Below are positions 1 through 64,000 of a stretch of 64,000 nucleotides of DNA, in pieces. Source of the stretch: Kiritimatiellia bacterium (GTDB taxonomy: Bacteria; Verrucomicrobiota; Kiritimatiellia; RFP12; UBA1067). Under the pieces are notes generated by a model. The model did no database searches, was not told where the DNA came from, and saw only the letters and a program-made list of their open reading frames with translations. A program made the translations under genes and the position numbers. The first letter of the stretch is position 1, and each line of letters starts with the position of its first letter. The stretch is taken from assembly GCA_028686345.1 (NCBI GenBank), contig JAQUCE010000003.1:1-64000 (forward strand), read 5' to 3'.

Positions 1-913
1 ACGCCTTGCCCGAGGTTTCGGTGTCCCAGTAGCAGCCGGCGACCGTGGCACCGGTATCCGCGCTGCCCAGGAAGCCGCCGACCTTGCTGCCGCCGGAGAC
101 CGCTCCGCTGCTGTAACTGCGGTAGACGCGGCTGTAGAGGGCATAGCCAACGAACCCTCCCACATTGCTGTTACCCGAGACTGCCGCCCGGCTGTAACTG
201 TCGGCGATTTCAGCACGGTCATAAGAGCTGTCACTAGTGTGGGTTCCGATCAGTCCGCCGACATAACTGTTGCCCTGTACCGAACCGGATAGAGCCGCAT
301 GACGAATGATTGCCTTGCCCGAGGTCTTCCCGACAACTCCGCCGGTGTAGTCTGCGCCCAAGACCGAGACCGATGCTGACACACAGGCAAGCCCTCCATC
401 ATCCATGTACCCCAGAACGCCGCCGGTATAATAGCCCGCTCCTGCGACCTCTCCGATTATCGAAATATTATCCAGCGTGCTGTAATCCGCCCGGCCGGCC
501 AGGCCGCCCGTACTGCCGCCGCCCCGCACGCTGACACCGTGCAACCGCAAGTTCCTGACCGTCGCCTGGTTCAGGTAACCGAACAGACCCTGGTAACCCG
601 TAGATGGACGGTTGACCGTCAGGTTGCGGATTGTAAAGCCCGCACCGTCGTACGTGCCAGTGAAATGCGCCGCCGAGGTGCCGATCGGCACCCAACCGGA
701 ACCCTCGTTCCAAGGGGCGACACCGAGGTCGATGTCGGCGATCTGTTGAAAGTGCGCCGTAAGATTTGTGTGCATTGCATTGAGTTGCGCCGCTGTTTCG
801 ATCCTGTACGGATCCGCCGGCGTGCCGCTGCCACCCGCGAACTGGGCGCGAGCACTTAGCAGCATCAGCAGTGCCAGCAGGGCTGCCACTTGAAGAATAA
901 TCCTCGGTTTCAT
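1..913 (-). CDS. GLUG-motif secreted repeat protein (C-terminus beyond window)
   Basis: The frame is open from an ATG at 913 to the window edge, so the C-terminus is missing. AGGAGG-type ribosome binding bases lie just upstream of the ATG. Residues 1-23 form a signal peptide (MKPRII, then a Leu/Ala-rich core ending SARAQ). The mature part starts FAGGSGTPADPYRIETAAQL, the usual opening of GLUG-repeat surface proteins. It is followed by repeated units with GxxGGLxG cores (GGLAG, GGVVG, GGLIG, GGFVG, GGFLG) and a YWDTETSG motif at the edge. GLUG proteins are secreted or surface beta-solenoid proteins, often adhesin- or peptidase-like, but no catalytic site is visible in this part. It is the last of a run of minus-strand secreted proteins, though long gaps suggest separate transcription. 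Family confidence is high; function is unknown. Confidence 0.85.
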   Translation of the reverse strand, partial: MKPRIILQVAALLALLMLLSARAQFAGGSGTPADPYRIETAAQLNAMHTNLTAHFQQIADIDLGVAPWNEGSGWVPIGTSAAHFTGTYDGAGFTIRNLTVNRPSTGYQGLFGYLNQATVRNLRLHGVSVRGGGSTGGLAGRADYSTLDNISIIGEVAGAGYYTGGVLGYMDDGGLACVSASVSVLGADYTGGVVGKTSGKAIIRHAALSGSVQGNSYVGGLIGTHTSDSSYDRAEIADSYSRAAVSGNSNVGGFVGYALYSRVYRSYSSGAVSGGSKVGGFLGSADTGATVAGCYWDTETSGKA

Positions 914-1020
914 GGTTAGCCTCCTTTTAAACTTTGTCGCGAGCTTTGTCGCAAACTTTATCGATCCCTCTCATGATTCCCTGCTCTGATGCTGTTGGTA
1001 AGTCAGCTGTACTAAAAGCG

Positions 1021-1080
1021 GTATGTAGTTCACGCTTTAGCGTGTCTTCTGAACAGGGCGCGGCATAATAAGCGTTGCTG
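1021..1080. repeat. Half copy of the 121-bp miniature inverted-repeat element
   Basis: The segment begins GTATGTAGTTCACGCTTTAG and continues through GTGTCTTCTGAACA to a decayed end (GGCATAATAAGCGTTGCTG). It matches the right half of the intact element at 25868-25988 and the right arm of the copy at 44177-44309. No left arm is visible, so it is a truncated relic. Confidence 0.75.
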
Positions 1081-1180
1081 CGCTTGCTTGCGCTTAAACC
1101 ATGAAAAAGACCATTTAGTGCCGACAACGTTTACAGCTTATGTTGGAAATCGGGCCTTATTGCGATTTGTTTCACAATCA

Positions 1181-1339
1181 TCCACCGCATAGCGGCGGAT
1201 ATACTTCGCAACCATCCACCGCATAGCGGCGGATATACTTCGCAACCATCCACCGCATAGCGGGCATGTGGTTTTGTCAAGCAGCTGCCACAGCGGATAT
1301 ACTATGTTGCTTTCAGTATGTCCGCCGCTATGCGGTGGA
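1181..1339. repeat. 34-bp tandem repeat with inverted copy
   Basis: A 34-bp unit that starts TCCACCGCATAGCGGCGGAT repeats at 1181 and 1215, with a partial third copy at 1249. The first 19 bases recur as an exact inverted copy at 1321-1339, so the region can fold into a hairpin. Each unit is also internally palindromic (CCGC-ATA-GCGG). There are no distinct spacers, so it is not a CRISPR array. Confidence 0.8.
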
Positions 1340-1519
1340 CGGAAATTATAGTCGCAGCCGACCTCCGTGCCCGGCGCGCGACTTGCGAGCTTCACGCAAG
1401 TTGAAACTGTAGAGTTGGCTCTCAGAGCCAATCAAAGATTATGAAATCCTAAGGCGTGCCTTTGGCGAACAAACACCTGGTGTCCGCTAATTGCGAAACC
1501 AGATGCCCGTTACTCAGAG

Positions 1520-1697
1520 CGACATCGGTTGACGATGAAGTGCGACGATGGCGGATTACGATTAAAAACTTTGCGCTGGGAAATCGTCCACCAGCATCAT
1601 CGTACAGCATCGTCAACCAAGGCGAAGCCGAACTCAGTAGCTCCGCTTTCCAAATGGACCTGTCCGATTGGAAATCGGACCTACGTTGCTCCCGCAC
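1520..1697. repeat. Composite palindromic repeat (CATCGTCAACC and TCCGATT-GG-AAATCGGA units)
   Basis: The segment contains GACATCGGTTGACGATG, then ATCGTCCACCAGCATCATCG, then CATCGTCAACCAAGGCG, and ends with TGTCCGATTGGAAATCGGAC at 1661-1680 and CTACGTTGCTCC. The same modules, in the same order, appear at 22981-23229, 46917-47056, 54930-55096 and 56826-56935. The last module is a perfect hairpin of TCCGATT and AATCGGA arms. Confidence 0.8.
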
Positions 1698-1831
1698 AAA
1701 AAGCGCGACCTCTTCACTCGCGCATTTCTCAACTTAGAATAAGCATATCACAAAGTGACAGTCGTGTCTAAAGGAAACATTACTGTTTCTCACTCCCAGC
1801 GCGGCCGAGTTCCCGCTTACTTGGGCCACTG

Positions 1832-2619
1832 CTACTGTGAACGCCAGACAGCCCGAAAGCCAATGTTGCCGCCGACACCGTCAGGCTCGTAGGGGAAGCG
1901 GGGGGCGATCCGGCAGTAGTCGGCGTGGGAGTTCCATGCCCCGCCGCCCCGACCCACGCGGCGTGAGCCCTCATAGCCCGGATACCAATCCGTACACCAC
2001 TCAAATACGTTTCCCGCCATATCGTGCAGCCCATATCCATTGGCAGCGAAGCTCTTCACTGGACTCGTGTAGGGTTGCCCGCCAATGGCAAACCGCGTGT
2101 CATAGCCGTCGTAACCCGTGTCGTAGGAGTAGCCTCCAGAGGATGCCGGATACCCGAAGTAGTTCGCCCGGGTGTGATCAATCGTGTTGCCCCACGGGAA
2201 ACGCCTGCTGATTAGCCCGCCCCGCGCCGCGTAATGGTACTCAACGTCCGTGGGCAGCCGATACCCCGCCACATCCACAGAGCAGACAACCGCATTGTTG
2301 TCAGCACCCCGGTACACAGCTCCGCCGACACGATAGCATACTGGGCGCCCCTCTTTTTCGCTGCGCGCATTGCACCATTTCACACAGTCGTGCCAGCTTA
2401 CCCACTGTACTGGATGCTCCGCCCCCTTGCCGGAACCCGCGTGGGCGAACGTGTACCCGTGCGTGACCGCCCACGCATATACCTTGTCCCACCGAACGAC
2501 TGGATCATCAGGTCATTCGCCCGGCCCATGGTACCGCCCAGCGCCAGCAAAGCTGCCAGCGCCCATTGCCATGCCTGTCTGCGTACGTATCCGCACAGGC
2601 AGATCTGGATTAGTTTCAT
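1832..2619 (-). pseudogene. Disrupted formylglycine-generating-enzyme/SUMF1-like secreted protein
   Basis: An ATG at 2619 with a strong AAAGGAG site opens a signal peptide (WALAALLALGGTMGRA), but that frame stops at 2398. The conserved domain continues in another frame, open from 2512 to the stop at 1832. It reads RWDKVYAWAVTHGYTF, then HPVQWVSWHDCVKWCNARSE, RLPTDVEYHYAARGG, RRFPWG, NGYGLHDMAGNVFEWCTDWY and ends GFRAVWRSQ, a typical FGE-sulfatase (PF03781) C-terminal two-thirds. The usual N-terminal segment (I-P-G-G-x-F-x-M-G and Y-x-V-x-x-x-E-V-T) is missing between the signal peptide and RWDKVY. The simplest reading is a deletion of roughly 60-70 codons combined with a frameshift. Such secreted SUMF1-like proteins are often non-catalytic modules rather than sulfatase activators. 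An assembly error is possible. Confidence 0.75.
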
Positions 2620-2636
2620 GATTTGTTCTCCTTTCT

Positions 2637-3804
2637 TTAATAGGTGAAATTGGCATTAGGGTCAGTCGACCCTGGAGCGGTGCCGCCTGAATCGCCGTTG
2701 ATCGCCGCACCGGTCGTGGCTTGCACCACCAGGCAGACGTTGCCGGCGCCCACTTTCCAGTTCAGCGTGTTGCCGCTGGCGGTATTGCGGGTAATAAAGT
2801 TGCCACCACCGGCCACGTCAATGCCGCGATCATTGCCGAACGACTTGTACACCATTATTCTCATTGCGCGTTGCCGTGCAGTTTTGCAGCATGTTGCCGG
2901 AAAAAGCATAGATACCGCGCCCCGCATTTTCTGTGCTTGCGCAGTTAGAGACCGTGCCGCCATAGCTGGTATCAATCCCGTTACCACCATTTTTATAGGC
3001 TACACAGCCGGAAACTACAGCACCGAAGGAGGCCATAATGCCGCTTGCGGAATTCTCGTAGACCGTGCAGTCAGAGATCACGTAGCCGATTCCGGTGGCA
3101 ATTCCGGTGTAATTTGATACCACCTGAAGGTGATGGATTTGGACGTTGATACCGTCTGCAAACACGCCAGCCATTGAACTTCCGCTCCAGTTGACAATTT
3201 GACCATTTTTCACGGTCAGGTTACGCCTGGCACCTGACTGATAGATACCGTAGCCGCTTGCCCCGCCCGGACCACTGAGCGTATGGCCAGCCAGGTCGAT
3301 GAACACGTCATTCGCATTGACCGTGATGCCGTTACCGCCGCAATTATTCACTCGGATCTCTTCGATACGCCCATTCGCCAGAAGGCTCGAACTACTGAAG
3401 TCGATGCCGTTACCGTTCGGTGCTGAGATTACACCATTGTGCACCCGGATATTATTTCGGGAGCCGGACATACTGATTGCCGCGCCTTCTGACACACTGA
3501 TCGAAAACCCCATCAGATCAAGGCTGACACCATCGGCCCCAATGCTAATGAGTCCGGTCAGGTTCGTGGTCATATAGTAAGATCCCGGCACAGCGATGTC
3601 GAACGGCGCACTCGATATAGGTGTTCGCGGCTCAACCTGACTGAGCGTCTTCATCGTCGGCGCGGGTGCACCCGGCGGAGTGAGTGACCCCTGCGCATAT
3701 GACGTAGCAGGCTGCAGGCTGAAGATAGAAACGGCGATTGCGGCCATTCCTCCCATCATGTGATGGGTGCCAAACTTGGCGAAGTGACTTTTTGATGTTT
3801 TCAT
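2637..3804 (-). pseudogene. Frameshifted right-handed parallel beta-helix secreted protein
   Basis: The first frame starts at the ATG at 3804 and stops at 2830. It encodes a signal peptide (IAVSIFSLQPATSYAQ), the segment SLTPPGAPAPTMKTLSQVEP, and then short Gly/Asn-rich beta-helix rungs (NGITVNANDVFIDLAGHTLS, SGYGIYQSGARRNLTVKNG). The normal C-terminus of this family continues in another frame from about 2850 to 2637: NDRGIDVAGGGNFITRNTAS, then a Cys/Val strand, then GTAPGSTDPNANFTY. A small deletion or frameshift near 2830-2850 therefore splits one gene. The family (periplasmic beta-helix proteins with an APTMK leader) is common in Verrucomicrobia-type genomes and resembles carbohydrate-binding or lyase folds; no catalytic residues are assigned. 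A fragment of a paralogue sits at 11002-11082. A sequencing error cannot be excluded. Confidence 0.75.
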
Positions 3805-3807
3805 GTT

Positions 3808-3900
3808 TTAATTTTCCTTGCTGTTCCCGGTGTTTGTCACGGCAGACGCAGGCGTGAACGGTAGACCTTGAAAGGCGCGTTTCAATTTCCGCTTACTCAT
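3808..3900 (-). CDS. Possible 30-residue small protein upstream of the beta-helix gene
   Basis: A 30-codon frame, MSKRKLKRAFQGLPFTPASA followed by VTNTGNSKEN, ends three bases before the beta-helix start at 3804. An AAAGGCAGGTG-like binding site lies about 5-10 bases upstream. It has a basic N-terminus, no signal peptide and no domain I recognise. It could be a translated leader peptide or chance. Confidence is low. Confidence 0.25.
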   Translation of the reverse strand: MSKRKLKRAFQGLPFTPASAVTNTGNSKEN

Positions 3901-3929
3901 GTTGCACCTGCCTTTCATTCTTCTCATCA

Positions 3930-3995
3930 GTACAGCAGGCGCTATGAGCCTGCTGCTCAACCAGCTTCTCAGCGGGCTCATAGCGCCCGCTGTAC
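3930..3995. repeat. 21-bp inverted repeat (long hairpin)
   Basis: The left arm at 3930-3950 (GTACAGCAGGCGCTATGAGC, then C) and the right arm at 3975-3995 match at 20 of 21 bases when one is inverted, around a 24-base loop. It lies between the RHS gene and the beta-helix gene, and a T-run follows the right arm on the plus strand. It could be a transcript-end hairpin or another member of the local palindrome families (compare the GCATAGCG modules). Confidence 0.7.
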
Positions 3996-4054
3996 TTTTT
4001 TCACTGCGTAACCGCAAGGTTAACTGGCCCCTGGCACTCTTGTGATTTTGCTTC

Positions 4055-7000
4055 CTACTTAACGGTTTCGGCCAATGCTTTGCCTGCCTTGAATTTTGCG
4101 ACCTTCTTTGTCGCGTATACCCCCTTGTTTATCGCCACGGGGACGATGAGTTTCACGCGGATGTTGCCTGTGCCCTGGGCACTAAAGGCCGGGTAGACAT
4201 AGCGCGTGGGGAAGCACTCGGTGTATGAAAACTCGCCGCCGGATCCCATGTGGCCACTGCTGTTGTTGGAGCGGCTTGAATTGTAGTCCTGCGCGCGTGT
4301 GCCGCTTCCGCCGCCGGAGCCCATGTGGCCGCTGCTGTTATTTGAGCGGCTTGAATTGTAGTCCTGCGCGCGCGTTCCACCGCTGCTGCCCGGATTGTTA
4401 CGGGCGTAGCTGCGCCCACTCTGCTCAAGTAGATGCGTGGAGGCGTAGGTACGCGAGAGGGTGCCGCCGGTGTTGGGATCCAGGTGGCCGGTAGCCGAAG
4501 CCTTCCTGTTCTTCAAGATCAAATCCACCAGTTCCGCCTTGTCCATGAAGTGCAGACCCGTCTCTTCGTCCCACTCCATATCGTGGAAGAGACGCGTCAC
4601 GCCGCTCAGCGACGCGGTCGCGCCGGGGCGCGGAGCGCCGTCGGCATCGAGGAAGATAGGCACGCCGTAATCGTCATAGTCGAAACGCTCAAGCACATGG
4701 CCCTTCTCATCGGTGAGCGCGAGCAGACTGCCCTGATCGTCGCAGAGATTGAACACGACACTGCCCTCGAAAAGGACGGCTGCGCGAAAACTACGAATTA
4801 CATTGTCGTCAAATGACCTTGTGCCGTCCAACGTGCTAGAAGCGCTCGCAATGCGCCCCTTTTGGTCGAAAACGTGCGGAAACGCATACGTCCGCTGCAC
4901 CGCGCCGCCACCGTCTTCCTCCTCGACGACCTGTCCACCCGCATAGAGATAGCGGTTGGTGAACACCGGCGTGGGCGGCAGGCCGTCATAGACGACTCTG
5001 GCGATGCGGCGTCCAAAGGCGTCGTAGGGTTGGTTGGTGCCGTCGCGGATGACGGAGAGGCGATTGCCCATGGCATCGAGCGCATAGGCGGTGTCGCGAA
5101 CGGTTACGCCGTTGGTGGTGGCGACGGAGTGCACAAGGCGGTCGAGCGAGTCGTAGGCGAACTCCTGTTGGTTGGTCCACCCGCCAGCGACAAAGGGCGC
5201 CGTCAACGCGCGCAGGGTCTTGTTCTGGTTCCGATCATAGGCGAAGATCCGGTTGTCAAGTGCCGCCTCGCCGCCGAGGGTATGGCGCACGCCCTGGATC
5301 TGTCTCCAGCCGAAATCGCCTGGCAGATTAGCCACACGGTCGAGCCCGCTGTAGGTGTAGTCGCTCTGGACGCCGTTGGCGCGGGTGACGCGGGCCAGGC
5401 GATCAGGGCCGGAGTAGGCGAATGCGGCCAGCGGTTCCAGCGGCTCCGCCGCGCTGCTGCGCCACTCCAGCGCCACGGGACGATCCAGCGCGTCGTAGCT
5501 GTATTCCACAATCCGGCCCGAGGGGTTGGTCTGCGCGAGCTTCAGACCATGAGCGTCATAGGTCCACTTGATTTCCTCATAATTGAAACCCAGCGCGGGT
5601 GAGGCCGTGCCTTCCCGCACACAGCGGCCCAGCGAATCATAATCGCGGACAACCTCGGTGTGGTTGTTGGCCGCGCTGACGAGGCGCGACAGGCCGTCGT
5701 ATTGATAGGTCTCAAACGTGGTATCAGGGGCAATGCCCGTGCCGGGTGCGACGGTTTTCTGGATGCAGCGGTTCAGGGCATCGTAGGCCAGGAAGATTTG
5801 TGTGCCGTTGGCATCGCGCGTCCAGACGAGGTTGCCGTGAACGTCGTAGACGTTGGTCACGGAGGTGTTGTCGGCCAGCGTGATGCGAATCACCCGATCC
5901 AGCGAGTCGTAAGCGTATTGAGTCGTATTGGTGTTGCTGTCAATGGCCGCGATCAGACGAGAAGCGGCATCATAGGCATAGTGAGTAGAACTCTGCGCGC
6001 TGCCGCCCACACCCTGGCGATTCGAGGTCGGGCGGCTGAGGCCGTCGAAGTCGCCTTCCTGGTAAAAGCCCAGCGGGTCGGTGTGGCGGACGCGGTTGCC
6101 GCGCGAGTCGTAGAGATAGCGGTTGGTGTTGCCCGCATTGTCCCAATCGGCCACGCAACGGTCGAGGACATCGTAAGCGTAGCGCCTCACAAACACTTCG
6201 TCCGGCCCGCCGAGGTCGGAACGGTCGGTCTGCGTGGCGGAGAGCAGGTTGCCGTTGGCGTCGTATGCGTAGTGCGTTTCGTTGCCCATCGGATCCGTGG
6301 CGCGCACGCAGCGGTCGAGGCCATCGTAGGAGTATTGCGTGATGCGTCCGCCAGTGGCGTCTTCGAGACCGCAGCGCATAATGCGCAAATTGCCGTTGGC
6401 ATCGTAGTCGCATTGGGTCGTGGCTTGCAGCGGCGAACCCGGAGCGCGCGTTTCACGAAAGAGCAGGCCGCGTTCATCGTAGGCATAGTGCGTGGCATGC
6501 AAGGGATCGCCGCCCTGCACAGCCAATGGCGAACGTACCCGCACGAGGCGGTCGTTGCCGTTGTAGCTGAACTCGTTGGTTACACTGAGTGAGGCGTCGG
6601 GTGAGGCATCCACCCTGCGGATGGGGCGCCGGCAGGGGTCATAGGCATAGGCGATTGATCCACCGTTGGGATCAAACGAACCGGAGCCGTCAAGGTTTCC
6701 CCGCTCCGCCAGCACGATCTGGTCGGCGGCATTGTAATGATACTCGACCCGCACCCTCTCGCCCAAGGTCGCGCCCTGGGTCTTCCTGGACACGATCTGG
6801 TTGAGAGCATTGACCTCAATGTCCGTGGGCGTACCGCGGGGATCTACGCAGCGTGTCAGGTTGCCGCGCGCGTCGTACTCAAAGCCGGTGGTCAGATTGC
6901 GTCCGGCGGCGCCGGCATCCACAATCGTCCCGGTCAAGTAGCCAAAACCGGTTGTGCCGGGCACCTCTTCGTACAGGTAGAGATCGTAGCGACGATAGCC

Positions 7001-10000
7001 ATTGCCATCGGCGGCATTGGTGATAGCAGCTGGTTGGCCATAGACATTGTATTCATAATCCTCACGGGCCAGTACCGGCGGAGTGCCGCCGCCGACAGCC
7101 GTGCCGTGCCGCGTGAGCGTGACAAGGTTGCCGTTGGCATCGTATTCGCAGCGCGTCTCGAAACCGCGCGGGTTGGTGACGCGGGTGACGAAGCTTTCGT
7201 CAACAAGGCCATCGCAATCGTCGTCGCGTCCGTCGCAATTCAAATCCACGCCTTCTGAAGACCGCAGGCGGAAATTTGAGGGTAACCAGGGTTTGCGTCG
7301 ATGGCCACTCCGCAGGACGTAGCGGCCATCGCTAAACTCTGCCGTGAAGTGCGCAGCGTGGTCGCTCCCGAAGCGCGGGTCATGCTCGAAGCTGCTCACG
7401 AGGATATCGGGCATGCCGTCGTGATCTAAGTCGCCGTTGGAGACGCAACGTTCTTCGCGCAGGTTGCCCCGCTGGCGCGCGGGTGTGGCAGGGTCGAGAT
7501 CGGCCTGGTAACTCCATTCTATGCGGTTGGTCAGCGGCCGCTGCCAGAGGGTGCAGAGCGAATCGTTGTTCCAGCTCCAAGTCGATTCAAAGAAGTCGGG
7601 GTCGGCTGCCCGCAGTTTGCCGGCAGGGCGGTTATCGGTGGCGGTGACGGCCTGGCCGGGCTCGGCGCGCCCGGTGAATTCGCGCAAGGTGACGCAGCGG
7701 TTGCGCACGTCGAAGTCGTGTTCCGAAACGTTGCCTTCCGGATCATTGACAATACAGCGCAGTGCCGCAAAACGGTTGTCCGGGGCCGGTGACTGCGGCA
7801 GGTAGGTGATGCGGGCGGGCTGATCCGTACCGCGCTGGAGGGAGATGGCACGCCATGCGGAAAATGATGACGGCGTAATCTCATAGGTGCATTGGGCGAT
7901 GTTCTGTCCGTGTGCATCAATAATCGAGGTCAATAATCCGCTGGCCCCAGGCGCAGGATCCGTGCTGTAGACATAAGTCGTGGTCTTGCCATAAGGGAAG
8001 TCGTTGCCAGTCGACGTGCCAATGACGGCTGGCGAGGTCACGGACTTGAGGTCACCGGAACGTCCATTCGAATCGCCCGCACTGTAGTAGGCGTAGGTGA
8101 CTGTCCGGCCCGAGAAATCAGAGACAGAGGCAATCTGTCCGGTCGGGTTGTAGGCGACGGTATAGGTGCGGCCAAGGTCGTCGATGATCGTTGTGAGTCG
8201 GCCTGAGCCGTCGTAACTCAGCGTCATTGTGTTGCCGTGGCGGTCGACGATTTGGGCGAGTTTTCCGCTGGAGGGGGAGGTGCCGAACGGATTAAACTCC
8301 CAGTAGCCTGTATCGGCGAAGAAGAGGCGGAAGACACCGGCCAAGAGGGTACCCTCGCGGAAGAACTCCGGGCAGGTGTAAGTGCCGTTGGCCTGGAGCC
8401 GAAAGGTGTCCTTGCGCCCGGTGCCGTCGTAAAGATCAACCGCGCCCCCGTCCCGAACACAGCGCACATCGTAGCTGTGGCTCCAGCGGTTGCCTTGCGT
8501 TGTAGCAACGCCGGTGCGGGAGCGATAGGTGCGTACCCAGAGAAAATCCAGGCCGCGGCCGGGCACGGCGAGATCAACGACCTGCTGTTCGACTTCGCCG
8601 GCGTGCAGGCTAAGGTCTAGGATGCCGTCGCCGTCAGAATCCTCGTCAAGTCGATGCCCTCCGGAGCGGTCAAGGTCAGAATCGGTACGGCGACTATATG
8701 CTGCGGAGCGGCCAATATCCAGTGCGTTTCCGTCATCACACTCCTCCGTGCCGATATACCTCCGCGAGACATCATAATTGTGAAAGGGAGCATGAAACAC
8801 GGTTGCCTGGCCTTCATCCTGACTCTTCAGCACGGTGACGTGGCCGTCCGCCTGTTGCTTCAGCACGGTGACGTGGCCGTAGTGACTTGGAAGTGCGGAA
8901 GCAGGGCCTGCCGGTGGCCATGCGGGTGGGCCTTGCAGGGTGCGTGCCAGCGACGGTGCCACCTCAAGGGCATCAGGCAGGGTTGCCAGGATGGCCCCGT
9001 TGTGGCCGCTAACCACTGTCACGTCATGCAGACCGGGCGGAAAGCTGGCGGGCAGAAACACGTGTAAGAGATTGTGCGCGTCGAACTCCACGTGCAGCGC
9101 GGGCAGACCGCCGATCAGCACAGTGTCGCGCGGATAGAATCCTGATCCAACAATATAGAAGAATGCGTCATCTCCATCAGTTGCCACCATTGCCGGTTCA
9201 ACCTGTGCGATGGTCGGTTGTGGAAACAGCGCACGGAAGAACCGGGTCGGCTCAGTTGAAGGGAGAATGGGATAGGTGAGTCGTCCGCCTGCGCCCGGAA
9301 TCGTGTCCTTGCCCAGCAGGGTGTCCAGCGTCTCCCATTCGCCGGTCAGCAAACTCGTGCGCGCCTGGATCGGATAGAGGCCTCCGTCAATACCATGCAG
9401 GCTCAGCGCCACCATTTCGGTGGGGATTATATCCTCGGATCGGCTGCGGTCGAGCCGCAATGCGCGTCCATCGCTCGGTGCAATGCCCTTAGGTACCTCG
9501 CCGCTGTCCTGGCTGATGCTCGCAATGGGCCAGGTTTGCCCCGTGGTCTGCGTCACTTCGAGGGTGACGAACACGTCGAAGAAACTGTCCACGAAAAACT
9601 GCTTATCAACAGGGAAAAAGAGCTGAATCCCTTCGCCTGACAAATCGCCGACAATGCCGTTGTCCAACTCGAGCGGGAGTTCGACAGGGGCGGTCAGGAA
9701 TAGTGGCGGGAAGCTGGGCTGATCGGGAATCGTAATGGTCAACTGCCAATCCAACGGCGGGAAAAAAGGATTGGGGCCGGGGGTAAAAACCGGGCCGCCC
9801 GGTTCAAAGGGAACAAAGATCGAGAAGCCTGGAATCGTATTCGTGTTGTTGAGCAGTATTTTCGGCTCCATCTCATCCCTGGAGAAGGTCGGGAATTCAC
9901 TGAACTCGATCGGCAGATCTGTCGGCAAAGCAGTCGCGACCGCAGCCGTTACATGCCGATCGCCGTGGTCGGAGGCATAAAGAATAAACTGCTCGGCGGC

Positions 10001-10690
10001 AGGATTCGGCGAAATGGCAATCAGCACGGCGGCCTCCAGGATCGCTTCGCGCAGACCGCGTGCTGTCCCGTCATAATCCCAGCCGCCCGTTGTCGATGCT
10101 GCCACGGCGCGATAGGTCGTGTTGCCTTCACCGGCAAAAACGCCATGCAGCCGGGCATCCTGATCAAAGTCCCGTCCGGGGAGGCCATCCGGCTGGCCCG
10201 CGTACCAGACCACATGGCGACTGCGGACAACGCCCGAGGTGCTGACCGACGTCATTGGGAAATTCGTCGGGTTCAGGCCGCCGGCGACTCTGGGAGTTTC
10301 GACTGTATCGCGATTGGCGACACCTGCGTTGTGAATGTCCTGCGCCGTGCGTCCGGCGCCGGGTTGCATGGCTCCAGCGGCCCCGGCATCGTAGCCGCCG
10401 TACATCGCCTCTTCGCCTGTTGAGGTTGCGCTGAGCACGACCGTGTTGGGCTTGTCGGCGAACTCATTCGCCATATCACCGCCAAAGCATTGCGTCAACA
10501 CCAACAACTTGGGTGTGTTAGTGGGAATGAAGGTGTAAATCCAACTGGCCAGAGCGTCATCCCGAATGGATGCGCCCCAGCTGGTGGCCAGGGTGCCGCG
10601 TACTGTGGCATTTGTGACCACTGCGCCTGATGCAAATACTGCCGCTAGCAGCATTGCGCCGAACAGAACTGAGTGAGTCATTGTTTTCAT
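4055..10690 (-). CDS. Secreted RHS/YD-repeat protein with N-terminal caspase-like domain
   Basis: This 2211-residue protein starts at an ATG preceded by GGAG at good spacing, with a signal peptide (residues 1-22, ending FASGA). Residues 30-250 look like a caspase/legumain-type fold: LLVLTQCFGGDMANEF and VVLSATSTGEEAMYGG resemble the catalytic-Cys strand, and FILYASDHGDRH resembles the catalytic His-Gly strand. Here the Cys block precedes the His block. Around residue 513 lies an IPT/TIG-like domain (GSGFYPRDTVLIGG). Ca-binding-like Asp-rich repeats (DEDSDGDGILDL) follow near 685. The DUF6531-type RHS start (PGRGLDFLWVRTYRSRTG) is near 710, then YD repeats run to about 1960, interrupted near 1150 by LNCDGRDDDCDGLVDESF. 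The RHS core (ETGLHFMDKAE) near 2030 is degenerate. The tail has two 25-residue repeats (RAQDYNSSRSNNSSGHMG) and ends KKVAKFKAGKALAETVK, similar to HU C-termini. No toxin or immunity gene is apparent. Its role is unknown; surface or polymorphic secreted protein is inferred. Confidence 0.85.
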   Translation of the reverse strand: MKTMTHSVLFGAMLLAAVFASGAVVTNATVRGTLATSWGASIRDDALASWIYTFIPTNTPKLLVLTQCFGGDMANEFADKPNTVVLSATSTGEEAMYGGYDAGAAGAMQPGAGRTAQDIHNAGVANRDTVETPRVAGGLNPTNFPMTSVSTSGVVRSRHVVWYAGQPDGLPGRDFDQDARLHGVFAGEGNTTYRAVAASTTGGWDYDGTARGLREAILEAAVLIAISPNPAAEQFILYASDHGDRHVTAAVATALPTDLPIEFSEFPTFSRDEMEPKILLNNTNTIPGFSIFVPFEPGGPVFTPGPNPFFPPLDWQLTITIPDQPSFPPLFLTAPVELPLELDNGIVGDLSGEGIQLFFPVDKQFFVDSFFDVFVTLEVTQTTGQTWPIASISQDSGEVPKGIAPSDGRALRLDRSRSEDIIPTEMVALSLHGIDGGLYPIQARTSLLTGEWETLDTLLGKDTIPGAGGRLTYPILPSTEPTRFFRALFPQPTIAQVEPAMVATDGDDAFFYIVGSGFYPRDTVLIGGLPALHVEFDAHNLLHVFLPASFPPGLHDVTVVSGHNGAILATLPDALEVAPSLARTLQGPPAWPPAGPASALPSHYGHVTVLKQQADGHVTVLKSQDEGQATVFHAPFHNYDVSRRYIGTEECDDGNALDIGRSAAYSRRTDSDLDRSGGHRLDEDSDGDGILDLSLHAGEVEQQVVDLAVPGRGLDFLWVRTYRSRTGVATTQGNRWSHSYDVRCVRDGGAVDLYDGTGRKDTFRLQANGTYTCPEFFREGTLLAGVFRLFFADTGYWEFNPFGTSPSSGKLAQIVDRHGNTMTLSYDGSGRLTTIIDDLGRTYTVAYNPTGQIASVSDFSGRTVTYAYYSAGDSNGRSGDLKSVTSPAVIGTSTGNDFPYGKTTTYVYSTDPAPGASGLLTSIIDAHGQNIAQCTYEITPSSFSAWRAISLQRGTDQPARITYLPQSPAPDNRFAALRCIVNDPEGNVSEHDFDVRNRCVTLREFTGRAEPGQAVTATDNRPAGKLRAADPDFFESTWSWNNDSLCTLWQRPLTNRIEWSYQADLDPATPARQRGNLREERCVSNGDLDHDGMPDILVSSFEHDPRFGSDHAAHFTAEFSDGRYVLRSGHRRKPWLPSNFRLRSSEGVDLNCDGRDDDCDGLVDESFVTRVTNPRGFETRCEYDANGNLVTLTRHGTAVGGGTPPVLAREDYEYNVYGQPAAITNAADGNGYRRYDLYLYEEVPGTTGFGYLTGTIVDAGAAGRNLTTGFEYDARGNLTRCVDPRGTPTDIEVNALNQIVSRKTQGATLGERVRVEYHYNAADQIVLAERGNLDGSGSFDPNGGSIAYAYDPCRRPIRRVDASPDASLSVTNEFSYNGNDRLVRVRSPLAVQGGDPLHATHYAYDERGLLFRETRAPGSPLQATTQCDYDANGNLRIMRCGLEDATGGRITQYSYDGLDRCVRATDPMGNETHYAYDANGNLLSATQTDRSDLGGPDEVFVRRYAYDVLDRCVADWDNAGNTNRYLYDSRGNRVRHTDPLGFYQEGDFDGLSRPTSNRQGVGGSAQSSTHYAYDAASRLIAAIDSNTNTTQYAYDSLDRVIRITLADNTSVTNVYDVHGNLVWTRDANGTQIFLAYDALNRCIQKTVAPGTGIAPDTTFETYQYDGLSRLVSAANNHTEVVRDYDSLGRCVREGTASPALGFNYEEIKWTYDAHGLKLAQTNPSGRIVEYSYDALDRPVALEWRSSAAEPLEPLAAFAYSGPDRLARVTRANGVQSDYTYSGLDRVANLPGDFGWRQIQGVRHTLGGEAALDNRIFAYDRNQNKTLRALTAPFVAGGWTNQQEFAYDSLDRLVHSVATTNGVTVRDTAYALDAMGNRLSVIRDGTNQPYDAFGRRIARVVYDGLPPTPVFTNRYLYAGGQVVEEEDGGGAVQRTYAFPHVFDQKGRIASASSTLDGTRSFDDNVIRSFRAAVLFEGSVVFNLCDDQGSLLALTDEKGHVLERFDYDDYGVPIFLDADGAPRPGATASLSGVTRLFHDMEWDEETGLHFMDKAELVDLILKNRKASATGHLDPNTGGTLSRTYASTHLLEQSGRSYARNNPGSSGGTRAQDYNSSRSNNSSGHMGSGGGSGTRAQDYNSSRSNNSSGHMGSGGEFSYTECFPTRYVYPAFSAQGTGNIRVKLIVPVAINKGVYATKKVAKFKAGKALAETVK

Positions 10691-11366
10691 GTTAGTTTCT
10701 CCATTGCCTTGTACTGTTTATAGTTCAATTTTAGCATCGCTGCTCAAAACTATCACCACGTGATACCTGCATGGGCAAAAAAAACACTTCTCACAACTTA
10801 GGGGTAAATTATTGTTCAACCTTTCTGCAGCATATTCGACTTCAAGACCTCTGGTAATTTTGCCACATTAGACAGTAAGAAGTAGTGATTGTGATGCTTG
10901 CTAATTTATTAGGCATGCCACTGCATGACTATCTAACCCACCTAACCGCTAGTAGCGTACTAAAACGCCAAACATATGTCAAATAAAAAAATTATTTTTG
11001 TGAGCATGCCCCGGATTCGCTCAAGATGGACTTCATGGTCGGCGCGGGTGCGTCCAGCGGCTTGAGCGAGCTCTGCGCATATAAGCAGTAAAAACTCTCG
11101 GAACGCTGTGACTCTGTGAGAGACAAATTTGGTTGCGGCTATGCTGCGCTAGGCTCTGTATAGTTAAAAATCAGCTACGCGCCTCTTTCGTGCTTTTCTG
11201 GACTTTCGCGGTTTAAAAAAGAGGTAGAGGAAAACAAACTAAGCTGTTAAGTCTGCATTCACAGTGAGCACTAACCACGCAACGCGCGCGCGCAAAGTGG
11301 CTACAGGCCACGCCCGACAACTTCCTGGAAAGAACAACTAATTGTTTTCTCCATTCGCCTGAGCAG
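10691..11366. other. Intergenic region with a gene relic
   Basis: There is no intact gene. The stretch is AT-richer than its surroundings and probably contains the RHS promoter region. The only recognisable item is the beta-helix relic at 11002-11082. Confidence 0.6.
11002..11082 (-). pseudogene. Relic of a beta-helix protein N-terminus
   Basis: Read on the minus strand, the segment encodes YAQSSLKPLDAPAPTMKSIL. It aligns with YAQGSLTPPGAPAPTMKTLS of the beta-helix gene at 2637-3804. There is no start codon, signal peptide or continuation around it, so this is the remains of a deleted paralogue. Confidence 0.6.
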
Positions 11367-13046
11367 CTAACCACCCCGTTCATCCAGCGCGCCCTGATAG
11401 AGAATGCGCTTCACCTTCTGAATTGAGGTGCGTTCCAGCGCCTCAACCCTGACCTCCACCTTGCGCGGGTGCTTGTACGTTGCCAGCTGCGCGCACTGCT
11501 GCGTTAGCCGCTGACGGACAAAGCTCTCAACCGCTGCCGGATTGTCGGCTTCCGCGCCCAGCTCCGCCCGCAGCAGCTCCGGCTCCGGCACCACAATCGC
11601 GCCGACCCGCTCCCCAGGATCATCACCCACCCTGTATCCAATCACAACCAGATCGCGCAACAGCGGGTCAAGTGCCACCGCGTTCTCCACCTCTTCAGGA
11701 TAGATGTTTTTGCCCTCACGGTTGATGATCAGCGCCTTTTTGCGTCCGCAGATGGAGATAAACCCATCCTGATCCATCCGCGCCAGATCGCCGGTTTTAA
11801 ACCACTCGCCGTCAAAGGCCTCGCGCGTGGCCTCGGTGTTCTTATAATAACCTTTCATCACAATCGGGCCTCGCACCTGCAGTTCGCCCACCCCCCGGGC
11901 GTTCTGGTCTGCCAGGCGCACCTCAATGTTCGGCAGTTTCCGTCCGATTGTCCCGATTCGCGGCTGATTCAACTTAGGAATGCTCACCACTGGCGAGCAC
12001 TCTGTCAGACCATACCCCTCCACCATGGGAATGCCCAGCCGCTTAAAGTCCTTTAAGACACTGACCGGACAGGGGGCGCCGCCAGTGATGATATACCGCA
12101 GCCGCCCTCCCAGCTCTCTGCGCACCGCTCGGCCAACCACCCGGCCCAGCCCCAGCTTCAGCATCCAGCGCGCTGGACGGCTGCTCTGGATCTTGCTCTC
12201 AATCTTGGTCAGCAACTTCTCAGCCAGGAGCGGCACAGCCATCAGAATGGTTGGCTGCAGCTGCTTGATATCCTGACTCACAGTGCGCAGGCTCTCCACA
12301 AAAAACAGCCCGCACCCATTGGCCACAGCCAGCAGCAGGTTGCCGGTAAAAGAGAAGGAGTGAAAGAGTGGCAGAACAACCAGAAAATTATCGGTATGTG
12401 TCAAAACATGCTCCACTGCCTCAAGCGCGCCTGAGACATCACTGCAGAAGTTGTTGTGCGACAGCATGGCCCCTTTGGGCTGACCCATGGTCCCGGAGGT
12501 GTAAATAATAGAGGCAATTTGCTGCTCAGTTGGTTTGTGAGCTGCGTACCAGCTGAGCTGGCCACGCGCTTGAACCCCTGCCTTCAAATCAGTATAACTG
12601 TGCAGCATCAGTGAGGAGGAGTCGGACTTAATCTCTTGGAGAGCATCCACGATCACAGCGCAGCGCAGCTCCGGCAGGCCGGCGGCGATCTCGCGGATCA
12701 TCTCGATGTGCCCGGCTTGAGCCAGCAGCACGGCAACGCCGGAGTCTTTCAGGATATAGGCAACCTCTGCTGGCCGCAGCTTGGGATCAATCGGGACAAC
12801 CGCCACACCTGTTCCGGCCAACGCAAAGTAGCACTCCACCCAGATCGGCCCGTTTTCCAGCATCAGCGCAACCCGGTCAACCTTGGGGTTGACCCCCAAG
12901 CCGCCGAAAGCCTCAGCGCTCTGCTGGATACCGTGGCAGAGCTGTGTGTAGCTCAAGCTCTGCCACGCATTTTCATCCCGATAACGCACCGCAATGCGCG
13001 CCGGCCACTTGGCAACAGCGTTATCCAGTAAACCCCTAATTGTCAT
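11367..13046 (-). CDS. Long-chain fatty-acid--CoA ligase (AMP-binding enzyme)
   Basis: This 559-residue ANL-superfamily protein would activate a carboxylic acid with ATP to an acyl-adenylate and then a thioester, normally acyl-CoA, in the cytoplasm or at the inner membrane. The P-loop IIYTSGTMGQPKGAMLSH, the GYGLTE motif, FKTGDLARMDQDGFISICGR and the catalytic-Lys region NREGKNIYPEEVE are all present. Length fits FadD/FAA-type enzymes. It starts at an ATG 10 bases after the stop of the giant surface-protein gene, with AGGA upstream, so it is probably co-transcribed with that gene. The substrate cannot be told from sequence; a long-chain or aryl acid is the family norm. Confidence 0.9.
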   Translation of the reverse strand: MTIRGLLDNAVAKWPARIAVRYRDENAWQSLSYTQLCHGIQQSAEAFGGLGVNPKVDRVALMLENGPIWVECYFALAGTGVAVVPIDPKLRPAEVAYILKDSGVAVLLAQAGHIEMIREIAAGLPELRCAVIVDALQEIKSDSSSLMLHSYTDLKAGVQARGQLSWYAAHKPTEQQIASIIYTSGTMGQPKGAMLSHNNFCSDVSGALEAVEHVLTHTDNFLVVLPLFHSFSFTGNLLLAVANGCGLFFVESLRTVSQDIKQLQPTILMAVPLLAEKLLTKIESKIQSSRPARWMLKLGLGRVVGRAVRRELGGRLRYIITGGAPCPVSVLKDFKRLGIPMVEGYGLTECSPVVSIPKLNQPRIGTIGRKLPNIEVRLADQNARGVGELQVRGPIVMKGYYKNTEATREAFDGEWFKTGDLARMDQDGFISICGRKKALIINREGKNIYPEEVENAVALDPLLRDLVVIGYRVGDDPGERVGAIVVPEPELLRAELGAEADNPAAVESFVRQRLTQQCAQLATYKHPRKVEVRVEALERTSIQKVKRILYQGALDERGG

Positions 13047-13056
13047 ACAAATCCTG

Positions 13057-16000
13057 CTAACGAATAATCATCAGTATGCCGCCAGATGCTGCCACAAAGC
13101 GCGCCGAGCTCTCCGTCACCCGCACCTGGGCATTATAACCGGTGGGCACACCTGGAGGCAGGATTGCGCCAACCAAGGCAGCCTGCGTGGCCTGGTCTGC
13201 CGAAGCATAGGTGAAGAGTGTCTGATGTAACGGATAGCCAGCACCCTCGGGCAGCGCCAGAGTCACTGTGCCGCTGACTGTCAGCGCACTGCTCACAGCC
13301 AGCGTCCCTCTGTAAGGACCTCCCGCATAGGTGATGGTCAGATCACCATTGACCGTTGCCGCGCCGGTCAGTTCACCGCCGGCTTGGATCACAATGTTGG
13401 TAATGCCGGTGAGCACGGCACCGCCCAGATCCAGCACACCAGCTTCCACTACGATCTCGCCGATCACATTGATCGCGCCGGAGAGACTCTGCTTCGCGGC
13501 TCCCTGCTTCACAATTGTTCCGCTGCCGGAGATATTGCCGCCAAAGGCCGCGCTCTCAAAGGCATTGAGGCCCAGCGTGCCGTCGGTCAGGGTGATTTGG
13601 CCTTCGCCGCTCAGCGGGCCAATGGTCTCACTGAACAAGACAACCGCCAGCTCAGCCGGCGCTGCAATCATTGTGCGCGAAAGATCGGAGAGCACATTCA
13701 TCTCAGTCGCGCTGGAATTAATGTACCAGGCGTTGGCCAGTGTGCCGCGCGCAGTTGTAATTGCCCCCGCATTGGCAGAGTAATCGCGACTGTCAACAGT
13801 GCTCCAGCTCTCACCATCCGCACTGATATCCACTGTCCAGCTGAGAGGGTCGCGCCCGGTGGCGTCATTCGCAGTATACCAGCGATACCCGTTAAAGAGC
13901 ACTGACTCTGGCATTACAACTATCAACGGCTTTACTATTACTGAATAAAACTTTGTGCCAAGATTGTTGTCAACAGCCCTATCCGGGCCCTCTGTCGCCG
14001 AATTTCCACCCGGCGACGTTCCCAGGGTTCCCGCAGGATATTGCACATGAACTCCATCCAACAGAAGTTGGAATTCAGAGTACTGGCAGCCACTGCCGTA
14101 ATGTTCACCGCCCACACGCATAACTGATGGAGAAAACCTGACATAGCGCGTTTGTGTGGCGCTGCCCACCGATGCCACACCGGCCTCAAGCAACGTATCC
14201 CCGGTGTAGGTGCTGTTGTGCCCTGACATCCTGGTTTTGCCGCTGCCGGAGTGCACAAACCCAAGCGCGCTTTTGCCGTCCTGCAACGAGCCCATCAAAC
14301 AAGTGTCCCCTGCTCCATCCACCACCAGATTGGCCGCCATTGCACTGTCATTACAAATGGTCACGTCCAGACTCGCGGGGGTAAAGGTCGCATCCGCCCC
14401 ATCAGCAGCGGCAATCGCCAAGGTGCCGTTGCCAGTGACAGTTCCGGTGAAACCAATATAATTTGTGATGATTGCACGGCAGCTTTCAACTGATATTACA
14501 CCGGTGCCGGCAACTGCCGCAACCTCAGTGTCGGTTGCGGCGACCGCCAGTGTCGCGCCCGAAGCTATTGTCACAAGCGTTGCGGCGCTTGCCATCGCAG
14601 GTGCGGGTTCCAGCCACTTCTGCGTGAGGAATCTATCTACTCGCTCCCGCTCAGCGGTTGTCAGCACTCTGTTATAAACCAGTATTTCGCCGATATCTCC
14701 ATTAAAATAACGGTTGTAGGTTGGGTTCCCCCAATAATCGCCCACCGCAGCCTTCCAATCCTTATCACCCGTACTGACTGCCGTCACAATGTGCAGCGGC
14801 TGCGCTGCAAATGAAAACCCGGGGATGCCATTGATATACATCGCGCCGTTAATCGAGAAATCGCCTTCATTGCCACCATTGCCCGTATGCCTCCAGCTGG
14901 TGGGCGAGTTATGACGCAATCCGGTATCCGATCCGCTCTGCCCCCAGACACCTGCCAGACCCACACTTTTGCGCATCTTACTCACAATGAAAACCGTGCG
15001 CGCCCTGGCGCTCTTGTTCGCGACCAGACGTGTGGGGCTGTCATAGCTGCCAAACCGCACCGCCGGCAGTCCATTGATCGCGCCTTCCACATACTCGGGT
15101 TGCAATGCAGCGGTCTCCTGCGAAAAGTTAACACCAGCGCCTGTCGCGTCAGCCCAAGCAGCGACCTTTGAGCCATCCAGTGTGATAGTAGCAGGGTTGG
15201 CTGCATCCAGACGATAGGCAAGGCCGGCAGGCAGGGCAAGCCATTTCTTTGTAAGATAACCCTCTACCGCCGCCCGTTCAGATGCATCCAGCGCCCGATC
15301 ATAGACCAGCACCTCGCCTATGAATCCCCGGAAATAGCGCGGAAAAGCTTCGTAGTTCCAGTAATCTCCAAGCGCGTGTTTCTGCTCTAAATGCGGGGCG
15401 GAGCGCAACGCAGTCAAAATATAAGGCTGCGTTACATCATAGGTGCTGCCCGCGGAACCGTTGATATACATACTGCCATACTGGGTAAAGTCTCCGACAT
15501 TGCCTGGATACAGCCAAGCTCCGTAATTCAGGCCACGAATGCCGTAATCGCTGCCGCTGACCCCGAAAATTCCATCATGACTTCCAAAAGAGGTTGTTTG
15601 CGCAAGGATGAACACTGTCTGAGCTGTGGCGGGTGTCTCGGATGCCAGTCGGTTACGCGCGCTATCACTGAACCGCACCGCGGGCAGCCCATTGATCGCG
15701 TGCTGGACATAGCTTGGTTGCAGGGCAGCCACACTCTGTCGGAAGACTACACTGGACTTGACGCTGTCCTTCCACGCTACGACCCTAGATCCACTCAGGG
15801 TGATTGCGCCCGGGTTTACCGCATCAAGCTGATAGGAGAGGCCGACAATGTTCGGTAGCGCGCTCGGCATCAGCCGCAGGGTTCCGGCATTGACATCCGT
15901 GCTGCCGGAGTAAGCAATCGATTCCGCCGCCATTGTCATGGTGCCACCACCGACCTTGCGCAGACTCAAAGCTCCGGAGCCGTCACGTAAAGTTCCCTGG

Positions 16001-18849
16001 AACGCAGAGTTGCCATCGCCATTGCCAACTGTCAGCTGAGCTGCCGCGCCGTTGTTGACAACAGTGCTGTTGCTGTCTACCGACCGCAATGTGTTAAGGG
16101 CCTCCGACCTTCCATTCAGTTCAAGAGTGCCGCCGCTGAGCGTGAGATCCCCGTTGATCTGATTATCGCTTGCGCCCGCCAACGTTGCGCTTGCGCCCGC
16201 GCCGACTGTCAGGTTATCCACCCCGTAAGCATTGGACATGCCGGATTTATTCAAGTGCAGTGCGCCGCCAATCACCGTCAGATCCAAACCTGTGTTGAAC
16301 TCAGAGCCGCCCAGCACCAAAGTCCCCAGCCCGGTTTTCGAAATAGCACCGCTACCGATGATTGCGCTGTTAACGGTCATGGTCTCGCCTGGGGTGACAT
16401 GAAAACCGCCGCTCCCGGCAGCCAGCGCAGTTGTGTTCAAGGTCAGATCGCTGCCCTCTTTGTTGGAGAGAGCCCCCCCTGCCAGTGTCACGTCTGCTCC
16501 GCCCAGCAGGCTCTCAGAGCCAACCACCAGGGTGCCGCCAGCAACCGTAATGGTGCCGTTCAACGCGGAACCTGTGCCTGTCAGTTCGACTGTACCGCTC
16601 CCCTGTTTTTCAACTGTGCCGCTGCCGGTAAAATTGCCGCTGTAAGTCATTGAGCCCGCGCCGGTGAACACGGCCTTTGAATCCGCCAACGAGAAATCGG
16701 TGGTGGCGTTCAGCAGGTTGCCGGGCACATCCAGCAGTGCGCCGTCCACAAACCGCAGTGTACTGAAAGAGAGCGTATTGCCGTTGAGCACTGTAGCGGT
16801 TCCGTCGCCGCCGATCGTTGTGCCTGCCACAATGGTCGCCGAGTAATTGCTCAGCACCAGGGCACCGCTGAGCAGGTCGTTGCCATCCAGAAACAGGTTC
16901 ATCCCATCCGTCAGAGTGTAGGCAATTGAGGGCAAGCTGCGCAGCCAGAGGTTGTCGCTCAACGTCAGGCCGCCGCTGCTGACAATCTCAGCATCCAGAA
17001 CTGCCGGTGCAAGGGCATCTGCTGAACCGAAGCGCACCGGAGCGCCGTTGTTGTCGATGGTCAGGACCAACCCGGCGCTGTTGGTGGTGACAACACCGGC
17101 AAAAACGGGCGTGTCGGAAGTTTCATCAACCGTCATGGTGGCATCCTGGTTCAACACCAAAGTGGCTTCCAGAGTGTTATCGCGCCCAGTTGCAATCACA
17201 TGGGGGCCGCCATCATCGGTGAACATCCGCGCCCGCGCCCGTTCCACCGTTGAAGTAAACCCTCCATTCAGCGGGTCATACATAATACCGTTATTAAGTT
17301 CATGGGCCGGACCTACACCGCCGCCGCCCTGTGCATAGCGGATTTCGATATCATGCCACCCTGCGGTGAGTGCAATATTGCCGGCAACATACAACTCTGA
17401 CGAAACTCCTTTATGGATGATCGGCACACCATCAATCTCAAGGTACCCGCCATCATCAAAGGCCTTGGCAAAACTGTATGTCCCGGCCTCAGCCACATTC
17501 CACCGCCCTTTATAAACAAACTGGGTGCTTAAAGGGAATACCAGGGGGCTGCGCTCAGAGCCTTTAATCGGCCAGAGCTGCCAGCCGGTGTAGGTCAAAT
17601 CCGCACTCAGGTCTGGAAGGTTGGGGCTCGGCGCTGTGTATTCATAGAGACCTGAGGGGGCTGTCAGGCGCATGTTTCCGCCATCAAAAAGAACAGTCGC
17701 ACGCCCCAGATTGATGCCGCCAGCCAGGAGCAAGCCCCCCTCAACCTCAACCGTGCCGCGGGCCAGCCCGGCGCCGCGCAGCGAGATGTCGCCGGTTCCC
17801 TGCTTGGTGATTGTCGCACCGCCGGTGAGCGTGCCGCGGTAATCAATGTCGTCATCCGCGCCGCCCACGATCAACCGGCCCTGGCCCGCCACCGAGGAGG
17901 TGATCTCCGCCCGCGGACCGGAGGTGAGGGTGTTGACCGTCTCTGTCTTGCCATTCAGATCCAGCACCCCTGCCCGCAGGTTGTTCATAAAACTGCTCTC
18001 ACCCCCAACCATCAGGCCGCCTGCATCTGGCAGCACCTCATCATCATCCAGCACAAGAACTGCCATATCCTCGGAGTTCGCGCCCGGGCCGGTTGTCCCG
18101 ATACGTGTGCCGCCGCTGTAGTTATTCGCGCTGTTGCCTAAAAAGACGCGACTGCGCTCATAATTGATCCCCAGAAAGCCGGGGCCAGTGATAGGGCTGT
18201 TGATTTTCGTCCCGGCGTTAAGGTATCCACACCCCAGATAGCCGTTGTTCGGTGTCAGGGTGATGCCGCGGTTGGGAGCGATTACCAGATTCGCATCACT
18301 GGCATCGTTCATCAACCCGCCGCCATCGAGCGTGATGGCATCCGCGACCAGTGCGCCAAGCGGCGGCCCGAAGGCGCTGTCATTAACCGCCCGCAGGTTG
18401 CCGTTGGAGATTATAACACGCCCTGAGAGGAGGTTATCTGAGCCAAGAAAGAGCCGACCCAGACCGGTGATCAGCAGATCAGCGCTGGAGGAGACGGTTG
18501 TTCCTTTGAAACTGAGATGGGAGCTGTTGGATGCATCAACCACAGCAGGCGCAACCAGCTCAACCGTGCCGCCGCTCACAAAAACTGTCCGCCCGGCAAC
18601 CGAGGCATTCAGGGTGACCCCCGAGAGTGTGACTGTACCCTGATTGCTGACAGTATAATCAGCTCCGGCAAGATTCAAGGTTGCCTTTCCGCCGGCACCG
18701 GCAACTGTGCCGCCCTGCCAATTCGCCGCATTGCCCCAATTACCGCTAACGCGATTGGTCCACACACCATCCGCCGCGAACACACCCAGACAACAGAAGA
18801 ACGCCGTGAGCATAGCAACCGGCTTGACTAACGCATAACTTTTTTTCAT
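13057..18849 (-). CDS. Giant secreted protein: autotransporter-strand repeats, PA14, two LamG-like domains
   Basis: The start is set at the ATG at 18849 (MKKSYALVKPVAMLTAFFCC) because GAGGAG lies 7 bases upstream; a frame-matched ATG at 18870 lacks a binding site. The 1930-residue protein has a signal peptide ending GVFA and many autotransporter-associated beta-strand repeats (for example GSGTVEKQGSGTVELTG and GTITVAGGTLVVG). A PA14-like domain lies near residues 415-535 (YKGRWNVAEAGTYSFAKAF). Two similar LamG/concanavalin-like domains lie near 1000-1200 and 1205-1415 (FRGFIGEVLVYDRALDASER; FNGDIGEILVYNRVLTTAER). An F5/8-type-C-like region lies near 1560-1700. There is no C-terminal outer-membrane barrel; it ends with ASGGILMIIR, like the tails of the proteins at 38641 and 40462. 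It is probably a surface or extracellular glycan-binding protein. Export is by signal peptide; the later step is unknown. Confidence 0.85.
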   Translation of the reverse strand: MKKSYALVKPVAMLTAFFCCLGVFAADGVWTNRVSGNWGNAANWQGGTVAGAGGKATLNLAGADYTVSNQGTVTLSGVTLNASVAGRTVFVSGGTVELVAPAVVDASNSSHLSFKGTTVSSSADLLITGLGRLFLGSDNLLSGRVIISNGNLRAVNDSAFGPPLGALVADAITLDGGGLMNDASDANLVIAPNRGITLTPNNGYLGCGYLNAGTKINSPITGPGFLGINYERSRVFLGNSANNYSGGTRIGTTGPGANSEDMAVLVLDDDEVLPDAGGLMVGGESSFMNNLRAGVLDLNGKTETVNTLTSGPRAEITSSVAGQGRLIVGGADDDIDYRGTLTGGATITKQGTGDISLRGAGLARGTVEVEGGLLLAGGINLGRATVLFDGGNMRLTAPSGLYEYTAPSPNLPDLSADLTYTGWQLWPIKGSERSPLVFPLSTQFVYKGRWNVAEAGTYSFAKAFDDGGYLEIDGVPIIHKGVSSELYVAGNIALTAGWHDIEIRYAQGGGGVGPAHELNNGIMYDPLNGGFTSTVERARARMFTDDGGPHVIATGRDNTLEATLVLNQDATMTVDETSDTPVFAGVVTTNSAGLVLTIDNNGAPVRFGSADALAPAVLDAEIVSSGGLTLSDNLWLRSLPSIAYTLTDGMNLFLDGNDLLSGALVLSNYSATIVAGTTIGGDGTATVLNGNTLSFSTLRFVDGALLDVPGNLLNATTDFSLADSKAVFTGAGSMTYSGNFTGSGTVEKQGSGTVELTGTGSALNGTITVAGGTLVVGSESLLGGADVTLAGGALSNKEGSDLTLNTTALAAGSGGFHVTPGETMTVNSAIIGSGAISKTGLGTLVLGGSEFNTGLDLTVIGGALHLNKSGMSNAYGVDNLTVGAGASATLAGASDNQINGDLTLSGGTLELNGRSEALNTLRSVDSNSTVVNNGAAAQLTVGNGDGNSAFQGTLRDGSGALSLRKVGGGTMTMAAESIAYSGSTDVNAGTLRLMPSALPNIVGLSYQLDAVNPGAITLSGSRVVAWKDSVKSSVVFRQSVAALQPSYVQHAINGLPAVRFSDSARNRLASETPATAQTVFILAQTTSFGSHDGIFGVSGSDYGIRGLNYGAWLYPGNVGDFTQYGSMYINGSAGSTYDVTQPYILTALRSAPHLEQKHALGDYWNYEAFPRYFRGFIGEVLVYDRALDASERAAVEGYLTKKWLALPAGLAYRLDAANPATITLDGSKVAAWADATGAGVNFSQETAALQPEYVEGAINGLPAVRFGSYDSPTRLVANKSARARTVFIVSKMRKSVGLAGVWGQSGSDTGLRHNSPTSWRHTGNGGNEGDFSINGAMYINGIPGFSFAAQPLHIVTAVSTGDKDWKAAVGDYWGNPTYNRYFNGDIGEILVYNRVLTTAERERVDRFLTQKWLEPAPAMASAATLVTIASGATLAVAATDTEVAAVAGTGVISVESCRAIITNYIGFTGTVTGNGTLAIAAADGADATFTPASLDVTICNDSAMAANLVVDGAGDTCLMGSLQDGKSALGFVHSGSGKTRMSGHNSTYTGDTLLEAGVASVGSATQTRYVRFSPSVMRVGGEHYGSGCQYSEFQLLLDGVHVQYPAGTLGTSPGGNSATEGPDRAVDNNLGTKFYSVIVKPLIVVMPESVLFNGYRWYTANDATGRDPLSWTVDISADGESWSTVDSRDYSANAGAITTARGTLANAWYINSSATEMNVLSDLSRTMIAAPAELAVVLFSETIGPLSGEGQITLTDGTLGLNAFESAAFGGNISGSGTIVKQGAAKQSLSGAINVIGEIVVEAGVLDLGGAVLTGITNIVIQAGGELTGAATVNGDLTITYAGGPYRGTLAVSSALTVSGTVTLALPEGAGYPLHQTLFTYASADQATQAALVGAILPPGVPTGYNAQVRVTESSARFVAASGGILMIIR

Positions 18850-19280
18850 TTTGAACTCCTCGTATAACACCTATACTACAAGAAAATTAACACAAAAACA
18901 TGAACGATGTAATACTACCTTAAAGCGGTGAAAATTCGCAAGTACAAAAAATTGTGAAAAACTTGCGCTCTTTTTTATCTTGCCCTTTGCCAAGCGCCTA
19001 AGTCCGCGCCGGGCGCGGAGCGGGAAAGTTCGCGAGTGCAAGAGTGGTCTTTGACTGTAATTGCAAGTGAAAATGGAGTAGTGCGAGCATCTTGCTTGCA
19101 GCCAATCTTCTTTAATCAGGAGAAAATCAGTGCCTGTCCCTAAGAAAAAATCAGTGCCTGTCCCTAAGAAAATCCACCGCGCTCCAATAATCGCAGGCAA
19201 CCCCAAATGTTCTCTTTAACATTTGGACGATTTATGCTAATAATATTCTCTTTTTCACGGCACCCCTGGAAACTTTTTTT
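18850..19280. other. Divergent intergenic region before smc
   Basis: No gene is seen. The stretch separates the leftward surface-protein gene from rightward smc. It contains a GTCCGCGCCGGGCGCGGAG palindrome near 19010, a GCGAGCATCTTGCTTGC hairpin near 19085 whose relative is at 44160-44177, and two inverted copies of the GGGACAGGCACTGATTT motif. Confidence 0.6.
19123..19166 (-). repeat. Two tandem copies of the GGGACAGGCACTGATTT motif
   Basis: Two copies of AAATCAGTGCCTGTCCCTAA lie head to tail about 24 bases apart on the plus strand, so the motif itself is on the minus strand. Eight more copies lie at 28371-29028 and 46868. Confidence 0.8.
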
Positions 19281-22200
19281 GTGTATCTAAAACAGCTCGA
19301 TATAAATGGATTTAAAAGCTTTGGCGAAAAAACCCGCCTGCATTTTGAGCCTGGCATGATCTCAATTGTCGGGCCGAACGGCTGTGGCAAAAGCAATGTT
19401 TCCGATGCAATCCGTTGGGTGCTGGGCGAACAGCGCCCCACCGCGCTGCGCTGCGCCCGTATGACCGATCTGATTTTCAACGGCACCGACACCCGGAAGC
19501 CGCTGGGCATGGCTGAGGTTGCCATCACCTTTACCAACTGCGAAGGGGTACTCGAGACCGAGTTCAATGAGGTCACCATCGCCCGACGGGTCTTCCGATC
19601 CGGCGAGGGCCAGTACTTTATCAACAAAAACCCCTGCCGCCTGAAGGATGTCCACCGCCTCTTCATGGGTACCGGCATTGGCACCACCTCCTACTCTGTC
19701 ATGGCGCAAGGCCAGATTGACGCCATTCTATCCTCGCGTCCCGAGGATCGGCGCGCGGTTTTTGAAGAGGCTGCAGGAATTACTAAATTCAAAGCCGACC
19801 GCAAGGAAGCGCTCCGCAAGATTGAGCACACGGATACCAATCTCACCCGCCTGGCGGATGTGATTCGCGAAGTCAAGCGCCAGATCAACACGTTGCAGCG
19901 TCAGGCCGGCAAAGCGCAGAAGTACAAGGCTCTGCGCGATCAGTTGCGCAGCTTCGATATCTTCCTGACAGGCCGCCGTCTGGCTGATCTGCAGGTGCGC
20001 ATCCGCGAGCTGGAGTGCTCCATCCACGAGCTGAGTGATCAAATTGCGGTCTACACCGACTTTGTCAGCGACTCGGAAGAGGAGTCAGGTCGTATCCACG
20101 GCGTGATCTCCGAGACCGAGGAGAAAATCGCTGATTTAACGGGAAAAGCCACCCGCGCCGACAACAACCACCTGCGGGCTCAGGAGGTGATCAGGGTCAA
20201 CCACCAGCGCATTGAGGAGTACAAAGCCTGGGCTGAACGTGACAACCAGGAGATCAGCGGCACACAGCACCAGATCGACCAGCTGACCATGCAGCTGGAG
20301 TCGTTGGAGCAGAAACGCACCCTCATCCAGAGCGCATCCGAGGACGAACAGCAGCAGCTGGCAGCAGCGCAACGCGCCTTCAACCAGCACGAAAAGCTGA
20401 TCACAGAGACCAGAGAGTCACTGCAAGCCATGCGGCAGGAGTCCGTTGCCTGCGAACGCAGCACCGCACAGGCCCAGAACCAACTCAGTGAGCTGGAAAC
20501 CAAGCAGCGTGAGCTGATCATGAAGCGCGAGCGTCTCACCTCTGAACAGCGGCAAGTGGATGAAAACCTCAAAAATTTTGAAAAAAACAGCATTGTCATT
20601 AAAGCAGACCTGGATCGGTTTGTCATTGAACGCGACACGGTCAGGGAGCGGCTGGAGCTATTGGAGGAGGAGCGCGAAATCACGGCGGCAGAGCTGAAAT
20701 CACTCCACTCCGAGCTGGCGCATCTGCAATCCGAGGTCGCCACCAAGCGAGCGCAGATTGAACTGTTGAGCGATAAAAAGGAGTCCTCCGGGGAGTATCC
20801 CGCAGGCTCATTGCAGCTGATGGACCCTGAAAATCCGCTCGCGGTTGACACCTCCGTTGTTCTGGGACCGCTGGCGGAAAAATTCAACGCACCCAAAGAG
20901 ATGCGTCTGGCGCTGGAAGCCGCGCTACGTGCCTGGCTGGACGCGATTATTGTACGCGATGCCGCCTCAGCCCGTACCATCATCGCCAAACTGCACGCTG
21001 CTGGCAGGCAGGCGGCAGCCCGTATAATCGCCGGCGAGTACGTTTGCGCAGTGAAGCCAGCTCCCGCACCGCAAGGTTTAACCCCGCTCCTGGAGCACAT
21101 CACAGTGGCCGTGGGATTTCAAGCTGCCGCTGAACGACTGCTGGGCAATATCTATCTAGCTGACTCGCCTGATGACATTCCTGAGACCATCCCCGCCGGC
21201 GTCAGCGTCGTAACCCGCGGGGGCTCTATTTTCCACGACAATGGAGCCATGGAACTATGGATGCCCGAAAGCCAGATTTCCAGTCCCCTGGCGCGCCGTA
21301 TGCTAATCTCCGACACCACTGAGCAACTGGCAAAAGTTAAAGAGGATTTATCGGCCCAACGCAACCGCCAGGAGCAGCTCAACGCCCGTAACAGCGAACT
21401 TTCGCTGCAAATTACCGGGATTCGGGCGGAGCTAACCGAGATCAGCCGCCAAGCAGCGCAGGCTGACGGCGAATACCAGTCAGCCTGTCGGGATGTTGCC
21501 CGCGCGCGCGCCAGGTTCGAGACCGTTAACCATGAGGTTGAGGGAATCCTCTCCGCGACCTCCGGTGATGATGAAACCCGCGAGGAGCTGCAGGATAAGT
21601 TGCGCGCGCTACTTGAAAAACGCAATCAGCTCCTGGAGCACACCACAGAAAAATCAGGCTCTTTAAACGAGCTGGAGAGTGTTTTCAGCAGGTTGAGCCA
21701 CAACTTAACTGAGTGCCGCATCACCCTCTCCAGCTCCACCCAGCAGTTGGAACACACACTCAGCCAGCTGACAAACATCCAAAACCACATAGAGGAGTTG
21801 AACCGCACCATCAGCGGCCGCAGCCAGGGTGTGAAATCGTATGAGGACAGCATTGGCCGTCTCAAAATCGAGATCAACACGCTTGAGACCAACCTTGAGC
21901 CAATGAAGATCGAAGCCGAGACCCTGCACGCACAGATCACTGAAACCCGCCGCGAACGCACAGCGCATCAGCGCACGCTGGAAAAAAATGATGCGACACT
22001 TGCCGAGCGCCGCCGAGCCCTTGACACTACCCGTGATAACAAGAACAAGGCCGAAGTGGAGATCACCGAAGCCAAGATGCGCCACCAGAACCATTTGGAT
22101 CATATCTATAATGAGTATGGTGTGAGCGAGCAAGAGCTGATCGCCCACCCCGAGCCGCTCTGGCCGGATGGTGCGCAGCCTCCGCTGCCAGAGATTGCAG

Positions 22201-22919
22201 CGCGCGTTGCCCAGCTTAACCGTGAAATTCAGGAGGTCGGTCCAGTCAATCTGGTGGCCATTGAAGAACACAAGGAGCATGAAGAGCGCTATGCCTTCCT
22301 CAAAGCGCAGGAAGAGGATCTGCTGCAATCCAAAGCGCAGATCCTAGGTTTGATCAGCACAATCAACACCAAATCCAGCGAGCTTTTCAAACAGACCTTC
22401 GAACAGGCCAACACCAACTTTCAGGAGATGTTCACCAAGCTCTTCAACGGAGGTGAGGCCCGGCTGGTAATGCTGGAAAACAAAGATGATCCGCTGGAGT
22501 GCGGTATTGACATCATTGCCCGCCCCCCCGGCAAACGCCCGCAATCAGTCACGCTGCTCTCCGGCGGCGAGCGTACCATGACTGCAGTGAGCCTGCTCTT
22601 TGCCATTTTTAAGATCAAACCCTCCCCCTTCTGTCTGCTGGATGAGCTGGATGCCGCGTTGGATGACAGCAATATCGGACGGTTTGTGATGGCACTCAAA
22701 GATTTCCTGACACACTCGCAATTCCTGATTATCACCCACAACCAACACACCATCGCCGCCTCAGACCTTGTCTATGGCGTGACGCATCAGGAGAAGGGTG
22801 TCTCCAAGGTCATCTCAATGCGCCTGAGCGAGATCGGCAACAAAGATCTCAACCTCAATCCCGATGCCCCAACCATCGCTGTTGAGAGCAACCTTCCAGC
22901 ACCAGCCCGTGCTAATTAG
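19281..22919 (+). CDS. smc: Chromosome segregation protein SMC
   Basis: This 1212-residue ATPase is the core of the SMC-ScpAB condensin, which compacts and separates chromosomes. The N-terminal head has FKSFGEKT, the Walker A motif GPNGCGKSN and MAQGQIDAILSSRPEDRR. Long coiled coils occupy roughly residues 170-515 and 665-1010, with a hinge near 525-650 (VVLGPLAEKFNAPKEMRLAL). The C-terminal head has the ABC signature LLSGGERTMTAVSLL near 1092 and Walker B FCLLDELDAALDD near 1117. The start is a GTG; the binding site (GGAAAC) is weak, but the N-terminus MYLKQLDINGFKSF fits the family exactly. No scpA or scpB gene is adjacent. The last 30 residues are a non-conserved tail. Confidence 0.97.
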   Translation: MYLKQLDINGFKSFGEKTRLHFEPGMISIVGPNGCGKSNVSDAIRWVLGEQRPTALRCARMTDLIFNGTDTRKPLGMAEVAITFTNCEGVLETEFNEVTIARRVFRSGEGQYFINKNPCRLKDVHRLFMGTGIGTTSYSVMAQGQIDAILSSRPEDRRAVFEEAAGITKFKADRKEALRKIEHTDTNLTRLADVIREVKRQINTLQRQAGKAQKYKALRDQLRSFDIFLTGRRLADLQVRIRELECSIHELSDQIAVYTDFVSDSEEESGRIHGVISETEEKIADLTGKATRADNNHLRAQEVIRVNHQRIEEYKAWAERDNQEISGTQHQIDQLTMQLESLEQKRTLIQSASEDEQQQLAAAQRAFNQHEKLITETRESLQAMRQESVACERSTAQAQNQLSELETKQRELIMKRERLTSEQRQVDENLKNFEKNSIVIKADLDRFVIERDTVRERLELLEEEREITAAELKSLHSELAHLQSEVATKRAQIELLSDKKESSGEYPAGSLQLMDPENPLAVDTSVVLGPLAEKFNAPKEMRLALEAALRAWLDAIIVRDAASARTIIAKLHAAGRQAAARIIAGEYVCAVKPAPAPQGLTPLLEHITVAVGFQAAAERLLGNIYLADSPDDIPETIPAGVSVVTRGGSIFHDNGAMELWMPESQISSPLARRMLISDTTEQLAKVKEDLSAQRNRQEQLNARNSELSLQITGIRAELTEISRQAAQADGEYQSACRDVARARARFETVNHEVEGILSATSGDDETREELQDKLRALLEKRNQLLEHTTEKSGSLNELESVFSRLSHNLTECRITLSSSTQQLEHTLSQLTNIQNHIEELNRTISGRSQGVKSYEDSIGRLKIEINTLETNLEPMKIEAETLHAQITETRRERTAHQRTLEKNDATLAERRRALDTTRDNKNKAEVEITEAKMRHQNHLDHIYNEYGVSEQELIAHPEPLWPDGAQPPLPEIAARVAQLNREIQEVGPVNLVAIEEHKEHEERYAFLKAQEEDLLQSKAQILGLISTINTKSSELFKQTFEQANTNFQEMFTKLFNGGEARLVMLENKDDPLECGIDIIARPPGKRPQSVTLLSGGERTMTAVSLLFAIFKIKPSPFCLLDELDAALDDSNIGRFVMALKDFLTHSQFLIITHNQHTIAASDLVYGVTHQEKGVSKVISMRLSEIGNKDLNLNPDAPTIAVESNLPAPARAN

Positions 22920-22980
22920 CGTCCATTGTAGTTAAAAAACTACACCGAACAACAACCCTTGCATGCTGCAGTGCAGCGCA

Positions 22981-23229
22981 GTCGCTCTACCAGCGACATC
23001 GGTGACGATATTGTGCGACGATGTTGGTGGACGATTGGGACCATGCGGGGCTCGTCCACCAGCATCGTCGCCGCCATCGTCAACCGCAGGCGCGGCTGAC
23101 CATATCTGCGTGCCTGCCCATTCGCGTGTCACCCGCAGTCGCCCGCATAGCGGACGACTTCCTTGCTTCGCGCCTTGATTTCCAACCGGACATGTCCGAT
23201 TGGAAATCGGAGCTACGTTGCTCCCGCAC
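22981..23229. repeat. Full composite palindromic repeat
   Basis: This is the longest copy of the mosaic repeat. In order it has GTCGCTCTACCAGCGACATC; an 18-bp inverted repeat (GACGATGTTGGTGGACGA at 23017-23034, exact inverted partner except one base at 23052-23069); CATCGTCAACCGCAGGCGCG; ATTCGCGTG with CCCGCATAGCGGACGACTTC; and TGTCCGATTGGAAATCGGAG with CTACGTTGCTCC. The copy at 54930-55096 keeps the same order without the inner hairpin. The rest of the 22920-23421 gap shows nothing else except the promoter below. Confidence 0.8.
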
Positions 23230-23333
23230 TAACGGCACCCATCTGGGTTTCTTCTCGCAGCAGCGGTTTTCTGTATTTTTTTAAAATTAACCGGATTTTG
23301 AGTGAATGGCAAATAAATCGAAAACGTCTAGCC

Positions 23334-23362
23334 TTGCTAACCGGAAAACATTGCGCTATTAT
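23334..23362 (+). promoter_or_regulatory. Putative sigma70-type promoter for the V-ATPase genes
   Basis: TTGCTA at 23334-23339 and TATTAT at 23357-23362 are separated by exactly 17 bases. They lie about 60 bases upstream of the subunit D start and downstream of the repeat block. Confidence 0.5.
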
Positions 23363-23421
23363 ATACCCTTATTTTCAAAACCAAAAGCTTGGGAGTGAAA
23401 GTCAAACAGAGATACGTAGCA

Positions 23422-24042
23422 ATGGCAAAAGTTAAACTTACAAAAACAGAGTTGAAAACTCAGAGTGACGCGCTCAAACGTTTTGAGCGGTTTCTGCCGA
23501 TGTTGCAGCTGAAAAAGCAGCAACTGCAGGCGGAGATCGCGGAGATTGCCACAAAGGCTGAACAGCTCGCCAAACGCCAGGCTGATTCCCAAAGAGTTCT
23601 CTCCGCCTGGGTTGAGCTGTTCGCCGGCGAGAGCGATCAACTCAACGAGCTGGTCACGCTGGAGCAGGTTTTGACTGACACCAGTAATATTGCAGGTGTT
23701 GCGATACCAATTTACACAGGTCTCAAGACAAAAGTCGCGGAGATCGATCTCTTTGCAACGCCGCCTTGGGTTGATGACGCGGTTAAAATGCTGATCACCA
23801 CGCTTGAGTTCAAAGCAGAGCAGGCAGTTCTTGAAAGACAACACCAGCTGATCACCGAGGAGCTAACAACAACATCACAACGCGTCAACCTCTTTGAAAA
23901 GGTGAAGATCCCGGAGTGCAAAGAGAATATCCGCGTTATCAAGATTGCGTTGGGCGATGAACAAACCGCGTCGGTGACACGCGGTAAGATCGCCAAAGGG
24001 CGCTGTCACACACCGGATGACGACGAGGAGAGTGCGGCATGA
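23422..24042 (+). CDS. ntpD: V-type ATP synthase subunit D
   Basis: The 206-residue product from ATG 23422 begins MAKVKLTKTELKTQSDALKR, the family's standard N-terminus; the upstream in-frame TTG at 23389 would add an atypical leader. Subunit D forms the central rotor shaft that couples ATP turnover in the A3B3 head to rotation of the membrane K ring. It is mostly alpha-helical, with the long N- and C-terminal helices expected of the shaft. The stop overlaps the subunit I start (ATGA), so the two are translationally coupled. The head subunits A and B, normally next door, are not in this window: smc and a repeat block precede D. Confidence 0.92.
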   Translation: MAKVKLTKTELKTQSDALKRFERFLPMLQLKKQQLQAEIAEIATKAEQLAKRQADSQRVLSAWVELFAGESDQLNELVTLEQVLTDTSNIAGVAIPIYTGLKTKVAEIDLFATPPWVDDAVKMLITTLEFKAEQAVLERQHQLITEELTTTSQRVNLFEKVKIPECKENIRVIKIALGDEQTASVTRGKIAKGRCHTPDDDEESAA

Positions 24043-25913
24043 TTGTTCCAATGAAACATCTTCTGATCCTCAGTGTAGCGGAAGAGAAGCTGCGTACGAT
24101 CGAGATCATCCGCGAACTCGGCGTGATGCACTTGAGTTATCAAGCCTCTGAAACCCCCGAGTTTCGGCAGGCGCGTCACGAATACAACGTGATTCAAAAC
24201 GCCCAATACATTCTCAAAAACCTGCACAAGCCGCTCATGCCAACCGCCTCTGCCGCGCATATGGCCCCTTTCATTTTCAACGACATATCCAAGTCAATTG
24301 CGCAGCCGCTGCCCACTGTGCGTGGGGACACCCACACGAAAATACGCGCTGTGATTGAGCTGGACGACCGCCGCCGCAAAATCTGCGACCAGCTCTTCAA
24401 ACTCCGTAAAGAGTGCGCTGCTTACAGACCATTCGGCGAGTTTGATATCTCGCTGCCCGATAAACTCGTTGCCAGCGGTGTGCCGGTGCGCATGTTCCGC
24501 CACTCCACACACCTCCAAGTCACGCCGGATAAGAAGCTCCCGATCAAAAACTTTGGCGTACACGATGATTTTGTTTATGGAGTTCTGTTTGGCGAGGGCA
24601 CGCTGCCGGAGGGGTGTGAAATCCTCCCCCCGCCGCCAGCCCCGCTTTCGGAGATGCAACTCCAGTGCGCCGAGGCACGGGCGCGGATTGCTTACATCTC
24701 CGAGAAGCTCGTGATCGCCGCTGAGAGGATCGATCTGCAACCCGAGATCAAACGGATGTATGATTTCTGCTGTTTTATCGCGGCGCATGACAGCATGAGC
24801 ACAAATGGCCAAGTTGTCTGGATCAGCGGTTGGATGCCTGCTGAGTGTGAAAAACAAGTTATGGCCGCCGCCCGCGAACATGCCTGGGGCATCCTCGTGC
24901 GTGATCCCCGCGACCACGAACTTGAGCAGGTGCCGACCCTGCTGCGCCCACCGCGCGGTTTCAAGGCCATGCACTCACTCTTCTCGGCCCTGGGCATCAA
25001 CCCGGCCTACAATGAATCGGATGTGAGTGTGCCCTTCTTCGCATTCTTCAGTATTTTCTTTGCCATGCTGGTGGGCGACGGTGGTTATGGCACTCTCATT
25101 CTGCTGATCACGCTCCTGGCAGCGCGCAAGATGAAAAAAGCTCCGCGTTCGCCATTCATCCTGCTGAGCGTGTTTTCCATTGCCACCATTATCTGGGGCG
25201 CACTTTCCAACACCTGGTTCGGGTTCCACCCGCTGATCACTGCCAACCCGGTCAGCGCGTGGTTCAGCGAACCTGGCAAAGGCGATGGCAATATGATGCT
25301 GCTCTGCTTTACACTGGGGGTGATCCACCTCTCGGTGGCGCGGCTGTGGAATGCCATCGCACTCTTTCCCAACACCAAGTCTTTAGCTGAGGTGGGCTGG
25401 ATCGGGGTGATCTGGTTCATGTTCTTCACAGCCGGCAGCGTGGTTGGAGTTCTACCTGCTCCGGGAGTTGCCATGCAAGCCATACTGGGACTCTCCATCC
25501 TGTTGATCCTGGGCTTTATGCTAAAACCCAAGGAGCTTAAAACCGAGGGCTCGGCACTGGGCATGCTGCCGCTCAACATCATCAGTTGCCTGGGGGACAT
25601 CATCTCCTACGTGCGGCTCTTCGCGGTGGGACTGGCCTCGGTCAGGGTGGCGGAAAACTTTAATGAAATGGCGATCGGACTTGACATGCCTTTAATCTTA
25701 AAGCTGCCCTGCATGATCATCATTCTGCTGCTGGGCCACGGCCTCAACCTGGCTATGGCCGGGCTCGGCATTCTGGTACACGCCGTACGCTTGAACACCC
25801 TGGAGTTTTCCAACCACAAGGGCATCACCTGGTCGGGCTTTGCTTTCACCCCGCTCAAGAGCAGCGCCAGCAATTCTAATTATGACCGCGCACCTGTTCA
25901 GAAAGCACGCTAA
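24039..25913 (+). CDS. ntpI: V-type ATP synthase subunit I
   Basis: The 624-residue stator subunit (subunit a homologue) has a cytoplasmic N-terminal half (MIVPMKHLLILSVAEEKLRT, then coiled coil). The membrane half starts near residue 325 (SVPFFAFFSIFFAMLVGDGG) and has about seven hydrophobic segments, including SYVRLFAVGLASVRVAENFN, which carries the conserved Arg that faces the K-ring carboxylates. It overlaps the subunit D stop by 4 bases. The conserved family sequence ends near GITWSGFAFTPLKSS. The last codons, about 15, lie inside a 121-bp miniature inverted-repeat element, which supplies an apparently foreign tail (NSNYDRAPVQKAR) and the stop. Since this tail follows the natural end, the protein is probably functional. 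Confidence 0.92.
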   Translation: MIVPMKHLLILSVAEEKLRTIEIIRELGVMHLSYQASETPEFRQARHEYNVIQNAQYILKNLHKPLMPTASAAHMAPFIFNDISKSIAQPLPTVRGDTHTKIRAVIELDDRRRKICDQLFKLRKECAAYRPFGEFDISLPDKLVASGVPVRMFRHSTHLQVTPDKKLPIKNFGVHDDFVYGVLFGEGTLPEGCEILPPPPAPLSEMQLQCAEARARIAYISEKLVIAAERIDLQPEIKRMYDFCCFIAAHDSMSTNGQVVWISGWMPAECEKQVMAAAREHAWGILVRDPRDHELEQVPTLLRPPRGFKAMHSLFSALGINPAYNESDVSVPFFAFFSIFFAMLVGDGGYGTLILLITLLAARKMKKAPRSPFILLSVFSIATIIWGALSNTWFGFHPLITANPVSAWFSEPGKGDGNMMLLCFTLGVIHLSVARLWNAIALFPNTKSLAEVGWIGVIWFMFFTAGSVVGVLPAPGVAMQAILGLSILLILGFMLKPKELKTEGSALGMLPLNIISCLGDIISYVRLFAVGLASVRVAENFNEMAIGLDMPLILKLPCMIIILLLGHGLNLAMAGLGILVHAVRLNTLEFSNHKGITWSGFAFTPLKSSASNSNYDRAPVQKAR

Positions 25914-25988
25914 AGCGTGAACTACATACGGTTTCCGGGGTATGTAGTTCACGCTTTAGCGTGTCTCCGGCCATAATTAGAATTGCTG
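25868..25988. mobile_element. 121-bp palindromic MITE with 9-bp target duplication
   Basis: The element begins CAGCAATTCTAATTATG and ends with the exact inverted copy, giving 17-bp perfect terminal repeats. Inner arms (CACGCTAAAGCGTGAACTACATAC type) are also inverted around a short loop, so the whole element can fold on itself. It is flanked by the 9-bp direct repeat GAGCAGCGC at 25859-25867 and 25989-25997, the footprint of transposition. It encodes nothing and must move with a transposase from elsewhere. Its left arm overlaps the 3' end of the subunit I gene. A diverged copy lies at 44177-44309 and a half copy at 1021-1080. Confidence 0.85.
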
Positions 25989-26006
25989 GAGCAGCGCTGA
26001 AGTGCA

Positions 26007-26035
26007 TTGATGGTTAACATCAAAGATGATATACT
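26007..26035 (+). promoter_or_regulatory. Putative sigma70-type promoter for subunit K
   Basis: TTGATG at 26007-26012 and TATACT at 26030-26035 have a 17-base spacer. They lie between the miniature element and the subunit K gene, about 47 bases before its start. Confidence 0.5.
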
Positions 26036-26081
26036 TTTTAATTTACGTAAAAACTTGAAAAACAAATAAGGAGATACAATA

Positions 26082-26537
26082 ATGAGTCCAGAGTTATCAC
26101 AAGCCATGGGTGTTGCCGGTGCAGTCGCCTGTCTTTCGCTGAGCGCAATCGGCTCAGTTTTCGGAACAGGAGCAGCCGCGGCTTCGGCAGTGGGAGCGTG
26201 GAAAAAGTGCTACGCGCAGAACAAGGCCGCCCCTTTCCTGCTACTCTCGTTTGTGGGTGCGCCCATCACACAGACACTCTATGGCATGATTTTAATGTTT
26301 ACCATGTTCGAAAAAGCCGCCGCCGGTCCGGTGATGCTAATCATCGGGAGCTTCGCTGGTCTGGCTATCGGCCTTTCAGCGCTCTTCCAGGGACGTGCCG
26401 GCGCAGTCGCCTGCGATGCGCAGGCTGAGACTGGACAAGGGCTCACCAACTACCTGGCAGCCTTGGGCATTGTCGAGACAACCGCGATTTTCACCATGGT
26501 ATTCACATTGATCGCCGTTGGCAAGATCGGGGGTTAA
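26082..26537 (+). CDS. ntpK: V-type ATP synthase subunit K (proteolipid ring)
   Basis: The 151-residue protein forms the rotating membrane ring. It has four hydrophobic helices in two hairpins, the duplicated form typical of V-type K subunits. The ion-site residues resemble those of the sodium-binding Enterococcus hirae NtpK: Thr63-Gln64 (PITQTLYG) in helix 2, Gln103 (FQGR) in helix 3 and Glu132 (VETTAIF) in helix 4, corresponding to Thr64, Gln65, Gln110 and Glu139 there. This suggests, but does not prove, Na+ rather than H+ coupling. AAGGAG precedes the ATG at normal spacing. The gene lies 168 bases after subunit I, the gap being filled by the miniature element and a likely promoter. Confidence 0.93.
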   Translation: MSPELSQAMGVAGAVACLSLSAIGSVFGTGAAAASAVGAWKKCYAQNKAAPFLLLSFVGAPITQTLYGMILMFTMFEKAAAGPVMLIIGSFAGLAIGLSALFQGRAGAVACDAQAETGQGLTNYLAALGIVETTAIFTMVFTLIAVGKIGG

Positions 26538-26648
26538 AACCCCTTGCATAAACTCCGGGACAATCAAAACAGGCAGGCCGGATCACTCCGCCCGCCTGAT
26601 CGTCTTGCCTGTCCAACCCTAAACCCCGAACCAAAAACTAAGCTTACT

Positions 26649-27542
26649 ATGAAAAACAACTATACTGTAGAAGATCTGAAAACCATTCCCAAGAAATTTG
26701 ATTACTTTGTTGGCATTGACTCCGATGGCTGCGTGTTCGACTCCATGACCGTCAAGCAGAGAGATCACTTTCACCCGCTGATCATCAAGCATTGGGGTCT
26801 TGAGCAAGTAGGTAAAGAGCTGCGCGCCTGCGCCGAGTTCATCAATCTGTTCTCAAAAGAACGCGGCACCAACCGGTTTCCCGCCCTGCTGCACACCTTT
26901 GAGCTCCTGGCTGAACACCCTGCTGTCAAGGGCACCGACGTTAAACTGCCGCAAACCGCGGCACTGCGCGCCTACATTGAATCCGGGCTCGCACTGGGCA
27001 ACCCAACCCTGACCGCCGAGGTTGAGCGCACAGGCGACCCTGAGTTGAAACGCCTGCTGGCTTGGTCGCTGGCAGTCAACGAAGACATTGACCAGAACAT
27101 GCGCGAAATCCCCCCCTTCGAGTGGGCCCACAAGGCAGTGCTGATGATCGGCAAAAAGAGCGATGTGATTGTGGTTTCTCAGACCCCCGAAGAGGCGCTG
27201 GTTAAAGAGTGGAACCTGCACAACCTGCACCAGTATGTTTACCTGATTGCCGGACAAGAACTGGGCACCAAGACCGTTCATCTTGAAATTGCGACCAAGG
27301 GCAAATATGAGCCCCGGCGGGTTTTGATGATTGGCGATGCGCCTGGTGACCGTAAAGCCGCGATCGCCAACAACGCCCTCTTTTATCCCATCAACCCCGG
27401 CCAGGAAGAGGCCTGCTGGGAGCGTTTCTGCACCGAGGCCTTTGATAAGTTTTTGGCAGGCACCTTTGATGCAGCCTACCAGAAAATGGTCTCCGACGAA
27501 TTTGAGGCATCCCTGCCGGAACACCCCCCCTGGCAGGTATAG
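26649..27542 (+). CDS. HAD-superfamily hydrolase
   Basis: The product is about 297 residues from ATG 26649 (MKNNYTVEDLKTIPKKFDYF); an upstream in-frame ATG at 26544 would add 35 unlikely residues. It has HAD motif I GIDSDGCVFDSM, a motif II candidate VIVVSQTPEEAL and motif IV VLMIGDAPGDRKAA. A large helical cap sits between motifs I and II, as in phosphoglycolate-phosphatase-like enzymes. It is cytoplasmic and probably a phosphatase on a small phosphorylated metabolite; the substrate is unknown. It follows subunit K by 111 bases and may be read through from it. A 14-bp tandem repeat begins right after its stop. Confidence 0.8.
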   Translation: MKNNYTVEDLKTIPKKFDYFVGIDSDGCVFDSMTVKQRDHFHPLIIKHWGLEQVGKELRACAEFINLFSKERGTNRFPALLHTFELLAEHPAVKGTDVKLPQTAALRAYIESGLALGNPTLTAEVERTGDPELKRLLAWSLAVNEDIDQNMREIPPFEWAHKAVLMIGKKSDVIVVSQTPEEALVKEWNLHNLHQYVYLIAGQELGTKTVHLEIATKGKYEPRRVLMIGDAPGDRKAAIANNALFYPINPGQEEACWERFCTEAFDKFLAGTFDAAYQKMVSDEFEASLPEHPPWQV

Positions 27543-27543
27543 A

Positions 27544-27612
27544 GTCGGGAGACTGGAGTCAGGAGACAGGAGTCAGGAGACTGGAGTCAGGAGACTGGAG
27601 TCAGGAGTCAGG
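27544..27612. repeat. 14-bp tandem repeat
   Basis: The unit GTCAGGAGACTGGA occurs about 4.9 times in a row, with minor variation, immediately after the HAD gene stop. Confidence 0.8.
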
Positions 27613-27865
27613 ATTTCGAGTAGGGTTGTAATTAGGATGAAGTACATCCTTGTCACAACCCTAATCTCAATCCTCGTCTCTTTCGTAATTTTGTCACAGT
27701 TACCCATCGTTTTTTCGCAGCGCGCTGCGCGGTCGGCTTGCCTATCACTTGATCACTTGGTCGTGCTTTTGAACATTGGTTAGCACAAGTTAGGCACAGG
27801 GCAACCGATGTCGCCCGTAGAGCGACTGTTACACATGTGATGCACTGCGGAATGCAAGTTGTTCG

Positions 27866-28050
27866 GTGTAGTAGCCGCTCTGCGAGCGGCACGTGCTACA
27901 GACTCTTGAAAGGCGCGCCATGGGGTGTAGTAGCCGCTCTGCGAGCGGCATACTGCAACTGGCATGTGAAAAGCGCGCCCTGGGGTGTGGGGTTGCTTCT
28001 CAGAAGCAATTAGCGTTTGCCAGGCGTTTGTGCACCAAAGGCACGTCAAA
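27866..28050. repeat. Dispersed AGTAGCCGCTCTGCGAGCGGC hairpin repeats
   Basis: Two copies of GTGTAGTAGCCGCTCTGCGA(GCGGC) lie at 27866-27890 and 27925-27949, with a third variant at 31442-31465. They are followed at about 27989 by TTGCTTCTCAGAAGCAATTA, related to 31509-31545, 37561-37600 and, less clearly, 1449-1500. The rest of 27613-28370 shows no gene. Confidence 0.7.
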
Positions 28051-28123
28051 TGGTTTCCCCACCAACCGCTACTTGATTATGATTAAGATTGTGATTAGGA
28101 TGGAGCACATCCTCGTCTTAATC

Positions 28124-28219
28124 CTAAACCAGCGGAGCCGGAACCAAACTGAGCCTATGTGATATGCGAAATTATTTCTCTCTCATTGAACAATTGTGTG
28201 ATATGCCCCGCTGGTTTAG
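28124..28219. repeat. 96-bp segment bounded by 12-bp perfect inverted repeats
   Basis: CTAAACCAGCGG at 28124-28135 is exactly inverted at 28208-28219. Inside, TGTGATATGC is repeated directly at 28158-28167 and 28197-28206. No gene lies inside. It could be a small mobile element or an RNA stem. Confidence 0.6.
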
Positions 28220-28370
28220 TCAACAACGCTATGCGTTGCATAGAAAAGATGGAAGTTCTTTCTTTTGCAAACATGATAGGATTTAAGAAAAGAGGTACTA
28301 ATCTCAATCATCGTCTCTTTGTTTTCTAATCGGCGATTGAGGAGTAACCGTTTTCGCGTCAGTGCACCGG

Positions 28371-29028
28371 TTAGGGACAGACACTGATTTTTGTAGTTAC
28401 TTGATCGTATTTTTGAGCGCCGGTTAGAGCCCGATTAGGGACAGGCACTGATTTCTATGATCACTTGGTCGTGGTTTTGAATACCGGTTAGAGCCCGGTT
28501 AGGAGCCCGGTTAGGGACAGGCACTGATTTTTCCTGATTTTTCCCACGCAGAATAGTCAGCCGCATAGCGACTGACTTCCTCTTGCGCTTAATCCGATCG
28601 ACCAGGCGCGGAAGCAGGAGGTCGTTCGCTATGCGAGCGACTGCGGGCGACACGCGAGTGATCAGGCACGCAGAATGGTCAGCGCACCTTCGGTTTATGC
28701 TGGCGGCGACGATGCTGGTTGATGATTTTCAAGTGCGGGATTTTTAATCGTAAGCCGCTATCGTCGCACATCATCGTCAACCATAACCGTTCACAGGGCA
28801 TCGTAGCTGCGGAATATGGATGAGAACGACGAAGCGGGTGGTTTGGGAGCCCAGTTAGGGACAGGCACTGATTTTTGTAGTTACTTAATCGTATTTTTGA
28901 GCACCGGTTAGAGCCCGATTAGGGACAGGCACTGATTTCTATGATCACTTGGTCGTGGTTTTGAATACCGGTTAGAGCCCGGTTAGGGACAGGCACTGAT
29001 TTTCCGGTTAGGGACAGGCACTGATTTC
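28371..29028 (+). repeat. Cluster of seven GGGACAGGCACTGATTT motifs with a 132-bp direct repeat
   Basis: Copies of TTAGGGACAGGCACTGATTT lie at 28371, 28435, 28511, 28855, 28919, 28983 and 29008. The blocks 28371-28502 and 28855-28986 are direct repeats differing at about three positions. Between them, 28556-28650 holds GCATAGCG-type palindromes (GTCAGCCGCATAGCGACTGA, GTCGTTCGCTATGCGAGCGA), related in inverted orientation to 47093-47190. No protein-coding gene is evident. Confidence 0.8.
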
Positions 29029-29136
29029 CCTCGCGTGTCGCTATACTGTCGTTTGCCGGCGCGTTCTTACGGCATCGGCATGCCTTCAGCTTGGTGACTT
29101 GGTGACTTGGTATTGCTTGCTGGCCTTTGTTTTACG

Positions 29137-29928
29137 TTAAAGCAAAATAACCGCCAGTGCGCCGGCCAGTACACAGTAGATACCGAACATCCAGAAGCGT
29201 TCGTCATTCAGCACCCGCACCACTGCCTTGAGCGCGAAGTAGCCCACAGCCGCGGAAACAACAACACCGATTGCCAGTGCCAACAACCCGACGCTGCTCT
29301 CTCCTGCAACTGCAGGAGCCTGCCGCAAGTAATCTAAATAGTCCTTGCCAGCCGCGCCGATCAGCAGCGGGATTACCATTAAAAACGAGAATTCAGCGGC
29401 CTTGACCGGAGAGATTCCCAAGGCGCGGGCTGCGGAGATCGTCATCCCTGAGCGGCTGATACCAGGAAAAAGCGCCACTGCCTGCGCCAAGCCAGCCAGC
29501 GCAGCGCGCGAGATGGTCAGCTCCCCCTCGCGACAGCGCACCCAGCGCAGCGATATCAAAACCGCGCCGGTGAAAATCATCAGGCTCGCAGTGCCGCGAG
29601 GATATTTATAAAACCCCTCCAGAAAATCATGGCAGAGAGAATAAAAGACAACGGCGGGAACCATTGAGACCAAAACCGCGGATGAGATCAGAACGCTGTG
29701 CCGCTCCCATTTGAAAAGGCCTTTGAGTAAAGATAAGATAACCGAACGGTAAAAAACAAGAATTGAAAACAGCGTGCCAATGTGCAGCCAGATCTCCAAC
29801 GTAATTCCAGGCTCTTTAACACCCAGCAGATGCTGCGCAAGCACTAAGTGACCCGAACTGCTGACCGGCAAAAACTCAGTTAAGCCCTGCACAACTGCGA
29901 GAATTATTACATTAAGAAGATCATGCAC
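29137..29928 (-). CDS. uppP: Undecaprenyl-diphosphatase (UppP/BacA family)
   Basis: This is an integral membrane phosphatase that recycles undecaprenyl diphosphate to the monophosphate for peptidoglycan and other wall polymers; extra copies give bacitracin resistance. Both active-site motifs are present: QGLTEFLPVSSSGHLVL near residue 15 and ALFPGISRSGMTI near 156. About eight hydrophobic segments fit the family. The start is placed at GTG 29928 (VHDLLNVIILAVVQGLTEF) because the longer frame from GTG 29955 would begin inside the tRNA-Asp terminator hairpin and adds residues not usual in the family. No strong binding site is visible. Confidence 0.93.
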   Translation of the reverse strand: MHDLLNVIILAVVQGLTEFLPVSSSGHLVLAQHLLGVKEPGITLEIWLHIGTLFSILVFYRSVILSLLKGLFKWERHSVLISSAVLVSMVPAVVFYSLCHDFLEGFYKYPRGTASLMIFTGAVLISLRWVRCREGELTISRAALAGLAQAVALFPGISRSGMTISAARALGISPVKAAEFSFLMVIPLLIGAAGKDYLDYLRQAPAVAGESSVGLLALAIGVVVSAAVGYFALKAVVRVLNDERFWMFGIYCVLAGALAVILL

Positions 29929-29942
29929 AATCGACTGCCAAT

Positions 29943-29969
29943 AAAAAAAGGCCACCGCTGAGGGTGACC
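29943..29969 (-). terminator. Rho-independent terminator of tRNA-Asp
   Basis: On the minus strand GGTCACC-CTCAGC-GGTGGCC forms a 7-bp stem (one G-T pair) followed directly by seven T. It lies 17 bases after the tRNA-Asp 3' end. Confidence 0.75.
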
Positions 29970-29985
29970 ATTTTAAAAAAAATGG

Positions 29986-30059
29986 CGGGGACGACGGGAT
30001 TCGAACCCGCGACCACCGGATCGACAGTCCGGTGCGCTAACCAATTGCGCCACGTCCCC
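29986..30059 (-). tRNA. tRNA-Asp (GTC anticodon)
   Basis: The 74-base gene folds as a full cloverleaf. The acceptor stem is GGGGACG with CGTCCCC, the D-arm is GCGC-AATTGGTTA-GCGC, the anticodon stem CCGGA/TCCGG encloses CTGTCGA (anticodon GTC), and the T-arm is GCGGG-TTCGAAT-CCCGT. The discriminator is G and CCA is not encoded. The bases GGTTCGAATCCC are the diagnostic T-loop. Confidence 0.95.
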
Positions 30060-30220
30060 GCAAAAGTCCCCCTACTATAGCAAACCACTTCAGATGCTGC
30101 AAGGGCAAAAACAAAAAAAGTTCATTTTTTTGCAACTTTTTATCCACCTTTACTTTTTGCCTGAAAAGAACTGCTTCGTTTCGTCAAACGCGTAGCGTTT
30201 GTTACGCAGGCAGCGGACGC

Positions 30221-31153
30221 TTAACCGCCCCAGACACTGCGGAGAAACTGCAATGAGCGTCCGACTTCACCGGCAGGAACATCGCGTGCCGGCTCAAAAA
30301 CCTTAATGATGCGCGCGTCCGCATAGCCGCTGAGACGGCTGAAATCCACCTTACCCATGCCGGGCGGAAGGTGATCATCCATCAGCGGCAGGGCATCGTG
30401 AATATGTGTACCGCGGGTATATGGCAGGAGCGCCTGCGCCACATCTATATGGCGCTCCCACCCGAAATACTCCCGCACCTGGCCGTGGCCGATATCGTGC
30501 CAGTACGCCAGCACAGGGGTATCGAAGCGCTGCTTGAGTTGAATCATCTCATCCATATCGGGAAAGGCCTCGATTGAGGGCAGATTCTCCAGCGCAAGCG
30601 TGATCCCAAGCTCTTCAAAGCGCGGCAGCATGGTGTCCAGCGAAAGGCAGAACCCATCGTAATACCTCTTCGCCAGTGCGCTGCGACGTTTGACTGCCTT
30701 AGCCAGTACCTTCTTGTAACCAGGAGCCTCACTCCCCCCCGCTGCCTCCAGGGCCTGGGCCAGCGTATGGGTGCTCATCGCGCTGAAAAAGCTCTTCAGG
30801 AAGATTCGACCAGCATGTAAAACAACCGCTTTAGCACCCATGGCAGCGGTAAAATCAAGGGTTTTTTCAATCATGATGCGGGCCATCACCCGTTCATCTT
30901 CATCGGTTGACGCCAGCAAGTGTTGCTCAGGATAGCCATAAGGGGCGCTCATCGGCACCGGGCAGAAGGCGTGCACACTGTCGATCGCAATCTCCCCCCG
31001 CTCTGCAAAGGGCTTGATCTCCGCCGCCTGCTGCGCAGTGAGGTTGTAGCCAAGTTCCAGCGCTTCAAAGCCCAGCGACAACGCCTCCTCGACCAGATCA
31101 CCGCCCCGCTCATGGCGCAAGCTGTTCCAATTGGTAGATATTCCAAATTTCAT
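30221..31153 (-). CDS. Sugar phosphate isomerase/epimerase-like TIM-barrel protein
   Basis: The 310-residue protein belongs to the AP-endonuclease-2/xylose-isomerase-like TIM barrel family (PF01261). Its opening MKFGISTNWNSLRHERGGDL and GFEALELGYNLTAQQA form the first barrel strands. AVVLHAGR, ITLALENLPSIE, YWHDIGHGQV and GTHIHDALPLMDDHLPPGMG carry the His, Glu and Asp residues that bind the divalent metal in this family. It is probably cytoplasmic and acts on a sugar or polyol; the substrate is unknown. The gene stands alone, 160 bases downstream of the tRNA-Asp gene start and with repeats on its far side. Confidence 0.8.
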   Translation of the reverse strand: MKFGISTNWNSLRHERGGDLVEEALSLGFEALELGYNLTAQQAAEIKPFAERGEIAIDSVHAFCPVPMSAPYGYPEQHLLASTDEDERVMARIMIEKTLDFTAAMGAKAVVLHAGRIFLKSFFSAMSTHTLAQALEAAGGSEAPGYKKVLAKAVKRRSALAKRYYDGFCLSLDTMLPRFEELGITLALENLPSIEAFPDMDEMIQLKQRFDTPVLAYWHDIGHGQVREYFGWERHIDVAQALLPYTRGTHIHDALPLMDDHLPPGMGKVDFSRLSGYADARIIKVFEPARDVPAGEVGRSLQFLRSVWGG

Positions 31154-31767
31154 GCCAGCCAGTTTACCGTGCTATGCCACAAAACTCAAGCGGTGAATTG
31201 GCTCTGTGAATTGGGTCTGGAAAGGGCAACCGAAATAGAGTATGATAATCAGCATTAAACGCACTTTAAGCGGTTAGATCCGCGCCGGGTGCGGAGTGGA
31301 GCTTTTGGGACTTGGGTTTTGGGTTTTTAATCGTAACCCGCTATCGTCGCACATCATCGTCAACCGATGTCGCTGGTAGAGCGACTACTACACATGCGCA
31401 GCAATTTGAAATGCAGGCTGGCTTGCAAGCCCTGTTGTTCAGTGTAGTAGCCGCTCTACTAGCGGCATTTTGCTCCAGGCTCATGAAGAGCGCGCCCTAG
31501 GGTGTAGAGTTGCTTCTATGACGCAATTATCGGATGCCAGGCGGTTGTTCGCCAAAGGCGAGATGGGAATGGGCGAGATGGGAATGGGCGAGATGGGAAT
31601 GGGCGAGATGGGAATGGGCGAGATGGGAATGGGCGAGATGGGAAGAATGGGAAGTATGTTTTCCTTGGCGTTACTCGTGCAGCAGGTTACGCTTTGCCCC
31701 GCACGCTGAACACTGCCCACTGCACCCCGCACACTGAACACTGGACACTGAACACTGAACACTGACA
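31154..31767. other. Repeat-rich intergenic region
   Basis: No gene is evident. It contains TTAGATCCGCGCCGGGTGCG near 31273 (also at 40223 and, changed, 19010), the CATCGTCAACC module near 31363, a GTAGTAGCCGCTCT hairpin at 31442, the TTGCTTCTATGACGCAATTA unit near 31509, a 15-bp tandem repeat, and ACACTGAACACTG iterations just before the U32 gene. Confidence 0.65.
31560..31644 (+). repeat. 15-bp G-rich tandem repeat
   Basis: GAGATGGGAATGGGC repeats five times exactly, with a partial sixth. Each unit carries two GGG runs, so the plus strand has more than ten regularly spaced G-triplets. Confidence 0.9.
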
Positions 31768-33006
31768 ATGACAATGATGAAACGACCGGAAATTTTAGCA
31801 CCAGCAGGCGACATGACATGCTTGCAGGCCGCGCTTGACGCAGGAGCGGACGCGGTTTACCTGGGTGTTGAGGATCTCAACATGCGGCAGGCGGCTACTA
31901 CCAATTTCACCCGCGCCTCTCTGCCGGAGGCCTCGGAACGCTGCCGTACCGCTGGTGTTAAGATCTATCTGACGCTCAACACGCTCTTGTTTGAAGCGGA
32001 TCTCGCAAATGTTGAGGCACTCCTGCAATTTGCGAAACCCTATGTGGATGCTGTGATCGTAGCCGACTGGGCGGCCATTGTCCTCTGCCAGAAACTGGCA
32101 GTTCCGTTTCATGTCTCAACGCAGATGTCCTGCGCCAACACTGCTGCGGCAAAATTTCTGAAACAACAGGGCGCGGCACGGGTGGTGCTGGCCCGCGAGT
32201 GTACCCTGGAAGAGGTCAAAAGCATCGCCGCTAATTCGGGCATTGAGATTGAGACCTTTGTTCATGGCGCCATCTGCGTGGCTGTGGCTGGCCGTTGCCT
32301 GCTCTCGCACGAGGCCTATGGATTCTCCGGCAGCCGCGGTGAGTGTCACCAGCCCTGCCGCCGCAAATACTATGTGCGTGAAGAGCGGCAGGGTGACCAT
32401 GCGGATGCAGAGTTTATTGTAACTCCGCACACGGTTTTTTCGGCCCGGGATCTCTGCTCAATCACCTTCATTGACCAGCTGATGGAGGCTGGTATCACCT
32501 CTTTCAAGATCGAGGGGCGCGGGCGCAACCCTGAATATGTACGCGGTGTGGTGACTGCCTACAGGGCCGCTGTAGACGCGGTGCTCGGCGGCGTGTTCAC
32601 CCCGCAGCTGGCTCAAAGTCTTGAAAAGGATTGCGCCAAGGTTTACCACCGCGAATTCGGGCACGGGCTCTTCCACGGGCGCCCTGGTCAGGATCAGCTG
32701 ACAGATGAAGAGCTGAATTTGGCCACCACGCGTAAGATGCATGTGGGTGTGGTCGCCAAATACTATCAAAAGGCCGCCATGGTTGAGATCACCATCCAGA
32801 ACAACCCGATCAGCATGGGCGACACGATTTCCATCCACGGCCCCACCTCGGGGGTGGTTGATCTCACGGTTGATTCAATGCGCCGGGAGCAGGAGCACCT
32901 CCAGCGGGCGGAGCGCGGGGGCTGGGTGACGCTGCCGTGCGCACAGCGCGTGCGCATCAACGATCAGGTGTATCGCATTGATCAAGTTGCTGCGCAGGCG
33001 ACATAA
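31768..33006 (+). CDS. U32 peptidase-family protein (TrhP/RlhA-type RNA hydroxylation)
   Basis: The 412-residue protein has the U32 signature ETFVHGAICVAVAGRCLLS, and nearby cysteines in GECHQPCRR that in characterised relatives help hold an iron-sulfur cluster. The N-terminus PEILAPAGDMTCLQAALDAG and ADAVYLGVEDLNMR are typical. Relatives TrhP and RlhA hydroxylate tRNA U34 and 23S rRNA using prephenate-dependent chemistry; others (UbiU/V) act in ubiquinone synthesis. Length and the C-terminal beta-domain fit TrhP/RlhA better. ATGs at 31768, 31774 and 31777 are all possible starts, and none has a visible ribosome binding site because ACACTGAACACTG repeats fill the leader. Confidence 0.85.
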   Translation: MTMMKRPEILAPAGDMTCLQAALDAGADAVYLGVEDLNMRQAATTNFTRASLPEASERCRTAGVKIYLTLNTLLFEADLANVEALLQFAKPYVDAVIVADWAAIVLCQKLAVPFHVSTQMSCANTAAAKFLKQQGAARVVLARECTLEEVKSIAANSGIEIETFVHGAICVAVAGRCLLSHEAYGFSGSRGECHQPCRRKYYVREERQGDHADAEFIVTPHTVFSARDLCSITFIDQLMEAGITSFKIEGRGRNPEYVRGVVTAYRAAVDAVLGGVFTPQLAQSLEKDCAKVYHREFGHGLFHGRPGQDQLTDEELNLATTRKMHVGVVAKYYQKAAMVEITIQNNPISMGDTISIHGPTSGVVDLTVDSMRREQEHLQRAERGGWVTLPCAQRVRINDQVYRIDQVAAQAT

Positions 33007-33158
33007 GACAGCTGACAGCCTAGATTGCATAGCAATCCGCAAGAGATAAACCGGAGAGCGAGCCTATACGCCCTCTGATTCTGATAGCGGCCCCTAACCG
33101 AGTTAGCGATTAAAATCCAGAAACAAGCGAACGAATTATAAAGAAAAAGGAGATGCAT

Positions 33159-35891
33159 ATGAAAAAATGTCTTAGGATGGCAGCCTTTGTGATGGTAGCC
33201 GCTGGATTAAGTGCCAGCCAGTTTACTGCGGGATCAGGAGGCAAGCTCGCGCTGCAAACACCTGCGCTGCAGCTCCAGCCAGCGTTTTATGATCACGCCT
33301 GGGGTTATAAGACGGGCGAGTACGATGTTGAGCAGGCCACGGTCGGGAACAAATATGTCTTCACCATGAATCCGTACGGCAAGAACGAACTCGATGGCTT
33401 CGCAACTTTTTCACTGGAAGCAGGGCGGATTAAGGCAGCGTATGAGTTCACGGCGAAAGCAGAGGTATCGCTCAACTCTCTGTTTGTCGGCGCCACTTTG
33501 GATTTGAAGAGCTTTGCAGGAGGCAGTTGGAAAACCGCGGACGGAAGCGGCATTTTTCCGAAACACTACAAAGATATGTCACTCATGCGGGAGAAGACCA
33601 CCACCTGCACCCTGACAACTGCGGCGGGTGACACGAGTGTAACCTTTGAATTTCCCGCGGAGACGGAAGTTCTGATCCAGGACAACCGTCAGTGGTCTGA
33701 GAACTACACGCTGCGCATCGGATATCTCACTAACCTCAAGCTCAAGCAGGGCGAGCAGCGCCAGATTCACTTCACTGTCACCACCCCGGAGCAACCGCAG
33801 TTGCGGCAGCAGCACCCTGTCATCCTGCAAGCAGGCGAGGAGTGGATCCCGATGAATGTCAAGCTGGACATCCTGAGCGGTTCCGCGCTGGACCTCTCGC
33901 AACAGGGGTTCACGGACGCGCCGGCTGGTAAACACGGTCGTTTGATCGCGAAAGAGTCGCACTTTGTTTTTGAAGGAACGCCAGACCAGTCACAGCGCTT
34001 CTATGGGGTGAACTTCTGTTTCTCAGCCAACTACCTGGAGGACGAGGTGGCCGGGAAGGTCGCCGAGCGGCTGGCCCGCATTGGATACAACAGCATCCGT
34101 ATTCATCATCATGACGCGCAGATGACCGCTGGCTCCGAGGATGGAGCTACCTTGAACGCAGAGGAGATGCGCAAGTTCGACAACTTCACCGCTGCCTGCA
34201 TCAAACAAGGGCTCTACCTCTCCACCGATCTGTTTGTCTCCCGCAAGGTTCCCTGGAAGGCCGTTGGCGTTGACAAACCAGGCACCATTCCGATGGATCA
34301 GTTTAAGATGCTGGTTCCAGTGCATGAAGGGGCTTACAACAACCTGCGGCAATACACCATCAACTGGCTCTCGCATGTCAACCCGCACACCGGGAGATCA
34401 TATGCCAAGGAACCGGCGCTCGCCTGGATCAACATCATCAATGAGGGCAACTTCGGGAACAAATACAGCGAACTCAAGCAGCTGCCCGAGTGGGCGCAAG
34501 CCTGGCGGCAATGGCTGGCTGCAAAAAAAGCTGCGGATCCAGCGAGCTATGGCGCGATACCGGAGGCTCTGCCCTCTGATCTGGATATGCGCCAGGTAAA
34601 TCCGCACCAAGCCGCCTTTATCCTTTTCATGCGTGATCTGGAAATCAAAATGATCCGGCGTTTCCGCAAGCTGCTGCACGAGGAGCTGGGCTGCCACGCC
34701 CTGATCTCCAATGCCAATGGATGGGCGCACTTTGTGCCTGACCAATATGTGCGTGATCAAACCTACGATTATGTTGACGAGCACTTCTACGTTGATCACC
34801 CGCGCTGGATCAAACAGAGCTGGCGGCTGCCCAGCTACTGCCCCAACACCAACCCAATAAAAAACAAAAACAGCGGCGGTCGTCAGGAGATCTACATACG
34901 GCTCTTCAACAAGCCCTTCACCATTACAGAGTACAACTACTCCGCGCCGGGACGTTTCCGAGGCGTGGGCGGTATCCTGACCGGCGCGCTGGCAGCCTTG
35001 CAGGAGTGGGACGGGCTGTGGCGTTTCAGCTACAGCCACAACGGCGATGCAATCAACAGCATGGTGAGCCAGAAGTTGAACTACTTTGACATGTTGTGCG
35101 ACCCGCTTTCGCTCGCGGCCGAGCGCGCCTCGATCTGTCTCTTCCTGCGGACGGATCTCAAACCGCTGCAGGAGACGGCACTGGTCTTTCTGCCAGAGGA
35201 CAAAACAGACTCTGTCAACCAAATCTACCCGCGCACCAAGAACCTCTGGGCCTCGCTGGGTTGGAGCCACAAAACCGGCACCCTGGTTGGCAGTCGCATC
35301 CCGGAGGGATTCGACCATGTTGCACAGTTCCCGGAGGTCTATGCACAATATAACGCAGATCCATCCGTTATACCTTTTATCGGAGCAACCACCGAGGAGC
35401 TGATCAAACGTAATCAAAACCTTGCCATTGACAATGAAAGCGGTACGTTTGTTATTACTACAGAGCGCACTTGCGGGGGATTCACCGAGAAGGGGGCCAT
35501 CAACGCCGGTGTTTTGGCATTCGATGTTGGTGAGAGTGCGGCAACGGTCTGGATCAGCTCACTTGACAAAAACCCGATTGCCACCTCTCACCGGCTGTTA
35601 CTGACCCACCTGACTGACATTCAGAACACGGGGATCAAGTATGCGGAGGATGAGAGGCAGACATTGTTGAACTGGGGCGACCTCCCCCATCTGGCGCGAG
35701 CTGGCACGGCAAAGATCTCGCTGGCGCTCGCGCAACCGGAGCAATACAAGGTCTACGCGCTTGAAACCAACGGCGCACGGGCCGGCGAGATCCCTGTGAC
35801 GCTGGTCAAAGGGCGCCTATGCTTCGACGCCAAAACCGCGACCTTTAAAAACAGCGCGACGATTGTCTACGAGATCGTCAGAAAGCTATGA
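33159..35891 (+). CDS. Secreted glycoside hydrolase-like protein (clan GH-A TIM barrel)
   Basis: The start is placed at ATG 33159 (MKKCLRMAAFVMVAAGLSAS) because AAGGAG lies 6 bases upstream; the ATG at 33153 is too close to it. The 910-residue protein has a signal peptide, an N-terminal beta-rich region to about residue 270, then a TIM-barrel domain starting RFYGVNFCFSANYLED. The likely acid/base Glu is in WINIINEGNFGN and the likely nucleophile Glu in FTITEYNYSAPGRF, the order and spacing expected in clan GH-A (GH5-like). A C-terminal beta domain follows. The substrate is unknown. The stop is one base before the next start, so both are expected to be co-translated. Confidence 0.8.
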   Translation: MKKCLRMAAFVMVAAGLSASQFTAGSGGKLALQTPALQLQPAFYDHAWGYKTGEYDVEQATVGNKYVFTMNPYGKNELDGFATFSLEAGRIKAAYEFTAKAEVSLNSLFVGATLDLKSFAGGSWKTADGSGIFPKHYKDMSLMREKTTTCTLTTAAGDTSVTFEFPAETEVLIQDNRQWSENYTLRIGYLTNLKLKQGEQRQIHFTVTTPEQPQLRQQHPVILQAGEEWIPMNVKLDILSGSALDLSQQGFTDAPAGKHGRLIAKESHFVFEGTPDQSQRFYGVNFCFSANYLEDEVAGKVAERLARIGYNSIRIHHHDAQMTAGSEDGATLNAEEMRKFDNFTAACIKQGLYLSTDLFVSRKVPWKAVGVDKPGTIPMDQFKMLVPVHEGAYNNLRQYTINWLSHVNPHTGRSYAKEPALAWINIINEGNFGNKYSELKQLPEWAQAWRQWLAAKKAADPASYGAIPEALPSDLDMRQVNPHQAAFILFMRDLEIKMIRRFRKLLHEELGCHALISNANGWAHFVPDQYVRDQTYDYVDEHFYVDHPRWIKQSWRLPSYCPNTNPIKNKNSGGRQEIYIRLFNKPFTITEYNYSAPGRFRGVGGILTGALAALQEWDGLWRFSYSHNGDAINSMVSQKLNYFDMLCDPLSLAAERASICLFLRTDLKPLQETALVFLPEDKTDSVNQIYPRTKNLWASLGWSHKTGTLVGSRIPEGFDHVAQFPEVYAQYNADPSVIPFIGATTEELIKRNQNLAIDNESGTFVITTERTCGGFTEKGAINAGVLAFDVGESAATVWISSLDKNPIATSHRLLLTHLTDIQNTGIKYAEDERQTLLNWGDLPHLARAGTAKISLALAQPEQYKVYALETNGARAGEIPVTLVKGRLCFDAKTATFKNSATIVYEIVRKL

Positions 35892-35892
35892 A

Positions 35893-37533
35893 ATGCAAAA
35901 TACTGAATTTTCAGAAAAGAGAACCCGCATCAAAGCAGCGAGCTTGATGTTTATTTTCATTGTGTTGGTTTTGACCGTGCTGCGCAGTGCGCAGGCTGCT
36001 GTACCTGCATTTGAAAGGGCCAGAAACTACCCGCATATCGGTCTGGCGCTGCCCTCACTGTCGCAAGCACAACCACGACCTTTGCCCATGCCGGAGGCGC
36101 ACGCCTACTTAGCAGTGGATCTGGAGCTGCTCGAACGGGAAGACCGCTTTGCGCCCTTTGACCTTTGGTTTCATGACGCGTGTGAAGGGCGCTGGCAGGA
36201 CGCGAGCGGCAACATGCTGACCATTGGGAGGATCAAAACGCGGCTGCCCGGCTTTAGCGAGGAGCATGTCACGCGTGAACGTTTTGCAATCGAGAGCGCT
36301 AACAGCGTTTACCAGATTGACAGCCGCAAGCAGGAACAGATTCACGAATGGGTGGCGACCTTCTGCAATGCGGAGCTCTCGGAGCCTGAAGCACTGAATA
36401 TCAACTCCATCGCACTGAGCACTGTTTACGCATATACCTGCGCTATGTCAAACACTCTGGTTTACAGCTTTCACCCGCGCCGCATCGGGAACGCGCGCAA
36501 CTTTGAGTGGTTTTGCGTGATCCTGCAGCTGGTGGACATTGAGGATCTCCAGGCATTCCAGCTTGATTTTGAGAGCAACTACATCGCAAAAATCACGCAG
36601 CCGCCGGCAACCTCCAAGAGAGAGGGGATCACCTCCACCGAGCTGGAAACCTCACGCAAGGGCAAAACAGATTTTAATCAGCCCAATCACCCGGTGCGGG
36701 TCGCGGCCCGCAAAAGCGTGCGAAATTACGAAGAGTGGTGGCTCGCCGAAACCGATGGCTACATCATCCTCTCTGATGTCAACACCGAGCTGGGCAAATC
36801 TTTGATTCAGCGGCTGCAGCGCGAGATGCCCCTGCTGCACGCAGCGTACCGCGCACTGGTGCCGCCGCTGACCGAGACGGACGACATATCTCTGATCAGG
36901 ATCTTTCAGTCAAAGCGCGACTACAATCAATATGTCGGCGAAGGCCAGGAGTGGTCAGGCGGCATGTGGATGCCGCAGCGGCGCGAACTGGTCTTAACCC
37001 AGGAGTTCAACACCGAGGAGATCATGCGCACGATCCGTCATGAGGCGTTTCACCAGTACCTCTCCTATGCCTACTGCATGATCACCCCCCCGCCTTGGAT
37101 GAACGAAGGGCACGCCTGCCTCTTTGAAGCCGCGCGAATTGATTCAAAGGGCAAGGTCATGATTGAGGAGGACGAAAAGCGGTGCAATCTGCTGTTGGAA
37201 AACCTGGAGCTGGCGACTGCGCTCATACCAGTGATGCTGGATCTGAGCTACAGCGAGTTTTATGGAGGCACACCCGCTGACCGTTCGTTAAGTTACGCAC
37301 TGGCATGGGGTATCGCCTATTACCTGCAAAAAGGGGCGCCGCTGGAACGCAATACCCCCTTCAAAGAGCTGCTGCACGACAGTGCAACCGCACTGGTGGC
37401 AACGCGCAACTACCAGGAGGCCACCGCCCTGGCATTCATTGATCTTGACATGAAAGTTTTCCAGGACAACTTCAAAGATTTCTGGCTCAAGCGGCGGGCA
37501 ACCGCCATGCGCTATGATCCCCTGAAGAAATAG
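35893..37533 (+). CDS. Secreted zinc metallopeptidase-like protein (HExxH)
   Basis: The start is set at ATG 35893, one base after the glycosidase stop; an earlier in-frame start lies inside that gene. It has a signal or anchor segment (AASLMFIFIVLVLTVLRSAQ, ending AA). The catalytic region near residue 382 reads RHEAFHQYLSYAY with HEAFH as the zinc-binding HExxH, followed by PPPWMNEGHACLFEA whose Glu is the likely third ligand. This arrangement matches the peptidase-MA-like/DUF1570 gluzincins. The tail RRATAMRYDPLKK is basic. Translation coupling to the glycosidase suggests joint work on a glycoprotein. The specific substrate is unknown. Confidence 0.75.
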   Translation: MQNTEFSEKRTRIKAASLMFIFIVLVLTVLRSAQAAVPAFERARNYPHIGLALPSLSQAQPRPLPMPEAHAYLAVDLELLEREDRFAPFDLWFHDACEGRWQDASGNMLTIGRIKTRLPGFSEEHVTRERFAIESANSVYQIDSRKQEQIHEWVATFCNAELSEPEALNINSIALSTVYAYTCAMSNTLVYSFHPRRIGNARNFEWFCVILQLVDIEDLQAFQLDFESNYIAKITQPPATSKREGITSTELETSRKGKTDFNQPNHPVRVAARKSVRNYEEWWLAETDGYIILSDVNTELGKSLIQRLQREMPLLHAAYRALVPPLTETDDISLIRIFQSKRDYNQYVGEGQEWSGGMWMPQRRELVLTQEFNTEEIMRTIRHEAFHQYLSYAYCMITPPPWMNEGHACLFEAARIDSKGKVMIEEDEKRCNLLLENLELATALIPVMLDLSYSEFYGGTPADRSLSYALAWGIAYYLQKGAPLERNTPFKELLHDSATALVATRNYQEATALAFIDLDMKVFQDNFKDFWLKRRATAMRYDPLKK

Positions 37534-37539
37534 GGTGAA

Positions 37540-37630
37540 AGGCACGCCATGGGATGTAGGGTTGCTTCTATGAAGCAATTGCGGATGCCGGGCGGGTGTT
37601 CGTCAAAGGCAGGCCATGGGGTTTCATTAT
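37540..37630. repeat. Dispersed TTGCTTCTATGAAGCAATTG repeat
   Basis: The palindrome TTGCTTCTATGAAGCAATTG near 37562 is followed by CGGATGCCGGGCGGGTGTTC and a CAAAGGCAGGCCATGGGGT tail. Related blocks lie near 31507-31560 and 27917-28050. The remaining bases up to 37752 show nothing else. Confidence 0.65.
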
Positions 37631-37752
37631 CTTTGAGTCGCTCCGAGAGCCAACTCTGGATTTTCCGCCAACACGGAAAACAGTTGCGTTTTTTCACGAT
37701 TTCAGGTAAATTGCACTAACTCGCTAGGGAACCAAGATGTAAAGGAGTCAGA

Positions 37753-38049
37753 ATGAAAAAACGATTTTTAATATCAGTGCTGCTAATGGTCATCATAGTC
37801 AACAGTGGCTGTGTGTACTCAAATGTCCGAGTGCCAATGAGCAAGAACTTCCAGAACACCCAGCGCGTTGACAAAACGGGCCAAGCGACCTCCCGTTCAG
37901 TGGCGTGGCTGGTTGCCTGGGGCGACGCCGGGTTGCAGGCCGCCGCTGAAGAGGGTGATCTCCAAACCTTGGAGTATGTTGACTACCAATTTGTCAATGT
38001 TATCTTCGGGCTCTACATGAGCCAGACAACCATTGTTTACGGCAACTAA
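37753..38049 (+). CDS. TRL-like family lipoprotein
   Basis: The 98-residue protein has a type II signal peptide (MKKRFLISVLLMVIIVNSGC) with the lipidated Cys at 20, so it is likely membrane anchored. The mature part, with QATSRSVAWLVAWGDAGLQA and DYQFVNVIFGLYMSQTTIVY, matches the TRL-like family (PF13146). The family's function is unknown. AAAGGAG precedes the ATG. A second, divergent TRL-like gene follows 15 bases downstream. Confidence 0.8.
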   Translation: MKKRFLISVLLMVIIVNSGCVYSNVRVPMSKNFQNTQRVDKTGQATSRSVAWLVAWGDAGLQAAAEEGDLQTLEYVDYQFVNVIFGLYMSQTTIVYGN

Positions 38050-38063
38050 AGCATGTTTTGTCT

Positions 38064-38414
38064 ATGAAAAAAAAGCACACTGCGCTGATCATGCTTTTCG
38101 CTGTTGTGACAAGCCTCCTGCAAGCTGGATGCCTGGCACCGCAGGGAATAATATACACTCGTGTCACACAGCCGCACTCTCTGCCATCCTATCACCATGC
38201 GTGCCCGCTGGCCACTAAGCGATGTTATGTGAGTTTGACTCAATTAAAAGAGCCTGTCACCCGTATGAACCTATCGGTGATGTGGTCCAACAGCGAGGTC
38301 AGAAAAGCGGCCCGCGCGGCTGGCATCCAGGAAATCTACTACACTGATATCGAAACCCTCTCCATCCTTATGGGCACCTACAAACGCAACCGCATTATCT
38401 TCTACGGCAACTAA
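38064..38414 (+). CDS. TRL-like family lipoprotein, second copy
   Basis: The 116-residue product from ATG 38064 has a signal peptide with a good lipobox (LLQAGC). Its C-terminal half, NSEVRKAARAAGIQEIYYTD and MGTYKRNRIIFYGN, resembles the TRL-like protein just upstream, and both end in YGN. The middle (residues 30-70) is different and longer. It lacks a clear ribosome binding site, so it probably depends on translation of its neighbour. It is best read as a diverged tandem duplicate with unknown function. Confidence 0.7.
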   Translation: MKKKHTALIMLFAVVTSLLQAGCLAPQGIIYTRVTQPHSLPSYHHACPLATKRCYVSLTQLKEPVTRMNLSVMWSNSEVRKAARAAGIQEIYYTDIETLSILMGTYKRNRIIFYGN

Positions 38415-38524
38415 TCCAGATTTAAATTTCTGCGAAATCACCTTTAGACAGCCGATTAAAACCAAGCGTAATGTTATACTATAACAGTAAAATAAAAAAC
38501 AAAACTAAAACTGCTGATTTGCGC

Positions 38525-38553
38525 TTGACTTGGCTGCCGCGGCAATATATGTT
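38525..38553 (+). promoter_or_regulatory. Putative sigma70-type promoter
   Basis: TTGACT at 38525-38530 and TATGTT at 38548-38553 are 17 bases apart. A second AT-rich hexamer TATAAT follows at 38559. They lie about 88 bases before the CBM-protein start at 38641. Confidence 0.4.
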
Positions 38554-38640
38554 GCATATATAATATTTACAATATTAGTACTCGTGAATGGTTACTGAAG
38601 TTGAAGTTACCAAGACAGAGATCTGAATTGGAGGAAGAGC

Positions 38641-40104
38641 ATGAAAACTGCGCGACTGTATATTAACGGCATGGTGATTACGCTGGCTTTTGCGTCAATC
38701 GCTAACGCTAATCTGTTGACTAATCCAGGTTTTGAGAGTGGTAGTTTGGCTGGATGGATAGGCAGCGGAGGCAATTACTCCACGGTTACTTCGCCGGTGC
38801 ATAGCGGCTCCTATGCATGTCACAACTTTAATCGTACTGCAACCTGGAATTCGATACGACGGAATATCGACCCCATCATGACTGTGGGCTCTACCTACCG
38901 GATATCGATCTGGGCATGCGTGAATTCGGATGGGCCTTACAAAGCCAACCTTCAGACCAAAGTCACCGCTAGCGGAAGCGGGACAATATACAAACAATTG
39001 GATACTAAAAACCTCACGACCGAGTGGAGCCAGCTGGTGGGAGAGTACACGTATACGTACGACGGGAGTCTGGCAGAGGCTGTGTTCTACGTCGTCAATC
39101 CTCCAGTCGGCGTGGATGTTTACTATGATGATGCATCAATCGTCCTGCTTTACCCTCTCTGGTCAGGCGAAACCACGCACTCCATCACACTTACTTCGGC
39201 ATGGGTGTCAGCTAAGGCGGAGACGGATCTGACCGAGGCTGTTTTGGTATGGGATACGCAGGACCGCCACCCCGGCACGACCAACGACTGGCCCAACACT
39301 CTGAACCTCGGAGCACAGAGCGCCGGGCAGATAGCCGCTCAAATGACAGGCCTTTCTAAGAACACTGAGTACACCTGGAGAATCTATGGCGCAAACAGCG
39401 TGACCAATGGTTGGACGGCGGCCAAAACATTTACCTGTTTTCCAAGTGTTGTCGGGCCGCTTGAGTCGAAAGACTCAATCGTTGGTGAACGCCAATCCAA
39501 TGCGCCTGCAGCGGGCTACTACCCTGGTGCGACCCTCTCAAGCCCCAACCTCTCCGGTGCGCAGGGTTCATCTTATAAAGATGAACGGGAGAACCGGGTT
39601 GTTGTGTTAGGGTTCAAGCTTCCGACACTGCCGGGCGGAACGACATTCACAAACGCAACCCTCAATTTTGAGATTGTGAAGGCACGCGATCACGCGGGTA
39701 TAGATCCCTCTTTAAACGTTTATCTCCTGGATACAGAGAACCCTGACAGTACGGGTACAAAGTTTTTCTATCATGGCTCAAGCGACAGCAACAGCGCTGT
39801 CGCATTCGTGGGCGAGACATACATTAGTGTCGGCACCGCAATTGAAACCTTCGCCGCTGATCAATATGATCAGGCTTATACCCTGACAGGGGCGGCGCGG
39901 ACGCTTCTGGAAAGTTTCTATGGGGGCGACAATATCCCGAATCAAAGTGAAGCCTTTTTTCGGTTCAATTTGGACAAAGAGTGGAATTACGAGAGCGGAA
40001 CCCCATATCAGCAGTACTGGCTTAACCTGGCCGATGACGAGTCGTCGCTGATTATTTATCACACCGAACCGCCTCCTAAGGATACCATTCTCATCATTCG
40101 TTAG
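38641..40104 (+). CDS. Secreted carbohydrate-binding protein (CBM4/9-like plus DNRLRE/CBM96-like)
   Basis: The 487-residue protein starts at an ATG with GGAGG upstream. It has a signal peptide (ending ASIANA), then a CBM4/9-like jelly roll at about 20-180 (NLLTNPGFESGSLAGWIGSG, ending YYDDASIVLL). A fibronectin-type-III-like stretch is near 185-275 (LSKNTEYTWRIYGANSVTNG). A C-terminal module of about 200 residues resembles DNRLRE/CBM96 domains (NRVVVLGFKLPTLPGGTTFT; ATLNFEIVKARDHA). No catalytic domain is seen. The C-terminal module is almost identical to that of the next gene. It ends PPPKDTILIIR. Likely role: binding an external polysaccharide together with the two enzymes downstream. Confidence 0.75.
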   Translation: MKTARLYINGMVITLAFASIANANLLTNPGFESGSLAGWIGSGGNYSTVTSPVHSGSYACHNFNRTATWNSIRRNIDPIMTVGSTYRISIWACVNSDGPYKANLQTKVTASGSGTIYKQLDTKNLTTEWSQLVGEYTYTYDGSLAEAVFYVVNPPVGVDVYYDDASIVLLYPLWSGETTHSITLTSAWVSAKAETDLTEAVLVWDTQDRHPGTTNDWPNTLNLGAQSAGQIAAQMTGLSKNTEYTWRIYGANSVTNGWTAAKTFTCFPSVVGPLESKDSIVGERQSNAPAAGYYPGATLSSPNLSGAQGSSYKDERENRVVVLGFKLPTLPGGTTFTNATLNFEIVKARDHAGIDPSLNVYLLDTENPDSTGTKFFYHGSSDSNSAVAFVGETYISVGTAIETFAADQYDQAYTLTGAARTLLESFYGGDNIPNQSEAFFRFNLDKEWNYESGTPYQQYWLNLADDESSLIIYHTEPPPKDTILIIR

Positions 40105-40461
40105 TTACGACGGCTGATCTATGAACCGTCCGATTTGGTAAAGTAATAGGTTAAGATTAGGATGATTCCCCGACAACATTTTCTTAAGGAGCAACATGCT
40201 TGCCTAGCACTTCGGCAATACGTTAGATCCGCGCTGAGCGCGGAGTTTAGATTGCGGAATGCAAGGGTTGTCGTTCGGTGCAGCGGGTGCTTTATGAGCG
40301 GCATTTTGCAACCGGCATTTCAAAAGCACGCACCGGGGTGGATGGTTGCTGCTATCGTGCCCGCCGTAGCCCTGGCAAAGAAAGAGGAAGCGATTAGCGG
40401 ACGACACTTGTTTGTGCTCGTCGCCTAAGCGGCTGACGATAACCCCAAAAGGACAATATCG
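40105..40461. other. Intergenic region with repeats
   Basis: No gene is evident. TTAGATCCGCGCTGAGCGCG near 40223 and a TTGCGGAATGCAAG-type segment near 40252 are copies of dispersed repeats also seen near 31273 and 27850. AAAGGACA before the next start is its binding site. Confidence 0.6.
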
Positions 40462-42984
40462 ATGTATCTCTGGTTCAGAATCACCTGTCTGGTCGCGCTG
40501 AGCATCTCTCTGCCCGGCGCACGAGCGGCGCAAGCGGCGTGGCGTTCAACTCTCTATCCCGAGAGCTGGATACCGACAGATGTGGATGCGCAGGGAAGAT
40601 TCCTGCACGACTTCTCCTATGCCGGCTATCATCAGGGCGAATTGTCCATACCAACCGATCCGCCGGGAAGCACATATATTGTGACCAACACACCGTACAA
40701 TGCCGACAATACCGGCGGCAACGACGCAACAGCGGCTATTCAGCAGGCGATTAACGATGCGGCCGCTGCGGGCGGCGGTGTGGTCTATCTGCCGGCAGGA
40801 ACCTACAACGTCGCGCCGGGCGCTAACTCCTATGCGCTCCGCATTAACCGCAGCGGTGTAGTGCTGCGCGGTGCCGGCAGCAATCAGACATATATCTGCA
40901 ACACAGATCCCTCCATGCGCGCGAAGAGCGTCATCCTGGTCCAGCCGTCAACCGGTGATTGGCATGCCCCTCTCAGCGGGAGCGAGATTCTTGCTCCGTC
41001 GGATATAGGATATCCCTCCCGAACCATTCCCCTCAGCAGCGTCAGCGGGTTGAGTATTGGCGACACGGTGATTCTGCGTGCGGATTGCACGGATGACTTC
41101 ATTGCGGAGCATTTAATGACTGGCTTGTGGAATGCGGATCTGCAAGGCCCCGCATTTTGCCGAAAGATCACCTCCGTCAATGTTGCGTCAAACACCATCA
41201 ACGTTGATATCCCCACGCGTTACTACCTGAAGGCCCGCGACAGCGCCCGTATCTACAAGGTTGCGCCCCTCCTGGAAGAGGTGGGTCTTGAGGGCTTCTC
41301 AATTGGCATGAAGCAGAATTACAAGTCAGACTGGAAGGAGGAAGACTACATTGTTCCCGGCACAGGTGCTTACGAAGTGCACTCTTCCCATGCGATCAAG
41401 TTCAAGCATGCCCGCAACTCGTGGGTTCAGCGCGTCTCCACCTACAGGCCGCCCGCCAATGCGGGGGACTATCATGTGCTTTCAAACATATTACTGCTGG
41501 ACGAGAGTATACATGTGACTGTACGTCAGTGCCTCTTTCAGAAGCCCCAATACAAGGGCGGCGGCGGAAACGGGTACGGGTATACATTAAGCGGCAACGA
41601 CTGCCTGATCACAGATTGCACTGCTGTGAGTTGCAGGCACAACTATGATCTCAAAAGCATGAAGACCTCGGGAAACGTCATACATCGCTCCCAAGGGCGA
41701 TCCGCCAGACTCGCCTCTGATTTCCACATGCACCTGAGCATGGCAAACCTCTTTGACAGCATGTCGTTGAACGGCGATTTCCTACAGGCGGTCTATCGCC
41801 CTTACGGCACGATTCTGCACGGGCATTCCACCACGGAGTCCGTGTTCTGGAATACGTACGGAACGGGTTCCGGCACTGCGGTGGAATCGCGTCAGTGGGG
41901 CTGGGGCTACGTCATCGGCACCAGCGGCAGCCGCTCCTCCGTGACCCGTGGAACAGCAAACAACACAGCACCTGAAGATTTCCTGGAAGGCCAGGGAAGC
42001 GGGGCCACCTTAGAGCCCCAATCACTCTACCTGGACCAACTGGCAAAGCGTTTGCGGGGTGTACTTGTGAATACCAGCCAGGAGTTGACGCGGTTCGGCC
42101 CGGACGTGGCCGTTCCGCTGCATGGCACAGTATACAGCTATGGCGACGGGGGTACAGTCAGCCAGGTATGGTCACAGGTGAGTGGACCGACTGCCGCCAT
42201 TGCAGCGCCGCATGCGCTTAGCACAACCGTTGCCTGCGCAAAGACCGGCACTTATGTTTTCAGGCTCACTGTCTGGGAGGGCGGGGCGACAAATCAGAGT
42301 GAGGTCACAGTAAGAGTGCTTGTCGGATCAGTCGCACCGCTCAGCTCAAAAGATGTGATCGTTGGTGAAAGTCAAACCAGCGCGCCTGCGGCGGGCTACT
42401 ACCCTGATGCGACCCTGTCAAACAGCAATCTCTCGGGCACACAAGGCTCGTCGTATTCTAATGCGCGGGAGAACCGCGTTGTTGTGCTGGGGTTCAAACT
42501 TCCGACACTGCCAATTGGGTCGACATTCACAAACGCAACCCTCAATTTTGAGATTGTCAAGGCACGCGATCACGCGGCTATAGATCCCTCTTTAAACGTT
42601 TATCTCCTGGATACAGAGAACCCTGACAGCACCGGCACAGAGTTTTTCTATCACGGTCCTGGCGACAGCAACAACGCTGTCACATTCGTGGGCGAGACAT
42701 ACATCAGTGTCGGCACAATTGCTGAAGAATTCGCCGCTGGTCAGTATGATCAGGCTTATACCCTGACAGGGGCGGCGCGGGCACTTCTGGAGAGCTTTTA
42801 TGGCGGCGATAACACCCCGGATCAAAGCGAAGCATTTTTCCGTTTCAATTTGAACAAGGAGTGGAATTATTTGAGCGGAAGCCCATACCAGCAGTACTGG
42901 CTTAACTTGGCCGATGACGAGTCGTCGCTGTTTATTGAGCATACTGTTCCGCCGCCTAAGGGGAGTGTTGTCATTATTTTTTAG
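40462..42984 (+). CDS. Secreted right-handed beta-helix (pectate-lyase-like) protein with PKD and CBM96-like domains
   Basis: The 840-residue protein has a signal peptide (ending ARAAQAA). A pectate-lyase-superfamily beta-helix domain (PF12708-like) spans about 70-530: NDATAAIQQAINDAAAAGGG and VVYLPAGTYNVAPG are its classic opening, followed by many short beta rungs. Near 540-620 lies a PKD-like domain (SQVWSQVSGPTAAIAAPHAL). Residues about 630-835 repeat the DNRLRE/CBM96-like module of the preceding protein almost exactly. It ends PPPKGSVVIIF. It probably cleaves or binds an acidic polysaccharide outside the cell. The exact lyase or hydrolase activity is not assignable. Confidence 0.78.
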   Translation: MYLWFRITCLVALSISLPGARAAQAAWRSTLYPESWIPTDVDAQGRFLHDFSYAGYHQGELSIPTDPPGSTYIVTNTPYNADNTGGNDATAAIQQAINDAAAAGGGVVYLPAGTYNVAPGANSYALRINRSGVVLRGAGSNQTYICNTDPSMRAKSVILVQPSTGDWHAPLSGSEILAPSDIGYPSRTIPLSSVSGLSIGDTVILRADCTDDFIAEHLMTGLWNADLQGPAFCRKITSVNVASNTINVDIPTRYYLKARDSARIYKVAPLLEEVGLEGFSIGMKQNYKSDWKEEDYIVPGTGAYEVHSSHAIKFKHARNSWVQRVSTYRPPANAGDYHVLSNILLLDESIHVTVRQCLFQKPQYKGGGGNGYGYTLSGNDCLITDCTAVSCRHNYDLKSMKTSGNVIHRSQGRSARLASDFHMHLSMANLFDSMSLNGDFLQAVYRPYGTILHGHSTTESVFWNTYGTGSGTAVESRQWGWGYVIGTSGSRSSVTRGTANNTAPEDFLEGQGSGATLEPQSLYLDQLAKRLRGVLVNTSQELTRFGPDVAVPLHGTVYSYGDGGTVSQVWSQVSGPTAAIAAPHALSTTVACAKTGTYVFRLTVWEGGATNQSEVTVRVLVGSVAPLSSKDVIVGESQTSAPAAGYYPDATLSNSNLSGTQGSSYSNARENRVVVLGFKLPTLPIGSTFTNATLNFEIVKARDHAAIDPSLNVYLLDTENPDSTGTEFFYHGPGDSNNAVTFVGETYISVGTIAEEFAAGQYDQAYTLTGAARALLESFYGGDNTPDQSEAFFRFNLNKEWNYLSGSPYQQYWLNLADDESSLFIEHTVPPPKGSVVIIF

Positions 42985-43017
42985 TCGCCTGCCGGGCGAA
43001 AAAAACAAGGAGTTATT

Positions 43018-44136
43018 ATGCGAAATTTGCTTTTTATTTATGTATTGTGCGCCGGGCTGGATGTTATGGGGATAATTACTCCCAATGGTCATAAGGCGGA
43101 AACGGATAGCGACCGTATCGAGGCGGCGATCGCCGAGGCGGTAAGAACAGGAGAGCGTTCAATCGAGATTCCGAGAATGAATGCCGCACGTAACGGAGCG
43201 CTCTGGCTGATTGACCGCGCGATTCTGTTGCCCTCAGATTTCACTCTGATTCTGCGCGGCTGCATAGTGCGCCTCGCACCTGGAACCCAGGACAACCTGA
43301 TTCGCAATGCAGGAACCGTCATGCAGCCGATGCAGGGTAATCAGAACATCCATATCCTCGGTATTGGCAACCCAGTACTGAGCGGAGGCCTCAAGGCCCA
43401 CTTTGATCCACCGGGCGACCGGAGTGGCTGGCGCACCATCGGCGTGCTACTCTACGATGTGCAGCACTTCACCGTTGACGGTCTAACACTGGAAGAGACC
43501 CAAGCCTGGGGTATCTCGGTTGAAAACGGCTGCTCTAACGGACGCATCTCCAACATTGCCTTTAAAGACAGCAACAAGATGCCGAACCAGGATGGCGTCG
43601 ATATCCGCAAGGGGTGTCACGACATCCTTATCGAAAACATCACCGGCGCGGTCGGGGACGATGCTGTGGCACTAACTGGATTGCGCAATGCCAAAGACCA
43701 GACAAATTCCAGCAGTCGCACCATGCAGATCGGCGGGAACTATGCCCGGGAGAACGATGACATCTATAACATTACTATCAGGAATGTGCAGGCCAAGTGC
43801 ACCGGTGGACACGGAATCATCAGGCTTTTGAACCACGATGGCATCCGGATGTACAACATCATTGTGCGCGACATCATCGACACCTCTACAGGTAAAGAGC
43901 CGCGTGTGCAGGCTGCCATACGTATTGGTGACACCAACTACTCGTCGATACGTAAATCAGAGCTGGGCGAAATGTTCAACATTACAGTCGACACCGTCAA
44001 GACCCGCGGAAAAATTGCGGTGCTAATTAAGGGGCCGTTAAAGAACTCAGTGATCCAAAACATTATGGGCTTTGACGGGTGCACAAATCTGGTACAGGAG
44101 AGCGCACTGGTTGAAAACGTGAAGATTGAGAAGTGA
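43018..44136 (+). CDS. Glycoside hydrolase family 28-like (polygalacturonase-type) protein
   Basis: The 372-residue secreted beta-helix enzyme begins MRNLLFIYVLCAGLDVMGII (probable signal peptide), with AAGGAG 5 bases upstream. The GH28 hallmarks are present in order: NQDGVDIRKG, GDDAVALTG and GGHGIIRLL, which hold the catalytic Asp residues and the His. It would hydrolyse galacturonan or a related alpha-linked acidic glycan in the periplasm or outside. It lies 33 bases after the beta-helix/CBM gene, so the three genes at 38641, 40462 and 43018 form a small glycan-degrading set. Confidence 0.82.
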   Translation: MRNLLFIYVLCAGLDVMGIITPNGHKAETDSDRIEAAIAEAVRTGERSIEIPRMNAARNGALWLIDRAILLPSDFTLILRGCIVRLAPGTQDNLIRNAGTVMQPMQGNQNIHILGIGNPVLSGGLKAHFDPPGDRSGWRTIGVLLYDVQHFTVDGLTLEETQAWGISVENGCSNGRISNIAFKDSNKMPNQDGVDIRKGCHDILIENITGAVGDDAVALTGLRNAKDQTNSSSRTMQIGGNYARENDDIYNITIRNVQAKCTGGHGIIRLLNHDGIRMYNIIVRDIIDTSTGKEPRVQAAIRIGDTNYSSIRKSELGEMFNITVDTVKTRGKIAVLIKGPLKNSVIQNIMGFDGCTNLVQESALVENVKIEK

Positions 44137-44176
44137 CCCTAAAAGTGATAATGGATTAGTGCAAGCATCTTGCTTG

Positions 44177-44309
44177 CAACAACTCTCAGTATGGCTGTGC
44201 TCTGTTTGGAAGACACGCTAAAGCGTGAACTACATACCTCGAAAACCGTATGTAGTTCACGCTTTAGCGTGTCTTCTGAACATGTGGGCGGTCATAATTA
44301 GAATTGCTG
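44177..44309. mobile_element. Diverged copy of the miniature inverted-repeat element
   Basis: The right end CATAATTAGAATTGCTG (44293-44309) is identical to that of the 25868-25988 element, and the two inner arms (CACGCTAAAGCGTGAACTAC and its inverse) are intact. The left end has drifted (CAACAACTCTCAGTATGG). No target duplication is recognisable. A GCAAGC-ATCTT-GCTTGC hairpin adjoins the left end. Confidence 0.75.
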
Positions 44310-44327
44310 ATTTTTTCTCTCTTAGAC

Positions 44328-44356
44328 TTGCTATTCTCCAGGAATTCCTGTATCTT
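44328..44356 (+). promoter_or_regulatory. Putative sigma70-type promoter of rpsB-tsf
   Basis: TTGCTA at 44328-44333 and TATCTT at 44351-44356 are 17 bases apart. They start 19 bases after the miniature element and leave a leader of about 150 bases before rpsB, which contains CTGTC-GAGT-GACAG and other short stems. In other bacteria S2 controls its own leader; that is not shown here. Confidence 0.45.
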
Positions 44357-44515
44357 ATTTCCTTTTACAGCACGGACTGTCGAGTGACAGCACCGTGTGG
44401 AAGCGAAGACGTTCTGAGGATCCATGACTTCAGACGCCAAAGCGGATTAACTTGCAGGGTTTACTAAACCGTCTTTTCCGGGCGGAACTCTGTTTTAATG
44501 TTAAAGGATAATATC

Positions 44516-45688
44516 ATGCAATTACCTGTTTCGGAACTCACCGGAATCACTCTCAAAGACCTGATTGACGCTGGTCTTCATTTTGGACATCAGACCAAAC
44601 GCTGGAATCCCAAAATGCGCGACTATATCTTTGATAAGCGCAACGGAATCCACATCATCGACCTCACGCAGACCATCCCTATGATTGAGGAAGCAGCCAG
44701 GTTTCTGCGCGAGACTGTGTTGAGCGGAAAAAAAATTCTATTTATAGCAACCAAGAAACAAGCGCAGGAGGCTGTTAAAGAGGCCGCCGAGTTCTGCGGA
44801 CAGTACCACATGGCTGAGCGCTGGTTGGGCGGCACGCTGACCAACAATCAAACAATCCGCATCAGCGTCAAGCGCATGCGTCAAATCGAAGCCATGGGAC
44901 GCAACAACAACGGCGTGCTTTCAGTTCACAAAAAGGAGGCTGCCAGCCTGCGCCGCGAACTTGAAAAACTTCAGAAAAATCTGGGCGGCATCGCTGATAT
45001 GACCAAAATGCCTGGCGCCATCATCATTATTGATATCTGCCGCGAACAGAATGCACTCAAAGAGGCGAAGCGCCTGAATATTCCTGTGGTGGCGCTGGTT
45101 GACACCAATGCAGACCCTGATCCGATTGATTATGTTATTCCCGGCAACGACGATGCAATCCGCGGCATCAAACTGGTGGCCGACGCATTCGCTAAGGTGA
45201 TCAAAGCCGCAAACGATGAATACTCGCAGATCGCGGCTGAGCGCCAGCTCCAAAAAGATGTTGAACGCGCCAAAGAAGAGGCCACCAACCGCGCCGCACG
45301 CAAAACACGCAAAGACGACACCCGCTCTGCAGACAAGAGTGATGAAGCTAAAGCCAAGCTCAACGAGAGCCGCAAACGCGCCGCAAAAGCCGCTAAAGAG
45401 GCTGTTGAGGCTAAAGTAGCATCAGTTGAGCCTGCGCCGATTGCACAGGCTGTAGCCGCCACTGCGGAGCCTGTCGAAGCGCCCGAAGTTGAAACAGCTG
45501 TCGAAGCACCCAAAGCCAAAGCTGAGAAAGCTCCAAAGACCAAGGTTGAGGCGCCTGCCGAAGAGCCCAAGGCTGAGACGCCTGCCGAAGAGCCCAAGGT
45601 TGAGACGCCTGCTGAAGAGCCCAAGGTTGAGACGCCTGCTGAAGAGCCCAAGGCTGAGACGCCTGCTGAAGAGCCCAAGGCCGAATAA
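44516..45688 (+). CDS. rpsB: 30S ribosomal protein S2 with long C-terminal extension
   Basis: S2 binds the 30S subunit between head and body with S1. The start is ATG 44516 (MQLPVSELTGITLKDLIDAG) because AAAGGA lies upstream; an in-frame ATG at 44498 precedes that site. The core shows LHFGHQTKRWNPKM, LFIATKKQAQEAV, RWLGGTLTNNQTI and PVVALVDTNADPDPIDYVIP. The core ends near residue 235. A further 155 residues follow: a charged Lys/Ala-rich helix, then five repeats of PAEEPKAET/PAEEPKVET encoded by 27-bp units at 45554-45688. Extensions occur in some bacteria but are rarely so repetitive. It forms an operon with tsf. Confidence 0.96.
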   Translation: MQLPVSELTGITLKDLIDAGLHFGHQTKRWNPKMRDYIFDKRNGIHIIDLTQTIPMIEEAARFLRETVLSGKKILFIATKKQAQEAVKEAAEFCGQYHMAERWLGGTLTNNQTIRISVKRMRQIEAMGRNNNGVLSVHKKEAASLRRELEKLQKNLGGIADMTKMPGAIIIIDICREQNALKEAKRLNIPVVALVDTNADPDPIDYVIPGNDDAIRGIKLVADAFAKVIKAANDEYSQIAAERQLQKDVERAKEEATNRAARKTRKDDTRSADKSDEAKAKLNESRKRAAKAAKEAVEAKVASVEPAPIAQAVAATAEPVEAPEVETAVEAPKAKAEKAPKTKVEAPAEEPKAETPAEEPKVETPAEEPKVETPAEEPKAETPAEEPKAE

Positions 45689-45777
45689 AATCGGCAACCA
45701 AATATTGCCTCAAGGTCGCCTGACCGTCCTTGAGGCAATCTGAAAATCAATTAAAACATAACTTTTGGAGAAGAAGA

Positions 45778-46620
45778 ATGGCTGAAATTACAGTAACAAT
45801 GATTAACGACCTGCGTAAACAGACCAGCGCGGGCATGATGGATTGCAAACGAGCCCTCAGCGAGACTGGTGGTGATTTTGAAGCTGCCATTAAGGTTTTG
45901 CGCGAAAAAGGTGCGGTGATCCAGCAAAAGCGCGCCGACAAAGAGTCCAAGCAGGGTATCATCAACGTTGTTGTTAGCACTGACGGAAAAACCTTAGCGC
46001 TAACCGAAATAAACACTGAGACCGATTTTGTGGCCAAAACAGATAACTTCAAAAACTTCGCCCTTGCTGTGACCAATGAGGTTCTGGCTAAAGGCGAGGA
46101 TGTTGCTGAGTCAATGAATGAGGCACTGATGACCATTGTTTCTCAGACCGGCGAGAATGTTAAGATCCGGCGCACCGCGCGCATGACACTGACTGGCACC
46201 GGCAGGGTTGAGTCCTATATCCATATGGGTGGCAAGGTTGGCGTACTGGTGGAAGTGGCCTGTGGCAAAGCCGAGACCGAGAACAAGGAGGCTTTCGCGC
46301 AACTGGTTCATGACCTCACGCTTCAAATCGCAGCTGCTGCACCGGCCTACTTGGTCTCTGATGAAGTACCAGCTGATGTGATTGATGCCGAGAAGGATAT
46401 CTTCCGCAACCAGCTCAAAGGCGAGAACAAACCTGATAATATCATTGAGAACATTCTTAAGGGTAAGATCAATAAGTTCTTCTCCGAGATCTGCCTGGTC
46501 AACCAGCCCTTTGTCAAAGAGCCCAAGCAGAGCATCACTGACATTGTCAAAGCCTGTGAAAAAGAGTGTGGCGACACCATTGAAATCAAACGATTTGTCC
46601 GCTTCCAGCTCGGTGCTTAA
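45778..46620 (+). CDS. tsf: Translation elongation factor Ts
   Basis: The 280-residue nucleotide exchange factor for EF-Tu starts at ATG 45778 with GGAGAAGAAG upstream. It has the EF-Ts UBA-like N-terminus (MINDLRKQTSAGMMDCKRAL), the TDFVAKTDNFKNFA motif that contacts EF-Tu, and a typical C-terminus (SITDIVKACEKECGDTIEIK). It follows rpsB by 89 bases, the near-universal order, and is followed by a terminator. Confidence 0.97.
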   Translation: MAEITVTMINDLRKQTSAGMMDCKRALSETGGDFEAAIKVLREKGAVIQQKRADKESKQGIINVVVSTDGKTLALTEINTETDFVAKTDNFKNFALAVTNEVLAKGEDVAESMNEALMTIVSQTGENVKIRRTARMTLTGTGRVESYIHMGGKVGVLVEVACGKAETENKEAFAQLVHDLTLQIAAAAPAYLVSDEVPADVIDAEKDIFRNQLKGENKPDNIIENILKGKINKFFSEICLVNQPFVKEPKQSITDIVKACEKECGDTIEIKRFVRFQLGA

Positions 46621-46643
46621 AACACCCTGACTTTAACAAAAAA

Positions 46644-46670
46644 GGCCGGAGTTCACACTCCGGTCTTTTT
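46644..46670 (+). terminator. Rho-independent terminator of rpsB-tsf
   Basis: GGCCGGAG-TTCACA-CTCCGGTC forms an 8-bp stem (one G-T pair) followed by a T-run, 23 bases after the tsf stop. Confidence 0.9.
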
Positions 46671-46836
46671 TGTTTTAACCTCTAAATTTAATAACCGGTT
46701 TTGGGATTGCAGACCACTGAACGTAGAGGTGAAAACTAGGCTCTTACCAAAGGGCAAGACAAACATGTTGGTCCTTAAAAATATCTTGTCGGTGGGTAAT
46801 CTTAATCTCAATCCTCGCCTCTTGCGGCCAGCCCTG

Positions 46837-47190
46837 AGATTTTCTAGAGATTTTCTAGAGATTTTCTAGGGACAGGCACTGATTTTCTCTGTGAGCAACA
46901 TATGCCGCTCGTAGAACGGCATCGGAAGACGATGCTGTGTGACGAGGTTGGTGGACGATTAAGATCATGAGGTGGTCGTCCACCAGCATCGTCGCTGTTA
47001 TCGTCAACCACAGGCGTAGCCGACCTCAGCATGTCCGATTGGAAATCGGACCTACGAATCTTCGCAAATGTATAAGATTACTTTGAAGATCATTCGCGTC
47101 GCCCGCATAGCGAACGACCTCCCTCTCGCGCGCCTTTTCTAGGGAGTAAGCGCGGAAGGAAGTCAGTCGCTATGCGGCTGACCGGATCAT
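46837..47190. repeat. Repeat block: 11-bp tandem repeat, GGGACAGG motif and composite palindromes
   Basis: AGATTTTCTAG repeats three times at 46837-46869 and runs into AGGGACAGGCACTGATTTT at 46868. Next come an inner hairpin near 46940-47000 (GTTGGTGGACGAT and GTCGTCCACCAGC), TATCGTCAACCACAGGCGTA, and ATGTCCGATTGGAAATCGGA at 47031. Then GTCGCCCGCATAGCGAACGA and GTCAGTCGCTATGCGGCTGA follow at 47098-47190. The last pair matches 28556-28650 in inverted orientation. No gene lies in 46671-47337. Confidence 0.75.
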
Positions 47191-47337
47191 TAAAAACATG
47201 TTGCCAGGGGCTAATCCTTGTCCCACTCCTAATCCCAATAGCAGCGGGCTCATAACCACTAACTTTTCAGTGAGCGCGAAGACCTCTCGCACATTGATTA
47301 ACTAAACCTGGTTGCGGCGGCTAGCTGCTTTAGAGCT

Positions 47338-49047
47338 TTAGAACCGCTTGACAACAATCGGTTTTTTGTAGTCCCCGATTGGATCCAAGCACACATCTCC
47401 GGGCGGGGTTGCCTGGATCGGTGCTATGGGCAGATTTATAGTCTGCCCCATAAACTCAGCCTTTTCAAATCGCTCTCTGCTTAATTCTTTACCGGTTGCC
47501 TTAAAGAAGGGGAAGAGATCTTCACCCACGGCGATACTCATATCCTCAATCGACTCCTCCCACGTAAGCTTGCGTTTCGGGTCATCCTTCCAGCGCTCGC
47601 CCTGCACCCAGCGCCAGCGCGGATACCAGGTGGTTCCATAACGGTCATCGAACTTCTGCCAGGCATACCAGATCATCATGCGCTCCCAACCGGTGGTCCA
47701 GGGTTCTAGGTTTTTTTTGTTAAACTTCTCCTCAGGAGTTTTCTGGGTTCCGTCATAGTTTTTCACAAAAACATTTTGGCATCCACGGTTCGGCCCCTTG
47801 GCTCCATTATATTTAGCAATTATCTTACCCTGAAACCAGCCGGCGTGTTCCTCGCCTTGATTCCCACCAAATGGATGATTAGCGGCGTTGCAGGGTCCAG
47901 CCATGGTGTGGGCCTGCTCATGGGCAAAAATACTGCGGATACCACTGGGCTCTGTTGAGATTGTCGAAGCCTCTTTAGGTAAATAGGCGTTAACAGCCCA
48001 TCCCCCGCCATTGCCGCTGCATAAAATAAGATACATAGGCTGCTCCGGTTTTTTGGAGGGCAGCCAGGCGTAGATATCATCTGTGATCTTTGGGAAGTCG
48101 CTCTTGACGGTCTCCACGAGTTCCTGCGTCTGGTTCTTGCTGTAATAACAGACGATGCCCGGCAGGTTGACCTGCGACTCTGGATAGATGCCGCCCCCGC
48201 CGCCAAAGGCAACGGGAAAGCGCTTATCGCCGCCGACTGGTTTTTTCCCGGCAGCAGCCCATTTAAATGCATCAGAGAGAAATCCGCACTTAGCTGCAAT
48301 ATCCTCTTTGTTGTTTTTATCAAAACGGTAGAGGCTAGAAGATGCCAGAAAGACGATGCGTCCCTGGCCAAAGGTGCGCCGGGCATAGATCGGAGCTCCG
48401 CCATCGCCTTTTAGGACAACCTCCCACTCGTCGGTGGTCTGCAGCTTCGGATATCTGCCTCCATTGTACTTTTCCGTTCCCTCACGTACAACAGCACCAT
48501 ACTCGGCCATCATCAGGTTGAGCGACCAGCCTTTGGCAACTTCCTTGTCCTTGATGGATGAGCCAGATATCACCAGCCCCCCGCCAGCCTTGACAAACTC
48601 CATGACCGCCTTGCGCTCTTCAGGAATATAGTCGGGATAGGAAACTGCCCCCTCGGTGAGCACAACATTAAACTCCGGGTTTTTCCACATGGCAAAAGGG
48701 TGCACCTTGTTTGCCACAGGAATGCGTACACGTGAGCTGCTGTTATCAGCCAGCACACTATCCAGCGTGGCGTGGGTGTTGACGGTCCTGAAACCCAGTG
48801 CATTAAGATGACGCCACTGCCACCAGAGAGAGAAGAAGTCGCACTTATGCGACATATCGATCAAGACATTGATACCCGTATCATTCTTGACCTTCTGGTC
48901 ATTGAGCGGATAGAGCGCGGTAGTCTCAAGCGGCAGGGTTCTGCCGCTATTCCACCACACCTCGATCTCCTCAGGTGTCTTCGGGTTGTCAGCGGTTACA
49001 ACGCTGGTCATTATCACTGCGGCAGTACAGTAAATCCATTTCAACAT
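47338..49047 (-). CDS. Secreted M60-like zinc peptidase with GATase-like N-terminal domain
   Basis: The 569-residue protein starts at an ATG with GGGAG upstream and has a signal peptide ending VVTA. Residues 50-240 look like a class-I glutamine-amidotransferase-like/ThuA-like fold (GINVLIDMSHKCDFFSLWWQ; RKAVMEFVKAGGGLVISGSS). The C-terminal half carries IFAHEQAHTMAG near residue 376, an HExxH zinc site, and GNQGEEHAGWFQGK whose Glu is the probable third ligand, as in M60/enhancin-type gluzincins. Relatives cut mucin-type glycoproteins. It belongs to a minus-strand set with a phosphoesterase, a glycosidase, an oxidoreductase and a sulfatase. M60 membership is inferred from the zinc motif and length. 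Confidence 0.7.
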   Translation of the reverse strand: MLKWIYCTAAVIMTSVVTADNPKTPEEIEVWWNSGRTLPLETTALYPLNDQKVKNDTGINVLIDMSHKCDFFSLWWQWRHLNALGFRTVNTHATLDSVLADNSSSRVRIPVANKVHPFAMWKNPEFNVVLTEGAVSYPDYIPEERKAVMEFVKAGGGLVISGSSIKDKEVAKGWSLNLMMAEYGAVVREGTEKYNGGRYPKLQTTDEWEVVLKGDGGAPIYARRTFGQGRIVFLASSSLYRFDKNNKEDIAAKCGFLSDAFKWAAAGKKPVGGDKRFPVAFGGGGGIYPESQVNLPGIVCYYSKNQTQELVETVKSDFPKITDDIYAWLPSKKPEQPMYLILCSGNGGGWAVNAYLPKEASTISTEPSGIRSIFAHEQAHTMAGPCNAANHPFGGNQGEEHAGWFQGKIIAKYNGAKGPNRGCQNVFVKNYDGTQKTPEEKFNKKNLEPWTTGWERMMIWYAWQKFDDRYGTTWYPRWRWVQGERWKDDPKRKLTWEESIEDMSIAVGEDLFPFFKATGKELSRERFEKAEFMGQTINLPIAPIQATPPGDVCLDPIGDYKKPIVVKRF

Positions 49048-49148
49048 CAGCCAATCTCCCTCTGGTTTATTATTCTCACTTCTTTTCCGATTGAGCCTTT
49101 TCCATGAAAAAGCTACGAAGTGCCCTGTAAGCGACGACTAAAGTAAGG

Positions 49149-50021
49149 TCAGCTCCGCCATGTAAGCTGCGTGACTTTGCCGTCATCCGCCTGATTGCCA
49201 GCCACCGCATTGAGTTTAAACTTGGCACCTGAAGCTGTGAAGGTGGCATCCACCCAGCCAACAGGCACGCTCTCCGCAAAGTTGTACGCCGTGGAGGGCA
49301 GATTGATCAGGTCAAGGTCTCCCTGTTTGGCGAAGCTGTAATGGTGCGAGTGCCCGTAAATAATGGCTTTGACCTTGCGCTGGTCTGTCACAATTTTGAA
49401 AAAGCGGATATCATCAAGCAGTGCCCCATCGCTCTCCCCAAAGGAATGATGCAGCAACAGCAGGGTCGGGGTGTTGTCAGACTCCTTGAGATATTGATCG
49501 AGCCAGTTACGCTGCGCCTGCCCCAACAGCCCCGCCGTATTATTGGTGATCTGTAAGGAATCCAGAAAGATCAAGCGCATTGGAGCGATATTAACCACCG
49601 TGATGTGCTTGCCCTTGACCGCGGCCTTTTCACCGGGGGTTGCGGGAAAAGCTTCGGTGAAGTTTTTATAGTTATCATGGTTGCCAAGGGCCATATAGAC
49701 CGGCGCAATCTTATTCATCTGTTCCACGTAAACTTTCACCACTGCGTAATCTTCTCGCAGGCCCCTTAAGCGCGCGATATCCCCTGTGATGCCGATACCA
49801 TCGGGTTTGGATTCCGCGACTTGCGGCAAAAGCTGGTCCAGGTTTTTGGTTATGGAAAAGCCGCGCACCTGCTCCGCCCGGTCAGCGGGGATGTGCGTGT
49901 CCGAGAGCAGTGCCCAGCGGGTTGAATCCCCGGCATTGGCATAGGTGATCTCTGTGATACCGAACGATGCGGCACCAGCTGCGAAGATTGAGTTTTTTAT
50001 GAATGATCTGCGATTTAGCAT
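49149..50021 (-). CDS. Calcineurin-like metallophosphoesterase, Tat-exported
   Basis: The 290-residue enzyme has all five metal-site motifs: ALLSDTHIP, GITGDIARL, MALGNHDNY, LLLHHSFG and IYGHSHHYSF. The N-terminus MLNRRSFIKNSIFAAGAASF has the twin-arginine pattern RRSFIK followed by a hydrophobic core, so it is probably exported folded. AAGGAG precedes the ATG. It would hydrolyse a phosphomonoester or diester in the periplasm. The substrate cannot be told. It follows the glycosidase gene by about 90 bases on the same strand. Confidence 0.88.
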   Translation of the reverse strand: MLNRRSFIKNSIFAAGAASFGITEITYANAGDSTRWALLSDTHIPADRAEQVRGFSITKNLDQLLPQVAESKPDGIGITGDIARLRGLREDYAVVKVYVEQMNKIAPVYMALGNHDNYKNFTEAFPATPGEKAAVKGKHITVVNIAPMRLIFLDSLQITNNTAGLLGQAQRNWLDQYLKESDNTPTLLLLHHSFGESDGALLDDIRFFKIVTDQRKVKAIIYGHSHHYSFAKQGDLDLINLPSTAYNFAESVPVGWVDATFTASGAKFKLNAVAGNQADDGKVTQLTWRS

Positions 50022-50112
50022 CTCTTAATCTCCTTGTTTTACGGTGAAGGTTCAATTATAGGATAAGCCGCCCGGTTGAGCAAGTGCCAAGGATGCGATC
50101 AACCCACCCGAG

Positions 50113-51495
50113 CTAACGCTTTACAAGCGCAACCGCCCAGCCGCCCTTTCCGGGTGGAGCAAATGCAATTTTATGCCCGCCCTCAATACTCTCCACCTTA
50201 CCCCACTCGCCTGTGGCAATCTCGATCCAGTGAACGGCCAGCGGGCCTTTCATGGCTGACAAATCGACACGCACCTTTCCCCCTGCCGGGAAATACAGGG
50301 CACCAGCGGTTCCTGATCCAACAGCCAGATACGCCTCATTCGGTTCACAATCAGAGAGCAGCTCCATGGCGGGCTTCACTGTCCAGAGAGGGATTTTTGA
50401 CTCCAACTTGCGGGCTGCACGGATGCATGCGACCGCCTTGTCGTTCAACCCTAAGCCCGACTCAGGACGATGAAAGCGCATTGATGCCGCGCCAGCCAAC
50501 AGGTGCCGCCAGAAGCGTTCGATCGCGTCCTGATCAGTGTGACCGAATTTATTCCCGTCTGCCCCATAGGTTTTGGTAGTATTGATTGGCCGCGGCTTGC
50601 GCGACAGATATTTTTGAACATAAATGAAATTATCCCAGTGCTTCAGCCCCTTGTTGTGGTTGTTCTGTGAGATATCAACAAAATCGTACAGCTCTGGATG
50701 GTCAAAGGTCCTCTTATGACGATCGGCGGTCAGATCCCAGTCGTCCCACATCTCGGTCACGTAAATTGTTTTGTTCCGCTTGGCCGCCTCTTGCTTAACA
50801 AACTGCGCCCAGTACCGGCCCCACTCCTCCTCACCGTTGGTCTCGTTGTCAATACAGTAGAGCACATGATCATAACGCAGCGCGTATTCCAGCATTTTCT
50901 GCACAAACCGCTGCTGATATGGCAGAACTACACGGTTGCGCTTCTGGCCCGGAGCGGTGAAAAAGAAAGGTTGTTTGTTTTTTCCCGGGTGATCAGGATA
51001 AGCTCCTGCAAACCCGGACTCTTCATAACTGTAATTGATGTTATTGGCTGGATTATATGGATGGATCTGCCACCGGTTGCTGCCTCCCGAATCGGTCAAA
51101 TCAAAGCGATCCCATATTTCGATCTGCACAAAAACGCGGCGCTTGGCCGTCTCCTTCAACAGACAGTCAAAGCGCGCCCAGTAGTCGTCGTTCCACTGAT
51201 TCAGATCATATTTTTTATCCGGCAATTGCTTGTAGGCATAGAGTTCAAACCCCTTATCCTTGCGATCACTCATTGTATTGCGAATCACATTACCGCCTGC
51301 GGCAGCCAGACGCTCCAGTTGTGAAATGAGTTTTTCCTCCTGCCACTGGAAAAGATTATCGTCATCGCTACCCCCCAAGAGCAGCACTGGTTTGCCCTCA
51401 TAGCTCCAGTACCAGGGATTCTCCGGCCACGGCTTGATCTCCGCAGCAAGATTTAAGACAGTGAGCGCAGCAGAGTAGATCAGTACTTTTTTCAT
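50113..51495 (-). CDS. Secreted TIM-barrel glycosidase-like protein
   Basis: The 460-residue product has a signal peptide (MKKVLIYSAALTVLNLAAEI). The region PVLLLGGSDDDNLFQWQEEK and GGNVIRNTMSDRKDKG is the start of a clan GH-A-like barrel as in DUF4038/GH140-type proteins. HVLYCIDNETNGEEEWG contains a probable acid/base Glu. The last 80 residues form a beta domain (PFAPPGKGGWAVALVKR-like end) as in putative collagen-binding C-terminal domains. Its start overlaps the stop of the oxidoreductase gene by 4 bases (ATGA), so translation is coupled. Specific activity is unknown. Confidence 0.7.
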   Translation of the reverse strand: MKKVLIYSAALTVLNLAAEIKPWPENPWYWSYEGKPVLLLGGSDDDNLFQWQEEKLISQLERLAAAGGNVIRNTMSDRKDKGFELYAYKQLPDKKYDLNQWNDDYWARFDCLLKETAKRRVFVQIEIWDRFDLTDSGGSNRWQIHPYNPANNINYSYEESGFAGAYPDHPGKNKQPFFFTAPGQKRNRVVLPYQQRFVQKMLEYALRYDHVLYCIDNETNGEEEWGRYWAQFVKQEAAKRNKTIYVTEMWDDWDLTADRHKRTFDHPELYDFVDISQNNHNKGLKHWDNFIYVQKYLSRKPRPINTTKTYGADGNKFGHTDQDAIERFWRHLLAGAASMRFHRPESGLGLNDKAVACIRAARKLESKIPLWTVKPAMELLSDCEPNEAYLAVGSGTAGALYFPAGGKVRVDLSAMKGPLAVHWIEIATGEWGKVESIEGGHKIAFAPPGKGGWAVALVKR

Positions 51496-54400
51496 AACAT
51501 CAACTCTCCAAGTACCATGCGGGCATGCTTGGAGTAGACCCCGCGCGGGTCAGCGGCATAGGCGCGCAGCACCTTCTCCGCAACTCCGTTATAATCGCCG
51601 ATGTTGAACAACGCCCGGGCGCAGGCAATCTCGCGCAGTGCCGCAGTACGCTCCTTGTCGCCCGCGAGATTGGCATATCCGGCGATGGCCGGCATCTCAG
51701 GTGCAATCATAAAACTCTTGTTGCTCACCCCAGGCAGTGCCAGCAGCTCGGCTAAAACAGGCGCGGCAGCTTGATCGCCAAGTGCTTCGAAAGCCAGTGC
51801 CAGGGCACGGTAGTGCGAAAACTCACTTTCAGCTGTCAGTGCTTTTGCTTTGGCAACCAGAGCTGGCAGGGATTTGCGCGAACCAGCACGCCCAAGCGCG
51901 ATGATATAGCTGTCAACCCAACTGACGCTGCGGTTGAACTGGCCCATGCCCCTGAAATCCCAGCCCTTGTCCCAATCCATCTTACTGAGCTTTTCAATCA
52001 GCAGATCTTCGCCCTCCTTGTGGCCCATCATTGCCAGCACATGCGCATAAACGAATTTCGCCTCAGGGTTTTCACTGCGCTTCAAAGCCTGTTTCAGCAG
52101 CGGGATACTGCGGGCATAGTCGGTCAAGAGCACCGCCAGCCCCTTGTATTTGTCGGTCAGCTCCTCCACGGCCTGCGCCATCTGTTGATCCGACAGCGGA
52201 AAGCTGTCCTGCATGGTAAGGACATCAGCGGGTAAAATTTTCTTTTCGATCAGTTTTTTCTGAACTGCGCGGATATCCACATTGCGTAATTCAACCCCGG
52301 CCTGCAGCGCCTCGGCTGCCACCACACCGGCGGCATAACCCTGATTCTGGACATCAGGTTGCATCCGCAGAATCGGCATGGCATCGCGGTGCGCACTGAT
52401 TCCCAGCCCAATCACCAGCAAGCCATCCAGTTTTTCAGGCAGCAGGCAGCGCAACGGAAGATTAACCATCATCGCATGGTGGCCGGGATCCTCAATAAAA
52501 AACTGCTCATGCACAGTGTAACCATGCGAATCAAAATTGCTTCTGGTCTGCACCACCACATCCGGGTAGGTGCGCTGATTGGCAACATCCAGGGGTGTCA
52601 AATAAAATGCGCCCACCATGCGGCGGCGCTCACGGCTGTTGACCACCTGCGCCTGATCCCAGGTGCTGCCAGGCATATTCATGCGGTTGCGCATCGCAAA
52701 AAAGAAGACATCCGCAGCATCAGTGTCATCCACAAAACCGATATCCGTATTGGTGTAGCTGGAGCCGAGCGGCTTGGGTGTCTGTCCGGCACCTTGGAGG
52801 GCAACCTCATCTTTGCTGATAAACTGAGTTTCCACCCCCGCCATTGCGGGTAGAACGGCATTGCCGGTCGCGTCGATCGCGACCTTGCAGCGGATCACCC
52901 CGCGTTCGCCCTGCGACGTGACAACCACCACACCGGCCACGCGGTTGTCCTCGACAATCACGCCGGTTACCAGTGTTCCATACCAAATCTCGGTGCCGGC
53001 CTGGCGGTTCTGCGCACGGTACCACTCTGATTTGGCCTGCACAAAGACCGCGCCGGTTTGCGCGACCCCGGCATCAATCTCGGTGGTAAATCCAACCCGG
53101 TTGCCGTACCAATACCTGCCGATCAACCCATCGGTTGAGACGCCGCCCATCTTGTGGATATATTCGCAGAGGATGGTCTTCAGCCCATGTCGCGATGCGC
53201 TGATACCAGCCGGCGCGCCGCCTGTGCCGGCACCTGCCACAACCACATCGCATTCAGCCAGAACCGGCAGCTCGCGGGCATTGACCTTAACTGTTCCGGA
53301 TGTGTTACAGAGATAGGGAGGGAAGCCAGTGTCAACCTCTTTGACCTGCAACGCCGTTCCAGCCGCTGTCGCGGTATAGAGCGAGCGCAGGGTTTTGATC
53401 TGCCCGCGTTGGCGGGCAGCATCCGCCGCAGCGGCGCCGATCATCTCGCCGGCTACCATCAGGTTGCCGGGCTTCATCAACTCAGCGGCCGCGCTCCTTG
53501 AGATATCCGCCATGGGGCTGAGCACAAATAAATTGTCGTGCTGCCGCGGTTTAAAGCAGTTAACATCAAGTTTGTCAACTCCCTGCCAGACTGCTTCGGA
53601 GGAGCTGGAGCAGAGAATTTTATCCGGGGCAATCAGAAACAGCTGGTCAGCTTCGTCCAGCTGGGTCGGAACAAATGTCAGATCACGGGCGCGCTGCTCA
53701 GCCTCGGCAAAGGAGCGGTGCGAGCCGTCCTTCATCGGAATATCAATCTCACAGGCGAACATACGCCCTTTGATCATCGACGGCATGCCCTCAGGCGCTT
53801 TGATGCCAGTCACCGGGGTGTCGAGAACACCGAACAGCTCTTGGACCCGTAGCCCCTCGGCTTTGGGTGCCTCGCCTGCCAGCACCATCCTTTGGAAGGT
53901 GTAGTTTCCGGCAGGAAAGGGAGTTGCCTGCGCGCCCGCGGCACGCGCGACCACTCCGCGCTCCGTTGCGTCGATAATGACTTTCGCTTTCACACACTGG
54001 CGTCCGCTGCGGTTGGAGATAATCACACCAGCGGGTTTGCCGGTTTCATCAACCAGAATTTCAGAGGAGGCGCAGCCTGTGATAAAAGAGATCCCAGCTT
54101 GCAGCAAGGCATCATCCAGGGCGCGCTTCACCTTAAAAGGCGTGGTGCTCTGCGTCATGGTCGCCTTCTCTCCCTGAGGATCATTTGAGTAGAGGGATAT
54201 CTCCCCTAAAAGTTGTCGCGCCACCCCTTTGGCCTTAACCGCTTTAACCTTAAGCGTGCGGTGCTTACCTGCCAGCGGTAGTTTAAATAAAAAACACTCT
54301 GAGTGGCCAGCTGACTCCAACTCACTTGTCAGAGCGAGCGACTTCCATCCGCCTGAGCCATCCTGCCCCAGCACCTCAATCGAGCTGGTGCCGAAGCCGG

Positions 54401-54914
54401 TATCACCACTGCGACCATAGGCAAGAACCGAGATGGTGTCCACCTGTTGCTCTGCGCGCAGCTCCAGCGTAAACGCGACATCCTCATTGTACTGCACGCT
54501 GTCGCGCGGGACATCCATCCATTTGCCATCACTCAGAAAGCCGCCCGTTTTATCCAGATGCAAAGGGTCAGCCTTCTTGTCAGCTTTATAGATAAACGGG
54601 ATTGAAGGTTTCGCGGCTTCATCCGCAGTGAAAATCGATTTAAGCAGCGCACAGCGCGCATCTTCATCATCGCTCAGACGCAGGCGGAGGGTGGCAGCCA
54701 TATCCTCACCGAGAAAGGGGCGCTGCGCAACCAGAAAAACCGACGCCCCATCCGCCTTGGCCTTAATGGCCGCCGCCACCGCGCCGGATGAGCCGCCCAC
54801 CACAACAACATCAACATCCTGGACCAGCACCAGCTCCTTGGCCGGCTCGACCACACCCGCGCCGGACAGACTGGCAGCCAGCACACTGAAAATTAAAAAT
54901 ACCGTTTGTCTCAT
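51492..54914 (-). CDS. Secreted FAD-dependent oxidoreductase with two FAD domains and C-terminal helical repeats
   Basis: The 1140-residue protein starts at an ATG after AGGAG and has a signal peptide (MRQTVFLIFSVLAASLSGAG). It carries two FAD_oxidored-type (PF12831) Rossmann units: VDVVVVGGSSGAVAAAIKAK near residue 35 and CDVVVAGAGTGGAPAGISAS near residue 555. A beta-rich insert at about 123-245 (EDVAFTLELRAEQQVDTISV) looks like a galactose-binding-type domain, placed inside the first FAD unit. Residues from about 930 are helical repeats (HEAT-like). Members of this family lie in glycan-degradation clusters of planctomycete and Lentisphaera-type bacteria. The substrate is unknown. It heads a coupled pair with the glycosidase at 50113. 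Confidence 0.82.
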   Translation of the reverse strand: MRQTVFLIFSVLAASLSGAGVVEPAKELVLVQDVDVVVVGGSSGAVAAAIKAKADGASVFLVAQRPFLGEDMAATLRLRLSDDEDARCALLKSIFTADEAAKPSIPFIYKADKKADPLHLDKTGGFLSDGKWMDVPRDSVQYNEDVAFTLELRAEQQVDTISVLAYGRSGDTGFGTSSIEVLGQDGSGGWKSLALTSELESAGHSECFLFKLPLAGKHRTLKVKAVKAKGVARQLLGEISLYSNDPQGEKATMTQSTTPFKVKRALDDALLQAGISFITGCASSEILVDETGKPAGVIISNRSGRQCVKAKVIIDATERGVVARAAGAQATPFPAGNYTFQRMVLAGEAPKAEGLRVQELFGVLDTPVTGIKAPEGMPSMIKGRMFACEIDIPMKDGSHRSFAEAEQRARDLTFVPTQLDEADQLFLIAPDKILCSSSSEAVWQGVDKLDVNCFKPRQHDNLFVLSPMADISRSAAAELMKPGNLMVAGEMIGAAAADAARQRGQIKTLRSLYTATAAGTALQVKEVDTGFPPYLCNTSGTVKVNARELPVLAECDVVVAGAGTGGAPAGISASRHGLKTILCEYIHKMGGVSTDGLIGRYWYGNRVGFTTEIDAGVAQTGAVFVQAKSEWYRAQNRQAGTEIWYGTLVTGVIVEDNRVAGVVVVTSQGERGVIRCKVAIDATGNAVLPAMAGVETQFISKDEVALQGAGQTPKPLGSSYTNTDIGFVDDTDAADVFFFAMRNRMNMPGSTWDQAQVVNSRERRRMVGAFYLTPLDVANQRTYPDVVVQTRSNFDSHGYTVHEQFFIEDPGHHAMMVNLPLRCLLPEKLDGLLVIGLGISAHRDAMPILRMQPDVQNQGYAAGVVAAEALQAGVELRNVDIRAVQKKLIEKKILPADVLTMQDSFPLSDQQMAQAVEELTDKYKGLAVLLTDYARSIPLLKQALKRSENPEAKFVYAHVLAMMGHKEGEDLLIEKLSKMDWDKGWDFRGMGQFNRSVSWVDSYIIALGRAGSRKSLPALVAKAKALTAESEFSHYRALALAFEALGDQAAAPVLAELLALPGVSNKSFMIAPEMPAIAGYANLAGDKERTAALREIACARALFNIGDYNGVAEKVLRAYAADPRGVYSKHARMVLGELML

Positions 54915-54929
54915 TCAGATCTCCTGTTA

Positions 54930-55096
54930 GTCGCTCTACCAGCGCCATCGTCAACCAAAGGCGCGGCTGCCATACCCCGCAACCTGATCATTCGCGTGCC
55001 ACCCGCAGTCGCCCGCATAGCGGACGACTTCCTTGCTTCGCGCCTTGGCTTCCAACCGGACATGTCCGATTGGAAATCGGAGCTACGTTGCTCAGC
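54930..55096. repeat. Composite palindromic repeat
   Basis: This has the order GTCGCTCTACCAGCG, CATCGTCAACCAAAGGCGCG, ATTCGCGTGCCACCCGCAGT, GCATAGCGGACGACTTCC and TGTCCGATTGGAAATCGGAG-CTACGTTGCTC. It is nearly identical to 23095-23225 but lacks the inner hairpin of that copy. It fills the gap between the sulfatase and the oxidoreductase. Confidence 0.8.
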
Positions 55097-55142
55097 GCCC
55101 TTTTCACTTTAGAACTTCTCCTCATCTCTTTCGGCCACTTCT

Positions 55143-56747
55143 TCACAGTACTGGCGGCATGCCGGCTGATTTGCCGCTGCTCCTATCAATCGGGAATTTC
55201 GGCTGCCAGGTTGAATGAGTTTGCTTCAGCCAAGTATTGATTTTTTTTGACAGGCTGGATGCCAACTCAGGTTTGCTCATAATCAAATTCTCTTTTTCGC
55301 CAATGTCATCGGTCAGGTTATAAAGCTCCCAGGCATTGGCTTCATAAAAGTAGAACAACTTATAGCGCTTGCCTCCTTGCTCGTCGATCACCACTGCACA
55401 GGGCTGCGCGCGCGTATCCATGTAACCAGGGAAAAGATAGAAGAGCGGGGCCCGTCTGCGAGTGCTGTCAGGCTGGCGCAGAATATCGGCAAAGGACTCC
55501 CCATCCAGCGGATGCGCGCTCTCGGGCGGCATCCAGCCCCTGCCCGCCAACTCAAGACAGGTTGGATAGTAATCGACCGCGTGCACCATGTGGTGTGTGA
55601 TTGTGTTGGGTGGAATCACCCCAGGCCAGTATGCAATCAGCGGAACCCGGAGCCCGCCCTCGGTGAACATCCCTTTTTGTCCTCGCAGCGGCAGATTGTG
55701 GCCATGTGTGCCTCCATTATCCGAGGTGAACAGAATCAAGGTTTTTTTAGCGAGGCTGTCGCTGGTGTCGCCATCCCCGTCCGGATCATCGATTGCCTTC
55801 AGCAAGCGGCTGATGGTCAGGTCAATACTGGCGACAAACCCGGCGAGGGCGCTGCCATGCGTTGCCTGCAAATCAGGGCGTGACTTAACCGGGCTGTGAA
55901 TCGCATAGGGGTGCAGTTGCAGATAAAATGGTTTTTTAGTTGCACTCAGCTTTTTAACGCTCTCCTCCATTGCATCATCGACTGCATCGCTGACATGCTT
56001 GGGAGTTCCGGCCAGTGATGCGGGATAACCATACTGCTTGAGATATTGGGCCGTGTACGGCGCTGCAAAGCGATCGAAATCACCGCGTCCCAACCCTTTA
56101 AACAGCCAGCCGCCGCCACCCTGCTGAGTTGCGAAACAAACGCTCTGATGGCCCTGCTGGCAGCCGCCGATGTTAATATCAAAGCCGACACTCTCCGGCA
56201 GGGTCTGCTCTCCCCCATGACCGCCAACATGATATTTGCCGATATGCGCGGTGGCATAGCCATTGCGTTTGAGCGCCTCCGCCACTGTGATTGCCTCCAC
56301 CGCGACATCCTGGCTTTGCAGCGGCCCGGAGAATCGGGCACTCTTCTTTGAGAACCCTTTGCCGCCAAAGCGATTGAGGTTGCCGACAACATAGACATCA
56401 TTATGAACGCGCGCGGGGTATTGGCCAGTGATCATCGCCGCGCGCGTTGGCGCACAGTTAGGCTGCGCATAAGCGTGGGTGAAGCTGAGCCCTTGATCTG
56501 CCAGCTTTTCAAGATGCGGTGTGATGAATCCCGCTTGCGCGGTTCCCATGGTCGACTGTTTGACGCTAATCTGGTTCCAGCCCAAATCATCCACCATGCA
56601 GATTACAATGTTAGGTTGCTTCGGAAGGGTGTCACACAGCGGCTGGACGTTTTTTGAGGCCTCATGCGTAACGCCTATCAAGGGCCAGGCGTGGGCAAGC
56701 AAAGTGAGAAAAAGGCACATACGCCTTGTTTTGAATTGCATCCTCAT
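55143..56747 (-). CDS. Secreted Cys-type sulfatase
   Basis: The start is placed at ATG 56747 (MRMQFKTRRMCLFLTLLAHA), which gives a direct signal peptide; a longer frame from 56804 adds 19 residues without hydrophobic character. The 534-residue enzyme has the metal-binding NIVICMVDDLGWNQ and the sulfatase signature NCAPTRAAMITGQYPAR. Its Cys must be converted to formylglycine (C-x-P-x-R) by FGE or an anaerobic radical-SAM maturase. The second metal site is FTSDNGGTHGHNLP. It hydrolyses a sulfate ester, probably on an external polysaccharide such as an algal or mucin glycan. No maturase gene lies nearby; the FGE-like gene at 1832-2619 is broken and probably not an activator. Confidence 0.92.
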   Translation of the reverse strand: MRMQFKTRRMCLFLTLLAHAWPLIGVTHEASKNVQPLCDTLPKQPNIVICMVDDLGWNQISVKQSTMGTAQAGFITPHLEKLADQGLSFTHAYAQPNCAPTRAAMITGQYPARVHNDVYVVGNLNRFGGKGFSKKSARFSGPLQSQDVAVEAITVAEALKRNGYATAHIGKYHVGGHGGEQTLPESVGFDINIGGCQQGHQSVCFATQQGGGGWLFKGLGRGDFDRFAAPYTAQYLKQYGYPASLAGTPKHVSDAVDDAMEESVKKLSATKKPFYLQLHPYAIHSPVKSRPDLQATHGSALAGFVASIDLTISRLLKAIDDPDGDGDTSDSLAKKTLILFTSDNGGTHGHNLPLRGQKGMFTEGGLRVPLIAYWPGVIPPNTITHHMVHAVDYYPTCLELAGRGWMPPESAHPLDGESFADILRQPDSTRRRAPLFYLFPGYMDTRAQPCAVVIDEQGGKRYKLFYFYEANAWELYNLTDDIGEKENLIMSKPELASSLSKKINTWLKQTHSTWQPKFPIDRSSGKSAGMPPVL

Positions 56748-56825
56748 ATCATTGCATCTTAGTCGCTTAGGCGACCGGAAAAAACAATTAATTGTTCTTT
56801 CCAAAGGTTTGTCGGTTTGTGAAAT

Positions 56826-56935
56826 CGTCCACCAGCATCGTCGCCGCCATCGTCAACCGGAGACGTGTCCGACCTCAGTAGGACCGGTTTTCAACCGGAC
56901 ATGTCCGATTGGAAATCGGACCTACGTTGCTCCAG
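56826..56935. repeat. Composite palindromic repeat, short copy
   Basis: The copy has ATCGTCCACCAGCATCGTCG, CATCGTCAACCGGAGACGTG and TGTCCGATTGGAAATCGGAC at 56902-56921, followed by CTACGTTGCTCC. An extra ACCGGTTTTCAACCGG palindrome precedes the last unit. The rest of 56748-57018 shows nothing else. Confidence 0.75.
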
Positions 56936-57018
56936 CATAGATGAAACTTCATCTCAATACCCGCTTTGGAGCAGGCTAAAGCCTGTACTGCAAATTTTGG
57001 AATCTGAAAATAATGAAA

Positions 57019-57093
57019 TGGCACCCCCTAGGGGAATCGAACCCCTCTTTCCGGGATGAAAACCCGAGGTCCTAGCCGATAGACGAAGGGGGT
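57019..57093 (-). tRNA. tRNA-Glu (TTC anticodon)
   Basis: The cloverleaf has the acceptor stem ACCCCCT/AGGGGGT, the anticodon loop TTTTCAT between CGGG and CCCG (anticodon TTC), and the T-arm GAGGGG-TTCGATT-CCCCTA. CCA is encoded at the 3' end (57019-57021) after discriminator G. Confidence 0.94.
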
Positions 57094-57149
57094 GTACATG
57101 TCTCAATTTATATCAAATTCCGCAGGCAACGTCAACCAGCTAATTTGTA

Positions 57150-58445
57150 CTAAGCTTGCCTCTGTTTTTGACGGCCTCGCCCTGGGTGGCGGCGTCTGCG
57201 CCGGGGCGCTCTGTCACCCTCATCATGGTGTTGATCAATGATTTCGCCCGGCTCAACCGCGTTACAAAGTTCTTTCCACTGTGCCAGTGTTTCAAAGGTG
57301 TCGCCTTCGGCTGCGGCTACAATCTGCTTAAAGATAAACGCATCCTCAAAATTGCTGTTTCTGACAAAACGCCTGGCTCTGGCTTGAGTTGGCATAGGGT
57401 CAAAGCGGGGAATTAGATCCATGGCTGACACTGTTGCATAAAATATCGCCTTGGGAATGTGCAGCGAGCTGACAAGATGGTTCAGTACCTTGCGGGCGAC
57501 ATGTGTGCGGTTAACCCGTCCATGGGGCGTGGCTTCACTCTCACGGTTACACTGCTCCAGGAACAGCGGATAAAACAGAACTGCGGTGCGCACTCCATTT
57601 GAAAAACTTCCATTCTCGGGCATACGGTCAAGTGCGGCAAGATAGCGCCAGAGCGGTGAGGTGTTTTTACCGCTGCGATTGATATACTCATTGATCTCCG
57701 GCAGCAGATCCTCCAGCAGTTTGAACTCCCACATCAACCTGAAAGCCTTCTCTGACGCATTCACGGTGAACAGGCGGTAAACCTCCTCGCAGACGCGTGG
57801 CACAGAGGCGTTAAGGATATCAGCATGGTGTTTTTTTAGCGCCTTGCAGCAGCCCTTGTCGATCGTGAAATTCAGTTTAGCCGCAAATCTAACAGCCCGC
57901 ATCATACGCACCGGGTCCTCGCGAAAGCGGACATTGGGATCGCCAATGCTGCGGATCACTTTATTTTCAAGGTCTTTGAGACCATCCACATAATCGATCA
58001 CCGCAAAGGTTTTTATATCATAAAAAAGCCCGTTCACCGTAAAATCGCGCCTTTTAGCATCCTGCTCAGGGGTTCCAAAGGTGTTATCCTCACTCTGATA
58101 GAGCGCGCTATCGCCCTCTGTTGGCTCGGGCTGGGCGCGGAAGGTGCTGGTTTCAATAACCTTACGACCAAAAACAATGTGCGCCAGGCGGAAGCGCCGG
58201 CCAATCAAAAAGCAGTTACGGAAGAGTTTGCGGATTTGCGCGGGCTGAGCGTCAGTGCTGATATCAAAATCCTTGGGGCAGCGTCCGAGCAGCAGATCGC
58301 GCACACTCCCGCCCACCATATAGGAGATATAATTGCTGTTCGAGAGCCGATAGAGGACTTTAACCGCGTCAGGGTCGATGTTAGCACGTGATATGCAATG
58401 TTTATTTCGGTCGCGTATAACAGGTTTATTTTTTTTGAAAAACAT
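57150..58445 (-). CDS. pcnB: Poly(A) polymerase / CCA-adding-type nucleotidyltransferase
   Basis: The 431-residue protein has the class II nucleotidyltransferase core: YMVGGSVRDLLLGR, then KDFDIST with the two metal-binding Asp, KRRDFTVNGLFYDI, and the RNA-binding segment REDPVRMMRAVRFAAKLNFT. PcnB adds 3' poly(A) tails that mark RNA for decay; the CCA-adding enzyme is closely related, and the basic tail (APRRRRRHPGRGRQKQRQA) favours PcnB. There is no clear ribosome binding site; ATG 58445 gives MFFKKNKPVIRDRNKHCISR, as in the family. A gap of about 60 bases separates it from ribF upstream. Confidence 0.88.
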   Translation of the reverse strand: MFFKKNKPVIRDRNKHCISRANIDPDAVKVLYRLSNSNYISYMVGGSVRDLLLGRCPKDFDISTDAQPAQIRKLFRNCFLIGRRFRLAHIVFGRKVIETSTFRAQPEPTEGDSALYQSEDNTFGTPEQDAKRRDFTVNGLFYDIKTFAVIDYVDGLKDLENKVIRSIGDPNVRFREDPVRMMRAVRFAAKLNFTIDKGCCKALKKHHADILNASVPRVCEEVYRLFTVNASEKAFRLMWEFKLLEDLLPEINEYINRSGKNTSPLWRYLAALDRMPENGSFSNGVRTAVLFYPLFLEQCNRESEATPHGRVNRTHVARKVLNHLVSSLHIPKAIFYATVSAMDLIPRFDPMPTQARARRFVRNSNFEDAFIFKQIVAAAEGDTFETLAQWKELCNAVEPGEIIDQHHDEGDRAPRRRRRHPGRGRQKQRQA

Positions 58446-58504
58446 ATACTACTTAAGTAAATTTAAAATTCGGGTTGTGGAAAACCATTCTACCAAAACA
58501 CAAA

Positions 58505-59470
58505 TCATAAAACAAGGGTGCAATTTTTTAAGATTTCCCTTGCCTGTTCAATATCCTCGGCCACCTGTTGCATTAGCTCAGTGGCTGACGGAAACGCCTG
58601 CTCCTCGCGCAGAAAGGCGATAAAGTGAACTTTGATCTCTTTGCCGTACAGAGTGTTGTTGAAGTCAAAGAGATGGGTTTCAAGAACGATCTCATCCGGG
58701 GAGGTGTCGCTGAAAGTCGGGCGCACCCCTAGATTGGCGGCGCCGCCATAGGTCTCAGCGCCAAGCGTGATGCGCACAGCATAAACCCCTTTGGCTGGCA
58801 GAAGGTCAACATCAGGGATAATGTTAGCGGTTGCCAGGTTCAGGCGATGGCCAACGCCCCTGCCGCCAACCACTTTTCCGCTCACGGCATAGGGCCGTCC
58901 CAGCATCTGGCTGGCATCGGCAACACGGCCCTCGCAAACAGCACAGCGAATCCTGGTGCTGGAGATCTCCACTCCGCCAAAGCCAGCGTAGGGCACAACA
59001 ACGACTTTGAAGCCAAAGTGTTTGCCATACTGCGCTAAAACTTCGGGGGTGCCGACAGCCTGTTTGCCAAAGCTCCAGTTGTGGCCGCAGCGAACCTCAC
59101 GCAACTGGGAGCGCTGCGCGCAGCCAGCCTCTTTGTCGCATAGCCAGCGCACAAAATCGCCTGGTTCTTGAGACGCGATTTCGCGCGTGAAATCAATTAG
59201 GAGCACGCCGTCAATCCCGAGCTTCTCAAAGAGCTCCAGGCGCTCCTGGGTTGAGCTGAGCAGTTGAGGGCGTTTATAGGGCGCCAGCAGCGCAAGCGGG
59301 TGCTGGTCAAAGGTCATGATCCAGGCCTGCCCAATGATCGCCCGCGCGCGCTCCACCGCGCTTTTCAACAAGGCCTGATGCCCCTTATGGACACCATCAA
59401 AGAAGCCGACAGCCAGGACAACGGGCATTGACAGATCACGAAACTGGGATGGCTCTCTAAAAATCTTCAT
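58505..59470 (-). CDS. ribF: Bifunctional riboflavin kinase / FAD synthetase
   Basis: RibF makes FMN from riboflavin and ATP, then FAD from FMN and ATP. The start is ATG 59470 (MKIFREPSQFRDLSMPVVLA), with GAGG upstream; a longer frame from 59572 has no support. The FAD synthetase domain shows VGFFDGVHKGHQAL, and EISSTRIRCAVCEGRVADAS closes it. The kinase domain has GRGVGHRLNLATANI in place of the usual L-G-x-P-T-A-N-I: the Pro is replaced by Ala, while the metal-site Thr and Asn are kept. It follows truB by 64 bases in the common infB-rbfA-truB-ribF order. Confidence 0.94.
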   Translation of the reverse strand: MKIFREPSQFRDLSMPVVLAVGFFDGVHKGHQALLKSAVERARAIIGQAWIMTFDQHPLALLAPYKRPQLLSSTQERLELFEKLGIDGVLLIDFTREIASQEPGDFVRWLCDKEAGCAQRSQLREVRCGHNWSFGKQAVGTPEVLAQYGKHFGFKVVVVPYAGFGGVEISSTRIRCAVCEGRVADASQMLGRPYAVSGKVVGGRGVGHRLNLATANIIPDVDLLPAKGVYAVRITLGAETYGGAANLGVRPTFSDTSPDEIVLETHLFDFNNTLYGKEIKVHFIAFLREEQAFPSATELMQQVAEDIEQAREILKNCTLVL

Positions 59471-59534
59471 CAGACTGCCTCGGTTTACACACCGCCGCTC
59501 CCGCGACCACAGGTGCTGTTTAAAATTGTAACCC

Positions 59535-60263
59535 TCATGCGCGCACGGCAAACTGCTCATACGGCAAAACACGTTGATTCAGCTGCGCCAGGGTCAGACT
59601 CAGCGCATCCTCAAAGGGCATGGCATTCTGGAGTTCAAAGCTGCCGGAGTGTGTGCGCCGCAAGGCATCCAGCGAAGCGCCGCAGCCCAAAGCCGCGCCC
59701 ATGTCATGCGCCAGTGTGCGCACATAAGTTCCTTTGGTGGTGATCACCTCGAAAGAGAGTAGCGGTGGTTGCCAGCTGGTGACAACAAACCGGTAGACAT
59801 GCACAAAGCGTTGTTTTCTCTCGATCTCCTCGCCTTTACGCGCCAGTTTATAGAGAGGGACACCCCCCACTTTGACAGCAGAGACCATTGGTGGAGTTTG
59901 AAAAAGATCGCCGGTCAGCGCTTTCATCCCTGCTTCCACCTGCTCGCGGGTCACGTGCTCCCAGGGGTTTTCCTCCAGCACCTCACCATCACAGTCCTGG
60001 CTTGAGGTTACGACTCCCAGGCGGATTACTCCTGTATAGGTTTTATCGCCCCCCATCACCTGATCGGAAAGTTTAGTTCCTTTACCGAGCAACAAAACCA
60101 GCAAGCCCGTTGCATTGGGATCAAGCGTCCCGCCATGCCCCACCTTTTTCAACTGGAACTTTCGGCGGATTGCATGCACAATGTCGTGCGACGTGCACCC
60201 GGCAGGCTTGTCCACCAGCAGAACTCCATCGCGGCACTCGTTATAACTCTTTAATTTCTTCAA
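59535..60263 (-). CDS. truB: tRNA pseudouridine(55) synthase
   Basis: The 242-residue TruB isomerises U55 in the T-loop of tRNAs. The catalytic Asp lies in GHGGTLDPNATGLLVL; GVLLVDKPAGCTSHDIV opens the protein, and KTYTGVIRLGVVTSSQDCDG and TKGTYVRTLAHDMG are conserved. It starts at TTG 60263, whose bases overlap the rbfA stop (TTGA), so it is translationally coupled to rbfA. It is shorter than E. coli TruB because the C-terminal PUA-like domain is reduced. Confidence 0.95.
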   Translation of the reverse strand: MKKLKSYNECRDGVLLVDKPAGCTSHDIVHAIRRKFQLKKVGHGGTLDPNATGLLVLLLGKGTKLSDQVMGGDKTYTGVIRLGVVTSSQDCDGEVLEENPWEHVTREQVEAGMKALTGDLFQTPPMVSAVKVGGVPLYKLARKGEEIERKQRFVHVYRFVVTSWQPPLLSFEVITTKGTYVRTLAHDMGAALGCGASLDALRRTHSGSFELQNAMPFEDALSLTLAQLNQRVLPYEQFAVRA

Positions 60264-60628
60264 AGGTTTTCAACCTCTGGCTCATCGTTCAAGCGCGAGA
60301 TAAGAGCAAGCACATGGTCACCTTTTTCAATGGAGCGATCCAACTTGAAAGTCAGGCGCGGAGTGTATTTGAGCGTCAAATCGCGGTTGATAATTGACTG
60401 CAGATCCTTTGCTTTACGAGAGAGATGAGTAATCATCCGCGTGCGCTGATCCTCATGACCATACACTGAGACCATCACCGTTGCATTACGCAGATTAGGG
60501 GCGCAATCGACCTGGGTGACGGTGATTGCGGCTAAATCAATGGTCTCGCCAGCGAACACCTGATAGAGAGCCTCCCCGATCGCGCGACGGAGAAGCACAT
60601 TAATACGATCCATACGTTTGACAGCCAC
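60260..60628 (-). CDS. rbfA: Ribosome-binding factor A
   Basis: The 122-residue KH-fold protein helps 30S maturation by binding the 16S 5' region. It starts at GTG 60628 with GGGAGG upstream (MAVKRMDRINVLLRRAIGEA). ITVTQVDCAPNLRNATVMVS and DLTLKYTPRLTFKLDRSIEK are the family's conserved parts. It lies 31 bases after infB and overlaps truB. Confidence 0.95.
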   Translation of the reverse strand: MAVKRMDRINVLLRRAIGEALYQVFAGETIDLAAITVTQVDCAPNLRNATVMVSVYGHEDQRTRMITHLSRKAKDLQSIINRDLTLKYTPRLTFKLDRSIEKGDHVLALISRLNDEPEVENL

Positions 60629-60659
60629 ATTAGCCTCCCAACCTTTAATCAGAGCTGCG

Positions 60660-63275
60660 TCACAGCGTCACAGGCAACAGCTCCTGAACATAACACTCGA
60701 CAATATCGCCCACCGCGAAATCCTCAAACCCCTTGAACAGGATGCCGCACTCCTGCGATCCAGAGACCTCAGAGACCACCTGCTGGAAGTGTTGAAGTTT
60801 AGCGAGCGTGCCTTCATAGACAACCTCAGAGCCGCGTTTAATGCGATAGTAACCTTTGGCGAGCAGCGTTCCATTCAGCATCTGACAGCCAGCGACACGC
60901 CCGGTCTTGCCAATGTCAAAGATGGCGCGTATCTCCGCATGCCCCCGTACAACCTCTTTATACTCAGGCGGCAGCAGATCGAGCATGCGCTCTTTAATGA
61001 AATCCAGCATCTCATAGATGATACGGAAGGTATTGATGCGAACACCATCATGCCGCGCAAGTTGCTGAACGCCAGACTCAATACCAACGCTAAAGCCGAC
61101 CACCAGTGCCGAACCAGCGGCGGCTTTATTGACATCGGTTGCCGAAACATTGCCGATGCCATCTGAGATCACATTGAGTTTGACCTTCTCACTCTTGATT
61201 TCATTAAAGGCTTCGACTATGGCTTCGAGCGAGCCCTGGGTGTCGGCCTTGACAATCACCGGCAGCTCCAGCTTCTTACCCGAACTCATCAGCAGCATGG
61301 CATCCATTGATTTGGGTTTGGAAGCTGAGAGTTGTGCCATCTTGTTGGCATTGGCGGCTTCAGAGGCCAGTGCCCGCGTACGCTTCTCATTGTTCATAAC
61401 ACGGAACTCCGCGCCTGCTTCAGGCACCCCGGAAAGGCCCATGCACTTCACAGCGGTTGATGGTCCGGCGGATTTCACGCGCCGTCCACGGTCGTCAATC
61501 AAACCGCGCGACTTACCAAAGTACTCGCCGCACAGCAGTATGTCGCCCACTTTCAACGTGCCGCCCTTGATCAGCAGGGTTGCGGTTGGCCCGAGCCCCT
61601 GTTCAAGCTGCGCTTCAACAACAATACCGTCGGCGCGCCGCTTGGGATTCGCCATCAGTTCCAGCATATCAGCTTGCAGGAGGATCATATCCAAAAGATG
61701 ATCCATGCCGGCGCCTGTGGCGGCAGAGACCTCTGAACAGATAACATCGCCGCCCCACTCTTCCGGGGTAAGTCCCTCGGCCTGCAACATCTGGCGCACC
61801 TTGTCCGGCTGCGCATCCGGCAGGTCACATTTATTGATGGCAACCATGATTTGGACACCCGCTGCCCGGGCATGCTTAATGGCCTCGCGGGTTTGCGGCA
61901 TGATACCATCGTCCGCTGCAATGATAATCACAGCAATATCGGTCATACTGGCTCCACGCTCACGCATGGATGAAAACGCGGCATGGCCCGGGGTATCGAG
62001 GAAGGTAATCTTGCGTCCGCTAAGCTCCAATGTGTAAGCACCGAGATGCTGGGTGATACCACCCGCCTCGCCTGAGGCAACCTTTGTATTGCGAATACGA
62101 TCCATGAGCGAGGTTTTGCCATGGTCAACATGTCCAAGAAAGGTGACCACCGGCGGACGCACCACCATGTCGCTAATTTCATCCTCCGGGATCGCATCAT
62201 CAGAGCCAGAGGTTTTCAGTACCGGCCTGCGCTCGCTCGAACGTTTCTGGCGCTCGATCTCAATTTTAAATCCATATTTATCAGTCAGACGACTGGCAAT
62301 ATCAAGCTCTATCCGCTCATTGATTGAGACCAGCATGTTCATCTGCATCAGATCAGCGATCAACCGGTTGGGACGTAATCCCATTCTCTCGGCCAGCTCT
62401 TTAATAACAACCGCACCACGCAGCGTGATAATCCGATCAGGCGCAACGCTCTTCTCATCCATTGCAGTGGCCGTGACCTCACGCTGCCTTAGAACCTGGC
62501 GCTGCGGCGCGCCGCGTGGACGAACCACCTCGCGCTGATGGCGCTCACTCTCTTTGTCAGCTTTACCCTCTTTAAACCCGGGCCTTTGATCGTGCGCGCG
62601 CGCCGGCTTTGTGGCCTTCACGCTCTTGTCAGCGCGCTCAAAACGAGTTTCAACAGCTTCCGCGGTCGACTCATCAATCTTTTTGGGCGGTTTGGCTGCA
62701 GGGGCTGCCGCGCCTGCAGGCTTAGGCTTCTTCTTGGCAACTGGCGCCACAGGGGCAACGTCTGAGCCGGTCTCAGCCGCCGGCGCAACAGCCGCAGCCG
62801 TCGGCTCAACACCCTCAGCCACCGGCTCAACAGCCGCAGCCGTCGGCTCAACAGCCGCAGCCACCGGCGCAACAGCCTCAGCTGTGACCACGGGGGTCTC
62901 GATCTTTTCCGGTTGCACCTCTTCAGCTGCCTGCGCGGGCAGAGCCTGGGTTGGAACCACCTTGCCCTTCAGCAAAGCGTCCATCTCCAAAGCCTTGTCG
63001 CGATGAACCTTAAGGGCTGCGCCCTCTATTTTGGTGCGCTCCAGCACTCGGCTCACCACAGCCTTGAGTTTCTTTTCACGCTGAGCAGCGCGCTCAGCAA
63101 CCCCGCGCTCAATCTCAATGTTTGAACGCTTGTTCAGCGCCTCCTGGAGTTTTTTTACATCACCCTCCTCAAGCTTGGTTAAAGGCGAATAGACCTCAAT
63201 ATCCAACGCCTCAGCCTGCTTCATAACCTCATAACTGGAGGTTTGCGCTCTGCCTGCAAGTTCACATACTCTCAT
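60660..63275 (-). CDS. infB: Translation initiation factor IF-2
   Basis: The 871-residue GTPase brings fMet-tRNA to the 30S subunit. The N-terminal IF2_N helical region is [20 protein letters not shown]. An Ala/Pro/Glu-rich linker with VEPTAAA-type repeats follows at about 105-190, then a second IF2_N-like domain, where [20 protein letters not shown] is seen. The G domain starts near residue 380: GHVDHGKTS (G1), GGITQHLG (G2), DTPGHAAF (G3), NKCD (G4) and SAATG (G5). Domains II-IV follow, ending [19 protein letters not shown]. The start is an ATG 6 bases after the nusA stop, with GGGAG overlapping the nusA end. Confidence 0.97.
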
Positions 63276-63281
63276 ACTGTT

Positions 63282-64000
63282 TTACTCTCCCAAATCTTCA
63301 ACACTGCTAGCCGCCGCTGCCGCAGCCCAGATCGTACTGGCGGTTATATCATCAAATTCGCAAATTTCCTGTAAATAGGCGGCCTCCACCTCAACAATCC
63401 CCTCTGTTGTCAGAAAACCGCACTCAACCAGTTTCGTCGCGACCTCATCTGTCAGGTCGAGCACCTCCGCCAGCTCCTCAATCGCGCTCTTGCGCTTGTC
63501 CTCAAAGGAGGTCTCCTCCTCCACCTTTTGAATATCAATACGCCAGCCGGTTAACTTGGATGCCAGGCGCACATTCTGACCGCGCTTGCCAATCGCCAGC
63601 GAAAGCTGATCAGCATCCACCGTCACATGCACTGTGCGGCGGCCCTCCTCCTCTGCCTCATCCAGCTCAATCGCTTTCAGCTTGGCAGGGGAAAGCGCCT
63701 GCGTGACATACTGTTTGATATCAGCACTCCACCGGACAATATCAATCTTCTCGCCATTCAACTCGCGCACAATATTACGCACGCGCACACCGCGCAAGCC
63801 CACACAGGCACCGACTGGATCAACCTTTTCATCCAGGGTTTTGACGGCAATCTTAGAGCGGTAACCAGCATCACGGGCCACCCCCATCACCTCCACAATG
63901 CCGTCTGCGATCTCGGAGACCTCTAAACAGAAGAGAGTTTTGACAAAATCATTACAAGCGCGGGAAAGCACCACGGCCGGTCCGCTAGAGGCTGCCTGCA
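63282..64000 (-). CDS. nusA: Transcription termination/antitermination factor NusA (N-terminus beyond window)
   Basis: The frame is open to the window edge (…SSGPAVVLSRACNDFVKTLF). The visible 239 residues cover the end of the S1 domain, both KH domains (GYRSKIAVKTLDEKVDPVGA; LSLAIGKRGQNVRLASKLTG) and a C-terminal helix-hairpin-helix-like segment (EELAEVLDLTDEVATKLVEC). NusA binds RNA polymerase and controls pausing. The order nusA-infB-rbfA-truB-ribF is conserved across bacteria. The N-terminal RNA-polymerase-binding domain is missing here. Confidence 0.95.
   Translation of the reverse strand, partial: QAASSGPAVVLSRACNDFVKTLFCLEVSEIADGIVEVMGVARDAGYRSKIAVKTLDEKVDPVGACVGLRGVRVRNIVRELNGEKIDIVRWSADIKQYVTQALSPAKLKAIELDEAEEEGRRTVHVTVDADQLSLAIGKRGQNVRLASKLTGWRIDIQKVEEETSFEDKRKSAIEELAEVLDLTDEVATKLVECGFLTTEGIVEVEAAYLQEICEFDDITASTIWAAAAAASSVEDLGE

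What the first reader, a model, noticed from the sequence alone, without database searches (positions are those of the whole stretch)
25859..25997. Miniature element with 9-bp target duplication supplies the end of a V-ATPase gene
The 121-bp element has 17-bp perfect terminal repeats, a fully palindromic body and a 9-bp direct repeat (GAGCAGCGC) on both sides. Its left arm now encodes the last residues and stop of subunit I. A sigma70-like promoter for subunit K lies just after it. The insertion therefore likely separated I from K in the operon, with K keeping or gaining its own promoter.
Basis: partly seen in the sequence, partly recalled or inferred. Interest (0 to 1): 0.65.

Follow-up and report, generated by a model that had tools for sequence, protein, structure and literature searches.

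The report
MITE insertion extending a V-ATPase gene
A 121-base non-autonomous "hitch-hiker" transposon, one of some 50 in this genome and belonging to an insertion-sequence type found in many bacterial phyla, landed a few codons before the end of a V-ATPase gene and replaced its last 3 amino acids with 14 new ones; this is a clear but mostly ordinary case of a mobile element reshaping a gene end.

Summary
Window 25868-25988 is a 121-bp element with perfect 17-bp terminal inverted repeats (TIRs), a 24-bp perfect inner stem and a 9-bp duplication (GAGCAGCGC). The genome holds about 50 copies. Of 36 paired copies, 18 keep a 9-bp duplication with at most 1 mismatch; cross-paired flanks give none. 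The element is absent from two same-genus genomes. It is a MITE.

The likely mover was found in other genomes: intact 1.9-2.1 kb insertion sequences with nearly the same TIR, perfect 9-bp duplications and an ISNCY/IS4-like DDE transposase. Three are in the same family or order. None was found in this genome's assembly (about 90% complete).

Removing the insert restores subunit I ending ...TPLKSSAEVH*, as relatives end. The element replaces EVH with SNSNYDRAPVQKAR. The I-K gap went from 71 to 168 nt, within the range of relatives, so "separated I from K" is overstated. The promoter-like site lies outside the element, in older host DNA.

Side result: the same TIR bounds 19 sequence-unrelated bodies in several phyla; 13 are strong hairpins (control 1 of 32), some resembling local REP-type palindromes. 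Only this part goes beyond a routine MITE.

The parts
25868..25988 (+). 121-bp MITE
   Evidence: Perfect TIRs, TSD, about 50 copies in the genome
25868..25884 (+). left TIR CAGCAATTCTAATTATG
   Evidence: same TIR on intact IS elements in other genomes
25972..25988 (-). right TIR (reverse complement of the left)
25906..25929 (+). left arm of the 24-bp perfect inner stem
   Evidence: (I2)
25940..25963 (+). right arm of the inner stem
   Evidence: (I2)
25859..25867 (+). left copy of the target duplication GAGCAGCGC
25989..25997 (+). right copy of the target duplication GAGCAGCGC
24039..25913 (+). V-type ATPase subunit I, 624 aa, C-terminus altered by the insertion
   Evidence: NF004429 E=7e-96; homologues in 55 of 60 genomes searched
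25869..25913 (+). 14 codons (SNSNYDRAPVQKAR) and stop TAA supplied by the element
25998..26010 (+). stranded old end of subunit I (completing ...AEVH and stop TGA 26008-26010)
   Evidence: Empty-site reading with one TSD copy kept
26007..26035 (+). sigma70-like promoter candidate TTGATG-17-TATACT; outside the element, function unproven
   Evidence: no counterpart of similar strength upstream of K in G001 or G002
26082..26537 (+). V-type ATPase subunit K, 151 aa
   Evidence: NF005174 above cut-off; PF00137
23389..24042 (+). V-type ATPase subunit D, overlapping the start of I by 4 nt
   Evidence: NF002565 above cut-off
44177..44309 (-). second, decayed copy of the same MITE (one TIR perfect, the other with 4 mismatches, no TSD), upstream of rpsB
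1021..1080 (-). half copy of the same MITE (TIR with 3 mismatches, one stem arm)

Best explanation
The element is a bacterial MITE moved in trans by a DDE transposase of an ISNCY/IS4-like insertion sequence that recognises CAGCAATTCTNATTNTG ends and makes 9-bp staggered cuts. It inserted recently, close to the stop codon of subunit I. Translation now runs into the left TIR and ends in the left stem arm, so the protein lost EVH and gained SNSNYDRAPVQKAR. The change touches only the variable tail after the conserved ...PFK/R block, so I infer that it is near-neutral. Subunit K keeps its own ribosome-binding site outside the hairpin, so co-transcription of I and K probably continues, with a large hairpin between the two reading frames. 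Shown: element, copies, duplications, empty-site reading, relatives' ends, IS partners elsewhere. Inferred: mobilisation in trans, neutrality, continued co-transcription.
For: Copies: TIR 61 forward and 58 reverse hits at up to 3 mismatches, backward control 1 and 5; 40 aligned copies at 86-100% identity; stem arm 56 and 55 hits. Duplication: of 36 paired copies, 12 exact and 6 with one mismatch at 9 bp; no cross-paired control has 2 or fewer mismatches; exact matches peak at 9 bp only. No match in 59 relatives' genomes, two of the same genus. Partner ISs: L288 2018 bp (TSD TATATTAGG), L289 2029 bp (GACAAGGAG) and L290 2110 bp (ACATACAGC) in genomes of the same family or order, with 1-2 TIR mismatches; L302 Calothrix plasmid 1865 bp; L224 1808 bp (CTATGACAC). 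Transposase alignment with invariant ALDGT (D132), GDxLx (D221) and R-x3-E (E345) motifs. Relatives' subunit I ends 0-17 residues after ...P[FL][KR]. Empty site gives 613 aa ending SSAEVH. K Shine-Dalgarno (AAGGAG) lies outside the hairpin.
Against: No transposase of this type was found in the window's own assembly, so the mover is inferred from relatives; the assembly is about 90% complete in 218 contigs and such repeats often break contigs. No strain with the exact empty site was available. Half of the paired copies no longer show a duplication, which I read as decay or recombination. No transcript data.
Confidence: 0.93

Rival explanations
1. The insertion broke the D-I-K operon and K is now expressed from its own promoter, kept or gained.
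For: Promoter-like site at 26007-26035 with 17-nt spacing and TG before the second hexamer, and another overlapping the K start at 26055-26083.
Against: Present gap of 168 nt is matched by 167 nt in G001, which lacks the element. No intrinsic terminator was found in the element: the hairpin has no T-run. Candidate promoters lie in older DNA outside the element, and weak matches are common in such AT-rich stretches. No comparable site in G001 or G002.
Confidence: 0.15
2. The hairpin is a domesticated regulatory RNA element (attenuator or RNase III site) tuning K against I in the V-ATPase operon.
For: Very stable RNA fold of the intergenic transcript, z = -8.4; the stop codon of I lies within the stem.
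Against: Found only here among relatives' I-K junctions; copies are scattered over the genome; recent insertion by perfect TIR, TSD and near-consensus body; no Rfam family.
Confidence: 0.05
3. It is a REP/BIME-type extragenic palindrome spread by a RAYT-like enzyme rather than a TIR-recognising transposase.
For: Palindromic body, many copies, mostly intergenic.
Against: 9-bp target duplications and 17-bp conserved termini shared with DDE-transposase ISs; to my knowledge REPs carry neither.
Confidence: 0.02

Closest known systems
ISNCY-annotated insertion sequences with an IS4-like DDE transposase (e.g. Gloeothece verrucosa WP_013335080.1 'ISNCY family transposase')
   Same: TIR differs by 1-3 of 17 bases; 9-bp target duplication; DDE transposase; intact members in the same family and order
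   Different: The element here has no gene and its body shares no visible sequence with the ISs beyond the TIR; no transposase copy in its own assembly
Bacterial MITEs in general, e.g. [quoted passage not shown] PMC10969869)
   Same: Size, TIRs, duplications, hairpin fold, many copies, position at a gene end
   Different: Different TIR; this family's TIR is shared across phyla with unrelated bodies
Rickettsia palindromic elements (RPE)
   Same: Short palindromic element adding residues to a protein by reading through it (PMC10969869)
   Different: RPEs lie in frame inside many genes; here most copies are intergenic and the case is a replaced C-terminus; no sequence comparison made
GTAG-tagged REP palindromes (PMC3733652)
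   Same: In two deltaproteobacterial genomes (G097, G098) the same TIR shell encloses GTAGGTTGGGTTGAG hairpins that also occur free
   Different: The window element has a different core; the match to the published REP class is by tag and hairpin shape only

Membership tests
MITE (bacterial) | short, no coding capacity for a transposase | tested here: met
   121 bp
MITE (bacterial) | terminal inverted repeats | tested here: met
   17 of 17
MITE (bacterial) | target-site duplication of constant length at many copies | tested here: met
   9 bp; 18 of 36 with at most 1 mismatch, control none
MITE (bacterial) | multiple near-identical copies in the genome | tested here: met
MITE (bacterial) | autonomous partner with the same TIR | tested here: met
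   In relatives L288, L289, L290 and others; not in the own assembly
MITE (bacterial) | observed transposition | not testable with these tools
   Needs an experiment or strain comparison
ISNCY/IS4-like insertion sequence (partner) | DDE transposase motifs | tested here: met
   Invariant D132, D221, E345 in 6 homologues; weak DDE_Tnp_1 match below its cut-off
ISNCY/IS4-like insertion sequence (partner) | assignment to a named ISfinder group such as ISDol1 or ISAs1 | not tested
   ISfinder not available; no NCBIfam model above its cut-off; weak PF13808 match on one piece
REP/BIME | no target duplication, no TIR-type transposon ends | tested here: not met
   9-bp duplications and TIRs present
Rfam RNA family | match to a curated covariance model | tested here: not met
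   No match up to E = 1

The most novel reading that the evidence does not exclude
One insertion-sequence type provides a cross-phylum 17-bp 'shell' (CAGCAATTCTAATTATG, 9-bp duplication) into which unrelated hairpins, some of them local REP-type palindromes, have been captured again and again, the hairpin itself favouring spread, so that shells with hairpin cores outnumber the gene-bearing element by far.
Probability: 0.3. Interest if true: 0.55.

Novelty: new member of a known kind. Interest (0 to 1): 0.32.

Why it matters
It is a clean example of a mobile element replacing the end of a membrane ATPase gene, with the old end still readable beside it. The wider point is that a TIR shared between this order and genomes labelled Desulfobacterota, Chloroflexota, Gammaproteobacteria and Cyanobacteria allows MITE families to be tied to one transposase type, and makes it testable whether hairpin bodies are selected for mobility.

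Tried and rejected
An autonomous element among lone TIRs of the own genome: lone TIRs continue into MITE sequence or unrelated DNA. PF01609 search in ten genomes: none of the 30 loci had paired TIRs. TIR scan of viral contigs: 7 single hits, no pair. Gene-end supply as a general habit: only 6 of 36 copies end an ORF of at least 80 codons, 5 of them without a Pfam match; one long ORF in L051 reads through the element but its first Pfam domain starts later, so the element is probably upstream of the true start. Origin of the body by internal deletion of the IS: IS subterminal sequences do not resemble the MITE body. Solved structures for the transposase profile: none. Papers holding the TIR letters: none in the library.

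Full report
Check of the observation. The element lies at window 25868-25988 and is 121 bp long. Its ends are perfect 17-bp inverted repeats, CAGCAATTCTAATTATG, and GAGCAGCGC stands on both sides. A 24-bp perfect inner stem with a 10-nt loop makes up the centre. As single-stranded DNA it folds far better than shuffles, z = -12.1. 'Fully palindromic' is too strong: 21 nt on the left and 8 nt on the right between TIR and stem do not match.

Copies in the genome. The genome (5.3 Mb, 218 contigs, about 90% complete) has 61 forward and 58 reverse TIR hits at up to 3 mismatches against 1 and 5 for the backward control. Forty copies were aligned at 86-100% identity, and the stem arm is found 56 and 55 times. 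I fetched the copies with flanks. Of 36 paired copies, 12 have an exact 9-bp duplication and 6 more have one mismatch. No other exact length stands out, and none of the cross-paired controls had two or fewer mismatches. Sixty genomes including two others of the same genus were searched and only the own genome has the element. The window copy has perfect TIRs and TSD and a near-consensus body, so I take it to be recent.

What moves it. The 17-bp TIR is not private to this genome. It occurs in 24 of 95 genomes searched in the same family and order, in several of them in dozens of copies, while the backward control is almost silent. Nearly all paired TIRs are short, 84-350 bp. One exception was 1808 bp long with a perfect duplication and a broken transposase gene (L224). 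Using it as a query I found intact relatives: L288, L289 and L290, 2018-2110 bp, in two genomes of the same family and one of the same order, all with 1-2 TIR mismatches per end and perfect 9-bp duplications. A Calothrix plasmid copy shows the same with 2-3 mismatches, and a Gloeothece homologue annotated 'ISNCY family transposase' has the same ends without a duplication. The aligned transposases share the DDE residues D132, D221 and E345 with an IS4-like R-x3-E-x7-K context. The own assembly has no such gene; G040 of the same order keeps a fragment near a TIR. So a transposase of this type most likely moved the MITE in trans, from a copy lost or unassembled. That step is inferred.

Effect on the V-ATPase genes. 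D (23389-24042), I (24039-25913) and K (26082-26537) are V-type ATPase subunits by NCBIfam and Pfam. Keeping one copy of the duplication, the empty site reads ...FTPLKSSAEVH* with a TGA at 26008-26010, 613 aa, and a gap of 71 nt to K. Now the protein has 624 aa, ends ...SSASNSNYDRAPVQKAR*, stops in the left stem arm, and the gap is 168 nt. In relatives subunit I ends 0-17 residues after the conserved ...P[FL][KR], with variable tails. The change therefore falls in a tolerant stretch. Gaps in relatives without the element are mostly 1-83 nt but reach 167 nt in G001, and in two genomes other DNA has entered the junction. The insertion did lengthen the gap, but there is no sign that it split the operon. 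The element has no terminator-type T-run, and the Shine-Dalgarno of K is outside the hairpin. The promoter-like site at 26007-26035 is outside the element and overlaps the old stop codon. It is one of five such matches in 901 bp where 0.6 is expected, and no comparable site exists upstream of K in G001 or G002. It could be real, but if so it predates the insertion.

Is gene-end supply common? Six of 36 copies end an ORF of at least 80 codons; apart from subunit I none has a Pfam match, though L042:4287-5042 looks like an RHS/YD-repeat tail by eye. Most copies are intergenic.

A side result of more interest. Taking TIR pairs with a 9-bp duplication of at most one mismatch from all fetched loci, 58 elements fall into 19 groups by body sequence. 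Of these, 13 have bodies that fold with z below -3, against 1 of 32 flanking controls. In two deltaproteobacterial genomes the body hairpin GTAGGTTGGGTTGAG occurs both inside the TIR shell and free of it, like the GTAG-tagged REPs described in PMC3733652. In the window's genome the core is mostly bound to intact or decayed TIRs, with some chimeras to a second palindromic repeat family that shares half of the core. This suggests a shared transposon shell with exchangeable hairpin cores. The sample is small, taken from an incomplete scan, and hairpins may simply be what survives in intergenic DNA, so I hold this at about 0.3.

Taxonomy. A PVC, perhaps Kiritimatiellota, origin is my inference only.

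Noticed in passing
window 44177-44309: Decayed second copy of the MITE, in the upstream region of rpsB (44498-45688).
   Followed up: partly
L049:4885-5030, L054:5210-5370, L091:4885-5040, L384 and other own-genome loci: A second palindromic repeat family with ends like GTAACTTCTCAATAACC and cores such as CACGCTAAAGCGTGAACAACAAAC; chimeras with the first family exist (L049, L096, L097, L382).
   Followed up: partly
L106:8740-9061 (G049): A copy of the TIR family apparently interrupted by another element with ends GAGCCTGTCCGAAAAGG / CCTTTTCGGACAGGCTC.
   Followed up: no
L309 (G004, I-K junction): The 782-nt I-K gap holds two small ORFs that look by eye like a nucleotidyltransferase/HEPN pair inserted in the V-ATPase operon.
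   Followed up: no
L102-L141 (G040, G042, G045, G049): MITE bodies built of imperfect hexamer runs such as CGATACCGATACCGACCCCGA on the same TIR shell.
   Followed up: partly
window 19281-23388: D-I-K stands directly downstream of an SMC-like ORF; no V-ATPase A, B or E gene was seen among the ORFs scanned in the window.
   Followed up: no
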